From Coleophoma eucalyptorum (lineage: Eukaryota > Ascomycota > Leotiomycetes > Helotiales > Dermateaceae): a stretch of 64,000 nt of DNA. Positions 1 to 64,000 of the stretch are shown here, piece after piece. The DNA is taken from assembly GCA_026120035.1 (NCBI GenBank), contig JALRME010000042.1, positions 186,001 through 250,000 of the forward strand, in the 5' to 3' direction. The notes beneath the pieces were generated by a model. That model was not told the DNA's origin. It saw nothing but the letters and a program-made list of their open reading frames with translations, and did not search any database. The position numbers and the translations under genes were made by a program. Positions within the stretch are counted from its first letter, which is position 1. Each line of letters starts with the position of its first letter.

Positions 1-3000
1 TAGAAGGCTGGGGTCTGTTGGTGTTGGGTCTTGTAACATGTCCTGATTACCGATCATTCCAAGCATGCGGACCAGATTCGCCATCACCGTCGTTTGAGAA
101 GGGGCGGCAGAACTTTGTCTAGGGTTATATGAAGAGGAACCTTGTCCGTTGCCAGCCGGATTGGAGAGCGCGGGCAAGATGGCAGAGTGGCTACCGACTC
201 CGGAATTGGGCTTAGCAAAAGGCGCCGATGTGCGAGTATTCAAAGACCCTCTAAAATTCTTTCTCGTGGATGTGTAGCGGTGCTGAGCAGTATTTGAGTA
301 GCCAGTTGAGACGGGTGTTTCTGGGGCTAAAGGAAGTGGTACAAGGGAAGTCTGCGGTTGTTGCTGGGCCGGATATGTCGCGTGATCATTTTCAACAGTG
401 TTGAGATCATTTTGATCAGCTCCTTCAAGGTCAGCTACCGGCGAGTAGTCGACTACAACATCATCAGAGTGTCCTGCAGGTATATCACTACCAGACTGCT
501 TGTGAAGACGATGCTTTTTACAAGTTTCTGAAGTAGCAAAATACTTCACGATCTTATGGTTGCTTTCCATCGTTGCTACAACCGATGCATCGCCACTCCT
601 GTCAACTATGATAGCATGACTTTTCAAGTCATCAAGCTTCATATATGAATCAAATAATTTAAAGGGATTTGCACCCATTTTGCAAAGGAAATCAACACAC
701 TTGAAGCTTCCGCAAGATGCCGCGATATGAAGTGCTTTATCAAGGGAAGCCATCGTTTCGAGCGAACCGGGTTGCTCTGAATTCATTAGGGAACTTAAAT
801 TGACTAAGTAGCGGAGACATTTGGCATTCCCAAACATAGCAGCATAGTCCATTGGAGTCAAACCCGTGTTTGAGGTCTGGGAGAGTTGCTGACTGCCTTC
901 GTGAAGAAGGATTTCTACAGCCTGGTGGTGACCGCCCCGGCAAGCTGCATGTAGGGGGCTTCTACCAATGTCGTCTGTCAATTCAACACTTGCATCCAGA
1001 GAGATGAGAGCTTCAAGGGCTTCGCAAGAACCTGTAGCAGCAGCATGCCAGAGAGGTGTCCTGCCATAATTATCCACAACATTGATATAGTCCAACCTGC
1101 CTTCATCACGTAGACGGGCAATGGATCGGATTGCTCCAACATTGTTAAAAGCTGCCGCCCTATGAAGCGGTGTTTCATCATACTTATTTCGAGAGAATAG
1201 GTATGAATACCTTAGAAGATCCCCAGATAACTCCCAGAAGAAGGAGTGCTCATACTCAGAGTCCAAAGAGGAAGTCGCGGCAAGATGCAGGGCCGTCTCA
1301 AAATGGTCTGTGGTCCTCTCATTGGCCAACTTATCGGCCATTTCGTCATCATGCTCTTCGGAAGAATTCCAACATTGAGCTTTGATTTCTTTCCATACTG
1401 ACATGTTAGAAAGTGCAGAGACGTGAATTGCGGTCCATCCATTCCTTGTGGCAAAACAGGGATCAGCACCGCTATGGATTAGGAGGCTAATAACCTCCAT
1501 TGAACCTCCCACTACCGCCCAGTGCAATGGTGCGAACCCGTATAAATCCGATGTGTAGGTATTGAGAGGTGTTCCTATACTCAATAACCGCTGTACCTCA
1601 ATCACGTTACCGCTGAACGATGCCAATGCCAGTTGTTCTGGCTCCGCCTTCAACGTTCCGTCCCTCACACGGGCAATAAACACATGTAGTGGTTTCATAA
1701 AGATATCAATACTGGTCTCTACGCCAATTTCAAGTGATCGTGGTTTGCCTCGGACAGGGAGTGGCTCTATCATAGAGGTGACATTATCAGTGAACATGGA
1801 ATCTGTACCGTACTCCTGCCAACAGGGCCCGGTCATTGCCCGCAGCTGGAAATCGCTTAGCTGAGAGGCCTGCATCGTATTTTGCATCTTATTTTGGATT
1901 GAGGATGGCTCTATCTCCCTTGTGGTGAAGATTTCCGGCTTGATAGACATTGAAATCGAGATATACAGACGTCCCTGGAGTTGCATTCCTTCTACCGTTG
2001 CGTCGGTCATCAAATTGGCATCATCTCCAAGTGAATCCCGAAGCATTGCTGAAGAGGTGATCGACTGATTTCTTTCTGTCAAGTCCGTAACCTTCTGATT
2101 GATCATAGAAAGTGTCGATTCGAGTGAGTTTCCTTGAAAAGAACGTTGGAAGCACCATCCCTCCCATTGCATCGCGTTCAGGCGCCTAAGTCCAAACACA
2201 ATGTCAACCTTCTTCTTTAATGCAAGACTCTGAAATCGGAACACACCCATAGCCTGGAGCTTACGAGAGTACTTGACTTTCATTGTCATGGTCGCAGAAT
2301 TCCATTGGCGGGAAGGGTAAGTCTCAGTTAACTCGTAGTGTTCTTGGCGATTTTGACTCTGAACTTCGGAGCGCGTATGTGATGGCGAGACGGTAAACTG
2401 TGGGAGGTTATAGTAGACTGGGTCCTGTCGGACATAAATGGTTCGATACCCCTCAAACTCGGGGAACTCGGACTGTAACGGGGGCAGACGAATTCGGGAC
2501 ATGGTCTGGAATCTGGCATACTGGTCTTGCGAAAGCCGTCGCAGAAGTATTGCGGGGCACTGATATTGGTCACCAACTCGAACGAAGCAGTCCAGAATTG
2601 CATAGTAGTCTTCCTCCATAGAAACACCGTCTGATTCAAGGACAGGTCGGAGATATAGCTGAACGCGAAGACCGTGGTTCGTCATACCAGACGGCGCGCT
2701 GGCATAGACGGGTGAAGGCGGTAGAGGCTGTATTTCTCCCGTGTCTCTGAATTGTGCTGGGGAGTGCGCGAGTAGACCATATAAGGTATCGGTATCTTCG
2801 GTATCTTCGGTATCGTCGACTGAGTTCCACGCATACAACGACTGGTCATCAGAGCGCTGGATAATCTCCTCCTGCAACCGGGTGAAGGCACGATGGCCTT
2901 CTCCATACAGAAGGGGCATGTTGACTTGGAACAGACCCATCAAGCAGTAGGCTGTGTCTTCCAGTCTAGTAGTTTGACGATGCGATGCCCACTTCATACG

Positions 3001-3609
3001 AGTTGAGATACTGAGTTGCAGTGGATCAATCCGGGTATCCAAAACTTCGCCGTCGATTCCCGTGACATCGCTGATAATCTCCATGAACAAACTCGGGTCA
3101 TTTCTATATCCCAATAGACTCCAGTCCTTGGCAAAGAAGTGCACAGCTTTGGGTGCGATAAGTTCTTGTAAGGTCCATCCTCTAGTAAACCAACGACTGC
3201 GACGGAAAGTTGAGTCAGGCTTGGACCAATCTTCCTCCGCGGTTGGTTCGACGTCGGAGAGAAAGGCATAACATTCCTCTGATCGCTGGTACCAGAAATA
3301 CATGGAGTTGATAGCCTCAGATAGCTCAGCACTGCTTGACTTGTCAATGCAGCAGGTATCGATCCAGAGGTAGGAGAATCCTCTCCTTACCGCTAGAGCG
3401 GCGGCATCTCTTACTTTGGAAAAGCCCTTCTTGTCGGCGATTGCTCGTTTACGTTTGTCGAATGTTTGAGGCAGACCCCCTTTCATGTACGACAAGTCCT
3501 GGAGGCTAATCTCCTCATCGCTCCAGGTGTGCGATAGGATAACATAAGGTGGAATTTCATCGTCACGCACATCGACGAGCTCCAGTGTGTTGGCGTCTAC
3601 AAGCCGCAT
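1..3609 (-). CDS. HET-domain protein with C-terminal ankyrin repeats (C-terminus off the left edge)
   Basis: One uninterrupted frame of 1203 codons starts at 3609 and is still open at base 1. The N-terminus is a classic heterokaryon-incompatibility (HET) domain: it opens MRLVDANTLELVD, then shows PPYVILSHTWSDEE, YLWIDTCCIDK, WFTRGWTLQELIAP and, near residue 240, the LEDTAYCLMGLF block typical of HET-E/HET-D-like proteins. The middle 400 residues have no domain I recognise. Ankyrin repeats follow (FAPLHWAVVGGSMEV, NGWTAIHVSAL, YDETPLHRAAAFNN, YGRTPLWHAAATGS, IGRSPLHAACRGGH), then a low-complexity Ser/Pro/Gln tail. Known role of the family: HET domains trigger cell death after non-self recognition. 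Which signal the ankyrin part reads is unknown. Family certain; intronless structure likely. Confidence 0.93.
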   Translation of the reverse strand, partial: MRLVDANTLELVDVRDDEIPPYVILSHTWSDEEISLQDLSYMKGGLPQTFDKRKRAIADKKGFSKVRDAAALAVRRGFSYLWIDTCCIDKSSSAELSEAINSMYFWYQRSEECYAFLSDVEPTAEEDWSKPDSTFRRSRWFTRGWTLQELIAPKAVHFFAKDWSLLGYRNDPSLFMEIISDVTGIDGEVLDTRIDPLQLSISTRMKWASHRQTTRLEDTAYCLMGLFQVNMPLLYGEGHRAFTRLQEEIIQRSDDQSLYAWNSVDDTEDTEDTDTLYGLLAHSPAQFRDTGEIQPLPPSPVYASAPSGMTNHGLRVQLYLRPVLESDGVSMEEDYYAILDCFVRVGDQYQCPAILLRRLSQDQYARFQTMSRIRLPPLQSEFPEFEGYRTIYVRQDPVYYNLPQFTVSPSHTRSEVQSQNRQEHYELTETYPSRQWNSATMTMKVKYSRKLQAMGVFRFQSLALKKKVDIVFGLRRLNAMQWEGWCFQRSFQGNSLESTLSMINQKVTDLTERNQSITSSAMLRDSLGDDANLMTDATVEGMQLQGRLYISISMSIKPEIFTTREIEPSSIQNKMQNTMQASQLSDFQLRAMTGPCWQEYGTDSMFTDNVTSMIEPLPVRGKPRSLEIGVETSIDIFMKPLHVFIARVRDGTLKAEPEQLALASFSGNVIEVQRLLSIGTPLNTYTSDLYGFAPLHWAVVGGSMEVISLLIHSGADPCFATRNGWTAIHVSALSNMSVWKEIKAQCWNSSEEHDDEMADKLANERTTDHFETALHLAATSSLDSEYEHSFFWELSGDLLRYSYLFSRNKYDETPLHRAAAFNNVGAIRSIARLRDEGRLDYINVVDNYGRTPLWHAAATGSCEALEALISLDASVELTDDIGRSPLHAACRGGHHQAVEILLHEGSQQLSQTSNTGLTPMDYAAMFGNAKCLRYLVNLSSLMNSEQPGSLETMASLDKALHIAASCGSFKCVDFLCKMGANPFKLFDSYMKLDDLKSHAIIVDRSGDASVVATMESNHKIVKYFATSETCKKHRLHKQSGSDIPAGHSDDVVVDYSPVADLEGADQNDLNTVENDHATYPAQQQPQTSLVPLPLAPETPVSTGYSNTAQHRYTSTRKNFRGSLNTRTSAPFAKPNSGVGSHSAILPALSNPAGNGQGSSSYNPRQSSAAPSQTTVMANLVRMLGMIGNQDMLQDPTPTDPSLL

Positions 3610-4738
3610 AGCTCACATCACCACCAGAGTACGAGGGGTCAACTGAGGGATCGTAGCCCAAAGTAGCTGAGAAGGCTACAAGAGGTTGCTCATTCCATCC
3701 GACGTCCAGCTTGCGACATATGGACGAAGATGCTGGACGCGATTGTCGCAGTTGCTGTTGAACAGGTTGTCACCGAGTGGCCCTGCTATCCCTAGTCAGG
3801 TGTTTCCTTCATGGTCATTGTAAAGTCGGGTGGCTTAGGATTACGGCCTCTAGCGAGAGCGGTGAGCTGAGTTGGGCTGGGCTGGACTGGACTGGCTCGC
3901 GCACCACCTGATTTCAGCCGAGCGACAGCTTTCTAGTTGGTGATTGCGAAATGGCTGTAAGTTCAACTTTGGCAATAATAGGTAAATGTTCTTTGGATTT
4001 AATCAAGCTTTCAACTCTACATGCTATAAATTCGGCTTGATGGTCTAGTAGAAGCCTCTATGGCCTCCAAATATGATTCAATAGATGACAAATCTTGCCA
4101 TTGGATAATATTGGAGAACCATCAGCCCCAAGCCCAGCCGCCAGGGTCCGCCATCTGGTATCCTTAGATTATGGAGCAATTATCCTACTGCCTTTCCTAA
4201 TTCTCTCATTCAATCTCCTTTGATTTGGGCATATTCGCCGAAATAAATAGAGAATGGGCGTAAGTTAGTGTATAGGTAGTAGTTCTATGGTGTTTTGGTG
4301 AATTCTGGGAAATATGGGTAGAAATATTGCCCAATCAGGAAAGTTGCCGCCTATGCCTATTCGGGGTCTATTCAGACTTTTGCACCTCATTTTAGGACGG
4401 TGAACGCTTAGCGATGGGCTGGGACATCTAGGAGCATGAAATTAAGGTAGAACGAATCATTAAGCTTATTGATTTAATTTTCGAGCGAATACAGATCGAC
4501 TTCTAAAAGGAGCTTGAACGCTATATTAAAAGATGACCGCAATGTTGTTATATCTCTCAATTAGGTATAGGGCAGAGTAAAATGACCCGCCACTTCGTAC
4601 ATTGATTGGTTTGAGCCATTAGTACCATACTTATCTAACTAACGTCGCACCTGTCGCCCTTCGTTCCGTCCTATTTATTCTGATATCGTCTCCCACTCAT
4701 GTTCACCTATCAACACCAAATTCAGAAAGGCTTGATGC
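3610..4738. other. intergenic, divergent promoters
   Basis: This stretch lies between the divergent HET-ankyrin gene and the F-box-like gene. No ORF with family similarity is visible. It is AT-rich after about 3960. It should hold both promoters, but I can name no specific site. Confidence 0.5.
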
Positions 4739-5584
4739 ATGCACAGTACTGTCATGTCTCAACCAACATCGACACCACACATACAGATCGCACTAAGGCG
4801 TTCATCGAGGTTAAGGAAACGAGCCGATGCTGAGCTGATAGGCCAAACGCCTCAAGAATTTGAAACTCGCAATCATCAGTCCTGTTCGAACAAATCCAGG
4901 TCAAAGTTTATAGACCTGTCAACCGAACTACGGCTGCTCATATTTTCGCATCTTATTACTACTGGACGTCCTTTCATGATTGGCAGATGCCAAGAAGACC
5001 CCCGCAAGATGAACCGCAGTCCTCGGGACATATTCTCCTTTCACAAATATAAGTTTAAAGTGCAAAGGAACGACCATAGAAATCGACCTATACAGCCCTC
5101 TATTACGCGCGTCTGTCGTACGTTCCGTGAGGAGGCTCTTCCTCTGTGGTACAGTGAGAACCACTTCTGGCTGACCCACAACGAGTTCGAGCCGCAAGAT
5201 GGGGTTCCAACTCCGCATAGAGGCTTCGATGCCTGGATTTCACAGACTCCACGGGACAAATTCAACTTCATGCAGCACGTTTCGCTCTGTGGCTACTCAA
5301 GCTGGCCGAACAGAGTAATGATTTCTATCGATTTGAAGAACAGGAAAATCGTCAATATTCGGCATTATTCGACTTATGGCGATGAACTACCGATTTACAA
5401 ACAGGATTTCATCGATTCGACTGAGCAAGCCTTGGCTAGTAAAGCAGATGAAGACGCGCTGGCAGCGCTCCAGGCCGTTCTAGCGAAGCGGGATGATCTT
5501 TTCCAGATTTCGAGGGAATACATAACAGCACCGCCAGGGATGATGAGGCGACAGCCAGCGTCTGGATGGGAATATGATTGGTAG
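4739..5584 (+). CDS. fungal F-box/2EXR-like protein
   Basis: A single-exon 281-residue protein. Residues 56-75 (FIDLSTELRLLIFSHL) resemble the F-box/2EXR opening (LPxELRxxI), and around residue 123 ITRVCRTFREEALPLWY matches the second conserved block of this fungal family (L.vcRqiR.Ea..lfY). Such proteins are very numerous in filamentous ascomycetes and mostly uncharacterised; some act as SCF substrate adaptors. The N-terminus is basic (RRSSRLRKR at 21-29). Initiation could be at 4739 or at the next ATG, 4754. No introns are needed. Function beyond the fold is not inferable. Confidence 0.7.
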   Translation: MHSTVMSQPTSTPHIQIALRRSSRLRKRADAELIGQTPQEFETRNHQSCSNKSRSKFIDLSTELRLLIFSHLITTGRPFMIGRCQEDPRKMNRSPRDIFSFHKYKFKVQRNDHRNRPIQPSITRVCRTFREEALPLWYSENHFWLTHNEFEPQDGVPTPHRGFDAWISQTPRDKFNFMQHVSLCGYSSWPNRVMISIDLKNRKIVNIRHYSTYGDELPIYKQDFIDSTEQALASKADEDALAALQAVLAKRDDLFQISREYITAPPGMMRRQPASGWEYDW

Positions 5585-6068
5585 ATTCCATCGGATCATA
5601 TATTAGCATCAATACAGCTCCTGCTGACTTTTTACTGGGTAATGGACATGTGACATATCCGGATTATATACTCTTTGCCTTGGAAGGAAGTGTTAAGACA
5701 AGCGATGTAGTGAAAGAGTTTCTACTTACGGCTGATAAGTTCAAGCTAGCTGATATCTTAAAGTTGTAGAAGGGTCTATTTTTGCCTCCTGCATTATACC
5801 ATATCATTCCATAACTCCGGTAGACTTCATAGAACTTCATATAGCACTCATACACCACCCATAAAGATCAGATATCCCAAAACTGCTCAATTCATGAAGA
5901 GGGGAAAGGACCAATTGCCAATTGAAAGTAATGTACAGCCAGCCAGTCTGTCACAGGATTCTATCTGAGTGGAGATGGCTTCCATTAAAAATTTACAAAC
6001 CCACAACGCCCGTTCTACTTCAATACAAGAATCAACAGAATGTTGAACAATTTCTGACCCCCCATCAC

Positions 6069-6512
6069 TTAGGCTGGGAATGAAATTCTCTTTCCAAATG
6101 CCAATGAAGCCCATCCACCAATCAAGCACAGGCCACCCAACGGGGTTATGGGACCTAGAGCTTTGAATGTCGCGGGGTCCAAGACCAGGAGATAGATGCT
6201 GCCGCTGAACATGGTCATGCCGCCCAAGAACAGGCTTGCGGCGAGGGTGTTCTTAGGCGCGATGGAGCTCGTGAGTAGCAGGACGCCGGAGTGGATGAGC
6301 TGGAGTCCTGCTATCAGCACGCCACACTTCAAGAGTAGCTATTGATCAGCTAGAGGGAAGGGTATGCTTACTTGGTACTGCGCTGCAGTGCTCCAGCTGG
6401 CAATTTTGGCAGGGTCCGAGATGCGGTTCTTCAACCCGTGAGCTCCGAAGGCGCCGAGCGCGACGGAGGTTGCGCCGTAGATGCACCCAATGGTCCAGAA
6501 TGGGAGAGGCAT
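6069..6512 (-). CDS. DUF423 family small integral membrane protein
   Basis: Two exons (6372-6512 and 6069-6338; intron 6339-6371, GTAAGC..TAG, 33 bp, phase 0) give 136 residues. The first exon carries the DUF423 signature ATSVALGAFGAHGLK. The rest is four hydrophobic segments with LIHSGVLLL, GGMTMFSGSIYLL and ITPLGGLCLIGGWASLAFG. The family (bacterial YgdD, animal TMEM256 relatives) has no settled biochemical function; proteins are small and span the membrane several times. The length is normal and the gene looks intact. The intron is short, but frame and family continuity both need it. Confidence 0.88.
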
Positions 6513-6700
6513 GGTGGCTTTAGAGACTATTTGGTACTGGGTGGAGTATAGAACAGGTTGGGGAATGGATGATATGGAGAATGGCTGAGACGGTGTGTTG
6601 TGCCTACTTCAAGCTCCGTGCCCAAGATCGCAGTTCGGCACTCGTCACATGACTATTGACCCCACAACGCCTTGTGCGAAGATCTGGGCTCACAGCTCAG

Positions 6701-6766
6701 CCTGGGTAGAACGAAGTTCAACCTGGGTAGAACATCCCTGTACGGAGAAAGCTCGGCCTGGGTAGA
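6701..6766 (+). repeat. three direct copies of CCTGGGTAGA
   Basis: The 10-mer CCTGGGTAGA occurs at 6701, 6722 and 6757, each inside a slightly longer similar unit (CAACCTGGGTAGAAC-like). It lies upstream of the DUF423 gene and directly before an AT-rich stretch (6780-6930) that borders the NLR relic. It could be a promoter element array or the edge of an old insertion. Confidence 0.6.
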
Positions 6767-6940
6767 GAATTACCCCTTGCCACCTAATTTAGAGGGTACA
6801 AAATCAATAACTATCTACAATACTATATAGCTTATAATTAGGGCTATTTGAATACCATTATAATGTTTATATAATATTAACATAAAGTAATAAATAAATA
6901 GTATTGATTATAATATTTCTAAATAGTATATGAATCCATT

Positions 6941-7785
6941 GTGAGTCACCTGTTAGAAAGTCGAGAGAAGCAGCAGTGGCAAGTATCACTTCTCGGGAAG
7001 GATGTGAAGATTCGAAAACAGACCGAGAGATTGGTTAAATTTCTCCTTTGGTCTGACCCAATTGTCAAGAACGCTGTCAGTACTCAGCCATACGCAGCAC
7101 TTGCGTGGTCTGGTGTTTCATTACTTCTTCCAGTAAGTATATAGCCCTTCGAACTCCTCTGCAGATGCTTATCTGGGCAGCTTCTTACGAGAGGTACTAC
7201 ACAAAATGAGGCAATGCTAGAAGGCCTTAATTCGATCAGCGATGTTCAACTCTATTGGAATTTTAGTGAGAGGACGTATCTCCAATCGCTACATCGACAA
7301 AACTACCAAGACCTTGTCGAACCTTTAGCAAAGCTGTATTCTCACATTCTTGAATATCAGGCCATGGTCATATGCCATCTATCCAGCGCTCAGCTCTCTC
7401 GCGCATGGAAAGACGTGGCCGGTGGGAATGACTGGGCTGGCTTATTAGAAAAGATCAATGTGTTAAGCAAAAGGTGCAGTGACTGCATCCCACAGCTCAA
7501 AGAGGTAGAGCTGCGGGAAAATCGAGACAGTCTTTTACAGGAAATGCAGCAGTCGCGGGATATTAACGATAAAATCCGACGCATCTTCAAAAACCATGAA
7601 GAGCAGAGCCAGAGAAGATACGAGGATCAGAAGGAAAGAGAACTTCTTCATGATCTTGCATCTGATTATGAAGTCTACAAAAACTTCAACGAGAGAGTAA
7701 AGGGCACCTGTGAGTGGTTTTTCAACGATGACAGATACCGCAGATGGCGTGACAGCGGTACTTCTAATCTTCTCTGGGTTACGAT
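6941..7785 (+). pseudogene. NLR (STAND) relic: NACHT N-terminal domain only
   Basis: Two exons (6941-7132, intron 7133-7180 GTAAGT..GCAG, then 7181 onward) encode the helical domain that precedes NACHT in fungal NLRs: VKNAVSTQPYAALAWSGVSL across the splice to LLTRGTTQNEAMLEGLNSI, then a coiled-coil stretch around KNHEEQSQRRYEDQKER, and finally WRDSGTSNLLWVT. In intact relatives LLWV runs straight into the Walker A loop. Here similarity stops at about 7785 and the frame ends at 7876 without a P-loop, NACHT or repeats. The 5' side is also lost: the frame is open only from 6923, after an in-frame TAA and without an ATG. This is a beheaded and truncated gene flanked by AT-rich DNA. Confidence 0.8.
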
Positions 7786-8045
7786 TTTCACGTGTGTATG
7801 GCATATGCTGACGTCCAATATCGATATCCCCACATTAACCAACCCAAGATATTTGGTTTTGCGTTACTCGGCTTAGAGAGCTCGGTTGCCAGTGCATCTG
7901 AACATTGCACAATAACTGATCAACTTGCAGCGCTTGACTCACTAGCTTCTATTCGAAGGCTAGAATTTTATTATTATTTATAAGACACAAATATTCGGTA
8001 CGACGTAAGAATCTTTCTTCTATTCTATCGCTCAAAAACAACATT

Positions 8046-9362
8046 TTAAAATTTCGTGGTAGTAGTACTAAACACGGTCGTGACATCCTCCGGCGGCGTG
8101 GAAAAGAAAAGTTTCCGCATAATCGGCAGCATCACCGGCAGGTTTGCTAACAGGACCTGCATGCACTGTGTTAGTTTCCCCGTAGCGCAAGATCAAACCA
8201 AGGAGAGAAAAAAAGAAATTCTTCCAGAAGTTCAAAATGAGATAAAAGAAATGGACGTGCTTACCGCTGTGCTGGCTTCGGCAATATACCACGACAGGAA
8301 AGCGATGGATGTTGGATTTCGGAATTGGAAGGCTTTGGTGAGCGCCGCGATCACAACCTTTGGAAACCGCCGAGTGAGTGGGCATTCTTGAAACGCAGGA
8401 CGGGCTGAACACCTACCACAAATATTCCCAAGCTGTAGAAACCGCACAGTAGAAGCTTCTTTCTCATGGGTAGGGAGATTTTAAGTAATACTGGCACGGG
8501 GAGAGCGAGAATTAGGAGGTCGGATGATATATTGAGACAGACCGCGAGAATGAAGTAGTGATTCGCTGTCTGACACTGCTCTGTTTAAACCAGTTAGTTA
8601 TTTTCGTGCTTGTAATTGGATATGTGATGTAGCGACTTACCTCCCATTACTGGATAAGTCCAGTAGGCACTAGGAGGAGTGCAGAAAGTCCAGTATCCAA
8701 TGGTTGTGCCGACCCAGCCTAGGAATGTGTAGAGTATACACACGTGGAACAACCATCGCCTGTCGTCACTGACAGCCGTTCTAGATTATCAAGTTAGTAA
8801 TTTATACTTCGTAGCTGCAATCCGTGTAAAATATGCCAGAAAGCGAGAGTGTATATATACCCTAGCCGAGAATATATGACCAACACACAGCCTTTCAGCA
8901 CGTAAATTAAATTCTGCAGAACCTGCTCCGATTAGATTATGTTCGTTGCCGCACCCGTGTTCAACCACATACCTGCTCAGCCAGAACCAAAATCTTTACA
9001 GTGTATTCAATTTTGGCAGAGGCCGACGACAACTGGAACAAAGTTTCGGTGAAGACTCCCACATTCGCCGCGACAATATTTTCCATCACCATTAAGGCCG
9101 TGTAGAAACACTTGAACCAATTGTATTAGAGAGGATCCAGTAACCGCGCAGGGAAAACCAACACACCAGAGCTACGACCATCCCATAGTCGTCCAACTGT
9201 AGATTCCTGCAGCCAAGATGCCATATTCTCAAGCCTCTGCTCATATCAATCAGTGCGGGCTCAATACCCATATGAGTATTCTTACATTCGCACCAGGGCA
9301 ATGAACGTTGTGATGGAATATAACGTCCATGACTCAATCAGGAATGACTGGGCCCACTCCAT
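8046..9362 (-). CDS. fungal rhodopsin-like (SAT4-type) integral membrane protein
   Basis: Eight exons: 9286-9362, 9167-9236, 8973-9110, 8861-8922, 8780-8641, 8580-8417, 8357-8265 and 8156-8046. All introns are GT-AG and all phases agree, giving 284 residues. Motifs in order: ALVRIGLRIWHLGCRNLQLD-DYG, FYTALMVMENIVAAN, TVKILVLAEQVLQNLIYVLK, FLGWVGTTIGYWTFC, ANHYFILAVCLNISSDLLIL-ALPVPVLL, and WYIAEASTAVLLANLPVM. These are the hallmarks of the fungal seven-helix rhodopsin-domain family (D-D-Y after helix 1, N.. SD..I..LP in helix 5). Ligand and function are unknown. The protein is shorter than usual (often 350-400), mainly in the cytosolic tail. The frame extends upstream of the chosen ATG without another Met. 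Confidence 0.8.
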
Positions 9363-11820
9363 TCTGTCGCATACAACGGAGATATTGATCAGATATTCGA
9401 AGATATATCCGCGCAAGCAGACCGGTATGTGCTTGGGGGGATTTGCTACTTAGAAAGGGAACTTATACATCGCCCCATGACGCTTCACATGATGGGGCGA
9501 GGGGGGTTATGGGGGTTACTGGACGGCCTGATGAAAGCGGAAGGCCAGGAGAGGCGAATAAATTGGCGAGTGCACTCTAAGGTGGTTCGGCGGGCGGGTA
9601 CCCCAGATGCGGCCTGCCCGCCTTGCCGCACTGATGAACTGGGACTAATCCCCCACCACGAACTACTCATTTAAATCTGTGGATCAATTATATGATGAAA
9701 GGAATACTGTATTGAGATAAAATAGATAGCCTGGAAGGATGATGTGCATTCGACTATGGAACCGGCTAAGAAGGTACGTGGAGGTTCCACCGGCACGCTT
9801 GCTGGAATGCAGTTGATGGCCCATCCTCGATCCGACTTGACGGCTGCCCCGCAAACGCGCCTTCACCTGAAAATAGCAGGCCGAGAAACCTCAGGATCTT
9901 TGGCAATACGCATTAATTGCACTATTATTGTCCAGCATTCCCTCGGAAATATATTCGCTGGGACAAAGTATGGGACCCTTCCCATAGTCGGCTGTGTCTC
10001 CGCCTCCGAACATACGCAAAGAAAGGGTACTTGCTGTGTAGCCCGAGAACGGAGGTATTCCCGACGCCATTCTCCTCATTGGTTCTTGATCTCTGCTCCT
10101 ATTTGCAACCTGCTACAGGAGTGGTCGGATGTCTAATCCGAACTTTCATCTGGACTCCGTCTCTGTGCATATCGACAGGCTGCTTACACGATTAGTTACA
10201 TTTTCCATTCGGGCTTGCTCACATGCCATTAACCGGTTGCGATCAATCTGGTTATTATTCCATATGAATGCCTATTAAGTCCGATTTTAAGCTGTTGTGT
10301 CCATATTGCCTTTACTCGAATACACTCCTCTTTCCCAACTGTGGGAATCCCCCAGGATGACAGGCAAGGGTCAAAACATGGGGTTGAAACTTGGGAAAAG
10401 CTTGTTGATGTAGTGGAGTTGACGTGATCCATACTTGTGGTTGAAATAAACATGGCCGGAAGCTGGAACGAGGAATCGCTAGTGGGTCAGAACATCCGCT
10501 AACGCGCCATGGACAGCACTACGACTCTTTGCCGCAGAGGATGAAGGCGTGGGGAGAACTGCGAGGCTGATTGGATAGGTATTGAATGCCAAAGGAGTGC
10601 TGAAGTGCATTCCAAAGGTAGTGTAAAGTATTGGCTTTTGTCTTCTCTGTTGGCAGCTTCATTGCTTATCATGTCCACTTGTGCTTTCTCGAGCAGGTTC
10701 TAGTACGCGCGGGGGATATCATCTGAACTGGGTGACTTGGATATCAAGAGGCTTGTCCTTGGATGAGTGGTTCTGTCGGATCTCATGATATTGGGTGAGA
10801 TTTTGACTAAATACTTCAGCAGTCCAGTGCTTGCGGGGTTAAGTCGTTGCATTCAACGGCTCAAAAGCTGGAGGCTCAATGGTTTAAACGACCGAACTCA
10901 ATTGCACTGAGTGGTATAGACCACAACTCTCAGCTTCTCTTAAACCCAAACACCCTAGAAATGGTGAGTTTATCGATGGGATAATGATGAATGATTTATC
11001 AAACAACTTCAAATCACATATAGGAAGAAGAGAGGGAAAGAGAAAAGGAAAGGAAGGAGGTTGTCCAGCTGGGCTTGGCGCTAGCACTGATCCGTCCGGA
11101 GCGGCCGACTGGCTTACCGCCTTCACCCCCGCCGCTCTTGCTATCTTACGCCGATCACGTCTAATAACTTTTCATCACCGAAGAAACACCACCAACAGAG
11201 GAAATGGCAGCGGCAGATACTGTGATTCCGGTAGCAATGTGGACCTGCCATACTGGAGTGTCTTTTAGCCTTTTTCCACCCCAGCCAGAGGATTAGAAGC
11301 ATAGGAGAATTATCATTGGCACGCTTCCATGTTGACTGGCCCAACTTGGTGCCTACAACACGGCTTGAACGTATGTCACCATGTATGTATCTCCTATCCA
11401 AACCCTATGTCAGACTTCAGCACCCAGACCGAAGGAAGGCTTCTCCAAGTTCTGGCTTGACGTCAAATGTGCAGCCACGGCAGCTCCTCGCTTAATTTCC
11501 AATGGGGGAGGATTTCCCAGCGCTACATAAGACCCAATTGGGCCTAGGGTGGCAGTGCCCCGAATGCCATGACGCTGCTGACGGTTATGCGGTGGGTAGG
11601 CAGGTGGGCGCTGTGCGGGTGTGGTGTTGTCGGAAGCAATTGGAGGGCACCATGGCAGACAATCGAACTGTACAACGCTCTTGGATTGTGGGCTGGCTAA
11701 TGATATAGATTGTGTGATCTCCACATGCCTCGTTTCACATGAATGCAGCTCAGCCCCGAATGGAGCGGTACATGGCACTCAATGGAGTTAATGCAGATCT
11801 GCAGTTCGTTGATCGATCTG
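9363..11820. other. gene-poor 2.4-kb stretch
   Basis: Many short open frames exist on both strands (for example 9744-10136 and 10984-11268), but none shows a recognisable domain, plausible splicing or low-complexity bias typical of coding DNA. I see no transposon termini. It contains the promoter of the rhodopsin-like gene on its left and that of the 11982 gene on its right. Confidence 0.45.
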
Positions 11821-11828
11821 TATATAAG
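11821..11828 (+). promoter_or_regulatory. TATA box (TATATAAG)
   Basis: TATATAAG lies 161 bp upstream of the ATG at 11982, a normal distance for a fungal core promoter with a leader of about 100-130 nt. No competing TATA element is closer. Confidence 0.5.
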
Positions 11829-11981
11829 GCCCATGAGTTCCCAACAGCAGACGACTCTAGCATCAGTCAATACTCCATTGTGCTTATATATACCAAGTCA
11901 CCAACTGCCCTTCACATCGACTGTGTGCATTAAGATAAATCTTCAACCCAACAAACGTTATTTACTCCTTTACTCACCAGC

Positions 11982-12644
11982 ATGGAAATGTCATCCCCAG
12001 ACTCTAAAGCTCAGTTTGATTCCGCTCAGGGCTCTATACTGAACGTCGACTTTTCCTGGAAGAAGTCTCAAGCCTTAATCACCGATGTCCAAAATCCGTC
12101 TGCTCCGGTCTATATCGTTGACACCCACGCCATCAGGTCACCCCATCTGGTCGTGAAGTCCGCATCCAACAACTCCATCGTCGGCACTGGCACTCTCCAC
12201 CCAGTCTCCATCCATGCCGACTACGAACTCCAAGGACGAAAGGGCACACTGAAGCCGCTCAAACGCTGGAAGACCGAGTACACCCACCTCTCCAGCGCCT
12301 ATTCCGACGACGGCTCCTTGGTACCCATGACCTGGACGAGCAGCTGCGGCTTCACCACCTGGGACTTCATCTGCCTCGACGAGCAGCAGAACCCCGTAGC
12401 CAAGTTCACGAGCCACGTATGGGCCATGAAGAAAATCGGCAACATTGAATTCCTGGGCCCAAAAGCCTCGTCCCCGGCCGCGCGGGACGAGATCGTCGTC
12501 ACGGGCTTGACCTTGTTCTTCTGCATGATGCTCCGCACCAACAACATCCTGTCCGTCTTTGGCGCGATCTTCGCCCGCCCCGGCCCCATCACGCAGGATA
12601 CCTCGGCGGCCTCGCACAAGATTGCTTTGGGGAAGGAGGCGTAG
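11982..12644 (+). CDS. conserved fungal protein of unknown function (GC-rich)
   Basis: An uninterrupted 220-residue ORF. The sequence alternates short beta-like segments (PVYIVDTHAIRSPHLVVKS, SIVGTGTLHPVSIHADYEL, TWTSSCGFTTWDFICLDE) with a hydrophobic helix near 176-193 (VVTGLTLFFCMMLRTNN). The pattern of a small beta barrel plus one buried helix recalls tubby/LURP-one folds, but I cannot prove this. Codon third positions are much richer in G/C than in neighbouring genes, which argues for a real and well-expressed gene and makes a long antisense ORF appear opposite it. No signal peptide or targeting signal. The start has the upstream context CACCAGC-ATGG. Confidence 0.7.
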   Translation: MEMSSPDSKAQFDSAQGSILNVDFSWKKSQALITDVQNPSAPVYIVDTHAIRSPHLVVKSASNNSIVGTGTLHPVSIHADYELQGRKGTLKPLKRWKTEYTHLSSAYSDDGSLVPMTWTSSCGFTTWDFICLDEQQNPVAKFTSHVWAMKKIGNIEFLGPKASSPAARDEIVVTGLTLFFCMMLRTNNILSVFGAIFARPGPITQDTSAASHKIALGKEA

Positions 12645-13451
12645 GCATCGGTAGCGATCTGATTGTGGAGAAGACCTTCACGGTTCGATTCTATGGTCTT
12701 CTGAGCCCACTTGCAGTCCAATAGCCACGACAGGAAATGTTCAGTACCACCGGTGTGGTGGAGATTCTTAGGAACGTAATGGTATCGATCAGAGTGGTGG
12801 GGCTCTCAGAATATATAATATCCTGGAGAACATGCCCATGCCAAGAGATGCGCGGCTGGGGTCGATTGATGGAGTTCGGGATGGGCCGCATTGGGATGGA
12901 AGGGAATAGGAGACGGAAGTACAAAAAAATTCTCATATATGTGAACAACATACGGGTGCAGGAGTAATGGTCAGAAACCGAATGGCTGAGTTGGCAAAGA
13001 ACAATACGAATCAATTGATCAGTTATTATATTGTTATAGAATATTATATTGTTATAGAATTATCTTTTTACTGCCATATTATCTAGATTCCCTCTTCACA
13101 ATTAATAATACAGAATAGCAGACATTATTCACTTCTACGAATGATCCATACTGTGAGCTTGTTGACTACATACACCCATCTGAAGCATATGGTTTGAGAG
13201 CCCATCCAAAGTTTAGTCGTCACGAGGCTTCCAGACCTAGAAGACGCCGCTTCTCTAGCATAACTGCGACGGTAGAAGCAGAGCAGAGAAAGACAGGCCG
13301 ATTGAATCCGGAGCCAAAGTGACTTCTGAAGGAAGCTCCAGTCCGAGTCCATAAAGGAGAAAGACCTGTCGCTGTACCCGGCCCCCTCGCTCGTGACATT
13401 ATTCCGGGCTTCCTGGGACTTGGCTTCGCTCCTTCTCTCCTGGAAGAAGAT
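12645..13451. other. intergenic, AT-rich, with an 18-bp tandem duplication
   Basis: No coding similarity is seen. It is the shared 3' side of the 11982 gene and the CorA-like pseudogene. The part from 13010 to 13130 is strongly AT-rich. Confidence 0.5.
13025..13060 (+). repeat. perfect 18-bp tandem duplication
   Basis: ATTATATTGTTATAGAAT is repeated twice head to tail (13025-13042 and 13043-13060). Probably a replication-slippage product in AT-rich spacer. Confidence 0.85.
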
Positions 13452-16161
13452 CTAAGCGCCAACTATCATCATCGTGACAAAGGTAAGCGGAATGGTGACG
13501 GCCCAATAGATCCAGAAATGAGAGGTAATGACCCGAGACGATGGAGCAGCGGTCCAGTCAAGCAGGGGCATCACAAACAGACTCTTTGGGGGTAGAGAGT
13601 TAGTCATATAGTACGGCTGGAGAATTTAATATACATACGGAGATGAATGTAGCTGGCAGAAAAATAGTTGTCAGAACCGCAATGACTTTCATTGCTGAAC
13701 TGTCTCGCTTGCTTGCTAAAGCGATCTCTTTTGAATCTCGCGCCACTTCAACATTAAGAGCGTTATCTTGCTGTACGATGAGATTACAAAGCTGCAAACC
13801 TCCATTAACTTAATATTCATAGCAGATAACGGTAGCTGGTTAATACTTACAACACCTTGTTGTGCCTGCAACGTCCCTTCAATGGCTGCAAAAGTCTGCA
13901 AATGCAGCAATGTGCTCGCCGTAACTCTAGTCCTCTCTAATAGTAGTGCTGTCAACTGCGCATGGTTTTCGGACGTTACAAAGGCTTGCACGTCGATTGC
14001 TCGTCAATGAACGCTCGCAGCATCGTTGCGTTGAGGATCAAGCTGTTGATAAGTGCGAAGTGACATGTTTGAGCACCAAGGTTTTTGGCTAGGTCTCGGT
14101 AATTGCGTGGGGGAATGCTAGGTTACTATATCCCATTGCTTGCTCAACCGTACACAGATTTTCTTCGACGGATTCAAGATTCGTTGATATGTTGTCAACC
14201 ATTATCTCCATGATGAGAATCAGGATTAGGATAGGATGGGGATATATGGCAAACTGTTTGTTGAAAGGCGAAAATAATGAATGTATCGAGTTGATCCCTT
14301 CACTAGATAAAATATAGCCTGTAGTGGTGTTGCTTACTGGATTGTAGGATAGGACGGTCGATATTGTTGCCGAGTTTGCGGATTTCTTGCAGATAAATAC
14401 TATGACATATGATAATTCCATGTTTTAGCTCATATAGGCAAGAGAACAAACTTATGTTTCCTGACCCACTCGACAGGCGTGCAAGGAAGCCAGTCCTTCT
14501 TGACATTTTATGCCCATACATCGGTGGTAGTCCAAGATCCTTATTCAGCTGTTCAAATACCGCATTCGGAAATGGTATTCGATCATGGGCTACTTGTTGA
14601 TGTATTAATCTCAATCCAGCTACTAGGGCCTTGCCATTGCGGCTGGGTGCCGGTCTCAAGAACCAACGATTGATCTCATCCCGCATTAATGATTCTCTAC
14701 AGTCTGCAGGCAGATGACCATTATATGCCCAGCACTCAATAATTGTAATCACCACTTGTGGCGGCCGCGGCTGGTTGCGTTCAGGGTGCTGTATCCAGAC
14801 CAGCCAGAAATTATAGTCAGGGGTTTCAGGGGAATGCTGTCGTACATCATGACTAATGGCCGTTTGACTGATATCAATACTATCTATCTCCTGAGTCGGC
14901 TGTAGAGTCTTCTTGATCTTGTTCTTCGCTTTCATTTTCTTGGGACTCTGCAAGGCTTAAGACTCTGGTTGCAACATATGGTCTCTCCGGCTTTATATCT
15001 CCCCCTGAGATGTTAATAGGGAACTGTGAGAATGCAAAGGGGATAGGCGGTGGATGCGGGGTATGGGCGCCAAATATCCTTGAAGACTCGAGTGCGAAGA
15101 CAGACATTTCCCTTTCCCATCTTGCCTCGTCTGCCTTAAGCTTGTTGATGGTTTGCATGATTTTTAGAGCATTTCGATCTCTTTTAACTTCTCGCCTTGC
15201 AAATATTCGAACCGAGACCTCTCCAGCATTTATATCTCGTTCAATCTTCTCCTCCGGAGAACTGCTTTTATCCTCGTATTTGAACGCCTTGACTACTCTC
15301 CAGACAAAATTATCGTCATCTTCAGTCTCATTTTCTGACGGACGAATAATTGCACAGCAGAATTTTCAATTGACGGTAGTTGCTGTTGGGAAAAAAATAC
15401 CAAGAAAGTTCGTCGAGGTGTCCCAAATGTGCAATAGCATTTTCGTCATTTCTTTTTTGGTCAGAGCTGTCTGCTCCTTCACCTGAGAATGGCCTGCAGC
15501 AAATGATAATTCACCTTTTACAAGTTATGTGGAGGAAATGATCTCATATTGAGTAGCCAATTGCTCCCTGCAACCATGTTCCGTGGTTGGGAGTCCTACT
15601 GGATCTTGAATCTCTACCACGTCATGAATATGAAGAGAGTTTGTTCTGCATGCAATGATCATGCCTGCCTGTGAAGTACTGCTAGATGGTTCCCCATCCT
15701 GGTTTGGGCTCATTATAGTCTTGAAAAGAGAAACTGAGTCGACATCGCTCCTAGGAGAACGCTTTAAGAAGATCGTGATGATAGTTGTCTCCCTTACACC
15801 AGGTCGAATCATCCTTTCCATCCTATCCAGCTGTGCCGGTGACCATTCAAACTTCATGTCAAGCTCATCTGTAGTTACTCTGTCAAGAAGGCTAGTTACT
15901 TGGATTTGTTGGAATGGAAATAATGCAGCTCGCTTTTCTTGCAGAGTCCGTCTAGAACTGTCTAGAGTCTGAATTTGTTTCTTCATATCATTTTGATACA
16001 GATTCTCCCGTAAGACCTCAGCACTTGCCCAAGAGGACTTCTCCATAGGATCTCTATTTTCGCAGATTGTAAACTTCAAAGTTAGTAAGGAGGTCCCTGC
16101 AAGTCCTTTCATCTAGAGTTTCTGTTACCGGCGCAGGGCCTGATGTCGTTACTGGAGGCAT
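13452..16161 (-). pseudogene. decayed CorA-like (Mg2+ transporter-like) gene
   Basis: Pieces of one long protein can be followed on the minus strand from an ATG at 16161 (MPPVTTSGPAPVTETLDERT) to a TAG at 13452. Recognisable parts: KKEMTKMLLHIWDTSTNFLG, NFVWRVVKAFKYEDK, PDYNFWLVWIQHPERN, GKALVAGLRLIHQQ, and the CorA-like membrane end SSAMKVIAVLTTIFLPATFI followed by a final helix. The frame is broken repeatedly: shifts near 16065, 14900, 14430, 14108 (C5 run), 14002 and 13561 (one extra C splits MPLFDW), and in-frame stops TAA at 15525 and TGA at 15366. Two introns near the 3' end are still intact (13792-13850 and 13585-13638). Neighbouring genes read cleanly, so this is real decay. Fungal members are often part of allorecognition-type gene families, but their transport role is unproven. 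Confidence 0.85.
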
Positions 16162-17739
16162 TGCGGGCGGAATTGGGTCAATCGATCAGGGCTTCACCAC
16201 TTCTAGATCAAGATTTAAAATTCGGAGATATTCATAAAACAATTAGGTTGCTCTCTGCTGGTGCCGAGCTTAAATTTTGAAAATATGAAGTTGACTTCGT
16301 AAGTCTGGTGATTTCGATATGAGGGGTATTGCTCACTTCCTGCGGTCCAACAATAATCCGCACCCGAACTTGGACGAAATGTCTTGGAAGATGAATAACT
16401 CACATAGTCCACATAGTCGTTGATTTGTCCCGCGTGGCGTAATTTTAGAAAAGGCAACTCAAAGTGAGATAAAATACAAACCACCCCTATAGATTCTCCT
16501 ACTTTGTACCCCAATGGCATCAAAGTATGCCAGGATGAATAGGGGGTTATTTGGAGAAGCAGAAAAGCGTAAGCTTTATTACTGAAGAGCCTCTGACTGG
16601 CAGTAAAGTCACATACTTTGTATGGTTGCTGAGAAATAATTTCTATAAATGAAGCCGCTGTATCGGTAGGCATACGATTTATGATGCATTTGATCGTCAA
16701 GTCTGACAGATTACAGTCAACGCCTTTAACAGATGTAATATCGATACCCAGAATAACCTATTCCAGAAAGCTTATGCAGCCTGCAAAGGCAACCCACAGC
16801 AGCAACCTGGAGAAAGTCTTGATACTACTAGACTAAGTTGGAATCTGAGCTTTAAATATCGTAACGTTGCCATTATTAGAACTACAAACTACAGTTGGCT
16901 CACTTTCAGAATTGCATTTAAAATGCTAGTATCAGCCATACTATTCTCAGAAACAAGTTTAATAACCTCTTAGGGCTTATTACTACTTAATTTTTCAATG
17001 CAGTAATTTTCAGTCGAAAAGTATAATAAGCTATCATATCTAATTTGGTTACGATATGGCTGGGCTTTATAGAGAACCCTTGCGCCTTCAGTCCTGCTAC
17101 CAGGCGTTGTAAGGTAGCTGCTTGGTAGCTGCACTTTTATGTATTATTAAAAAAAGCCAACGAATAAAAACTTAGGAAATCAACGTCCCAAATATTAGCG
17201 AAAAACATTGCTCCTTTCCCATTCGATGGGGAGGGTTGCGTCGTGAGAGAAGAGAATTTCGGAAATCCGTAGACGAAGAAACCCTGTCCCAACATTATAG
17301 GCAGGTCACATTGGATAAGGGAGTCCATTTCATTGATCATACTTCCCCAATAATATTGGTACTGCATAAGGTCTACAATGATGCATCCTGTAGTATTCAC
17401 GCTACTTCAAGACCAACGTTAATTCATCCAGGTAGTAAGTTATTGTTTGCCCGTCTTAAGACAGCTCCTTGACTTTCTTTTACAGTAAAGAAAGTTATTT
17501 ATTGCCAAAGTTTACTTGATTGGCTGGGTAAGTGGCATAAGCTTCTATGGTTTCCCTCGCGTCATTGAGGCACAGTCGCTGAGGCACAACCGCTGAGTCA
17601 CTTGTTGTGCCTTAGCGCCAATTCTAACAGCGCGAATTGCGTGTTTTATCTACAGATTTTGAACTGGCCATATCCGAGAGCTTCAAAATTTGCCCAACAA
17701 CCGGTTCTAGTCTATCAAGTCACAATATCCTAAATAATC
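16162..17739. other. gene-poor stretch upstream of the flavocytochrome gene
   Basis: An open frame at 16215-16700 (minus) and several shorter ones show no family features. The part from 16850 to 17170 is AT-rich. The 3' end holds an inverted repeat (17577-17617) and the promoter of the flavocytochrome b2 gene. Confidence 0.45.
17577..17617. repeat. 14-bp imperfect inverted repeat
   Basis: CGCTGAGGCACAAC (17577-17590) pairs with GTTGTGCCTTAGCG (17604-17617) at 13 of 14 positions, with a 13-bp spacer. It lies 123 bp upstream of the flavocytochrome start and is preceded by a further GAGGCACAG copy at 17567. It could be a binding site for a dimeric regulator or a small hairpin. Confidence 0.6.
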
Positions 17740-19406
17740 ATGCTATCCAGGTATACATGTCTTGTCTCGCATAGAGGCTACTCTAGCAGGGCTTCTGTGG
17801 TGTTAAGCTGATCTGCGAACCCAGGGCTGAGGTTAGTGAGCATGCCTCTAGGCAGAGCTGCTGGGTAGTCATAGGAGGAACTGTATATGACTTGACCAGC
17901 GTCATAGATTCTCACCCAGGAGGCCCTGATATCATTTTGAAGTACGCTGGAAAAGATGCCACGGAAGTATTCGAACCAATCCATCCAAGTGATACACTTG
18001 ATGTATATCTGCAGCCAGAGTATGTGCAGTTAACTCTGAGGAGTTGACTCGATAATGACTATTGTTGGTAGGCATAATTTGGGGCCTGTCTCAGGATTTT
18101 CCCCTCCAGCGAAAGTGGACGCTCCTTTCGTAGTCAAGTCGGCGTCAAGAGAGGTCAATATTCCCAAGCGAAAGAAAGCCAGTTTGCGCACCATCATTAA
18201 TATAATGGACTTCGAAATAGCTGCTTCTCAGCTCATGAAGCCGAAATCTTTCGCATGTGAGTAATCTGTCTACCACAACAATTTCTCTAATTGTTTTGCA
18301 GTTTTTAAAGCCGGTGCTGAGGACGAATTCACTACGCAATGGAATCGGAAGAACTGGCAAGCAATACGATTCCGTCCACGTGTCCTGGTACCTATAGAAA
18401 ATGTTGATATCTCCACATCAGTCTTGGGGAACAAGTACTCTGCTCCATTTTTCATTTGTCCTGCTGGCGGCGGAAAGCTAGCGCACCAGACAGGAGAAGT
18501 GCTCATGACTAAGGCTGCTGCCAAACACAATGTTCTTCAGTGGGTCTGCAATAATTCCGGCTGCTCACAGAAAGAAATTGCAGATGCGCGAGCACCTGGC
18601 CAGATACTATACTGGCAGATTTATACTCAGACTGATTTGAAGATCACCGAGAAACAGATCAAGCAAGCTATTGCAAATGGATACGGAGGCTTTGCTCTGA
18701 CCGTCGACGCTATCAGAGTTGGGAAGCGTGAGCGAGCTTTGCGGGTCAATATGGAGGACGAGGATGTAAGTCTTTTATTCTTATTTATTCCTCTCATATT
18801 AATGGTCTCTAGGAGTTAGAAGAAGGAAAAGAAGATGAAAATTATACTATCAGGGATGGAACATCGAATACGCGACCGTGAGACTTGAAATAAAGGTGCT
18901 CCTAGCTATACTAATATCTGTCTAGGGCAGTGTGGCCAAGATTCGATTGGGTTTCTGCGGTCAATTGGCTTCGAGAGTTGACTGACTTACCTATTGCCAT
19001 TAAAGGCATCCAAAGCTGGGAAGACGCTGCGTTGTGTATGCAATACGGAGTCCACCCATACCTTTCTAATCATGGTGGCCGACAACTAGAAGGCGCACCT
19101 TCGGCAGTCGAAACCCTAATTGAAATCCGCGAGAACTGTCCCGAAGTATTCGACAAATGCGATGTCATTGTTGATGGTGGTGTTACAAGAGGTACTGATA
19201 TTGTCAAAGCTCTGGCACTCGGTGCGAGGAGCGTTGGTCTTGGCCGTGGCTTTCTATTCTCCTTGTTTTTCGGCGAACCAGGAGTCAGCAAAGCGATTGC
19301 GCTCCTAAAGCATGAGGTTGAAACTACAATGGCCTTACTCGGTGTAACGTCAATCAGCCAGCTAAATCCTTCTTATGTGACGATGTCGGCTCGATCTAGA
19401 TTATAG
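17740..19406 (+). CDS. flavocytochrome b2-type L-lactate / 2-hydroxyacid dehydrogenase
   Basis: Six exons (17740-17750, 17825-18019, 18072-18256, 18302-18765, 18813-18877, 18926-19406; all GT-AG) give 466 residues. Residues 5-85 are a cytochrome b5 domain: CWVVIGGTVYDLTSV, HPGG at 34-37, and PIHPSD, with H34 and H57 as likely haem ligands. The FMN barrel follows: LGNKYSAPFFICPAGGGKL, WQIYTQTD, ALTVDAIRVGKRE, AIKGIQSWEDA (flavin Lys) and SNHGGRQLE (catalytic His and Arg). The Tyr that starts the usual AYY motif is Phe here (SFAFFKAG). The family oxidises L-lactate or related 2-hydroxyacids and passes electrons to cytochrome c. No presequence is visible, so mitochondrial targeting is doubtful. 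The 11-nt first exon is supported by perfect frame fit (MLSR-AEVSEHAS). Confidence 0.88.
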
Positions 19407-19564
19407 AAGAGGAATTATAATACTACCATAGGGTCGTAGCAAACGAACCACTATCTAGTCTAATCTAGATTGGGACTTTCATTTATAGGTTGACTGACAT
19501 GCTACGTAATTTTTTACTTTCCGGCAAGATTCTAGTGCTTCATATATGCTGAATCAAGGAATAT

Positions 19565-20742
19565 CTAACCAATGTTCTTTTTAACTCTGGCTCTTGAGGA
19601 AGTCATCCTTTCTAGCATATGTTCTTCAACAGTCAATGCCTCTGTACCATCCTTTACTCCGATGACTGGATTTAGCACAGCATCCAGATTTCCATCAAAG
19701 AAATATGGAATGCTATAGCGATCCTTTAAGCTCTTGTTGATAACTCTATGTAGCGAAGACTTATAGTCACCGCCTGTGTATCGCTGGAAGATATCGCCAA
19801 GATTAACAATCTATTAGGACTTGTTAGCTTAAGTCAAATATGGTTCTCATCTGCTGGAGAAACTACATAGGCATCTGGCTTTGGGGCTATTCCCACCCAC
19901 TTCTCTGTAGACTTGTCATAAACTTGAAGTCCTGGTACATCATCTGTAAGCAGCAAGGTAATTCCTCCGCTATAGAAAGTTTAGCCAGCCATGCCCAAAG
20001 TTGAAAATCTAGGTGTACTAACAAATCTGTATGAGCCCCGGTACCTAGTTGATTTTTATCTGCATCTTCGGCATGAGGCGGGTAGTGAAGTAGTCGAACT
20101 GCATTAGCTGCATCGTGCGTGAATGGCTTGAATACCCGCTCATAATCCACATTTAAGCTTTCAGATAGTAATTTAAAGATCTTTATCGCCAAGGCATGAA
20201 TCACCTCATGATATTCCTCCATTGTCTCTCTGAAGCCTGGAAGGCCCGAAGGCCACTGATTTGGTCCGCAAAGCATACGCTTAGCTACTACATCAGGATG
20301 ATCGAGACCTTTATGATTACCGTATTGGAAGCCCTAGCTCAAATTTTAGCTTCGTAATTCCATAAACTTCGATGATTAACTTTCAAACCTCTTTTAGATC
20401 TGGTAGTGTTCCTGCCTCGTAGGCCTCTCCACCAATTACCTGGTATCCACGGTGACTCCTGCCCCAAGCCTTTTTCTCGTCCACTTCTAACTTTGCTTCT
20501 AGTGGTTGGGAGAAAAAGACTTCTGCTTTGTCAAACATTTTTGTCCGCAGCTCTTCGGAAACCCCATGGCCAGTCACCAAGAAGAACCCATGGTGTAGAC
20601 ATGCTGATCGCATCAGCTGCAATGCCTCAGTGTACCCCTGCGAGGTCTTGTTGTGTGTGTTGCATTGGGAAAGATCGATGACCGGAAATGTAAAGCCTCC
20701 GGACCCCTCAGGGTCAGTCTCGGAGATATTGAGATTAAGCAT
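19565..20742 (-). CDS. 2-oxoglutarate/Fe(II)-dependent oxygenase (isopenicillin N synthase-like)
   Basis: Four exons (20389-20742, 20023-20333, 19867-19969, 19565-19810) encode 337 residues. The N-terminal DIOX_N domain shows FPVIDLSQ and HHGFFLVTGHGVSEEL. The catalytic barrel shows GAHTDFGGITLLLTDD-VPGLQV, NLGDIFQRYTGG, SSLHRVIN and DRYSIPYFF, giving the iron triad H219-D221-H277 and the 2OG-binding pair R287/S289. Family members hydroxylate, desaturate or cyclise small molecules; the substrate is unknown. The gene is convergent with the flavocytochrome b2 gene (158 bp between stops). The first intron begins GTTTGA, a weak donor, but frame and family continuity (DLKEGFQYGNHKG) require it. 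Confidence 0.88.
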
Positions 20743-21510
20743 GTTGTACTGTTTGCCTTTGTACGGGATTATTTCCCCGGGAATCCTAATCTCTCCTATC
20801 TCGTATATATTACAGATCTCATGTTTCCACTCAAGGTATTAATTATGTGACCGCTGCTTCCTAACTCAAACGCCTTGGCCAGGCGATAGACCGCGAGGCT
20901 GTAATCTAATCATTATGGTCCAAGACCTTAGTATCCTTCAAAGGTGGGTTGGCCGCTGACTGTTATCTCGGTAGAAATGTCGGCCGAGATAGTCAACTTG
21001 GAGGCAATTTGGGTGACGGGTAACTTAATTACCGATAAACAACGTCTACTCGATAGGAATAATTACTGATTAGTCAGAACAAGCTAGATGGATATACGCT
21101 TTGTTCACAGCGGTACACAGGCGGTGAATCAGACACCCAGCTTACAAGATCTGGCCCGGAAGTAGTAGCTTTCACACGTTCGAATCTAGATGAGAAACTG
21201 GAAAACTAGTATAATGATCAGGATATAGAGAGAAGTCGTAGAGCGGCTCTACTTGTAATATTTATGATTATGTCAACATCAAGAATAGATTACGCCGAGG
21301 TCAAGATATAAATGTTGATTAACATTTATAATAGCGTATATAACCTTAAGTATAGCTAGCAGCTATTTGTCATTAATGTTCCATATTCGATCTCCTGAGA
21401 AGGCCATGGCTATTAAAATCCATTCTACTTGAATATATAAATAATAGCGCAATTCAGGTTCCATCCAACAACTAACTTTTCAAATATGGTATAAATGCGT
21501 AAATATCCCA
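20743..21510. other. intergenic
   Basis: No gene seen. The region between 21200 and 21500 is very AT-rich. It lies between the 5' end of the 2OG oxygenase and the 3' end of the histidine kinase. Confidence 0.5.
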
Positions 21511-24500
21511 TCAATCAAGCTCCTTATTCCTTATGTCCTGTAAAATACCCTTGAGCTTTTTCATCGGCACAGGCTTAGTCAAGAAGAGGTCGATGCCACT
21601 TCTGAACGCCTCCTGCCTACTTTTCGTGGATGCCGCGCCAGTAAGAGCAATAATGATTGTAGCTGGAAGATTTTCATGTTTTTCGAAGTCCCGAATTTCT
21701 CGGGATGCCATTAAACCATCCATAACGGGCATCGAAATATCCATAAAAATGAAATTGAACGTGCCTCGAGCAGCCTGGTATTTGTGAAGCGCTTCTAGAC
21801 CGTTGATTGCAGTGTCATGGGGAATTTTGAGCTTTTCCATGTATGCAACAAGAAGCTTAGGACTGTCAGCTGCCTGAAATAGCAAATGGTAGGATCTAGA
21901 GCTAGCTGACCTTCAAGTTGATTTCGTTGTCCTCCACCAGCAACACTTTCAAGTCGGCACTGTTGGGAGCTGCATTCACTGGGGCGTCTCCACATTGTCG
22001 TACTGGCTCCTTCTTAGCTGGCGGGGCTCGTATTGCTACCTTCTTGGTTTCCTTAGTTACTGGCGGAGAGACAAGTGGGAAATATGACTGCGTCGGGTCG
22101 GGAGTTTGTGTCAAGGCACGATACAGGGAATGAGCAAGTTTCAGTGGCCCATAACTGTTGAAATCAGTAATTTGACCATCGGTTAGACGATTAAACTTAC
22201 GGCTGTGAGATATAGAAAACTTGAACCTCCTCAAGCTTGTGAATGCTATGGGTACTGGCATCAAATGGATTACAGAGAACGAGGACTGTCGTGGGTTTAG
22301 AGCTATCAGCGATAGACCGAATCACATCTCCTAAGCTTTTATTTGGACTAATACCAGCTTCTAGCAGCAAGATAGTATCGGCCTCAGAATTATGAACTAG
22401 GTTTGGAGAAATCTCCATCCCAAGCCAGTCGGTGCATATCGTGGAGATGGAAGATCTGAGATTTATAATAGCTTCAGCTTCCGGAGGCAATATTCCCGTC
22501 GGCTCGTCGCCAATGATGGGGTATGCATCGAAAGCCATTAGACAAGCCTTAAGCCCCTTTGTTGCTTCCCGAGCTTGCAAAATTACATCCGGAGTTTTCC
22601 CCTCGACTGTGTCAGCACCTTTCAACTTACCCAGAGGAACAGTAACACGAGCTTCTGTTCCAACTCCCTTCTCACTCGTAAAATGGATAGTACCACCAAG
22701 AGTGCGAACGATTTCTCGGACAATACTGAGACCGAGACCAGTTCCTGTTGCAAGACCGTCTTCTTGAGTGAATGGCTTATATAGCTGAGTCTTAAGGAAG
22801 TCGTCAGAGATCCCCTTGCCAGAATCGCGTACAGTCAGTATTAGTCTCGGCTCTGGAGTTCCATCCTTTGACTTGGTCCCTTCATCGACTTGGATGGAAA
22901 TATGCACAAAACCATGATTTGTATACTTCATAGAGTTGCCGAAAATATTCATCAATATCCTTCTCCACGCACCAGCGTCTAAGTCAAATTCCCAGTTTTT
23001 GCGCCAAGCAATATCCACAATGATTGTGACAGGAGGCTTTGGAGTCTCAGGTGTTAAAGGCGCGGATATTGAGCCTGAAGAATGCCGGTGTGTAGTTGAC
23101 GAACTCGGTAGAAATTTGTTGATGCGATGACCGGCGTATACGCTCTCGGTTACCTCTTCAGCCAACACAGAGATATTCTCCATCTCTGTAAGGCCATTTT
23201 GTGCCCTTAATATTTTTTGTGACCGTGAAAGATCTCTTGCCGATTTGATGATCTTCCTTCTTACTCTACCTCGATCCTTCATTTTCCTATTCACTTTGGA
23301 AAAATCAAGGACATGATTAATAGTATCAAGAAGAGTGTTTCCGCAAGCATGAATTGTATTAACCATGTCAGCCTGCATTTCTGTCATTGTAGTATCCTCA
23401 AGGAATTCTACACTTGCAAGAACTCCATGGAGTGGAGATCGAAGTCTGTTGAAATTAGTAATTTCATAGCGCACAAGTAGGCTCACTTACTCGTGGCTGA
23501 TACTCGAAGTGAAGTCCACCTTCATCTGTGCAGACAATATTGCAGATATTCTGGTAAGTTCGGCCATGATATTGTTTCCAAACGCAGCTATGTAACTAAC
23601 ATCTTCTTGTGGGCATAGCACTCTCATTGGTGACGTAGACCATATAAAGCTTCCTGCAATCCAAACTTCTTTTGCAGGATCCCAGAGTGGGAAGAATACT
23701 GCCGATCGTACCCCTGGCAAAGCCTTTGCTATACACTCAGCTTCCTGTCTATGAGACATTCTTTTCTTTCTTGAATGATCGTTGATATGATGGTTCGCAT
23801 GTCGGGGATGACTTCTTTCGTGGGGAGTTGCGACATCAGTTGATGTGTAGCCATCTGATTCGCTGGCTGAAATTGATCCATCATCATCAAAGTTGAACAC
23901 TTTCCCTGTTGGGTATCTTTTCAACAGCCTATGGAGTAAAGCCTGCGGCAGGGATTGGAGTTCATTTGATGGTGCATGACTATTGAGACTTGAACGAGTC
24001 CGAGTTGAGTACCCCAAAATATTGCAGGTTTTCTCCAGGCTCGAAGGATCAGATGGTGGTGTCAAGCGAGATGGATGCGCCATGCTGTCTCTCCTTCGGA
24101 AGTCATCGTCACTACCTGACGTCGTTTCCGACACTCCATTAATCGCCACTTCTGGTGGTGCTTCATTTGGTCTCCGCGCCGAGTTACCCATTGTTCCAAC
24201 ATCGGTCTCATAAAATATAGCACCATCGAGGTTGATAGCTTCACGGATGAGGTTAGCTGCTCGTGAGAAGGCACTTTTCATATCAGTTGACACTAAAGCT
24301 TCTTGTAGCTTCCTGCCGGATGTTGCATCAAAAGACTCTGTATTGCGGTTGGCATCCAGAACAATATGCGGGGTACTTGAACCAGATCCATGCGTCGTGC
24401 CCACAGTGGGGGTTGAGGCTGCTGTCCAGCGTTTTTCAAAAACAGAGTCAAGATTTGATGGATCTGCACTTGTTGCTGTTGACTGCTCCGCAGTTGTGCC

Positions 24501-25582
24501 CGATGAATCAGTGCTGAGCCTAGTCACTGGTGGCCTTCCAAACTCGTAGCTGTTAAGTCCAGCAGTCATAGGTGGAGGGCTATCCAGATTATGGACCCGA
24601 GTATGAGCATTCTCTAGACCTTGCATCCAAGTATCAGGAGGATCTTGCTTCCCAAATTCAATATCTGCCGCATGTTCCATATTAGACGACTCCGGTATTT
24701 GGCCGTCCACTTTTGGGAGCTTGATATTTTGCCCTCCTTGGCTTATCCACCAGTCTCGTAAACTAACATGGTCAATATTGTATACTTGCAAAAAGGTGGA
24801 GCAAATACCTCGACTTCCCTTCAATAAAGAAAGTTAAAGCTTTTACCATCCTCTCCGATCGATTGCTCTTCTTCTTAAGATTGATTGACTTGATATGATC
24901 CATAACAGTAGTCGCCATATCTTTGAGAAATTGAAGCTCGTCTTCAGTCGGAGCATCTCGTGTGACAGTGCTCGCTACCATGTACATCCCGATGACATAG
25001 CCAGCTGCAGTTCGAATCGGATATGAAACAATCGACCGTACAAATGGGTGACCAGTAACCAGAGGTTTATTCTTAAAACGGTCATCCTTTGTCAAATCAC
25101 CAACGAAGAAATATGGAAGTGACAAGCGGTCAGTACTTGGGCGTTTGAGTCGATCCATTATAGTTGGTGTAAAGGATAGATCGTGCTCAGCCTTCTCTCC
25201 AGCTCCGAGGACAAAACCATCTTCTTCTTTATGTCGACTATCATCTTGCAAGGACAAGGACTTTGCTGATTCGGCCAGAACATAGTGTCTAGTCCTACTC
25301 GATAGAGTTATGAATCCACGATTACCGTTCAGGCGAAATGCCCCAAGCTGGGCAAACGCCGTCAACGAAACATCATGTGATGATCCTTTCCTGTCGAGGA
25401 AAACTTCCTTATGGAGGTGAACGGATGTATCGAGGTCTGGCTGAAAATACCTATAGAGTAAGTGTAAGGCACACTTCGGTATCGAAGGTCATATATCGGA
25501 GTTTTAGGCTTGGCGGGCGACAGGAAATCGAGACTACTGACCGAAATAGCTCTCGCTCTCGAGCTGTATCTGATAGATGCAT
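21511..25582 (-). CDS. hybrid histidine kinase with N-terminal GAF region
   Basis: Six exons (25542-25582, 24809-25450, 23491-24762, 22201-23445, 21911-22154, 21511-21855) give 1262 residues. Order: an N-terminal sensory part starting MHLSDTARERELFRYFQPDL, with a GAF-like domain (YFFVGDLTKDDRF, VRSIVSYPIRTAAGYVIGMY); a long variable Ser-rich section; a second GAF-like segment (GVRSAVFFPLWDPAKEVW); the HisKA dimer with SISHELRSPLHG (phospho-acceptor H651); the HATPase with NSMKYTNHGFVHI, DSGKGIS and GTGLGLSIV; and a C-terminal receiver with VLLVEDNEIN and FIFMDISMPVMDGL (D1187) plus LTKPV. It should relay phosphate to an HPt protein such as Ypd1. The last intron has two possible acceptors; the one at 21856 restores the family sequence NLKLLVAYM and is preferred. 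All signature residues are present, so it is probably active. Confidence 0.92.
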
Positions 25583-26749
25583 ATTGCTACAAATTCATGC
25601 TGTGCTAGGCGATCATTATGACCCAAATGGTCCTCGTTATGCCTTGCGCTTGTCGTGACAGTAGCGCGCCAACACTACTGGCCTTACCAAGGTAAATCAG
25701 GATTTCAACCGAGGGAATCTAGTTCAAAAAATAGATGTTCAGGATTCAAAGAAAAAAAAAAGGGGTGGTCTCTTAAGTCTCCACTTTGCCAGTGGTCCCG
25801 GCACGCTCGGAGCTGGTGAACCGGCAAATGATGGATTAATAAGCAGTTCTCGATAAGAAAGGGAAGGTTCTCATACCCTGCATGGACATTTCTGCGCTGT
25901 GAGCATACCTACATAAGCCCCTGCCTGGGCTTTCGTGTCAAGGGTTTTATAGCCTATTCTTCTTCTTGCAAGTCGTCTTAGGCGGGAACCCATTGCAGGT
26001 GGGACCCTGGATTGGCCAGGTACTGCGCCCTAAGGGTCTAGACAAAGACCCTCTTTACTGTATTACTGTACTTATTTTTGTGGAGGAGGACAGCGAGTCA
26101 GACCTCGTAACTCCCGGAGTTCACCCTAGCGGATAGGCTACCCCACAGTATGATATGACAACGACAACGATGGAGTGACTATTAAATACCTACAAAATGG
26201 TGTTTTTGATTCAGTATCCTTCGAGGAATGGGAAGGAATTTCTATTGGTCAACGTACAGAGTAACAGGATAATTACAAGTACAGGTAGAAAAAACTATGC
26301 AACATGGCTCGTCTCTTGTGGTTTCTTATCATACCTTGTCCTTGTGGCGCTCTGCTGATTCAGCCCCACCCTAGTCGTGTCCAACGCTCTCACCATATTT
26401 AAAGGCTGTCTTCTCCGGAAATAAAACTTATCTTTGTTGCTATCCTGTCACATCCAATCACAGACTTATGCTTCCTCTTCTGGCCCTACTCCCACCTCTG
26501 CTCTATGGCATGGAGGATGCCAAGACCATTTGGTTTCAACGGTTGATACGATGACTGCAGCTCTAACATAGTGGCCCACTGTCTTTCCACGTGCATATTA
26601 TTTATACATGCCGCATCTATGTACATGTCTAAATGGTGCGTGGGGTGCTTAATGTTATATCAATGCACAAAACCTACATATATTCCGCCTAGCGAAAAAT
26701 CTTTGGTCGCTCTGGTTAGAAGCACTAACCTACCTCTCTCACCAGAAGA
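25583..26749. other. intergenic, 5' side of the kinase gene
   Basis: No gene recognised. It contains an A-rich run at about 25750-25761 and the putative promoter of the histidine kinase. The LINE relic may begin somewhat to the left of 26750, but similarity is not visible there. Confidence 0.45.
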
Positions 26750-27289
26750 CAGATAATTATCGTTACTGGCAAACGGTCCGCAGTAACAACATTGAGCAAT
26801 TCGCATCATCAGTCTAGCCAAAGCGATCCCTGTAGAATGTATGAAATGGTCCGCCTCTGGAGAATAGGAAACAATCGTGCCCTGATGCGATAGGTCCCAG
26901 CTAGTCAGGAATTTCATCTGAACAAAATAGCAAAGCAAGCTGTACAACAAGCCACAGAACGAGGCAGAGCACTAGAAGCACCATCGTTGCAAGCAAAATT
27001 TGCACTGCTAAAACTTGTCAGAGTTAAGCTCCAGAAAGAGTAATACATATGTACCTCTAGATGTTGGGAAGTTTCCAGGAAAATAGACTCCACATTACCG
27101 GGATGACGTACTTGGAAGCTATATGACGCCCTCGGTCGAAAAGAAGAAAGTATACTAGCTCAGCTATAAACGAGAATGGTAGGTCTTAATGGATATCTTC
27201 ACAGAATTGATGTTACAGAGTCAGATCAATGCGAGTGTGGCCAAGCCAAAGAATCAGTACAACACTTTCTTTTTCGGTGCACAAAGTAG
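26750..27289 (+). mobile_element. non-LTR retrotransposon (Tad1/LINE type) relic: RNase H and C-terminal region
   Basis: One frame can be read through 540 bp, broken only by stop codons. It shows an RNase H remnant (RMYEMVRLWRIGNNRALMR-stop-VPAS, where relatives have RWVPAH, then LNKIAKQAVQQATERGRALE) and the typical ORF2 C-terminus (IDSTLPG, KLYDALGRKEESILAQL, MVGLNGYLHRIDVTESDQCE, CGQAKESVQHFLFRC) with the CxC..H..C zinc knuckle. In-frame stops: T-A-G at 26891 and 27287 where Trp (TGG) is expected, TGA at 27104 and TAA at 27041 and 27167. All fit G:C to A:T changes, the RIP pattern. No reverse-transcriptase domain, poly-A tail or target duplication was seen. Confidence 0.82.
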
Positions 27290-27358
27290 GATAATCTAGG
27301 GACGCAAATGTTACAGCAAACCGAGATAAGAAGCGGCAACCTCGACTCGCCCTTGTTT

Positions 27359-28425
27359 TCATATTTTCCACCCTCCTATTTCCTTCCTTAATCTCACGTG
27401 TTTCATCTGGGCAGCCTTTTCCATCTGTGAATTTGTCTTCAGTGGACCTAAATCCTTACGTGTATCCTCTTTAAGCACTTGCAAAGTTGCCAGGCTTGAT
27501 ACCTTCCATGTCGTTACTAATAAGAAGTGACTTGAAATAATAGTAACCACAAGAAATAAAAAGCTAAGTACGAGAAGAAGAATAGGGAATACAAGCCACT
27601 TCCAATCTACATCAATGAAGGAGATGAAATCCCACGCTGTTCCTTCGATAATTTCTGAAATGGTTTCTTGTTGTATTTGTACACCAGAAATCTTTGTGGT
27701 GAATCCCTTTCCCGACCGTAACCTGAGAAATAATTAGCAAGCTTTCTCCTTATAATCCGGCAGTGGAACTTGCTCGTTTGTCATACTAGTTGCAATATTC
27801 TCAATGATGCTTATGATATTCGCAAAGCTTCTCGTAGTGTCCACATAGCGATTTGTATTTGAGAATAACGTGCTAAAATTTGTAGCTGCGTAGAAAGCTT
27901 GAGCGGGACCCGAAGACATTTCGAATTCGCTTACGTCTCCTCGCATAGATAGTGCAAGGAAATTTTGCATAGCTAACACAGCTTGAAAAGAAGCGCCGTA
28001 GCTGATGTTATTTGGGTTTATTGGAAGTGTAAGGTTTTTCCATAACCATGTACCGTCTCCTAGTCGTATATTGAACTCAGGTAAATCCACACCCAGGCTT
28101 GAGGCATTTTGGTTGCTAACAACCATTTTAACCGCTTTGCCATTTACAACAGTGGTGTTGTAAGTCTGGACGCAAAGCTGTAATGTGCACCCAATGACGA
28201 TAGTTTCCCCAAACACTGCTGCGATAATTGAAAAATCTGCGATAGGATACTGTACATCTGGGAAAGCTACAGATGAAGTAAATTTTGTCGGTGCGGCCCA
28301 GACTTCGATAGGAATGAAACTACTAATGTTCATATAAGTACTAGAATTGACAAGCTGTCCTATTGCATTTGGCAATGTATATAAGGTTTCAGCGTATGTA
28401 TCATTGGTATCGCCGTCAACAAAGG
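27359..28425 (-). pseudogene. DUF3176-like membrane protein, 3' part, with an in-frame stop
   Basis: A single frame runs from about 28425 to the stop at 27359, interrupted by one TAA (27734-27736). The C-terminal part has the DUF3176 layout: SFANIISIIENIATSMTN, then IEGTAWDFISFIDVDWKWLV, a hydrophobic segment of about 25 residues, and TTWKVSSLATLQVL (the family's W-K-S-S..A.L end). The sequence around the stop (GCTTGCTAATTATTTCTCAG) looks like an intron 3' end, but removing a GTTCCA..CTCAG intron of 47 bp would shift the frame. The N-terminal half with its first membrane spans is not detectable. I therefore call it broken; a mis-read splice remains possible. Confidence 0.6.
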
Positions 28426-30435
28426 ATCATTAGAAGCGGCTTCGAGTTGGTCGTTTACCAATTGGAATTCAATATTCTTGACACCATGCATGATTGAAGA
28501 CTTTTAGATTAATATTTGACGAAGAATGTGGTGCTTTAGAGTGGCCATATACAGCCTCATATTCATGACCGCTTTGCATTGTTTCTGTCGATACACGAGG
28601 TATTTTTGGATAGCTATTGGTAACCCTGAATCTTGCTGTGAGTCTAGTCTTAAGATTAAGCAAGATTGGTGGGGGATCATCTCCGTTTTTTCACAAGTAG
28701 ATTGCTGACTGGGACTGTCCACTCTATCAGGATAAATTACACTCGGTTATATCCTTCAATTCTCAATTCTGATGAAATAGCCGGTTAAATACTCACTCGT
28801 AGATTTCACTTTCCGCGTTGTGCGCCAAGGTTCAGCAAAGCCCATGCAAATACAGTTGTTTCTACTAGAACAAAATTAAGATTTAATACAACGGCCTTAC
28901 TTTTAATCTGATCATAACATTGTTGAAAGGAGTTTTCTGAATTTGTGATTTCCTTGCCTATTTATAGCATTATGTCATGCACCCTGGCAGTTTCCTATCG
29001 ATAACGCATGTTGGTGGCTGTCGAGGTGAAAGTGCATAGGTCACAGCCACCACCTTCGCTATGGTGTGCAATCATTGTCTTCCACGCATAGGTTATTATG
29101 CAGCTGAACTGCTCAGTCCGATGTGCAGATTTTCCGTCTCCAATCATAGCATAAATAACAAAGCAGTATTTTGCACGCTCCTATCAAGGTCGCAGGTGCG
29201 TCACCGCGTGCTGGTTTCCTTCAGAGAAGTGTGATAAGGATGAGGCTCCCATAAAGCCTTATTCCTAATATTGACAACAAAGTCACAAGGATGCTGCAAT
29301 GGGCGAGAACATTTCTAAGTGGTGTAGCGGGGATAATGCAACGGAACCTTCGGAAATATATATTCCACGACGTGATTAGAACTTCAGGATGATTAAGAAA
29401 ATGATCACGATTCCCCTCGTATTCAAAGCGCTTATATTCTTGCACGAGTTCGTGAGACATAACCTCTCTCGGACGGAGACTCTTCTTTATCGTTAACATT
29501 ACATAGCCTACTATAACCTGCGATGGTAGAATACTGATTGGCTAGTTTTGCGCATCTATGGCGGTGCACAGCAATGCTATTATTGAATGGAGGCTGCTTT
29601 TCAGCTGGTACATATGAACGCCAGGTCGGATTCGACCTCTGTCAACTCCATAACTAACTTGACCAAAAGTACAGACTCGGCGACTCAACTACTTTTTCGG
29701 GCCTTTCCCTCTCCATGGTTGAACAATGAGTTCACATTCCAACACCTGTTGGATAGCAGTGGCCAGAGCGGGCCTGATTATTCGAAGATATTCCTCACAA
29801 CGACTAACTAGACGTGATATGTCGTATCATCTGCGATTTTTAGTTAAGAGCGGACGCTAGCTTATGATGACTAAAAAGCGGCACTGTCCGAGATTCCAGT
29901 TAATGGCGATTAGAAAATAACGTTATATCCGTGGTAGTAAAAATCTAGCTATTCACTGGTTCCAGACTCGGCCCATCATAAAACGGGTTCTAGTTGATGT
30001 CTATTCTTATCGTTTGTATATACAAAAGCTTTTAGAGCGCCGTACTGAACAGACATGACCTCCCAAAGACTCTATGACTAATATGCCTTTTACATACTCC
30101 TCTGTCAATATGCTGCTTACGAACGTCCTATAACACTTAAATCTTAGCATGAGCCAACTTCATGTCGGTTGCAACAAGCGAACTAAGTGTGTTGAAGTTT
30201 ACTGAATGATCGTTCCTAACGAATTAAAAGCGTTATGTACTGATTTGATCGTCACAATTATATTTAGTCTCTGCTATCGAAATGCTGCCAGTGATACTAA
30301 GCATGCCTATTTATTATTCTTACTGAATCATCATAGTTTTAGATACTAAGGTTATAACCTCATTTAGAATTTATAAGAATGCATATTAAAGTAGCTTATC
30401 CACTAAAGCTCTACAAATGGTAAGACAGTAGTTTC
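28426..30435. other. gene-poor 2-kb stretch
   Basis: Small frames at 28469-28663 and 29221-29499 (minus) and 29587-29811 (plus) match nothing I know. The 28.4-28.9 kb part may hold eroded N-terminal sequence of the DUF3176-like gene. The part from 30000 to 30420 is AT-rich. Confidence 0.4.
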
Positions 30436-31764
30436 TTAGGAAAAGAAGCGGTTCTTAGGACGCGGAAGACCAAGGTGTTCCCGTAAGGTGTTCCCTTCGT
30501 AGTCACGACGGAAGAGACCACGGCGCTGTAATTCTGGTACCAGCCGCTGAGTAACATCGTCCAGGCCTTGAGGCAGGAACGGAAAAACGACAGTAAAACC
30601 ATCAGATGCTTCCTCAGCCAGCCAGGTACTCATTTCGGTGGCTATTGTCTCGGGAGTCCCTACAAAAGCAAGCCCGGAAAATCCACCATAACGCTGCGCA
30701 AGCTGCCGAACTGTCAGGTTTTCCTCTTTCGCAAGTTTCAGTACTGAAGCACGGCTGGTCTTGCTCGCGTTGGTTTCCGGTAAGTCAGTTGGCAGTGGGC
30801 CATCGGGATCAAAACCAGAAGCGTCAGTTCCAAGGTTGACCGACAGTGATGCAATAGCGGTGTCGTAGTGGACGAGGCTGTCGAGCTTAAGACGCTTGGC
30901 CTGGGCATCCTCAACAGTGTCGCCGATGACAAAGAAGGCGGCAGGTAAAATCTTCAAGTGATTGCGATCGCGGCCTGCTGCAGTCGCACGATCCTTGATA
31001 TCTGCATATAGCGCCTTTGCAGACTCTAAGTCTCGTGGTGCGCAGAAAACAAGCTCAGCTGTTTCGCCAGCTAACTGTTTTCCAGGCTCGGATTGACCTG
31101 CTTGAACTATGACGGGCCAGCCCTGGACAGGCCGAGCAATGTTTAAGGGCCCCCTCACTTTTAAGTCGTCACCCTTGTGATCAAGGACGTGCATCTTCTC
31201 GGGATCAAGGTAAATACCGCTCTCCTGGTCAATTACGAAGGCATCATCGGCAAAACTGTCCCATAACCCGGTCACAACGTCGTAAAATTCCCTAGCTCGC
31301 TTATAGCGCTCACTATGCTCTACATGATCCTCGAGACCAAAGTTTTTTGCAGTCTCTGGATTGCCAGTGGTTACAATGTTCCATGCCGCTCGGCCGTTGC
31401 TAAGATGATCTAGCGATGCGAAGCGACGGGCGATATGAAAGGGCTCGTCGTATGTGGTCGATGCCGTTGCTGCAAGTCCAATCTTCTCAGTCACCATTGA
31501 AAGTGCCGAGAGCAGCGTGAATGGCTCGAAAGATGTCACGGTGTGGCTACGCTTCAGCGCTTCAACTGGCATGTTCATTATCGCCAGGTGATCAGCCATG
31601 AAAAAGGCGTCGAACTTAGCGTCTTCCAACTTCTTTATAAAAGATATGAGATGTGCCAGATTAAAATTGGCATCCGGATAAGCACCTGGGTACCGCCAAG
31701 CGCCAGAATGCAAGCTGACTGGCCGCATAAATGCAGTGAGGTGTAGTGACTTTGAGTCCGACAT
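30436..31764 (-). CDS. NtaA/SnaA/DszA-type FMNH2-dependent monooxygenase
   Basis: A single-exon 442-residue ORF, full length for the family. It matches the bacterial-luciferase-like group of nitrilotriacetate monooxygenase component A: AWRYPGAYPDANFNLAHLIS, KFDAFFMADHLA, SFEPFTLLSALSMVTEKIGL, TASTTYDEPFHIARRFASLD, NGRAAWNIVTTGN, SERYKRAREFYDVV and PVIVQAGQSEPGKQLA. These enzymes use FMNH2 supplied by a partner reductase to oxidise aminopolycarboxylates, thiophenes or alkyl compounds. No flavin reductase is encoded nearby. It has no introns, is flanked by long empty spacers, and has a more bacterial look than its multi-exon neighbours; lateral origin is possible but unproven. The start codon at 31764 gives the usual short leader before HLTAFMRP. 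Confidence 0.92.
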   Translation of the reverse strand: MSDSKSLHLTAFMRPVSLHSGAWRYPGAYPDANFNLAHLISFIKKLEDAKFDAFFMADHLAIMNMPVEALKRSHTVTSFEPFTLLSALSMVTEKIGLAATASTTYDEPFHIARRFASLDHLSNGRAAWNIVTTGNPETAKNFGLEDHVEHSERYKRAREFYDVVTGLWDSFADDAFVIDQESGIYLDPEKMHVLDHKGDDLKVRGPLNIARPVQGWPVIVQAGQSEPGKQLAGETAELVFCAPRDLESAKALYADIKDRATAAGRDRNHLKILPAAFFVIGDTVEDAQAKRLKLDSLVHYDTAIASLSVNLGTDASGFDPDGPLPTDLPETNASKTSRASVLKLAKEENLTVRQLAQRYGGFSGLAFVGTPETIATEMSTWLAEEASDGFTVVFPFLPQGLDDVTQRLVPELQRRGLFRRDYEGNTLREHLGLPRPKNRFFS

Positions 31765-33651
31765 GTTGTTTCTGCTAACCTAAGGTTCAAGACTATATTG
31801 AAGAATACTTGCAGGTAAACTCCAGGTGAGGAGGTCGTCAGATTATATTAGTAGCAGCTGGCGGACATCGATTTCAAAGCATTGCTGGTATGATTACAAA
31901 ATGCGACGGAGTTTCCAACGCCTAGTGGCCCGGCTAACGCTGTGATGCGATCACGACATCCATACATGGGGGAGGAAGTGCGGGATTTTAAACGAGGAAC
32001 TTTATATTATGTTTATTTTGTAATCTCTGTAGCCTGTTGGTTTCAATCCTCTATATAGTGCACATATTCTCGACTGATAAAGTCTATTATTTATAGTACA
32101 TCCACTCGAGTAAATCGTCAGATATGCGCGGGGCCATAGAAATGCTATATAGAACTGACATAACCCATCAGATGGCATAATAGGGCCAGATATACAGCAA
32201 CCAATCAGTCTCACGCTACAACTCTGCAGCTATAACCACTGCCCGTATATTATCCTTGGTTTCAGTACTCGTAAAAGCCGACAGAATATACAAGCACGTC
32301 AAATATACTTCAGTGCCGAATATTTATGTACCGTCATTTCATAAACGATTTTGGAATACTGGCCGGCTATATCTTTAGATAGAAAAGTCAAGTTCTTAAG
32401 ATGGCAAGGACAGGCGAGCTTACTCCGCTAACAAGCTTTGACTGCGATCAGAATAAGCTTCGAAGTGTGGGGTTTGAAGAGCATCTGCCGCCCCAGGAGC
32501 GCAGCTAAAGCAAGGAGGATTGATCCTTCTTACGCAGTAAACAAGCCAAGCCCCAATGTTTTATTATTGTAGCTAATATTAAGCTATTAGCCGGTATGAT
32601 TGGATACGAGTACAAACTCTTGTCAATTATCTGATCTTGAACCGCATGTCTAAATTAACAATAGGGGGCTTACTTTATATATAAACACGGCATCAATTTG
32701 TTCAATTGTCCTATTTAATTCCGCTGTCCTTGTCAGAATTGTCCTTGAGAAACTCTAGTCTAGAAATCTATTTCTCATGGCCTCTACTCTCGTCATAGTC
32801 GGCGTAGGATCAAATATCACATGGCTCTTCGCCGTTGCCCTCCGGATCGCTATTTATTTAAAGAGTTTCGAGCGACCACTAAGATAATATCAAAGCCCTT
32901 CGGCGAGCTCAGGATGGAGACAATCATCACTAGATATTCATCGAAAAAGGGCAAATGCTTTCCCAAGAGATACAAAAAGCTATCTTTTTCCTGTACAAGA
33001 TGTATGTCAAAAGTAAGTCTGGTTGTTTATTACCAAGATACTCCAAAGTCGGGCCGGTAAGTGAAGGCTCGTCAATCAAGCGATGTCTCAAGGTAGTTGC
33101 TGAAACCTAGGGTCAATGCTATACGTGAGAACTCCATTATTCTTTGCATTGGATTACGACGTCAATCTTTCAAAGGGTGGAAAATCCAGAAAGGGGGCTA
33201 AGTTATATAATGTAATTATGATAAATAGTTTATCTCCTGTACAATATTAGACTCAAAGTACATAGATACTGATCCCATAACGTATCCAATATGATATTCA
33301 CGAACTTATCTTACGAGTAATATGTTTTTAAATTGGGTCTTATAGGTTGTAGGAATAAAGCAGAGCAATACTACTAGGAAGGAAGTATAGAGTAAAGGGA
33401 ATAATGCTTCATTATATACCCTGGGCCAGGATTGCTGTCGGTGAAACAGAATCCTTAGTAAAGACGAACTCTATTTATATCATGGATTCTTGGCGTGGCC
33501 GCAAGGGCGACACCGCCTTAGAGTGGCGCTAAAAGGTGCCAGGCTCAGAGGCTTGGCGTCACTACTCAGCCACTAATCGAAAGGAGACAAAATAACAACA
33601 ACATCTCACCAGCTGCTCTCTTTCAATCCATACATTCCTCTAGAGACAGTC
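31765..33651. other. gene-poor stretch with one possible gene fragment
   Basis: Apart from the fragment at 32777 no coding similarity is seen. TATATATAAA occurs at 32676-32685, 92 bp upstream of that fragment. The right end is the promoter of the TVP38-like gene. Confidence 0.4.
32777..32887 (+). pseudogene. possible SDR (short-chain dehydrogenase) N-terminal fragment
   Basis: A 36-codon ORF starts MASTLVIVGVGSNITW and is followed by FAVALRIAIYLKSFERPL. The first beta strand and glycine turn resemble fungal SDRs (TLVIVGAGPGI..FA), and a TATA element lies 92 bp upstream, but the glycine motif is altered, the ORF stops, and no downstream SDR motif (such as YxxxK) is found. Either the head of a dead gene or coincidence. 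Confidence 0.25.
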
Positions 33652-34974
33652 ATGAATCACCCTACTCACTATGCAGAGGATGGCGGCGTACATCAACCCT
33701 ATCCACAACTGTCGGAAGCTCCGCCGTACCCCGACTACACCGGCGCTGCACCCCTTCCTCAGCCCGAGCCCGTCCACTCTGCTCCATCACAGCCCTATAC
33801 GTCACTAGCCCCGGCCCCGACAGCATCTTCGGAGGTCCCTCTCACAGACCGATATGGCACTGCACAACAAGATGATTCTTCTTTCGAGAAACAGTCAAGA
33901 AAACTGAGTAAGAAGTGGCAACGGAGACTTTACTGGTCAGCATCACGTGAATTCCCCGGCTTACGTGCCCAAATCCGGCTGATACAATATACAGGATGGT
34001 GCCTCTGGGTATAGTCACAATTGTGCTCTGCGTACTCTTTGAAGTATACAAATCAGACTTCGAAACATGGGTCACGCCTCTAGCCGACTGGTTGCGTGAA
34101 AGAGAAGCTTGGTCTTGGGTCATCCCGGTCTCTATTTTATTTATCCTCAGTTTTCCTCCCCTATTCGGCCATGAGCTCGTACAGATTGTCGTTGGGGTAA
34201 ATTAAAGAATCTAGAGAAGAGATGAATTGAGTGACTGACGTGGCTGTAGCTAACCTATCCCATCGGAGTTGCTATTGGTATAGCGTGTGCGGGAGCCGTT
34301 CTAGGAGAAGCTGGGTGTTTGTAAGTTCTCGTATGGTAGAATTGATTTCGAGGCAAAAGCTCTAACTGCGTTTAAGCGTCGTCTTCAAGTACGGATTTAC
34401 GTCATGGGTTGAGAAGAAGATCGACACGAACATCAAATGGGCAGCCACTGCTCGAATTGCCCAACAGGCTGGATTCAGGGGTGTATTGGTGATTCGATAT
34501 AGCATTGTCCCCCCACGTAAGTTTATTGATTCATATAGCAGGGGGTTGGGGCTAACATCAGCATTCAGATCTTGCTAATCCTCTGTTTTCCTGCACTGGA
34601 ATGAAATTCTGGCTTTACATGGCCACAGTCATATTATCTCTTCCTAAATCTATCGTTTTCGTAGCTCTTGGAACGGGAACCTCAGAGAGTTCAAAAGCAG
34701 TCAAATGGGGTAAGGTAGTAGCGATAGGTGTGGTGGTGATTATAACAAGTGAGTATTCATTCTCCATATCTCAAATGCTATGTTTCGCCTTGGCTGACTA
34801 TGGACTGTTAAAGTATTCGCTAGCATGTGGATCCGAAAGAAGATGAAGATTGCCATAGCAGAGATTAAAGCCGAGCGATACACCGCACAGGGTGGTGAAG
34901 AGCTCGCAATGTTGAGGCCAGATGAGCATAATTCATATGTCAATGATACCGGAGACACGTCGTATCATAAGTAG
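33652..34974 (+). CDS. TVP38/TMEM64 (VTT domain) membrane protein
   Basis: Six exons (33652-33935, 33995-34196, 34250-34320, 34377-34516, 34569-34748, 34814-34974; all GT-AG and phase-consistent) give 345 residues. Residues 1-95 are a cytosolic Pro-rich segment ending in a basic patch (KLSKKWQRRLYW). Then come several membrane spans with the VTT/SNARE-associated signature: FPPLFGHELVQIVVG, YPIGVAIGIACAGAVLGEA, GFRGVLVIRYSIVPPHLANP, and the basic tail IRKKMKIAIAE. The relatives are Golgi/vacuolar membrane proteins (yeast Tvp38) related to DedA lipid scramblases. Location by homology: Golgi or late secretory membranes. The gene looks intact. Confidence 0.9.
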
Positions 34975-35495
34975 GTGCGGCAGGTCTGTCTCTATCCCAA
35001 GTCACAGCTGGCTTGTTATACTATGGTTTTTATAAGGTGATAGTAGTCAAGGAAACTGCTTCCACTGAAGAAATGCATCATCTATGTTCAAGGACTGGAT
35101 AGCATGGTGAAATATTGGGCTGGAATAAAACTGGATGGTCACGTGATTATGATATTATAGCTAGAGCATAGCATCGAAACTACTTAGATGAATGTTAAAT
35201 AAATCAATTAAATTTGTATATAAACAGATAGATATCACATTTACCTAGTGAGGTCTTGATGTGCTTGTTGAGACAGTGTCTGCTGCTCGGAGTCCTCGGA
35301 GCTACCGGGGCATCATAGTGCCGGGTCCGAGCTACTATTTACCCAAGAGCACGGCCTCATTAGGATCGGCAGAGATTTATTGGCCTGAACACAGCCCTCC
35401 TTGTGTCATATCCATCCCGCTCTTCCAATAGCTTTCTACCGTGAGCTCCAAAATCCAGACAGCCATATCAATTCAATTAGTTGTGACCCCTCACC
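34975..35495. other. intergenic
   Basis: No gene or notable element seen. It lies between two genes read in the same direction. Confidence 0.5.
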
Positions 35496-35943
35496 ATGGC
35501 ATCTATTGTCAGAGGCCTTGCTATTGATGCATATAATCAGCAGATCCAAGAAGAAGGGAACTTGAAATGGAAAGCCAGTCGTCAGAAGTTGTACGACAAC
35601 CGCCCGGAAGTCACAGAAAGAGGTAAAAGAGCATATGCGTGATCCTGCAAGGATATATGGGAAAGCTAACCTTTTAGCCTTCTTCGAATTCAAGCGAGAC
35701 AGTCCCACGCAAGCAGCGCAGTTCTCGGATTTCGACGACCTCAAGCGCTGGAACCAACGAGTGGCTGAGAATTATCGACTCTCTGCTTCTGAATTCTTTG
35801 AGAGGCAGGCGCGCAAAGCAAAGAAAGATGCTCAGGCGCAAGGTGGCTCGAATCTTGATGAGCGCCCAGACGAGGAGCCGAGTACCCAACCAAAGGAAGG
35901 ATTCATGAAAAAAGCCTGGCACCGGATCAAGAGCAAAAAGTAG
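35496..35943 (+). CDS. small charged hypothetical protein
   Basis: Two exons (35496-35622 and 35678-35943; intron GTAAAA..TTTAG, 55 bp) encode 130 residues: MASIVRGLAIDAYNQQIQEE, then across the splice to TERAFFEFKRDSPTQAAQF, DDLKRWNQRVAENYRLSASE-FFERQARKAKKDA, and a hydrophilic end with GFMKKAWHRIKSKK. It is highly charged and helical, with no membrane span, signal or domain I recognise. The splice is convincing because both flanks lack stops and the junction keeps the frame. The basic amphipathic C-terminus might bind a membrane or nucleic acid; this is only a guess. Confidence 0.65.
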
Positions 35944-37063
35944 CCATCAAACTCCAAGGTTCAGTTACTCACATCTCATGTCGGTATAGCCTCTGTATAG
36001 GGCTTGCTGGTTTGATCAGCTCGGGGTATTCGGATCTAACGGAGGACGTTGGGCCCCGAACTAATAATCTAAAGCGGGCTACAACTTCAGCAACATTGGT
36101 CACGGCTGCAGTCAGGCAAGGAAATACGTGTTTGTTCAAAAGTTGAAGCATGGAGACATAACGCCGCCAAAATCCTTCGGATTGGGTTCTCTTCGATTGC
36201 GGCTTAGCATTAAAACCATTAACCATATTCACCTTTACGCCCTGCCCTCGAGGAAGTCAGTGGCATAATATTTTACTATGATGACTAAAACTTCCTAACA
36301 TGGAACTCTAAACACCTAGAAGGATGTATCAATAGTTGTCATCGATAGAACGCCGCTTGAGACACCTAATGCTAGAAAGGTTCCATTGCATCGAGCGTGA
36401 TGAGAAACTCGGAGTAGCTTCCTTCACATACATCAATATAAGTTAATGATAGTCCTACAAAGAAACATCTCGAACACCATCAATGATGTCTCTATTCGCG
36501 TGCAATAAATTATGGGTGCCCAAATAAAGCTCAGAAACCCGGTTTGATATTTATCACCCCCCTTCCCCACCCATGGCTCGCCTTACCATACCAACTCTAT
36601 AAATCTCAAAACTGAAACAAGAATGGTAGACAGCAGGTCTAAGCCTATTATCTTCAACTCTTACAGCCCTTCTTAATTATCTTAGATTGTTAATACATTT
36701 ATGAGGGTTTACACAGTATTAAAAGGCTATAGTTCTTTAGCATAAACAAGACTTCTCTTGGCCTACTCTACGGTCGCTATAAATTCCGTGGTGCTGGCTA
36801 ACTAGGCATCTGGCCCGAGGGAGTATCAGCTTGAGAATCTGACCTAAAATCTGACGCTGGTACTTCGTATTTGACTGAGCTCTCTACTGCGCCCCGTCAC
36901 TTGCATATAGACTAGCCTTGGACAGCCTTGCGACCCCAGCACATATGCTTTGATGAAATCCATAACTTCCCGTTTTAATTCCCGAAAGCAAAGCTGACAC
37001 TAATAACTCATCTCAGTACGTAGCACGAGATTATCCACGTCTAGAATCCCTCTCTCAGAAAGA
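35944..37063. other. intergenic
   Basis: No coding similarity found. It holds the promoter of the 37064 gene. Confidence 0.5.
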
Positions 37064-38366
37064 ATGCAGAGGTCCCAGCTCCGAGAGGCGTTGGCGCACA
37101 GCCTCGGGTTTGCTGATTATCCGCAAAACACCTTGTCGCAGCCTTATCTCAACTACATCGAGAACCGGCACATGAACCTCGGCACCGTGGAAGAATATTT
37201 GCAATTATTCAATAAAGTCGTTTACGAATTTTCGCAGAGAGGCCCTCCCATTACAATTCGTGCATATATAGACGCTATTTGTAATTCTCGTGAACAAATC
37301 TTCGAGGGTACGCAAGATGAGGCGGCGCGGAGGGAGCTCGTTACCGACACGATTATGTTTATCATTGGAGTGTGGGTCACAGCTGGAAGCTATTTTGTGA
37401 AATCAGGTGGGTACAGACAGGTTGAGCTGGCGTTTTGTCTCCAAAATGGGAAGAGTGCCGCTGTAGATTACAGCGCGACGGCATCGGATTCAACACTTTC
37501 GGAATTGCTGGTCGGGAGCGGCTTAGTACCAGCTGCGTCGGAGACGGTGGGTATGTTTGGCATACCTACGACTACTGCAACTACTAGCAACTTTGCTGCG
37601 ACAAGCAAAGCAAATATACATGTTGTTGAATACTCCCGTCTTGATTCCATCGAATCTCTCTCGATCAAATCTACGACTCTCAATGCCTATACTCTATCCT
37701 TGCTCTCCAACACCCGCATCTCCTGGACGCTTAATTTCTCAAGACATCTCCTCCTCACTCCGCTTGCAGGTCACCATGTTCTGGAGCTATATGCAATCCC
37801 CTGTGTGTTGAATGGAAGATCCCTCGCGAGAGTGGGAATCCCAGCTGCGCTTATTAATGAGATCCAAATGTCTTATTCGATCCTTTTCAATCCATACGGA
37901 CGACGATCACTGCATGCGAAGTACGGTAAAGTGGTGGGTCTGCACATGTGGTGTTGGTGTCGCTCGTGCAGCGCCAGCCGTATGAAAAAGTGTGAACTCA
38001 ATACCCTGAGGAGGAAATCGAAATCGAGGAAGAGAAGAGGTGGAAGAGCGAAGAGCGAGTTCGATCCGCTTCTGGTGAACTTGATGGAGGAGCAGGGGAC
38101 AGAGGACTGGAGCCCTGATTTGTTTCCGTACCTGTGGCCGAGAATTGTTGAATTGGAGGCACATTTACATTCAGCGAAACCTTGGAACTTCTGGGTGCTG
38201 TTCGCAGATCGGAGAGACACTCTTCAATTCTGGACCTTTCTGTGAGTCTTTGTAGTCATGAAATATTATGGCCTATGCTGATTATGCTAGATTTGGTTCC
38301 GTCATTCTCCTTTTGACGATTCTGCAGGTTGGGCTAGGTGTAGCTCAGGTGGTTGGATCATTCTGA
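37064..38366 (+). CDS. fungal tail-anchored protein of unknown function
   Basis: Two exons (37064-38241 and 38291-38366; intron GTGAGT..CTAG with a CTGATTATG branch region) give 417 residues. The body has no named domain; it contains YLNYIENRHMNLGTVEEYL, a basic segment (RRKSKSRKRRGGRAK near 320) and the end block DLFPYLWPRIVELEAHLHSA followed by PWNFWVLFADRRDTLQFWTF. The second exon supplies a single hydrophobic helix (FGSVILLLTILQVGLGVAQV), so the product is probably C-terminally membrane anchored. The D-R-R-D-T-x-Q-F-W-T-F block plus a tail helix recurs in many uncharacterised filamentous-ascomycete proteins. It is convergent with the Ubl-peptidase gene, 32 bp between stop codons. Function unknown. 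Confidence 0.8.
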
Positions 38367-38398
38367 GTGATTAATAGAAACCTTCCCTTTTTACCTAA

Positions 38399-41300
38399 TT
38401 ACAAAATAACATGTTCCTTCTCCAGCTCTTCTGGAACTTTAAAGGCACCATAAAATGCGACGAGCCCTCTTTTCAATCTTGCCTCCAGATCACGACCTTC
38501 CATCTCATAAGTTTGGACGTTCCCAGATCTCTGAACAAAGGATTGAAATCCGACCACTCCAAGTCCATCCGTGCCATCTGATCTTGCCCCTTGAGCATAG
38601 AGAGCTAGCCCACTTTGCCCACCCGGTACAGGAAAATCTGGGTAAACACGGTATAGTATTGATTCTGAAACCAGGGATTTCCATAACGTGATATCTTCAT
38701 GTCGTACTCTACGTCGTAACTGTTGGTCGTCTTCGTATGCAGAGAGTTTTTGACGATTGAGTAAAATGCCTTTTCCAACAATCTGACAAATTATTAGCGC
38801 TGGCACAGCACAGTGGTGATAGAGCTACACACCAGACACTCTGAATGAGTGAAGCTCGGTAAGGTTCTTGCCTCTGAGGTTTCGTTGTGAATAAGGATAT
38901 GCAGATTACTTGGAGTCCGACGAAGATTATCCCAGCTGGATCGGGAAAGCCATCCAAGATTTGAAATGGGAGATAGTATATGGAGAGTATCGCGATCGTC
39001 CAAGGGTCGCACGAGGCTAATATCGTGAGAGAATCCTGTTGGGTATTCCTCTGCCTCGTCATCGAAGGTCTTCCTCACCATACCAATCTGCCATAGTTCA
39101 GCAAGTTGGGTAAAAGTCATATAGTGGCGGTTTGCTCACCTTAACTCCTTGAACACAGATCTCTACGTCTTTGTGCCAATTTTCACTTAAGGTTGATTTT
39201 GAGCTTCTGAACAATCGACGAAGTAACGGCCCTCGATCCTTGGCGAGTAATGACTCTGTTATAATGTGGGACGACATGGTCAGATAGATCTTGCCATTTT
39301 TTACTGTTTTAACCCCGATTCTGCCACTGTGCCGGGTCTGTGATTTAAAATTTGTTGGTCGAGACTCAACAACACTCTCTAACTTAATTCTAGAGCGGGG
39401 GTTTGAGACTCTTTGGGAATGAGATGATTGGGCATGGTTTCGTGACGTAGAAGCCGCAGGTGTGGTTGGCTGTTGAACTCGAGAATCCCGTCCCGCTGTA
39501 GCAGCTAAGTTTTGGTTTATATAACAGACCTTTAGCCCACCAAAATAATTGGGCTGGTGCGAGTAAGCCCAGTCGTAATTAAAGTTCTCTGGGACTAGAA
39601 GTTGAAGTAGTCCATTTAAGAGTAAATAGAATCCAGATATCTTAGGAAATTCTCTAAACACCTTGATGACTGTTTGAATCTCTATTGGGGCCCGAGGATC
39701 AATTACCCGTGGGAATGGGTCTGGAGGTGGTGAAACTGCTCCACTGAAAGGGTAGTGGTATGCTACGGGTATGACCACGGGACGTCCGGCGATTGTTAAA
39801 GGAATGCCATCTCGCAGAACCTTGTGACTCGGGGTACAGGTCCAACAAGATTGGGTATATTCAATATCCCATCTGAAGGACTTAGGGAAGTGCGGCCGCA
39901 GAAGCTTCCAGTTATCACTTGAGAGCTGAGTAAACTGACCTGCAAGGAGATGTATTCCATCGCTATTTGTATCAGGATTGCTTGGGAGGATTTCCGGTCC
40001 TGTAAAAACTCCATTCTCGTCCGATGAAGGGTTATCTGACAATGACGATAGCTCATCCAACTCTCCCGAATGCGTTTCTGATTGTAGCTCGTTCTGTGGA
40101 TTTACATCTCTTGCGCCCAAGGAAATGAATTCTTCCGTCAAATCATACATCGCCATGTCATCTTTAAGATTCGGTGTCTTGGTTTCCACCATGAGCTTAG
40201 ACGATTTCTTGATATCGTACGAGTCTAACGTCGAATCGTCGTCAAGTATGGCTCCTTGTAAGGTGATAGAAAACTCCGACCTATTATTAGGAAGCCTCTC
40301 TGGCCAATTGAGGATTATCGTGCTCTTTACATCGGCGATCGTGGTGTTACCTGGTAGGACAAATCCAGAAAGAGCAGTGCCATCTGGCAGTTCCAAGAAC
40401 AGCTCCATTTGTTTGAACCCTTCGAAGTGAACATGCAAGATCTTCCCATGACCAATCCCATAGCTAGCTAAACTTTCACCGTCTTGTAATTCGCGGCCAA
40501 GGTTGCGGATTTTTATCTGTGCAGGTAAGTATTGTTTCTGCTCTGATATCTGTTCCTTGATCTCTAAAATGGTGCTAGACGCTTGCACCGAAATAATATC
40601 TCTTTCTCCACCAGAGAAGTCCAGGACAATGCCTATTTCCTTATCTGCTGCAATATCGTTCCCTTTCTTGCTTGTTACTTTTTTATCCGCTGAAACAGCC
40701 TCCTTTCGATTTTCTGAGGTTTCTTTACTTGCTGCAACATCGTCGCTTTTCTTTTCTGGTAGGACTTCCAATCGCAATCTGCAATTTGGGTCAACGAAAC
40801 AGTCAGCTAGGATGTCGGTATCTCTGAGGGTTCTCTCATTCAGTAGGAATTGCAAACGATCAGCAGGGATGCCAATCTCGGTTTCCATAAGAGTCTTCAG
40901 CCGTGAAATCGAATCGGATGATATGACAAGGAGAGGATAAGTTACATGTTGATGACCGAGTCGCTCAACATGTATGGTATAGGGACGATTATCGATAACT
41001 TGAAGTTCAACGAGTAATGATTCCGAAACGCCCAGATACCGAAGTCTTGCAGTAGTTTGTGACGGCAGAACGAATCCCTCTACCACAAGTCGCTGGTTTG
41101 ATATGTCAATATCAGTCGCGAAGCTGATGGCCGCCTTCAGACCAGTAACAGAACTATCTTTCTCCGCGTCAACCATAATGATGGTACCATCTGGGAGCTT
41201 TACAGGAAGGCAAATATGCTCATAAGAGAGTGGGAGTGTTTTCGTGATGAGATGCATTGTTGCTCCATTTCTGACTCCATAATAGCCCAATTTTAAGGAT

Positions 41301-41455
41301 GCTTCCAGGCTTTTGCCAGAATATATTATTCTGTATGAATGCGGTTCAAGTCGCCATTTCTTGTTCACCAGTTCCGCGAGTTCATCGACAGAGGCATTTT
41401 TGTCAACTTCGGCCTCCAGTTGCCTACCCTTCATATCTCTTATGAAGATCTTCAT
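38399..41455 (-). CDS. five tandem ubiquitin-like domains fused to a trypsin-like serine peptidase
   Basis: Three exons (39140-41455, 38833-39087, 38399-38782; introns GTGAGC..GCAG and GTGTGT..TCAG) give 984 residues. Five Ubl domains: about 1-70 (MKIFIRDMKGRQLEAEV), 80-153, 159-232, 274-344 (with SILEIKEQISEQ-like strand/helix) and 350-424 (MELFLELPDGTALSGFV). None ends in Gly-Gly, so they are not processed to free ubiquitins. Residues 500-650 are an unknown domain (GQFTQLSSDNWKLLRPHFPK, YLLLNGLLQLLVPENFNYDW). The C-terminal 270 residues look like a trypsin fold: VKNGKIYLTMSSHIITES (H730), GFSHDISLVRP (D794) and PVPGGQSGLALYAQG (GQSG, S914), in the right order and spacing. I chose the ATG at 41455 because it begins the first Ubl; the frame is open upstream but has no ATG. 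The peptidase assignment rests on motifs, not alignment. Confidence 0.82.
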
Positions 41456-42402
41456 TTTGGGGCAACTGGCTGTAGAAAAACCAAGGACAGCGCAAAATGG
41501 AGAAGCCTTGATGTGTGCACAGACAGACTGTACGGCAGGGGTATGACAAGCACGACAACGGTCAAACAAATCGCATCGAGTTCCTAAAGAGAGCTTAACA
41601 GCAGAGCATCGTAGACTTCATCGCAAGACAGAAGGAGTATATTAACAGGTTCAAAAAACGATTCGTAGCTGCATGTGATGCTGTGAGGCTGTGAGGCTGT
41701 GTGTAGTGCAGCATGCGTTGAGTGGCGCTGTTATAATTTGAGCTTGGCTCTTATGGTGACGGCGGCTAAATTGTCGCATTTTATGGACTCGCAAATGTTG
41801 ATGGCTTAACAGTCTTCTCGCCATCCACCAACCCGTCGCAGGTCGACACAATGCCTTGCGCCAGCCTTCATCAGTGCTTGCAATTGGATGTGCCTTGTGG
41901 TAGCGATTGCCTTGCTGACTGATCGACTGAGTGATACAACTTGGGGTTTGGTCTAAAAAGATAAAATGAATCTACCTTACCTTTACTTCAAACGCTAATT
42001 ATTTATGGATTATTCACGCACAGTAAGATAATTTATAGGCTAGTATGATGGTTCAACCCCACGACATTGTCCTTGGAAGTATATCGACTTCATCACAATA
42101 GTGACAACAGAAGCCGCTCCAGCCGCTTAGTAAGCGAGAAGTAAGTATATAATAAATTTGTGTAGGTTTAGCCACTGCACTGTCAGCATTTGGGCTACGT
42201 AGGTGTGAATGTATCTTTTCTATATCTATCAAGGCTTAAGCATGGCCTGTTCATTTCCTTCGTAGCGAAAACCTTCCTTTACCTTACCTTCATCCAGCGC
42301 ACGCGTACCGCCCAGTAACTCTGATGGCATCGGTATGAGGTTATGTTGAATTTACTTCGGGATGATGCATCTCTATAGTTCTCTTGATACTGGGCTTCAC
42401 CA
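41456..42402. other. intergenic, divergent promoters
   Basis: No gene seen. It lies between the Ubl-peptidase gene (minus) and the Zn2Cys6 regulator (plus). Contains a short GTGAGGCT tandem near 41683. Confidence 0.5.
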
Positions 42403-44055
42403 ATGGGCAAGACGCTTCGCAGATCCTGCGCTGCTTGTGCAAAAGCAAAGCATAGTTGCGACCTTCGCACCCCCAAATGCTCACGGTGTGTGAAGAGAAG
42501 CTGCAACTGCGTTTATGCCAACGAGCCACTCACCTCGACCAGCACTCACCTTAGAGATGTTAACAATGGGTTTCGCGCATCGCAAGCACCCAAGTCAATT
42601 ACCAGACCTGCGCTGCTGACTGGAAGTGGGGGAAATGTCTCACCGGATTCCTCGGACATGTCAATGTTCTTCGAAGCACATGTACTTGATCCATTTGACT
42701 CTTATCCTTCCATAAATCTTCCCCGGGTGCGCGTTCAGGGTCTGATGCGGCATTGTAGGTGGTGTTCTGATCCGAGAGCTTTGGTATGTCTGACTGACCT
42801 GCCATAGTCTTGTCAAAAATTGCATTTCAGTATTACCCTTTGGATCTGAATCCGGCTTCCAACCCCTTCGTGACCTCTTGGTGGCCATTGGCTCTCACTG
42901 ACCCCGCTTTGTTCCATGTGTCTCTTCAGACGGCTTCCCTGGACGATGAGCTCCATGCAAGTAAAGGGTTCCCTCACTCGGAGCTCCTCATGAAGGATTC
43001 TGTTTCTCTCTTGAGGCATAAAATTCAGTATGAGTCGCTCGCATTTCAAAATGCAACCATGAACGCGGTTATTACTTTAGCAGCGATCGAGGTAACGGTC
43101 TTAATGCGCTCTTGAATGGAAAAGGCTGACGCAAATCTGAACATTTTTAGCATGGAAAGGGAAACCTGCACCTGAGTAAAGTGCATATAGATGGAGTTAA
43201 ACGCATGGTTAGTGTCCGAGGCGGATTGACTAAAGTTAGAGAGACGAGCCCGCTTACTGCGAGAATGGTAGCCTGGTAAGACACTTTTCATTGTTATTGC
43301 CTATTGCTCACACTTATCTCAGGGTATCCATGTTGGTCACTGGATCGCCTCAATTCGACACGCAAGATGATTCCGGGGAAGGAGATGGTGTCTATGCCAT
43401 ACAACAATGGCAACACCCAGCATCCGTGGGGGAAAAGAACCCAAATCTCGTCGATCTCGATGCGCTTGGCCTCGATCCTAACATTGGGAATATAATTAAT
43501 CGTCTCCGCTCTGTCTTTGGTGTGTCCCAAATACTGGACGAGCCCGTTATCCTTTCAACCAACGATCTACATGATCTGACCTGCTTTACTCTTCATCGTG
43601 TGTTAAGCCTGCCTCCTCTTACTGGCCAGGACTCTCTAGCCATGAACATCTCTGAATGTTTGCGGTACGGAGTTTCACTCTACATGTTCATAGTTCACGG
43701 AGCAACGTATTATTCTCATGCCCATATTATCCATGGACTTGTCCTTCAACTTGAATACCACCTCGATCCTCTGCTATCGTTTATTGAAGCAGAGGAGTCA
43801 TTACTTGTTTGGTTCCTGACGATGGGAGCTGTAGCATCTGCTGGCACAAATGAAAACCAATGGTTCCGTGCAAGAGTAGGGGCAATGTCAATAGCACTTG
43901 GCTTTCGATGTTGGGAGGATGTTGAGAGGCATCTGAAAAAGGTCTTGTGGCTCGAAACAACGATGCGAATTCAATTCCAACAGGCGTGGGAGGAAATTGC
44001 GACTCTGGAATCATCAGCCCACAGCTTAGCGGCCGCTTGTGAGTTAAGGGCGTGA
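42403..44055 (+). CDS. Zn2Cys6 transcription factor
   Basis: Four exons (42403-42754, 42808-43091, 43151-43275, 43323-44055) give 497 residues. The binuclear zinc cluster is complete: C9, C12, C19, C26, C29 and C36 (RRSCAACAKAKHSCDLRTPK then CSRC). The rest matches the fungal-specific factor (DUF3468-type) layout: ALTDPALFHVSLQTASLDD near 155, GVKRMVSVRGGLTKV, and a C-terminal helical region with a final WEEIATLESSAHSLAA. It is probably nuclear and binds CGG half-sites. It is the only DNA-binding regulator in the right third and so the natural candidate to control the metabolic genes from 44.6 to 64 kb. Confidence 0.9.
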
Positions 44056-44623
44056 CCTGATAAGCTGTGGAGTTTCCCAAGGCGGTAGCATAGCACACAA
44101 CGGATTCGAGGACTTGTCCCATGCGGCACTGCATTGCGTTCTCTGTGCCGCCCTGCGTTCTCCTATGCATTCGAATTAATTGCACCATCATATTCATCCC
44201 ATCGAACTGGCCAGTCGTCGTTTGAGAATCTCGTACGAGGACCCTTCGGTAGGGCGCTAGTACTGTACACCCTAGTGCACATCACTTTCGGAGTCTAGTC
44301 CTCTTTCGGACACAGCCTTCTAGTACGTCCACTCCAGCAATGGCCTTGGGCTTAACTGAGACTGAGAGCACCAATGTAGCGTCAAGTAGTCCCTTCAACA
44401 TCCTATTTTCCTGCCCTTTTCATTTCCGATATCTTGCGCTCTTCGGGAAATGCTGTTCCGGAACATGGCATGACCTCTCCGCTGTACCTTTCTTTATAAT
44501 ACGGTCCACCCTCCATTCTCCAGACACAAGTTTAAGTCACTACTCCTTTCTTTATTTCGTTAATAGAGGAATATCAAGCCTGCCAGTCCCTTTGTACAAA
44601 GAAAGAAAGAATATTTTGGCAAG
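44056..44623. other. P450 promoter and leader, with an upstream ORF
   Basis: A 95-codon ATG-started ORF (44340-44627) ends in the P450 start codon itself (ATGA overlap at 44624). It has no family features and is rich in Ser, Phe and Leu. If the leader is long enough to contain it, it could lower P450 translation. Confidence 0.4.
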
Positions 44624-46384
44624 ATGAATACGACTCAAACCATGGCGACTATCGTCATGGCCAATACGTCTGCAGCAATACAATCCGCTCCAGATCGCAT
44701 TGGCCATTTTCTGGGGGATTATTGGGTTACAATAAGTGGTTGGCAAATTGCGGCTACCATTTTTATCATGCTCGTAGCCTATGATCAAGGTTCGTTGAAG
44801 TCATCCCTAACATGCACCATGCTCCAGACTGCTGACCTTCTACAGTCATGTATCTCAAGAGAAAAGGTTCAATCGCTGGGCCCATGTTCAAGGTTCCATT
44901 CATGGGGCCATTCCTTCAGGCATTGGATCCAAAGTTTGATGCATACAAAGAGCAGTGGGCTAGTGGAAAACTAAGCTGTGTATCTATCTTCCACAAGTGC
45001 GTTGGTGTGCCTTTGAACCTCGAATCAAAGACTAATAGTTAACAGATTCGTCGTCCTTGCCTCCGACCGTGATCTGGCACGCAAAGTCTTCAACTCGCCA
45101 AACTTTGTCAAGCCGTGCGTCGTACCCGTTGCGGAAGATATTATGGGCGCCAGCGCTTGGGTATTCCTCGATGGAAAGCGACATGTAGACTTCCGCAAAG
45201 GCTTGAATGGCCTCTTTACCCGCAAGGCACTTGAATCTTACATGCCCAATCAAGAAAAAGTGTTTTCTGAATACTTCTCTAAATTCGTTCGGGCAAGTAG
45301 CGACAATAAAGGGAAGCCCATGGCATTCATGAGCTTTTTCCGAGAGATCAACTGCGCGATTTCCTGCCGCACCTTTGTCGGCTACTACATTTCGGATGAA
45401 GCTGTCAAGAAAATTGCAGACGATTACTACTGTATCACTGCGGCGCTCGAGCTTGTCAACGTACCTTTCTCGCTATATGTTCCATATTCCAAGGTCTGGT
45501 TAGGCAAGCGAGCGGCTGATGGTGTACTTGCCGAATTCACAAAATGCGCGGCGGCAAGCAAGGTCAATATGGCTGCCGGTGGAAAGCCAACTTGTATTAT
45601 TGATCGCTGGATCTTAGAAATGATGGAGTCGAAGAAATATCACGACAAGGTTGCGGCAGGTATCGAAACTGGCGAGAAGCCTTCTATCCTCGTGCGCGAA
45701 TTTACCGATTTCGAGATTGCCCAAACAATGTTCACATTCTTGTTTGCATCCCAAGACGCATCGAGCAGCTCCACAACCTGGCTCTTCCAAGTCATGGCCC
45801 AGCGACCAGATATTCTAGATCGAGTGCGCGCGGAGAACCTCGATGCCAGAAATGGAGATATCAATGCTCCAATTGGGCTGCAGATGCTTGAGTCGATGGT
45901 TTATACCAATGCTGTCGTGAAGGAGATCCTTCGATACCGTCCGCCAGTCATCTTCGTTCCATACGTTGCCAAGAAAGCTTTTCCCGTCACACCAACATAC
46001 ACCGTACCACGAGGTGCTATGATTATCCCCTCTTGTTACCCGGCTCTCCATGATCCTGAAGTATACCCGCTTCCTGACGTTTTTGATCCCGAGAGATGGA
46101 TTTCGGGGGATGCAGCCGACAAGAGTAAAAATTGGTTGGTGTTTGGAACCGGACCACACAATTGCATTGCACAGCAATATGTACAGTTGACTATGACGGC
46201 AATGATTGGTAAAGCTGCGTTAGAATTGGATTGGGTTCATCATGCCACACCAAGATCTGAAGAGATCAAGGTTTTTGCCACGCTCTTCCCTATGGTATGT
46301 TGCTTTGAGACTCCTTATAATAAAATTCCTGAATGCTGACTTGCGCAGGATGAATGTCAATTGGTATTTACCAAGCGATCATAA
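44624..46384 (+). CDS. CYP61 (Erg5, sterol C-22 desaturase)-like cytochrome P450
   Basis: Four exons (44624-44789, 44846-44996, 45046-46294, 46349-46384) give 533 residues, the length of Erg5. An N-terminal membrane helix (ISGWQIAATIFIMLVAY) precedes the CYP61 hallmarks: GPMFKVPFMGPFLQALDPKF, FFREINCAISCRTFVGYYIS, I-helix FLFASQDASSSSTTWLFQ, KEILRYRPPV (ExxR), PSCYPALHDPEVYP and the haem loop FGTGPHNCIAQQY with Cys479. In Erg5 the residue two after the cysteine is Gly; here it is Ala. CYP61 introduces the C22-C23 double bond in ergosterol. The altered loop and cluster context suggest a second, diverged copy with another steroid- or terpenoid-like substrate; whether a canonical Erg5 exists elsewhere cannot be seen. 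Confidence 0.88.
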
Positions 46385-47479
46385 TGCCTTGACGTCATTG
46401 GAGAACCTACCACTTTCTTTCTCAATCAAACGGCTTAGTTGACAAATCATGTCAAAATAAAAATATAATTAGCCTTAGAACCTAATGTCCTATGAAACTT
46501 GTATTATACTGATTAACATATTATTTACGTGGTCTTTGGACCTTGGTAAAGGTCTCGGTGTGACATGTGTCGTCCATCACTGGTCCCGTGGACAAGGACA
46601 TTCGAGAGATGATTTGCTCTCCCAATCTCCAGGATTCTAGCCACAGATCAAGAACGTCTGAAGTCCAGCTCCTACCAAACGGTAATGAGTATCAATATTG
46701 AAAGACTCGAGCTTTAGTTCACAGTACCGTGTCAAGGGGTTATAAGCTGTATGCCAATTATGTTTGCGAAATATTCAGTTAGCCCATGTATTAATATGTG
46801 GCACGCCCTTACCTTTCAAACAAATAGTAACATATAACGGATATATCGTCGTAATAGAAGTGTTTTTAGAGAGCAGATTTAATAGCATTGTTTCAGAGGG
46901 CTTTTTAGTTGAGATCTTATTATTCGTTGTGCGATCCTTACGTCACATGCCCTTCAGTCGAAAGCCTCGTGATTTTATCAATTTCAGATTCATGTTAATG
47001 TTTTCTGCAGTGATGATGATATGCCTCGAGACGAGTCCGTCGCAGAAGTCTCATGCAGATGCGGGTTAACTCCCCAGCTTGGTCTTCCAGCACTGGCGAG
47101 GTTTCATTCATCAGCAACAACGACCATCCAAAACCTTATTCACCTTCATTGGATTACTCATTTTCCACATCCCCACACTTTTCAACAAGATGGGCTCATT
47201 TTTGTGGAGTTCGTGGAGAATGTGGGATGTCGACTAATACCCCCGTTGCTCCAGGTTTTATTCAAGCTGCAGGTGCTAGCGCTAAGTTCGGATGCCGAAC
47301 GTGGTCTAGTTGCTGTATCATTCTATTAGGTGGTTGCTAGAGACATCTATATATATGAGAATAGATATCTGTATAGATGTCTGTCGATATTTTCCTATTA
47401 CCTGCCTTTTTACCGATGCAACATATTTTAAAGCAACTATACTACCTTCCATAATCAAACTTGGGCGACTTCTTTCAAA
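46385..47479. other. intergenic
   Basis: Short frames at 46764-47069 and 47021-47340 show no similarity. It contains the promoter of the sugar-type carrier. Confidence 0.45.
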
Positions 47480-49361
47480 ATGGACCAGCGACCTGGATTT
47501 AAAGTTGCACGTTACTTAGAGAAGAGATCTCTCCTTATTGCTGTTAACTCTATTGCGGCTCTCTCTATTTTCTTCTTTGGTAAGGCTCCATAACAATAAC
47601 AATGACCTACCGTTGAAAGCCCCTTCTAACGTTCTGTCTAGGTTATGACCAAGGGATGATGGGCGGAGTAAACAATTCTAAAGACTACATCGATCTCATG
47701 GGCTTTGGTTATGTTGATGCCAAAGGCGATCCAGTGGTGACGAACTCCATTCTGCAAGGTGGAATTGTGTCAGTTTTCTATCTTGGAACCCTCATCGGCT
47801 GCTTTCTTGGCGGTTGGATTGGAGATAAATACGGGCGAATCCAAACGATTGCCTTCGGGTCAGCCTGGGCCATATTTGGATCGGCACTTCAGTGTTCGGC
47901 TCAGAATTCTACTTGGATGATCTGCGCACGAGTGGTCAACGGCGTTGGCACGGGAATCCTCAACGCCATTGTGCCGGTCTGGGGAAGCGAAACGGCGGAG
48001 TACAAATCGCGTGGCCAGTTTATCGCCATTGAGTTCACTTTCAACATATTTGGTGTAGTCGTTGCTTATTGGCTTGCCTTTGGTCTTAGTTTCGTCGACG
48101 GTGGAAATACCGCATTTCGATGGCGTTTCCCAATTGCCTTCCAGATCGTTCCTCTGTTATTACTGCTCTCGATATGCTGGTTCTTTCCTGAATCACCCCG
48201 GTGGCTGGTCAAAGTGGGTCGAGTCGAAGAAGCTCGTTATATACTTGGAAGACTTCGTGGGGAGACCGGTGAGGATGCAGGAAAGGCCGATGCAGAGCTT
48301 ATGGATATCGAGAGAGTTGTAGAGCTTGAGCGACAGGCATCACAGAACAACTCATACTTCCACATGTTATTTGGTATTGGTTCTGGGAAGTTACACACGG
48401 GCAGGAGAGTCCAGCTCGTTATCTGGCTGCAGATTCTTCAGGATTGGGTTGGAATCGCCGGTGTGACGATTTATGCCCCTAGTAAGTGAACTGTCAGTAA
48501 CTACCGTATCCAATTTGAATCTGATCGTCGTAGCTATCTTCAGAATTGCTGGCTTCGCGTCCCAAAAGTCACAATTGCTCGCAGGACTCAACAACATATT
48601 CTACACGTTATCTACTCTCATTTGTGTCTTCACACTGGATAAGATTGGACGACGCAAGACCCTGTATTGGGGCTCCATAGGGCAGGGCATTGCGATGTTC
48701 CTTGCAGGAGGCATGGCTCGCCTTGGATTGAACGCAACAGCAACTGGCAACGAGGCGAGTGCAATGAAGTACGGAGCTAGCGCTGCGTCTTTTGTCTTCA
48801 TTTTTACCTTCGTGTTTGGCGCTACTTGGCTCACTGTTCCTTGGCTCTACCCAGCAGAAATCTTCCCCTTGCAAGTTCGTGCAAAGGGCAACGCTTGGGG
48901 AGTTGTAGGCTGGAGTTTGGGCAATGGGTAAGTCACTCTTGATATTCAAAATTCAAATGCTAACAAAGACCGTCCAGATCCTTGACCCTCCTACTACCGA
49001 TCATGGTTAGTGCGCTTGAGGAGAAAACTCTGTATATATTTGCAGTCTGCAATGTTTTCACCATCCCTATAGGTTAGTGGCCCGTAAGTATAGCGTATCG
49101 AGGCAAAGCTAAAATATCACAGTGTGGGCGTTATACCCAGAATCAAACCAACGAACTCTCGAAGAGATGGATCTTCTTTTCGCCTCAGACTCTATATGGA
49201 ACTGGGAGGCGGAGAAAAACTTTGCTTTGCTTAAATCACAGGAGTCCAATTTCAATATGTTCACACACCGTGGCAAGTTCGATTCGGAGAATGGCTTAGA
49301 AGATACCATCGATGAAGTCAGAGTTGAAACCACTCATGAGTCTCCAAAGATATCAAGTTAA
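47480..49361 (+). CDS. MFS sugar-porter family transporter
   Basis: Five exons (47480-47579, 47642-48481, 48534-48927, 48978-49072, 49123-49361) give 555 residues with 12 predicted membrane spans. Sugar-porter motifs are complete: FFFGYDQGMMGGV in helix 1, GGWIGDKYGRIQ, FFPESPRWLVKVGRVEEA, DKIGRRKTL, VPWLYPAEIFPLQVRAKGNA and YPESNQRTLEEMD. These carriers import hexoses or related polyols, and some move quinate or aromatic-sugar conjugates. The last exon ends in a hydrophilic tail with several Glu. Intact; substrate not predictable. Confidence 0.93.
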
Positions 49362-50605
49362 ACGGCGACTCCAATTTTGGATAATGGGTGATACAGAAGT
49401 TTTGAATAACTTGGCACAAAATGCTCGGAATATTCTAGACTTAGAAAGTCTGATAGTCAAATAGTATTATCTTACTGCTGTTGGCCAACAGTTTTATGAC
49501 TATTATAAAACAAGAAGCTTCAATATATTGCCTTTATAGCCACGTTTGATTAGTACTTTCTCACAAACTCGTTTCGCGACGAAATTTTAACACATTTTCC
49601 TGAACCATGACGAGTAGAAGAAACTGTAACTAGAAAATGTAAAATTATACGAGTTAAGAAATTAAATAAACAACATTGGTACTCTAGGTATATTTTCCTA
49701 TGAACTTGATTCGTTACAGGTGTGAAGTATGGTGTGTTAGCGAAATAGCGCTAAGCCTATGCTTAGACCAGCCGCTATATACCCCACATCTGGTGGGCTC
49801 AACTTCCTTATTTGGGTTGTATAGGAAGAAATCATACGCCATCCGACATTCTCAGAACCCTCATTTCGAGATGGTCAGAACTCTCGGAATCTATAAAGAT
49901 GTTAGTGGCATTCTGTCTGACTCTATGGATGTCTAACTTGAGACTACCGAAAATCCCAGTTGCCAAGGATCGAAGAAATAATGCTGTCCCATGCATCTAT
50001 CTGCAAGTGCAAGGTAAGTCAAGGAGATCTTAATATTGGTCCACAGCGATTAGTCATGGAACCAAGCGCCTTGTTATCACAATTAGAAATGGTGGTGACT
50101 GCAAATTCATAGAGGCTCAATTCGCCAATTCGCCCTCTTTAAAATGCCCTGAGTGGAAGGTTATTTAAGGGCACGGCAATATCCCAAGATTTGGCAACAG
50201 ATGCATCTTGGCTCAATATTGCTTTCGTATAAACACAGGTTCACCAAGGTATTTCATATTTGGAGCTCGAGGACGATACACAAATGAGTAATATAGATCA
50301 CGAAAGAATATTGTGGATTGGACGAATCGTCTAAGAGTAAGGAGGATAAAGCTGGTTATCACAGCTTCTGTAAATTCAAATTTTATGAGCAGCCTAGACC
50401 TAGAGCGCATATAACTTTTTCCAAGGCTAGCTCCTCCAGGTTGGGAAAGCCTTGTTATATAGTGAGTCGATTTTGCTTGTCCTTATTTCAATATCTAGAT
50501 GAGGCGAGGCTTTAAGTAAGATCTATAGGAGGTATGTAATACATCAATGACAGTCACACGTAGAGTTTAGTCCATCTGTTATAATTCGCTACTTCTGATA
50601 CATAA
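49362..50605. other. intergenic
   Basis: AT-rich spacer between the 3' ends of two convergent genes. No gene recognised; frames at 49700-49936 and 50213-50410 are unremarkable. Confidence 0.5.
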
Positions 50606-51763
50606 CTAATGAGTCTTGCCATCAACAGCACCCTCAATCCCCTCCAGATCACTATACAGCCTCCATTGATAGTCCAAACTAGGATCATTGAAACGTGCCT
50701 TGATATCTAGCGTGCCTATTTTTGCCATATCTTCGGGTTCTAGCTCAAAGTCGGCCTCTAGGTTCTGCTGGATTTGCCAGTCAATGACACTCTTTGGAAT
50801 AACGGAGCGGCCGTTGTTCACTCCCCAAGCCAGAACAATCTGTACTGGGCTCTTGCCATATTTCTCGCCGAGTTCTTTTAAAATCGGTTGGTCAGTTACT
50901 CGAATCATGTGAGCAACTTCCTTGCTCCAGCCAGTCGTCCGGTAGAAGTCGTTCATATTACCAAGTGGGCTGAACTGGATGACGTGGATTCCCTTACTTT
51001 GAAGCCATTGGTTAAAGTCTTTCTGTTGGAGATACGGGTGGACTTCCATCTGGTGAACGGCCGGTACCTATGTATCGAGGATTAGTTACGGTATCTCGGA
51101 GCGATTAGATTAGTCACCGTTACTTACAACATCGCATTCATCGAGCAACTTTTGGATTTCTCCCTTGCTGAAATTCGATACCCCAATGGCCTTAGTCTTG
51201 CCAGTCTTGACCAGTTTTTCCATCGCCTTCCACGTATCTACAAAGTTCGTTGTTCCAGCAATCATGTTGCCGTTCGCATCGCGAGGGAATCGCTCCTCTC
51301 CGCGTGCAAATGTGCAGGGATAGTGCATCATCAACAAGTCGACGTACGGGGTATCAAGATCTTTCAGGGACTCTTCCAGAGCACCCTCGACATCATCCGG
51401 ATGAAATTTGTTGCACCACAATTTAGTGCCCACGAAGATCTCCTCTCGAGCCACACCACTCTCCTTGATCCCCTTTCCGACCTGCTGCTCAACATCGTAG
51501 ACGCGAGCGGTGTCAATAAGGCGGCATCCTGCTCGTAGCGCTCGGCTTACAGCATCTACTTGTGCATCGGGGTCTTGGAATGTACCGAATCCAATGGCGG
51601 GGATTTTAGCACCGGTGTTAAGAGTGTGCCTTGTTGATCGGGTGGAAAGGGCACGGCGAGTATTCAGTGATACGACGGACCGCACTGCCGGTGTTTGGCT
51701 CTTCCTGAACGTGCTTCGCAAAAGGTTCGAAGCACGAACTGGAAGGATCGATATAGAAGTCAT
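50606..51763 (-). CDS. aldo-keto reductase with basic N-terminal extension
   Basis: Two exons (51128-51763 and 50606-51067; intron GTAAGT..ATAG) encode 365 residues. The AKR barrel shows KIPAIGFGTFQDPDAQ, RLIDTARVYDVEQQVG, VGTKLWCNKFHPDDV, VDLLMMHYP, AIGVSNFSKGEIQKLL, MEVHPYLQQ and GRSVIPKSV. The catalytic tetrad D84, Y89, K114, H147 is complete. Residues 1-46 form an Arg/Ser/Thr-rich, acid-free extension (15 or so basic residues), which is a plausible mitochondrial presequence. It reduces aldehydes or ketones with NADPH; the substrate is unknown. It is convergent with the sugar carrier. Confidence 0.93.
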
Positions 51764-52756
51764 GATAATGGAAGTTGGAATTGAAGCAGATGTAGGGTAG
51801 GTATAAATGAGTAGGATTGGGCTGTTTTGTGAGATCAGGGCGAGTTATGGTCTTGTAATCAACAAGTAGTCGGCCTCGTTTCCCCGCTATGAGAGTCGAC
51901 AGATAGGTCTCTATGTATATATACACGTGATTCAGTGAATGCCACGTCTCGAGGCACGATGTATGCTCTTCTATTTTGTGATCTCAATGTCTCAATTTAT
52001 ATTCCGAAGATAAGCATAATCGAGGCATGGATATCCAATAAGGATACCCGCTCTGAAACAATTGACCACTCTTTTTCGATGTGCGAGTAGAATTCCAAGT
52101 TAAACAGCAAAGCTGGTCTTTATACCATATTAGGTATCCGAACTCAGTATTACTATTACAACTGACGATCACTCCGGCAGTGGGGTCCAGTCTAAGTCCG
52201 ACACATCGTCAACTCGGCAGAACAAGCCCCTCTTGCCAAGCCATGCGGGGGAGGGAGAGGGGGCGGGTGCGACGGACTGGCCCCTAGCCTCCCCACAGTA
52301 AAAAACAGTCAATGGCTTTGCTGACGAATGAAAGCCTCGCGGGTTTTGAGAGATTAGGGATCGAGTCGAATCAAAAAGGCAGTTCCACCAACCTGAACCT
52401 GAACCTGAACCCTTAGATCTGCAAGGACTCGTTTCGAGGCACATCATCCCGCATTTTGAAGGCCCTTAATGAGAACTTAAAGACAGAAAAAGAAAATGTG
52501 CAACCAGCTTTGGGAGATTTGGCCTAAATAAACTGCATTATATTTTGGGGAATATGCAAGCGTTTACTTTGTTTCCTCTAAACCTTCATACTTTACAAAG
52601 TCCAACTGCAGTAAAATTCGTAGGCTTTTAAGCGAGAAATGTAAGAGAGAAGAGTTTCCAGTACATGAGAGCCTCTATTAACCCTGGAAGATGAAGTCTC
52701 GAGTATTTGATCGCGATGCTTTATGAGAAGACTGGTTAAGTCTATACTTTCTGTCC
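51764..52756. other. intergenic
   Basis: No gene seen. Near 52391-52411 there are three copies of ACCTGA in a row, a small microsatellite. Confidence 0.5.
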
Positions 52757-53332
52757 CTATGGTGTCACTCTGTCTGCAACAACTTCAGAGAACTCTCCTA
52801 TCTCATATAGCAGAGAAGGTTTTATCCCTGCAAGTTTCCAGAGCCCATCTATCTTGATGTACCGCTGCTCTATATAGGATTTTCCATCGCTTGTTTTATC
52901 AACCTGCTTCTTTAAGCTACTAGACTGCTCGATCCACCTACCGTGGCCTGCAATCTGTTGCCACTCAACCACGATCGTGTCGGTAGAGACAGACTTAAAA
53001 TATGGCTGGCCAAGTAAATGCTGAGTGAGGAGGGTTTTTCTGCCGAGCAAACCAGGAGAGAGAAATTCAGAAATGAATTCTTCAGGTTCAAAAACTCTGT
53101 TTGGGATGGTTGTAGAAACAAGACGATAATCCACTTCAATTTTCGAAGCAAGGACGGCTCGAAGTCGGTGTTCATCCTATGTTCGGTCAATGTTGAGTGC
53201 TTTTAGAGAATCAACCTGAAGATAGTTATATACCTTTTGATCATAACCATCTGCAAAGGTACGTGCGGTCTGAACAATACCAATGTAGTCTCTGAATTCG
53301 AGATTTTCGGGAATGTAGACCTCAAATGTCAT
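52757..53332 (-). CDS. scytalone dehydratase-like protein (SnoaL-like fold)
   Basis: Two exons (53234-53332 and 52757-53176; intron 53177-53233, GTATAT..CATAG) give 172 residues, exactly the family size. The line-up with scytalone dehydratase is clear: RTFADGYDQKDEHRLRAVLA, KIEVDYRLVS, TQHLLGQPYF, AGHGRWIEQSSS and RYIKIDGLWKLAGIKPSLL. The known active-site Tyr30, Asp31, Tyr50 and the two histidines are matched by Y30, D31, Y50, H86 and H111. The Asn of the S-x-N pair appears as Ile135. So it probably dehydrates a cyclic hydroxy-ketone, perhaps not scytalone. The ATG at 53332 is the only Met that fits the intron phase. Confidence 0.87.
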
Positions 53333-53849
53333 TGTGGTTATAAGTTGACGCGGTATGATCAAACTTATGGAATCGTACACTCTCCATTGCCTCGCGAACT
53401 GGGGCTATATATATGTTAAAGCATATCGGACTTGTTGAAAAGGGTCAATATTTGGCAAGCCGGATAAGTGGGTGGGCAAGCCTACGTTGCCGAGTTCCGA
53501 TGAGGTTAAGCCACGTCTATAACCCATTAATTTCTCCACAGCTCAATTCTATAGTACCCCACCCCCACAAAAACCCGATAGATACTTCATATCCTAGCCT
53601 GAAGAACCTCCATACGCCATTCTCCCTAAATCAATTCTATAACCACTCCACATCCACAAGTAGACTGAATAGATACGTATACTAGCCCAACAGATAGTCC
53701 GATCTTTGTTCAGAAATGTGAGAGAACTGGGGTTTCGATCATCTGGTCATCTAGAGTTATAAATTCGAAGACTTCACCACTTGAACTAAACTCGTCTTAC
53801 CAAACGGCAACAGACAACAGCACAACTCCTCATTGAACAGTAAATCAGA
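53333..53849. other. divergent promoter region
   Basis: It lies between the scytalone-dehydratase-like gene (minus) and the MFS gene (plus), a likely bidirectional promoter of 517 bp. No coding similarity. Confidence 0.5.
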
Positions 53850-55616
53850 ATGAACACTAACGATATTGCCATCGACCTTGAAGAAGGGGCAGAACAATCA
53901 TGCGATAAGATTAATATTTCAGAGCAGAAGCCTGTTGGCACTGTACAGCTCCTTGATCAGAATAAGATCATTCTCATTCCCAAGCCAACTGCAGATCCTA
54001 GGGGTAGGTTAGACCGCCAAAACAAACATATCCTGTTAATATACCTTGCGTACTATATCATTTGCTTATTCAAATTAAAGATCCTCTGACCCGTGCAGCA
54101 TGGCGCAAGTGGGTTTTTATGTTCATCGTTGGTAACTACTGTGGTCTGGCAAATCTCCTCACTTCTGGTATGGGAGCCGTTTTCCCCACGATACTCAAGG
54201 CATATCCAGGACAAGAGAATCGTGCCAATGATCTCAATACATATCCGACTGTAATGATGGGCGTTGGGAATCTCGTTGCAATGCCATTGGCTATGGCTGT
54301 TGGCCGTCGACCTGTGTTCTTGGCTATTTTAATCATCATGGTTGCCGCCTGTTTATGGTGCACATTCTCAACATCTCTAGAAAGCCATATTGCCGGTAGA
54401 GACATCATGTCTCTTGCAGCAGGTCAGGCTGAAGCTCTTGCCCCAATGATGGTGTCAGAAATATGTTATCTCCATGAACGTGGTCAAATGCTAGCTTGGC
54501 TATCAGCAATTCAGGCTGTGGGGAGTTGTCTGCTTCTTCTAGCTACAACGTCACTCGTTGCTGCTCGAGGCTGGCGTTGGCTATATGGTTTATTCGGAAT
54601 CGTTAATGGTCTCGTTTTGCTGGGGGCCATTATCTTCGTTTATGAAACAGATTTTGAACGAGCAAAAAACAGTTTTGATATGTCGCTCGATGTGAACTTG
54701 CAGAGAGTTGATGCGGGAGGGAAAAGAGCTACAAGTCAAGCAGAAGTTATTGATGAAATAACCCAGACGACATCAGCACCAGTGGTTCGCCCAACTCGGA
54801 CTTGGAGAGATGAACTTCGTCTCTTCAACCACAAACCGCAATGGCGTAATGGCCTTCTATTCTACAAGCACCTCCTACAGGCTGCATGCATTCCATCCAT
54901 GCTTTGGCTATTACTGCTCAACGGAGCTTTCTTAGGTAATGTTTGGTTCTTTCACGACTGTATTGGTCGATGCCATGCTGACAGACTTCGGGGTAGGAAT
55001 GTACGTCTTCCAAGCATCTACTTTCGGCACGATACTGAGTACTCCACCATGGCATTTTACTACGGACGATCTCGGTTACGTGCAAGCAAGTCAGATCATC
55101 GATATATTTGTCTTCCTTCCAATTCTTGGATACGGAGGCGACTTTTTCATCAGATGGTGCAGCAAATATAGTAAAGGGGTATTCCGGCCCGAATATCGTC
55201 TTTTCATGCTTGTGGTTCCTGCCGTAGTTGGGGTTATTTGTACAATTGTCTACGGAAAAGCTGGAGCTCATCCGGAAAAGTACAGTTGGGTCACTATCGC
55301 GGCTACTTTTTACGCAGGCTTGTTTGCTTTTCTCGGATGCAACATCGTTGGATTAACCTATGCCATTGACAGCTTCCCCCTGAGGAGGGGAAGCTTACTA
55401 GTACTTATTTGTTCTGGCAGAGGTTTTATTTCATTCGGTTTAGGCTACTCTATATTTCCGGCAGTCAGCTCCATTGGCTATGATGGCAGTGCAAATGCAT
55501 ATGCTATTGTTTGTGGAGCGCTGTCTCTTTTGGGGATTCCGGTTTTTTTCTTCGGACAGAGGATGCGAGAATTTGCGCAAAAGCGACTGCTTTCTAAAGC
55601 TGAAGTAGCATATTGA
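53850..55616 (+). CDS. MFS transporter (fungal anion/allantoate or drug-type)
   Basis: Three exons (53850-54003, 54081-54935, 54985-55616) give 546 residues. An acidic N-terminal tail (DIAIDLEEGAEQ) leads to DPLTRAAWRKWVFMFIVGNY, GVGNLVAMPLAMAVGRRPVF (motif A-like), MVSEICYLHERGQMLAWLSA, a central cytosolic loop with DELRLFNHKPQW, and the second six helices ending in CGALSLLGIPVFFFGQRMRE. The layout is that of fungal MFS_1 carriers next to metabolic clusters, which import intermediates or export products. The frame reads cleanly with GT-AG introns. Confidence 0.9.
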
Positions 55617-56139
55617 TAGCCATATTGATAACGTATACCCGAGAGCTTTAGTATTTGGATGGCAAACGAATTTTAAACAACTGCCATCCTACAAAATTGA
55701 AAGCAAGACTTATGCAAGATCCATCCCTGCTATAGTTTTCTAATCTCAGTTTGAATAATTCAATACCATATTTGAAGCCAATATCAAGGATCTCCGCTGA
55801 TTCGTGAAACAAAATAAGAGATTTAGGATGCCATCGATATGACGAAGACTCCAAATATATTTTCTTGGTCTTTTTCCGCCTATTGCTTCATCATTGCTTT
55901 TTCTCGCCTGCCACTGCAACCGGCTTCCTAGTTCAAAGCGCGGCCCGATCAGCAGCAAGGCTGTATATTTATTACATACGATAAAGAATCTATAACACAG
56001 ATTCATGAGCCTATTGGGATCTTTCAAGAGGAAGTGGAGGCCATGTGGTCGACAATCCGATAAAATCTGGTAATGTGCTCGACATGTGCTAAAGAATTGG
56101 ATTCAAAGTAAAATAAAATAAAAATCCTTTTATGGTTTG
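55617..56139. other. spacer, possibly eroded MFS sequence
   Basis: A 93-codon frame at 55746-56027 (minus) has no convincing similarity, but it may be the continuation of the MFS pseudogene to the right. Confidence 0.4.
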
Positions 56140-56802
56140 AAAGGAACATGTAGATATAGCCAAATATAATCCATAGAGTTCTTCTTACATAAGTAGCGCC
56201 GTCCCATATTATCTGCACAATCGCATTCACCAGCTGGCGAATCTGCAGGGCATGAAAAGGCAGGTAGAAAGCCCCAGGCCATTTTAGAAGGGACAATTTG
56301 GCCCAAGTCCCACCACGTGGCAAGGACAAAGGGTAACCACTGATGTCAAGCCGGGACAAACTCTAAGAAAATAGCACCACGCACAACTAGATTACCACCA
56401 CATCCAGTGGCAGCAATGCAGAGCAATGAAGCCGCTGCAATAAAGCTATTTGCGCCTCCAACAGCGATCAAGAAGACACCGCAGATGAAAAAGAAACAAT
56501 TAAAGGTAAAGCGGCGGCCAACAATATCGCTGCCAAAACCCCAAAAGCTCGCACCAATGACCAATCTCACGATCCTAACATGATCAGTATAAAGTCTATC
56601 ATGTATGATCTGTTAACATATTGAGCAAGTGCAAAGAAGGCCGGATACTGCGGGTTAAATTCGGCATCGACCCGGGCAAGAATTCGACCAGTGACAGTCT
56701 CCATCGCCTGGTAAAAGTAATAAGTAGTGTCGCCCCCAAAGTTGCATGACCGACTCCACGTACCTGATCGACGAACCATCCAAAATCACAAACAAACAGC
56801 AT
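56140..56802 (-). pseudogene. MFS (SV2/sugar-porter-like) transporter remnant
   Basis: The N-terminal half of a transporter can be pieced together: MLFVCDFGWFVDQ, then past a GTACGT..CCAG intron NPQYPAFFALAQYV, then IGASFWGFGSDIVGRRFTF, CGGNLVVRGAIFLEFVPA, a TGA stop at 56343-56345, and in the same frame HQWLPFVLATWWDLGQIV and NMGRRYL. The last is expected to be NMGWRYL, so TGG has changed. The junction near 56575 also loses the frame. Nothing of the C-terminal six helices is recognisable. A dead carrier between two live metabolic genes; not a copy of the adjacent MFS gene, which belongs to another family. Confidence 0.75.
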
Positions 56803-57373
56803 CTACTGGTATCTCCCTATACCTATGGCTTGGATGGCATGATTCACGAGCTGTAGAAGAACTTCCATTGACCAAAAAGAGTAAATAGATACAAAAGTCT
56901 AAAATGTTAAAAGCTGAAAAAGACATGCAGTAAAGCGTCCAAATCAGTCCACTGTTTAGACAATGTTTTCGTGGCTATGGTTTCTGCCTAAGCACGGCCA
57001 TTTTCTGCATAAGTATAACCATATTACAAAAATCACGGAAGTGAGATTTACAACCCAGATATTTAACTGCAAAGTAGAGAGAAAAATAAATAAACATACT
57101 CAAACACTTGAAATTTTTGTATAGAAGTGCTAATAATGTCAAACTTAACAGTTAGTAAGTAGACTCTTCGAAAATCGCAAGCTAATTTTGTTCAGATCCT
57201 CCTCCACCTCCTTTATCCCTGTATGCTTCGTCCTAGTCCCTGTCCGCCCCCACACCTTCCGAGCCTTCAAAAGTGTAAATTATATATATATATATATATA
57301 TCAAATACTTAAGCATCGAGTACAAAGAATAATCTTGTTGTGGAAATTCATTGTTACTTCCCTAAGCTCCAAA
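56803..57373. other. promoter region of the fumarylacetoacetase gene with a TA microsatellite
   Basis: No gene seen. It includes a (TA)10 tract at 57281-57301, 73 bp upstream of the start codon, where it could serve as a TATA-like core. Confidence 0.5.
57281..57301. repeat. (TA)n microsatellite
   Basis: Twenty-one bases of alternating T and A. A likely length-variable tract between strains, placed at core-promoter distance from the fumarylacetoacetase start. Confidence 0.9.
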
Positions 57374-58921
57374 ATGACCGTGCAAGGAATTGTCCCGGAG
57401 GGCTCACCATTCACAATCCATAATATCCCATTCGGCATTATTTCGTGCAAAAATAATCCAGAACCAAGATGTGCATCTGCCATTGGTGAATTTGCAATTG
57501 ATTTGAAATTATATGCCGAAAAGGGTCATTTAGAAGCTTTGGGTATTGAATTTTCTACCGAGAAAATATTCAATCAGGTCAGTCGCTCTTATTTCCAGAC
57601 TGTATCCTCTGCTAACTTTCTGGAAAAGGCCTCACTGAATGCATTTGCGGCAATGTCACACACGTTTCGCCGGAGTGTTCGAGAGAAGTTGATTCACGAC
57701 ATATCAAATAATGAGATTGATTCTTCTTGTCTAGTTCCACTCGCAGACGTTACAATGCATTTGCCAATGCAGATAGGCGGATACTCCGACTTTTACTGCT
57801 CATTGGAGCACTGTCAGAATGTAGGTGCTAAATATATTAAGAACCAATAACTATTTAAAACTGATCTTGATATAGTGCTCTCCAATGGCAGCTGGTGCTG
57901 CAATACCGAAAAACTGGTTTTATGCCCCATCAGTATACAACTCTCGAGTTTCGAGTATAATTCCATCCCCGCTTCCTGTCCGTCGCCCAAGAGGAGTTTA
58001 TTATAACAGTGATGGCGATCCAGTATATGGGCCGTCTCAAGAATTGGATTTTGAATTGGAAATGGGCTATTTTGTTTCCAAGCCTGTCGAGTTCGGCAAG
58101 GAACTTAATATAGCGGAGGCAGATGAGCACATCTTTGGGTTTGTCCTGCTCAACGACTGGTCTTCTCGAGATCTCCAGATTTTTGAAATGAAACCTCTGG
58201 GACCCTTCCATGGTAAAGGTAAGAATAGAAGCTGGATTGGGTATATCTATATCGTCTGTGATGCTCATATTTAAACTAGGTTTTGGTACTTCCATCTCAA
58301 CTTGGATCATTACTATGGATGCATTGGACCCCTTTCGGTGCAATCCTAAGACAACTCAGAACCCATCCCCTTTTCCACATTTGAAGTGGCCACAGGAAGG
58401 AAACGGCGCAATTGATATTAAGCTTCGAATAACTCTGATACGTAAGCACACCTCCCTAATTATGCAATTTCTAGCTCGCTCATATATGCTCCCTATTGCA
58501 GGAAAAGGGAAGACTTTTATTCTAGGTACAAGTAATCTCAAGTATCTATACTGGACTCCGTTTCAACAGCTTGCACATCATGCCTCTGCACTGTGTGGTA
58601 TGAATACGGGTGATCTTATAGGTACTGGTACTATATCTGGCGATGTACGGCCGTCTTCCCCCTTGCTTCCAAATGGAGTTGTACTTACTTTAGCTTATAC
58701 AGGGTACCAACGAATATGGTGAGAAAAATGAACTCGGTTGTCTGTTTGAGGCGACTCAAGCAGGAAATAAGTTCCTAGTGTTGGAAGATGGTACACAAAT
58801 GAAATATCTTGAGAATGAAGATGAGGTGATTTTGGAAGCTTGGTGCGGAGATAGAGACAGAAAGAATGTAGTATTTGGATTTGGTGAGTGTAGAGGCAGA
58901 GTCCTCCCAGCGTTTGGGTAG
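57374..58921 (+). CDS. fumarylacetoacetase (FAH) homologue
   Basis: Six exons (57374-57577, 57629-57820, 57876-58218, 58280-58441, 58502-58644, 58703-58921) give 420 residues, the canonical FAH length. Motifs: MTVQGIVPEGSPFTIHNIPF at the start, then DFYCSLEHCQN (D122, H129), ELDFELEMGYFV (E192, E194), LLNDWSSRDLQ (D226), GPFHGKGFGTSIS (K246), DALDPF, and GCLFEA near the end. These are the metal and catalytic residues of FAH. FAH cleaves fumarylacetoacetate, the last step of tyrosine/homogentisate degradation; paralogs in clusters cleave related 1,3-diketones. No homogentisate dioxygenase is in the window. The introns starting at 57578 and 58645 must be removed; both contain frames that look coding. 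Confidence 0.9.
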
Positions 58922-59507
58922 CTAGACAGTTATCAATTCAAGCAGTGGTTTAGTCACGGATGCTATACGACCGGACTTGGATTTGAATTTCTCATCATGA
59001 ATCATCATTCACGCCCGATATGACGACTATCCTATTAGTTGCATATATTTTAGTCGTAGAATTGCTAACATGCGTATTTAATAATACACTTATCCTTCGT
59101 TACTAGATAACTACCAGCAAACCCCATTCATTGGGGCTTCTTATCACGTGCAAGCATCACCCCACTGGAAGCCGAGGAGTGACCTTCGTCCAGCCCCACA
59201 CAGTTCCGATAATTACGCATCATCATTGCAGCCACCTCCACCACAGCCACTGCTCAATGGCAACTAGTTAGCAAAGTTCCTTTAATGATTGAAATTTATG
59301 CGGGAATCCACGAAATACTTCCCCACATGGAAACGGTATTTGCGGGGTTCGTTTCAATATCGATTAAGGTTGGAAATGAATGTTTGGCTTTCGACTAATT
59401 GAGCACTCTCACTGCCTCATAACACAATACCATAAAAGAAACTTCAACATTATTTAAATTTGAAAAATTAATCAGCAATCAAGGCCACAAACAGAAATCG
59501 TTTGAGG
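58922..59507. other. intergenic
   Basis: Promoter region of the FAD monooxygenase gene. No ORF or repeat of note. Confidence 0.5.
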
Positions 59508-61266
59508 ATGACTAGCAAAGGAGAACCGGACTATTTTAAAGATCTACCATCTGATTGCTTTGCTCCTCGTCCTGGTAATGAAATCCTCAATATTGGGATC
59601 ATTGGCGCTGGAATTGCTGGGCTTTCTGCTGCAGCTGGACTTCTTCGCAGCGGTCACAATGTCGAAGTATGCGCCCGTTGCTCTACCTTGAAGGGAAACA
59701 AACTCGATTAGTTGACTTACACACTACAAGATATTTGAGCGATCACGTTTCGCGAACGAAGTAGGGGCAGCTATTCATGTTTGCCCCAATGCATCTCGCG
59801 TGCTAAGATATTGGGGTTTTGATTTCGAAGCGGCAGGAGCTGTAAATTACGGTTTTGTTAGTGGCTCAAAGATATACAGTAGATGTAAAATACTGATCCA
59901 AATTAGAGTCATGTGATTACCGGAGACAGTCTTGAGACAATCTATCGTGGAACTCACGAGAGTTGGCCAGATAAATATGGAGCCGAAGCTTACTTTTTAC
60001 ACAGAGTAGATCTTCACAATGGTCTGAAATGTGTGGCTCTAGGCAGCGGTTCGAATACCTCTGCCGCTAAATTGAACTTGGCATCAGAGGTCGTTGACAT
60101 TGATTGTGAATCTGGACGTATGACCCTTGCAGATGGAAGAACATTTCGGAAGGACTTGATGATTGCTGCTGATGGGGTCCATGTAAGATCAAACGTAGGG
60201 AACATTCTGTAATGCTTACCTTTTCCTGCAGTCCCGATTTCTTTCGAAAGTGGTGGGCAATGATACATCAGCATTATCCACCAACTTCTCGGCCTTTCGA
60301 TTCATAATCCCAACTCAGGTTCTGCTCGATGCTCCTGAGACCAAGCCCCTCTTTGACGGCTCAGGTTCTGGGATAACAATACACACTTTGGATGACCGAA
60401 GACTTGTCTGGTATCCCTGTCGCTCGTACGGAATAGATACACCATATGTAAAGCACAGTTTCTAAGGTGTAATATAGAGGCATGCTACAGAATTTTGTGG
60501 GAATACATCCTGAAGTTGAAGGACAGAACTATCTAGAAGGCATGTACAATAACAGGTGATCCGTGTACTGATCAGAGGCTGAATTGAAAACTAGAATGGA
60601 ATGTTGAGGCACCCCTCAACAGGTTGCTGAAAACCTATGAAGGTTTCCATGGTTCTATAATTGAAGTGTGCAAGTAAGTTCTTAATGACAAAAGTTAACC
60701 GCCATTAAGATTTAGTCGCTATACTGATGGCTCGGTAGAAAAGCTGAAGACTTAAACTTATGGAAATTACTATTCCGCAAGCCAATTGCCACCTGGAGGA
60801 AAGGCAAGCTTATTTTAATAGGAGATTCTGCACATCCAATGCTGCCTCGTTAGTATGACTACCTTGTTCAAAGTCTGGTATTCTAATTTAGCATACAGAT
60901 CAAGGCCAAGGCGGTGGTCAAGGAATTGAAGACGGAGCTGCTCTAGGAGCTATTTTTTCCCATCTGACTTCGAAGGACCAGATTCCAGAACGGCTTCGCA
61001 TTTTCGAGATGGTGCGAAAGAACCGTGCCTCTGCAATGCAAATGTTGTCGAATGCAGGCCAAGACGAAGTTGAGAAGATTAAGAAGGATGTTCGACCATA
61101 CATAAACGGGCCCGTTCCTCGTAGGTTGCTCTCACTCTTCGTGGCATTTAGCGCTAATAATGATTTTGTAGAAACTCCTGAACAAATACATGAATACAAT
61201 TTTGGAAACAATGTTTTCCGAGACTGTATCAAGGCTTTGCAAGAGGAAGGACAATGGAAGGCTTAG
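59508..61266 (+). CDS. FAD-dependent aromatic monooxygenase (salicylate hydroxylase-like)
   Basis: Nine exons (59508-59666, 59731-59856, 59907-60182, 60232-60447, 60491-60539, 60595-60673, 60739-60848, 60899-61120, 61172-61266) give 443 residues. The Rossmann motif IGIIGAGIAGLSAA (G33, G35, G38) is followed by IFERSRFANEVGAAIHV, the second FAD/NADPH motif LMIAADGVHS and the ribityl-binding loop LILIGDSAHPMLPHQGQ then GGGQGIEDGAAL. This is the class A flavin hydroxylase family (salicylate, 6-hydroxynicotinate and similar). Intron 5 would use a GC donor (GAAG/GCATGT); no GT donor restores the frame there. The last intron is 51 bp, a multiple of three, so retention would not break the protein. 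Next to fumarylacetoacetase and an S15 hydrolase. Confidence 0.87.
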
Positions 61267-61935
61267 CTATTCGATGAGCTGATTGGAAGGGAGCCGTTAA
61301 TCCGCCATTATTTCACATTTGAGAAGTGTGTATATCTCGTATGAAGTTGAAGTTGAAATTATTGCGACTGTTTTATGTATGGGACCTTTGCCATGTCAAA
61401 TCTGCAGCTCCAAATCTCGTTACAATCATAATTTAAAGTGATGCTTGCACCTAGAACTTTTCAACACTGACGCGCTTGCTCCTGAGCGTAATATTTCTGC
61501 TACCCACTAAGACTGCTCCCATTCGGAACTGATTGGTATAAATAAGGCCCAGAAATTGTCAAGATCTTGAGCTCAAGAAGTAACCAAATTTCAAAATTCT
61601 GGTATTATAGCAGCCACATGCGTTTCAAAGCCTATCTCCGAAGTCATCTCCATGTCTACTTACAAAAATCACATTTTAATCTGGGGTTAAACTTAATTCC
61701 AGTGCTATCTCCATGGGGTCGAAGTAGATTTATGGGTATGCTACCCAGCATAGTGGCTTGGCCAACCCACAAGGGTTTCGATCACGATCGTGGCAACTCA
61801 CCCCCACATTTGCCGACAACACATTTATTACTTTCAATATTTCCGACTAAGATAACCTTGAAAACACTTGTGATAATTGAACTGCCATCGTTCTATATTC
61901 TTTTTGTGAAACTTAATCTCAAATTTACAACGACA
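61267..61935. other. intergenic, promoter and long leader of the S15 hydrolase gene
   Basis: TATAAATA at 61537-61544. The frame of the hydrolase is open upstream to 61567 and includes an ATG at 61618, but the added residues have no family similarity. Confidence 0.5.
61537..61544 (+). promoter_or_regulatory. TATA box (TATAAATA)
   Basis: A good TATA match in a plain promoter context, 392 bp upstream of the preferred ATG at 61936. It implies a leader of about 350 nt or use of the in-frame ATG at 61618. Confidence 0.45.
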
Positions 61936-64000
61936 ATGTCGCTTCCAATAAAAGATATATACAGCATTAATCGATGTGGTAACTATATTGTCGAGACTAA
62001 TGTAACGATACCTTTAAGAACGGCTACCAAAAGTACTCCATCCGATCCTTTGCTGGTCCGAGCCAATGTATATAGACCACATGGAAATGGGAAATTCCCA
62101 GTTATAGTGACTTATGGACCTTGTGAGTTTCAGCCACTCCCTACGTACTACTGTACTAATATTTCCAGATGGCAAGGACGTTCCATATGCAAAGTAGGCT
62201 AAATTCCATTATTTTCATTGATTTTTGACTCAACGCTCACTTACTATGTAGCTTCCACCCCAAGTCATTTGCAGAAGTCAATCCGGAGCAGAAGTCTGAG
62301 CACTCGGCATGGGAGACGCCCGATCCAGCATTTTGGACCTCTCAGGGCTACGCAATTGTCCGCGCCGATGAGCGGGGCACTGGTCAATCTCCTGGCCGCC
62401 TTGATTCCATGAGTAGAGGAACAAGTGATGGGTTTTTCGATGTTGTGGAATGGGCTGCAGAACAACCTTGGAGTAGTGGAAAGGTCGGACTGCTTGGCAT
62501 CAGTTATTATGCTGGAAGTCAGTGGCGAGTTGCAGCTCGTAGGCCAAAAGGGCTTGCTGCAATCATTCCCTGGGAAGGTTGGTTAATTACTTTTATGTTT
62601 CGCGCTATAGTCAAGCATACTGGCTAACGTTTCGTCAAAATCCAGGCATGAGCGATCTGTACCGTGATAGGGTTCGCCACGGTGGAATACTCTCCAACAC
62701 TTTCATTTGTAAGAGCTCTCTCGACACAGTTTTGTATTCTAATGATTTAACTTTGCCAGCATTTTGGTGGAACCGCCAAGTAGTTTCTAATCAATACGGG
62801 TTATCAGGAAGAGCAGCTCGAAACTGGGGACCAGACACTCTGGAGGGTAATTTATCTGTGGAGGAACTAGAAGCCAACCGAGAGGATCAGACACTGGATA
62901 CTGCAAAGTACAAGTACAGAGACGACGAATACTACGTATCGAAGGACTTCAAACTAGAAGATATTGAAGTTCCGATTCTGAGCGTAGCAAACTGGGTTGG
63001 TTGATATATCCTTCCAAATATTATGCCTAACGTTGATTCACCAGGGCGGCATCCTTCTTCACCTCCGTGGAAACGTGGTTGGTTATATGCGAGCTGGATC
63101 AAAACTCAAGTATTTGCGCTTCATCACCGGAAGGCACGACCTCCCGTTTTACTATAGCGAAGAGGTTGAGATTCAAAAATCATTTCTCGATGCATTTCTC
63201 AAAGGAGAAGACAGAAAAGGTTGGGCTATACCTGGTAAGGTGCCTCAAGTGGATATTTGTCTTCGCGTAGGCAACCCTGGAGTCAATGATCCAGCAGCTG
63301 AACTTGCTGCATTTTCTCGCCGCCAAGAGTCTGAATGGCCAATCGCAAGGACAAAATACACCGATTTCTACTTGAACTCCTCGAAAAAATTATCGACTAT
63401 CCCATCGTCCGAAGTGGAAGTAGTCAAGTATGAAGCTCCCAGGTACGTTGCTTGGACACTATGCTAATATGCACTTATCATCATTGCTTACATTCAAATA
63501 GTGGCGAAGTGACTTTTGAGACAGATGCTTTTACTGACACGACGGAAATTACTGGGCATCCTATAGCTCACCTGGTCGTGTCAGTCGAGTCCTTCAATGG
63601 CTCCTGTCCGACGGAAATGGATATCTTCCTCACAATTCGCCATTACGATGCTACAGGTAAAGAAGGTAAGTAGGCCTTGCAGTATAACTTGACGAAGCTA
63701 AGAATATACCTTCAGTATTTTATACCGGAACTACTGGTGAGCCTTGCCCTGTTGTAAAGGGTTGGCAGCGATTATCACTCCGTAAGATCGATGACACCCA
63801 CCCTAATCATGCTACATACCTGCCGTACCGCAATTATTTCTCCACAGAAGTTGAAAAGGTAGAGCTCAATAAGATGTATGATGTAGATGTGGAAATCTGG
63901 CCCACGAATGTGGTTGTAGAAAAGGGCCATAAACTTGCTTTGCAAATTGCAAGTCATGACACTCAAGGAAGCGGTCTCTTTGAACATAATCACCCAGAAG
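61936..64000 (+). CDS. CocE/NonD-type (X-Pro dipeptidyl-peptidase S15) hydrolase, cut by the right edge
   Basis: Exons 61936-62122, 62169-62193, 62252-62577, 62646-62995, 63045-63442, 63502-63665 and 63716 to the window end, all GT-AG and in phase; 546 residues are visible. The start shows VRANVYRPHGNGKFPVIVTY, then past a 25-nt micro-exon (GKDVPYA) FWTSQGYAIVRADERGTGQS, FDVVEWAAEQPWSSGKVGLL, the nucleophile elbow GISYYAGSQW (Ser), IPWEGMSDLYRD, VPILSVANWGGILLHLRGN and ITGRHD (probable His). The jelly-roll C-terminal domain begins near GEVTFETDAFTDTTEITGHP. Members hydrolyse esters or amides such as cocaine, cephalosporins or acyl-aromatics. The natural substrate here is unknown. Confidence 0.9.

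Follow-up and report, generated by a model that had tools for sequence, protein, structure and literature searches.

Does a single gene in the 64,000-nucleotide stretch of Coleophoma eucalyptorum DNA analysed here (the window) join a tandem array of ubiquitin-like domains (Ubls) to a trypsin-like peptidase, as a first-pass annotation had proposed, and what might such a protein do? The gene is real and unusual, and it belongs to a family of peptidase-like fungal proteins whose front ends are exchangeable. Splicing of 41455-39140, 39087-38833 and 38782-38399 (minus strand) yields a single 984-residue reading frame (Table 1), so that the proposed fusion of the array with a triad-bearing region stands. 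One 839-codon open frame (41617-39098, minus strand), whose first ATG is the start codon of the gene, takes in all five Ubls as well as the middle domain and His730; hence the joining of the array to the His box is not an artefact of the gene model, and gene-model fusion is ruled out for this part of the protein.

The two introns anticipated earlier are retained in the model. For verification we used a family alignment of 125 rows, that is, the 984-residue protein and 124 relatives, with per-site counts covering the rows that have a letter at the site. Intron 1 is, by these alignments, independently backed: in 37 of the 125 rows the match to the family profile ends at its position, presumably as these rows are unspliced frames, and the relative P0001 from Coleophoma cylindrospora (71% identity to the 984-residue protein over the full length and 82% over residues 480-984) aligns across the junction without a gap. 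At this same position, the annotated relative P0017 carries additional residues. Seventeen of the 37 rows have at least 300 residues upstream of the conserved module of companion domain and peptidase region; if these rows are taken as unspliced frames, their N-terminal fusions would therefore lie in the DNA. In the annotated relatives P0004, P0018, P0023, P0073 and P0083 fusion through annotation is possible, and P0023, with its HET domain, is treated as suspect.

Table 1. Features of the gene, in window positions; residue counts in the last column refer to rows of the family alignment.
Feature	Position	Strand	Basis
Whole gene, 984 residues, three exons	38399..41455	-	Spliced translation
Exon 1, residues 1-772: Ubl array, middle domain, peptidase start with His730	39140..41455	-	One open frame
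Intron 1, 52 bases, GT-AG	39088..39139	-	Splicing; ends of relatives' matches
Exon 2, residues 773-857, contains Asp794	38833..39087	-	Gapless against P0001
Intron 2, 50 bases, GT-AG	38783..38832	-	Crossed by P0001 without a gap
Exon 3, residues 858-984 and stop, contains Ser914	38399..38782	-	Spliced translation
Ubl1, residues 1-75	41231..41455	-	Pfam, alignment
Ubl2, residues 79-154	40994..41221	-	Pfam, alignment
Ubl3, residues 157-234	40754..40987	-	Pfam, alignment
Ubl4, residues 273-347	40415..40639	-	Pfam, alignment
Ubl5, residues 348-428	40172..40414	-	Pfam, alignment
Companion domain, residues 495-650, ~155 residues, without database name	39506..39973	-	Family alignment
Peptidase region, residues 689-984, split by both introns	38402..39391	-	86% identity to P0001; triad kept
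His730 codon	39266..39268	-	His in 120/121 rows
Asp794 codon	39022..39024	-	Asp in 87/88 rows
Ser914 codon	38612..38614	-	Ser in 86/86 rows

The Pfam ubiquitin model (PF00240 type) matches five stretches of the 984-residue protein with 157.7 bits against a cut-off of 25.4 and a whole-protein E of 6e-47; the borders of the Ubls are our own, cut by alignment. The domains had been described as standing in a row, which is correct as to their number but not as to their continuity, since a low-complexity linker of ~38 residues (235-272), mostly missing in P0001, separates Ubl3 from Ubl4. A C-terminal Gly-Gly is absent from all 15 Ubls considered (the five of each of three proteins, with borders set by alignment), in agreement with the earlier observation, and this supports the view that the Ubls would be fixed parts that cannot be conjugated. 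Ubl1 is the only Ubl of the protein that is hydrophobic at all three Ile44-patch positions (Met8, Ile44 and Ile70 in ubiquitin numbering, compared to Leu8-Ile44-Val70 in ubiquitin itself), and it also has His68.

Ubls 1-5 are 22-28% identical to the ubiquitin of their own genome. Between the 984-residue protein and P0001, Ubls in the same slot have 50-77% identity and those in different slots, 15-28%. Compared with a further relative, P0024, same-slot identity is 22-33%; three of the five Ubls find their best match in the same slot, and for the other two it is tied for best, so that the array and its slot order look old. The first Ubl of P0024 is 51% identical to ubiquitin. We read the array as derived from ubiquitin, and as one that would be open to binding but not to attachment. 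Among the relatives gathered, the array is joined to the module in P0001 and P0024. A further search that used all three Ubl-bearing proteins as queries brought no new member, its two matches being P0001 and a plant polyubiquitin-like protein; NCBIfam models match P0001 in the Ubl part only (rad23, below its cut-off).

The domain of some 150 residues that had been noted between the array and the peptidase proved to be conserved in the family, and occurs together with the peptidase region. This companion domain has no Pfam match in the 984-residue protein and chance-level matches only in relatives. Identity to P0001 is 79% in the companion domain and 86% in the peptidase, with the Ubls at the 50-77% given above.

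In the peptidase region, the trypsin-like order of His730, Asp794 and Ser914 recognized earlier is a family trait: H, D and S are found in 81 of the 82 rows readable at all three sites. The sole exception at the His position is P0085, and at the Asp position, P0108, whose match stops near intron 1. Within residues 700-984, no His other than His730 reaches 97.5% conservation in the 82 readable rows, and around the nucleophile Gly912 is present in 86 of 86 rows and Gly915 in 85 of 86. The sequence contexts M-S-S/T-H-I/V, H-D-h-S/T-L/I (in most rows) and G-x-S-G resemble trypsin-type boxes. In trypsinogen the zymogen switch is the Asp194-Ile16 pair; the position preceding Ser914, readable in 24 rows, is always Q, Y or H and never Asp, which makes activation of the trypsinogen type unlikely and favors control through other domains. 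These data also bear on the possibility that the peptidase is dead and its fold has been retained as a non-catalytic binding scaffold. The literature matches listed, which hold no activity report for any member, would be compatible with it, but a scaffold would not need a triad, and the triad is kept across large divergence; we regard this reading as highly improbable.

The peptidase half has no Pfam match in the 984-residue protein or 41 relatives, no match to PDB sequences when family profiles are used, and no NCBIfam or PADLOC match in four relatives. PF08192 (peptidase S64, Ssy5) does not match the 984-residue protein or the 41 relatives; a search of the own genome with PF08192 was silent, and so was its control set. 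Trypsin_2 (PF13365) has no match in the 984-residue protein, and in the own genome it matches at one other locus only. Profiles of HtrA-type sequences were built twice, from 6 sequences (12 loci tried) and from 9 distinct sequences out of 15 loci (three yielding none and three, repeats), and their comparison with the family stayed at chance level, the best local match having Prob 0.2 per cent.

When the alignment to HtrA is forced with the -M 50 setting, all three triad residues fall in register, with a score of 15.63. As a control, columns were shuffled with the triad columns held and, at -M 50, with 0, 1 or 3 flanking columns held in addition. The three residues came into register in 0, 1 and 5 of 200 such shuffles, respectively, and 104, 92 and 93 of 200 reached a score of 14.6, a threshold that came from the -M first run and is hence slightly low for -M 50. 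With -M first, only Asp and Ser are in register (score 14.64), all three being in register in 0 and 2 of 150 shuffles, of which 56 and 63 reach the real score. The triad register is thus suggestive at most of PA-clan homology. As no sequence match links the peptidase half to known PA-clan peptidases, its chymotrypsin-like (PA clan) fold is one that we infer, and we consider it likely.

Judging by alignment, the companion domain and the peptidase constitute a family without a name in the libraries searched and with swapped N-termini, which is new here. The search with residues 480-984 returned 26 proteins, and from the subsequent profile search the best 120 of 167 relatives were used; both protein searches scored only the ~7,990 candidates sharing most words. 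The species looked up (n = 13) comprise 11 Pleosporales, one Zopfia (Dothideomycetes, order unplaced) and one Coleophoma (Helotiales), and no second copy of the gene was found in the own genome. Neither the family nor the protein is named in the titles or abstract openings of the literature matches listed, a set with subscription journals mostly outside its scope.

At least 80 residues precede the module in 87 of the 125 rows, and these N-termini constitute 26 groups by BLASTP single linkage, the largest of 46, 10, 3 and 3 rows, with 19 singles; as some of the singles are disordered tails, the true number of domain types is below 26. The group of 46 is a transcription-factor-like mosaic of bZIP, PHD-like, HLH, GATA, Zn-cluster and SH3 parts in varying sets, several of these domain matches falling under the Pfam cut-off. 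It also includes an RRM (P0091), carrier proteins (P0092 and P0105) and a partial 14-3-3 (P0108, just below the cut-off). Several members of the group of 10 have WxWD repeats (P0023, P0099, P0116). The Ubl-bearing proteins also lie outside the mosaic group, and so do tandem PH domains (P0073), the kinase-like part of P0083 and a GRF zinc ribbon (P0097), together with C2H2 fingers in P0026 and a membrane region of CorA type in P0120, both recognized by eye. A weak match to the Crinkler header domain (Pfam, E 0.005) is seen in one of 41 members.

That over half of the N-terminal rows (46 of 87) are of the transcription-factor-like kind would suit a housekeeping role in the control of stress or transcription, with an SltB-type protease that its front end steers to everyday substrates, for instance transcription factors or proteins carrying ubiquitin, the more so as SltB and Ssy5 are described as processing transcription factors (PMC4557415, PMC11011638, PMC12958826). 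The patchy presence in the species listed above and the turnover of front ends are, however, ill-suited to a core function, and we consider such a role rather unlikely.

The same front ends can also be read as baits. In such a bait-type immune sensor, the N-termini would copy host regulators that are targeted or altered by invaders, and tampering with them would free the peptidase and lead to death or defence, as with the integrated decoys of plant NLRs. This agrees with the resemblance of many front ends to regulators (transcription-factor mosaics, RRM, SH3, tandem PH, ubiquitin-like domains, carrier protein), and with P0083 from Parastagonospora nodorum, where a kinase-like front end, just below the Pfam cut-off, is joined to the module and lacks both the HRD-type catalytic Asp (HGAIKP) and the DFG (YFATT), the kind of degeneration expected in a decoy. 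Counting against it, some front domains retain their sites: in both P0092 and P0105 a carrier-protein domain (PF00550) precedes the module, and the attachment-type serine is kept (GGDS and GGNS). In two proteins of Alternaria alternata there is a link to HET domains, as P0023 has a Pfam HET domain upstream of the module, and what follows this domain in P0023 aligns to the P0018 N-terminus with 83% identity over 231 residues; but P0018 itself has no Pfam HET match, P0023 lacks the His segment, and this front end may be a true fusion or the product of merged neighbouring genes in both models. Integrated decoys have been proposed in fungal NLRs (PMC12258605), and gasdermins are described as being under the control of fungal proteases (PMC10197012). 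On balance, bait-type sensing seems unlikely.

NLR domains (NB-ARC/NACHT, repeats) have no Pfam match in the 984-residue protein, and none was seen in individual scans of 28 relatives (9, 10 and 9) or among 24 families over 41 members, these sets overlapping. The broader proposal of a non-NLR class of fungal cytosolic sensors, where the module would repeatedly capture host regulatory domains as baits, from Ubl arrays and carrier protein to a degenerate kinase and parts of transcription factors, and an attack would unleash the protease and a defence or incompatibility response, we hold to be decidedly unlikely.

In a quick tree of the whole alignment, P0026 falls into one set with the three Ubl-bearing proteins (SH-aLRT 100). 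Front-end labels on the tree were set by hand, P0090 being labelled WxWD though BLASTP groups it with the mosaics, and P0092 and P0105 being labelled apart though BLASTP links both to the mosaics. Over all rows there are 32 label changes as labelled, 31 with P0090 moved and 29 with all three moved; for the 67 labelled rows the respective numbers are 12, 11 and 9, and the rows classed as short or other could stem from broken models. Given a shuffled mean of 56 changes for the first labelling, the 29-32 changes indicate that front ends are clustered yet repeatedly changed. The deep joins of the tree are unsure, because several long branches meet there.

HET and NLR genes in the region had been taken to point to a possible role in self/non-self response. 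Indeed, a gene at 1-3612 (minus strand), ~35 kb from the peptidase gene and extending past the window edge, encodes a HET domain joined to a long array of ankyrin repeats, and a NACHT_N domain with a weak NPHP3_N start (just below the cut-off) lies at 7145-7873 (plus strand), ~30 kb from the peptidase gene; the latter is an NLR fragment or exon. Between and beyond them, the recognized genes encode an FMN dehydrogenase, a dioxygenase, a histidine kinase, a luciferase-like monooxygenase, a P450, transporters and an aldo-keto reductase. The histidine kinase pieces (GAF, HisKA, HATPase) at 21514-25488 (minus strand) probably belong to a single hybrid kinase, whose 3' end (21514-21912) looks receiver-like by eye.

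The own genome has at least 150 scored HET-domain matches, some partial (254 candidates), in 45.3 Mb, a very large set, and with 150 to 254 matches spread at random, ~20-33% of places should have one within 35 kb. With so many matches in the genome and the HET and NACHT genes 30-35 kb away, the location is no evidence for an immune role, and the argument from context is weak; the role itself can still be entertained, chiefly because the N-termini of the relatives are swapped. The P0083 and P0023 front ends are stronger hints than the location, though they may be products of merged neighbouring genes. The bait reading is likewise not helped by the surroundings of the gene, as the HET context is uninformative, the gene is single in the genome so far as found, and no executioner gene was recognized beside it by Pfam in a search that had no gasdermin model. 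A single-exon frame of ~394 residues at 37061-38245 (plus strand) is convergent with the peptidase gene, with 154 bases between the 3' ends; it has no Pfam match, a chance PDB match only, and no second copy found in the genome.

The account that we prefer, and consider just about probable, is that of an intracellular, regulated PA-clan serine peptidase, in which a fixed half of companion domain and peptidase is joined to an exchangeable N-terminal regulator or sensor, here the five non-conjugatable Ubls. The layout, the family, the conserved triad and the differing N-termini are observed. The Ubl array and the companion domain would keep the peptidase, if of the PA fold and active as its triad suggests, restrained or positioned. 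A component of the ubiquitin pathway could then bind, pull on or degrade the array, or the peptidase could cut itself free; since the front half is ubiquitin-like, handling by the ubiquitin system would be the natural trigger. The catalytic part, once set free, would cleave a downstream protein.

This account is supported by the conserved triad, by the open exon shared by Ubl array and His box, by the Ile44-type patch of Ubl1, by the larger divergence of the Ubls from those of P0001, compared to the companion domain and the peptidase, and by the constancy of the module while the N-terminus varies (26 groups in 87 rows). By analogy, SltB, Ssy5 and FAM111A, as described in the sources cited here, may serve as precedents for a peptidase governed by other domains. 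Counting against this account are the lack of a match to any solved or curated peptidase in the libraries searched and an HtrA profile score that is no better than that of shuffled columns. What emerges is a fungal family, nameless in these libraries, of probable intracellular peptidases whose front ends can be exchanged; if the front ends are sensors, they would allow for a direct test of which tampering releases which protease. As the layout has precedents, family-wide swapping of N-termini is the more interesting part.

Peptidases of the S8 family have the catalytic residues in the order D-H-S. Fungal HET-Q2-like and CHAT proteases, which cut gasdermins in cell death and have varied extra domains, are described as serine S8 or caspase-related, with ankyrin, TPR or WD40 partners (PMC10197012), unlike the C. 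eucalyptorum protein. Ssy5 (S64, PF08192) is an intracellular fungal chymotrypsin-like signalling protease with the triad H465, D545 and S640 and a regulatory prodomain that is removed by ubiquitylation and the proteasome (PMC12958826); it differs in having PF08192, which matches neither the C. eucalyptorum protein nor the 41 relatives.

SltB of Aspergillus nidulans, reported as restricted to Pezizomycotina, consists of a pseudokinase, a conserved region, a non-conserved linker and a trypsin-like domain, and for its C-terminal part alone its authors found no similar proteins (PMC4557415). Autoproteolysis frees the protease from the pseudokinase prodomain, and cleavage of SltA follows (PMC11011638). 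By published description, not by sequence, SltB resembles our protein in being fungal and in placing a front end and a conserved region ahead of a trypsin-like domain, a probable one in our protein, and a degenerate kinase-like front end is common to SltB and the relative P0083.

The first-pass annotation knew of no characterized protein with this layout, and here it has to be corrected, as human FAM111A and FAM111B have two N-terminal UBLs followed by a trypsin-like domain, the triad of FAM111B being His490, Asp544 and Ser650 (PMC9798293). In FAM111A the trypsin-like domain is activated by dimerisation (PMC10920703). The likeness, as far as these sources describe it, comprises tandem N-terminal Ubls, a C-terminal H-D-S peptidase and an intracellular location. 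The differences are two UBLs against five, a peptidase described with Pfam Trypsin_2 against one with no match to this model, and the companion domain of the C. eucalyptorum protein, none being described for FAM111A/B in the accessible parts of these sources. If our account is true, the fungal protein would be a second, probably independent case of Ubls joined to a trypsin-like protease: the gain of the FAM111 UBLs has been dated between marine invertebrates and vertebrates (PMC9798293), and the likeness is thus probably convergent.
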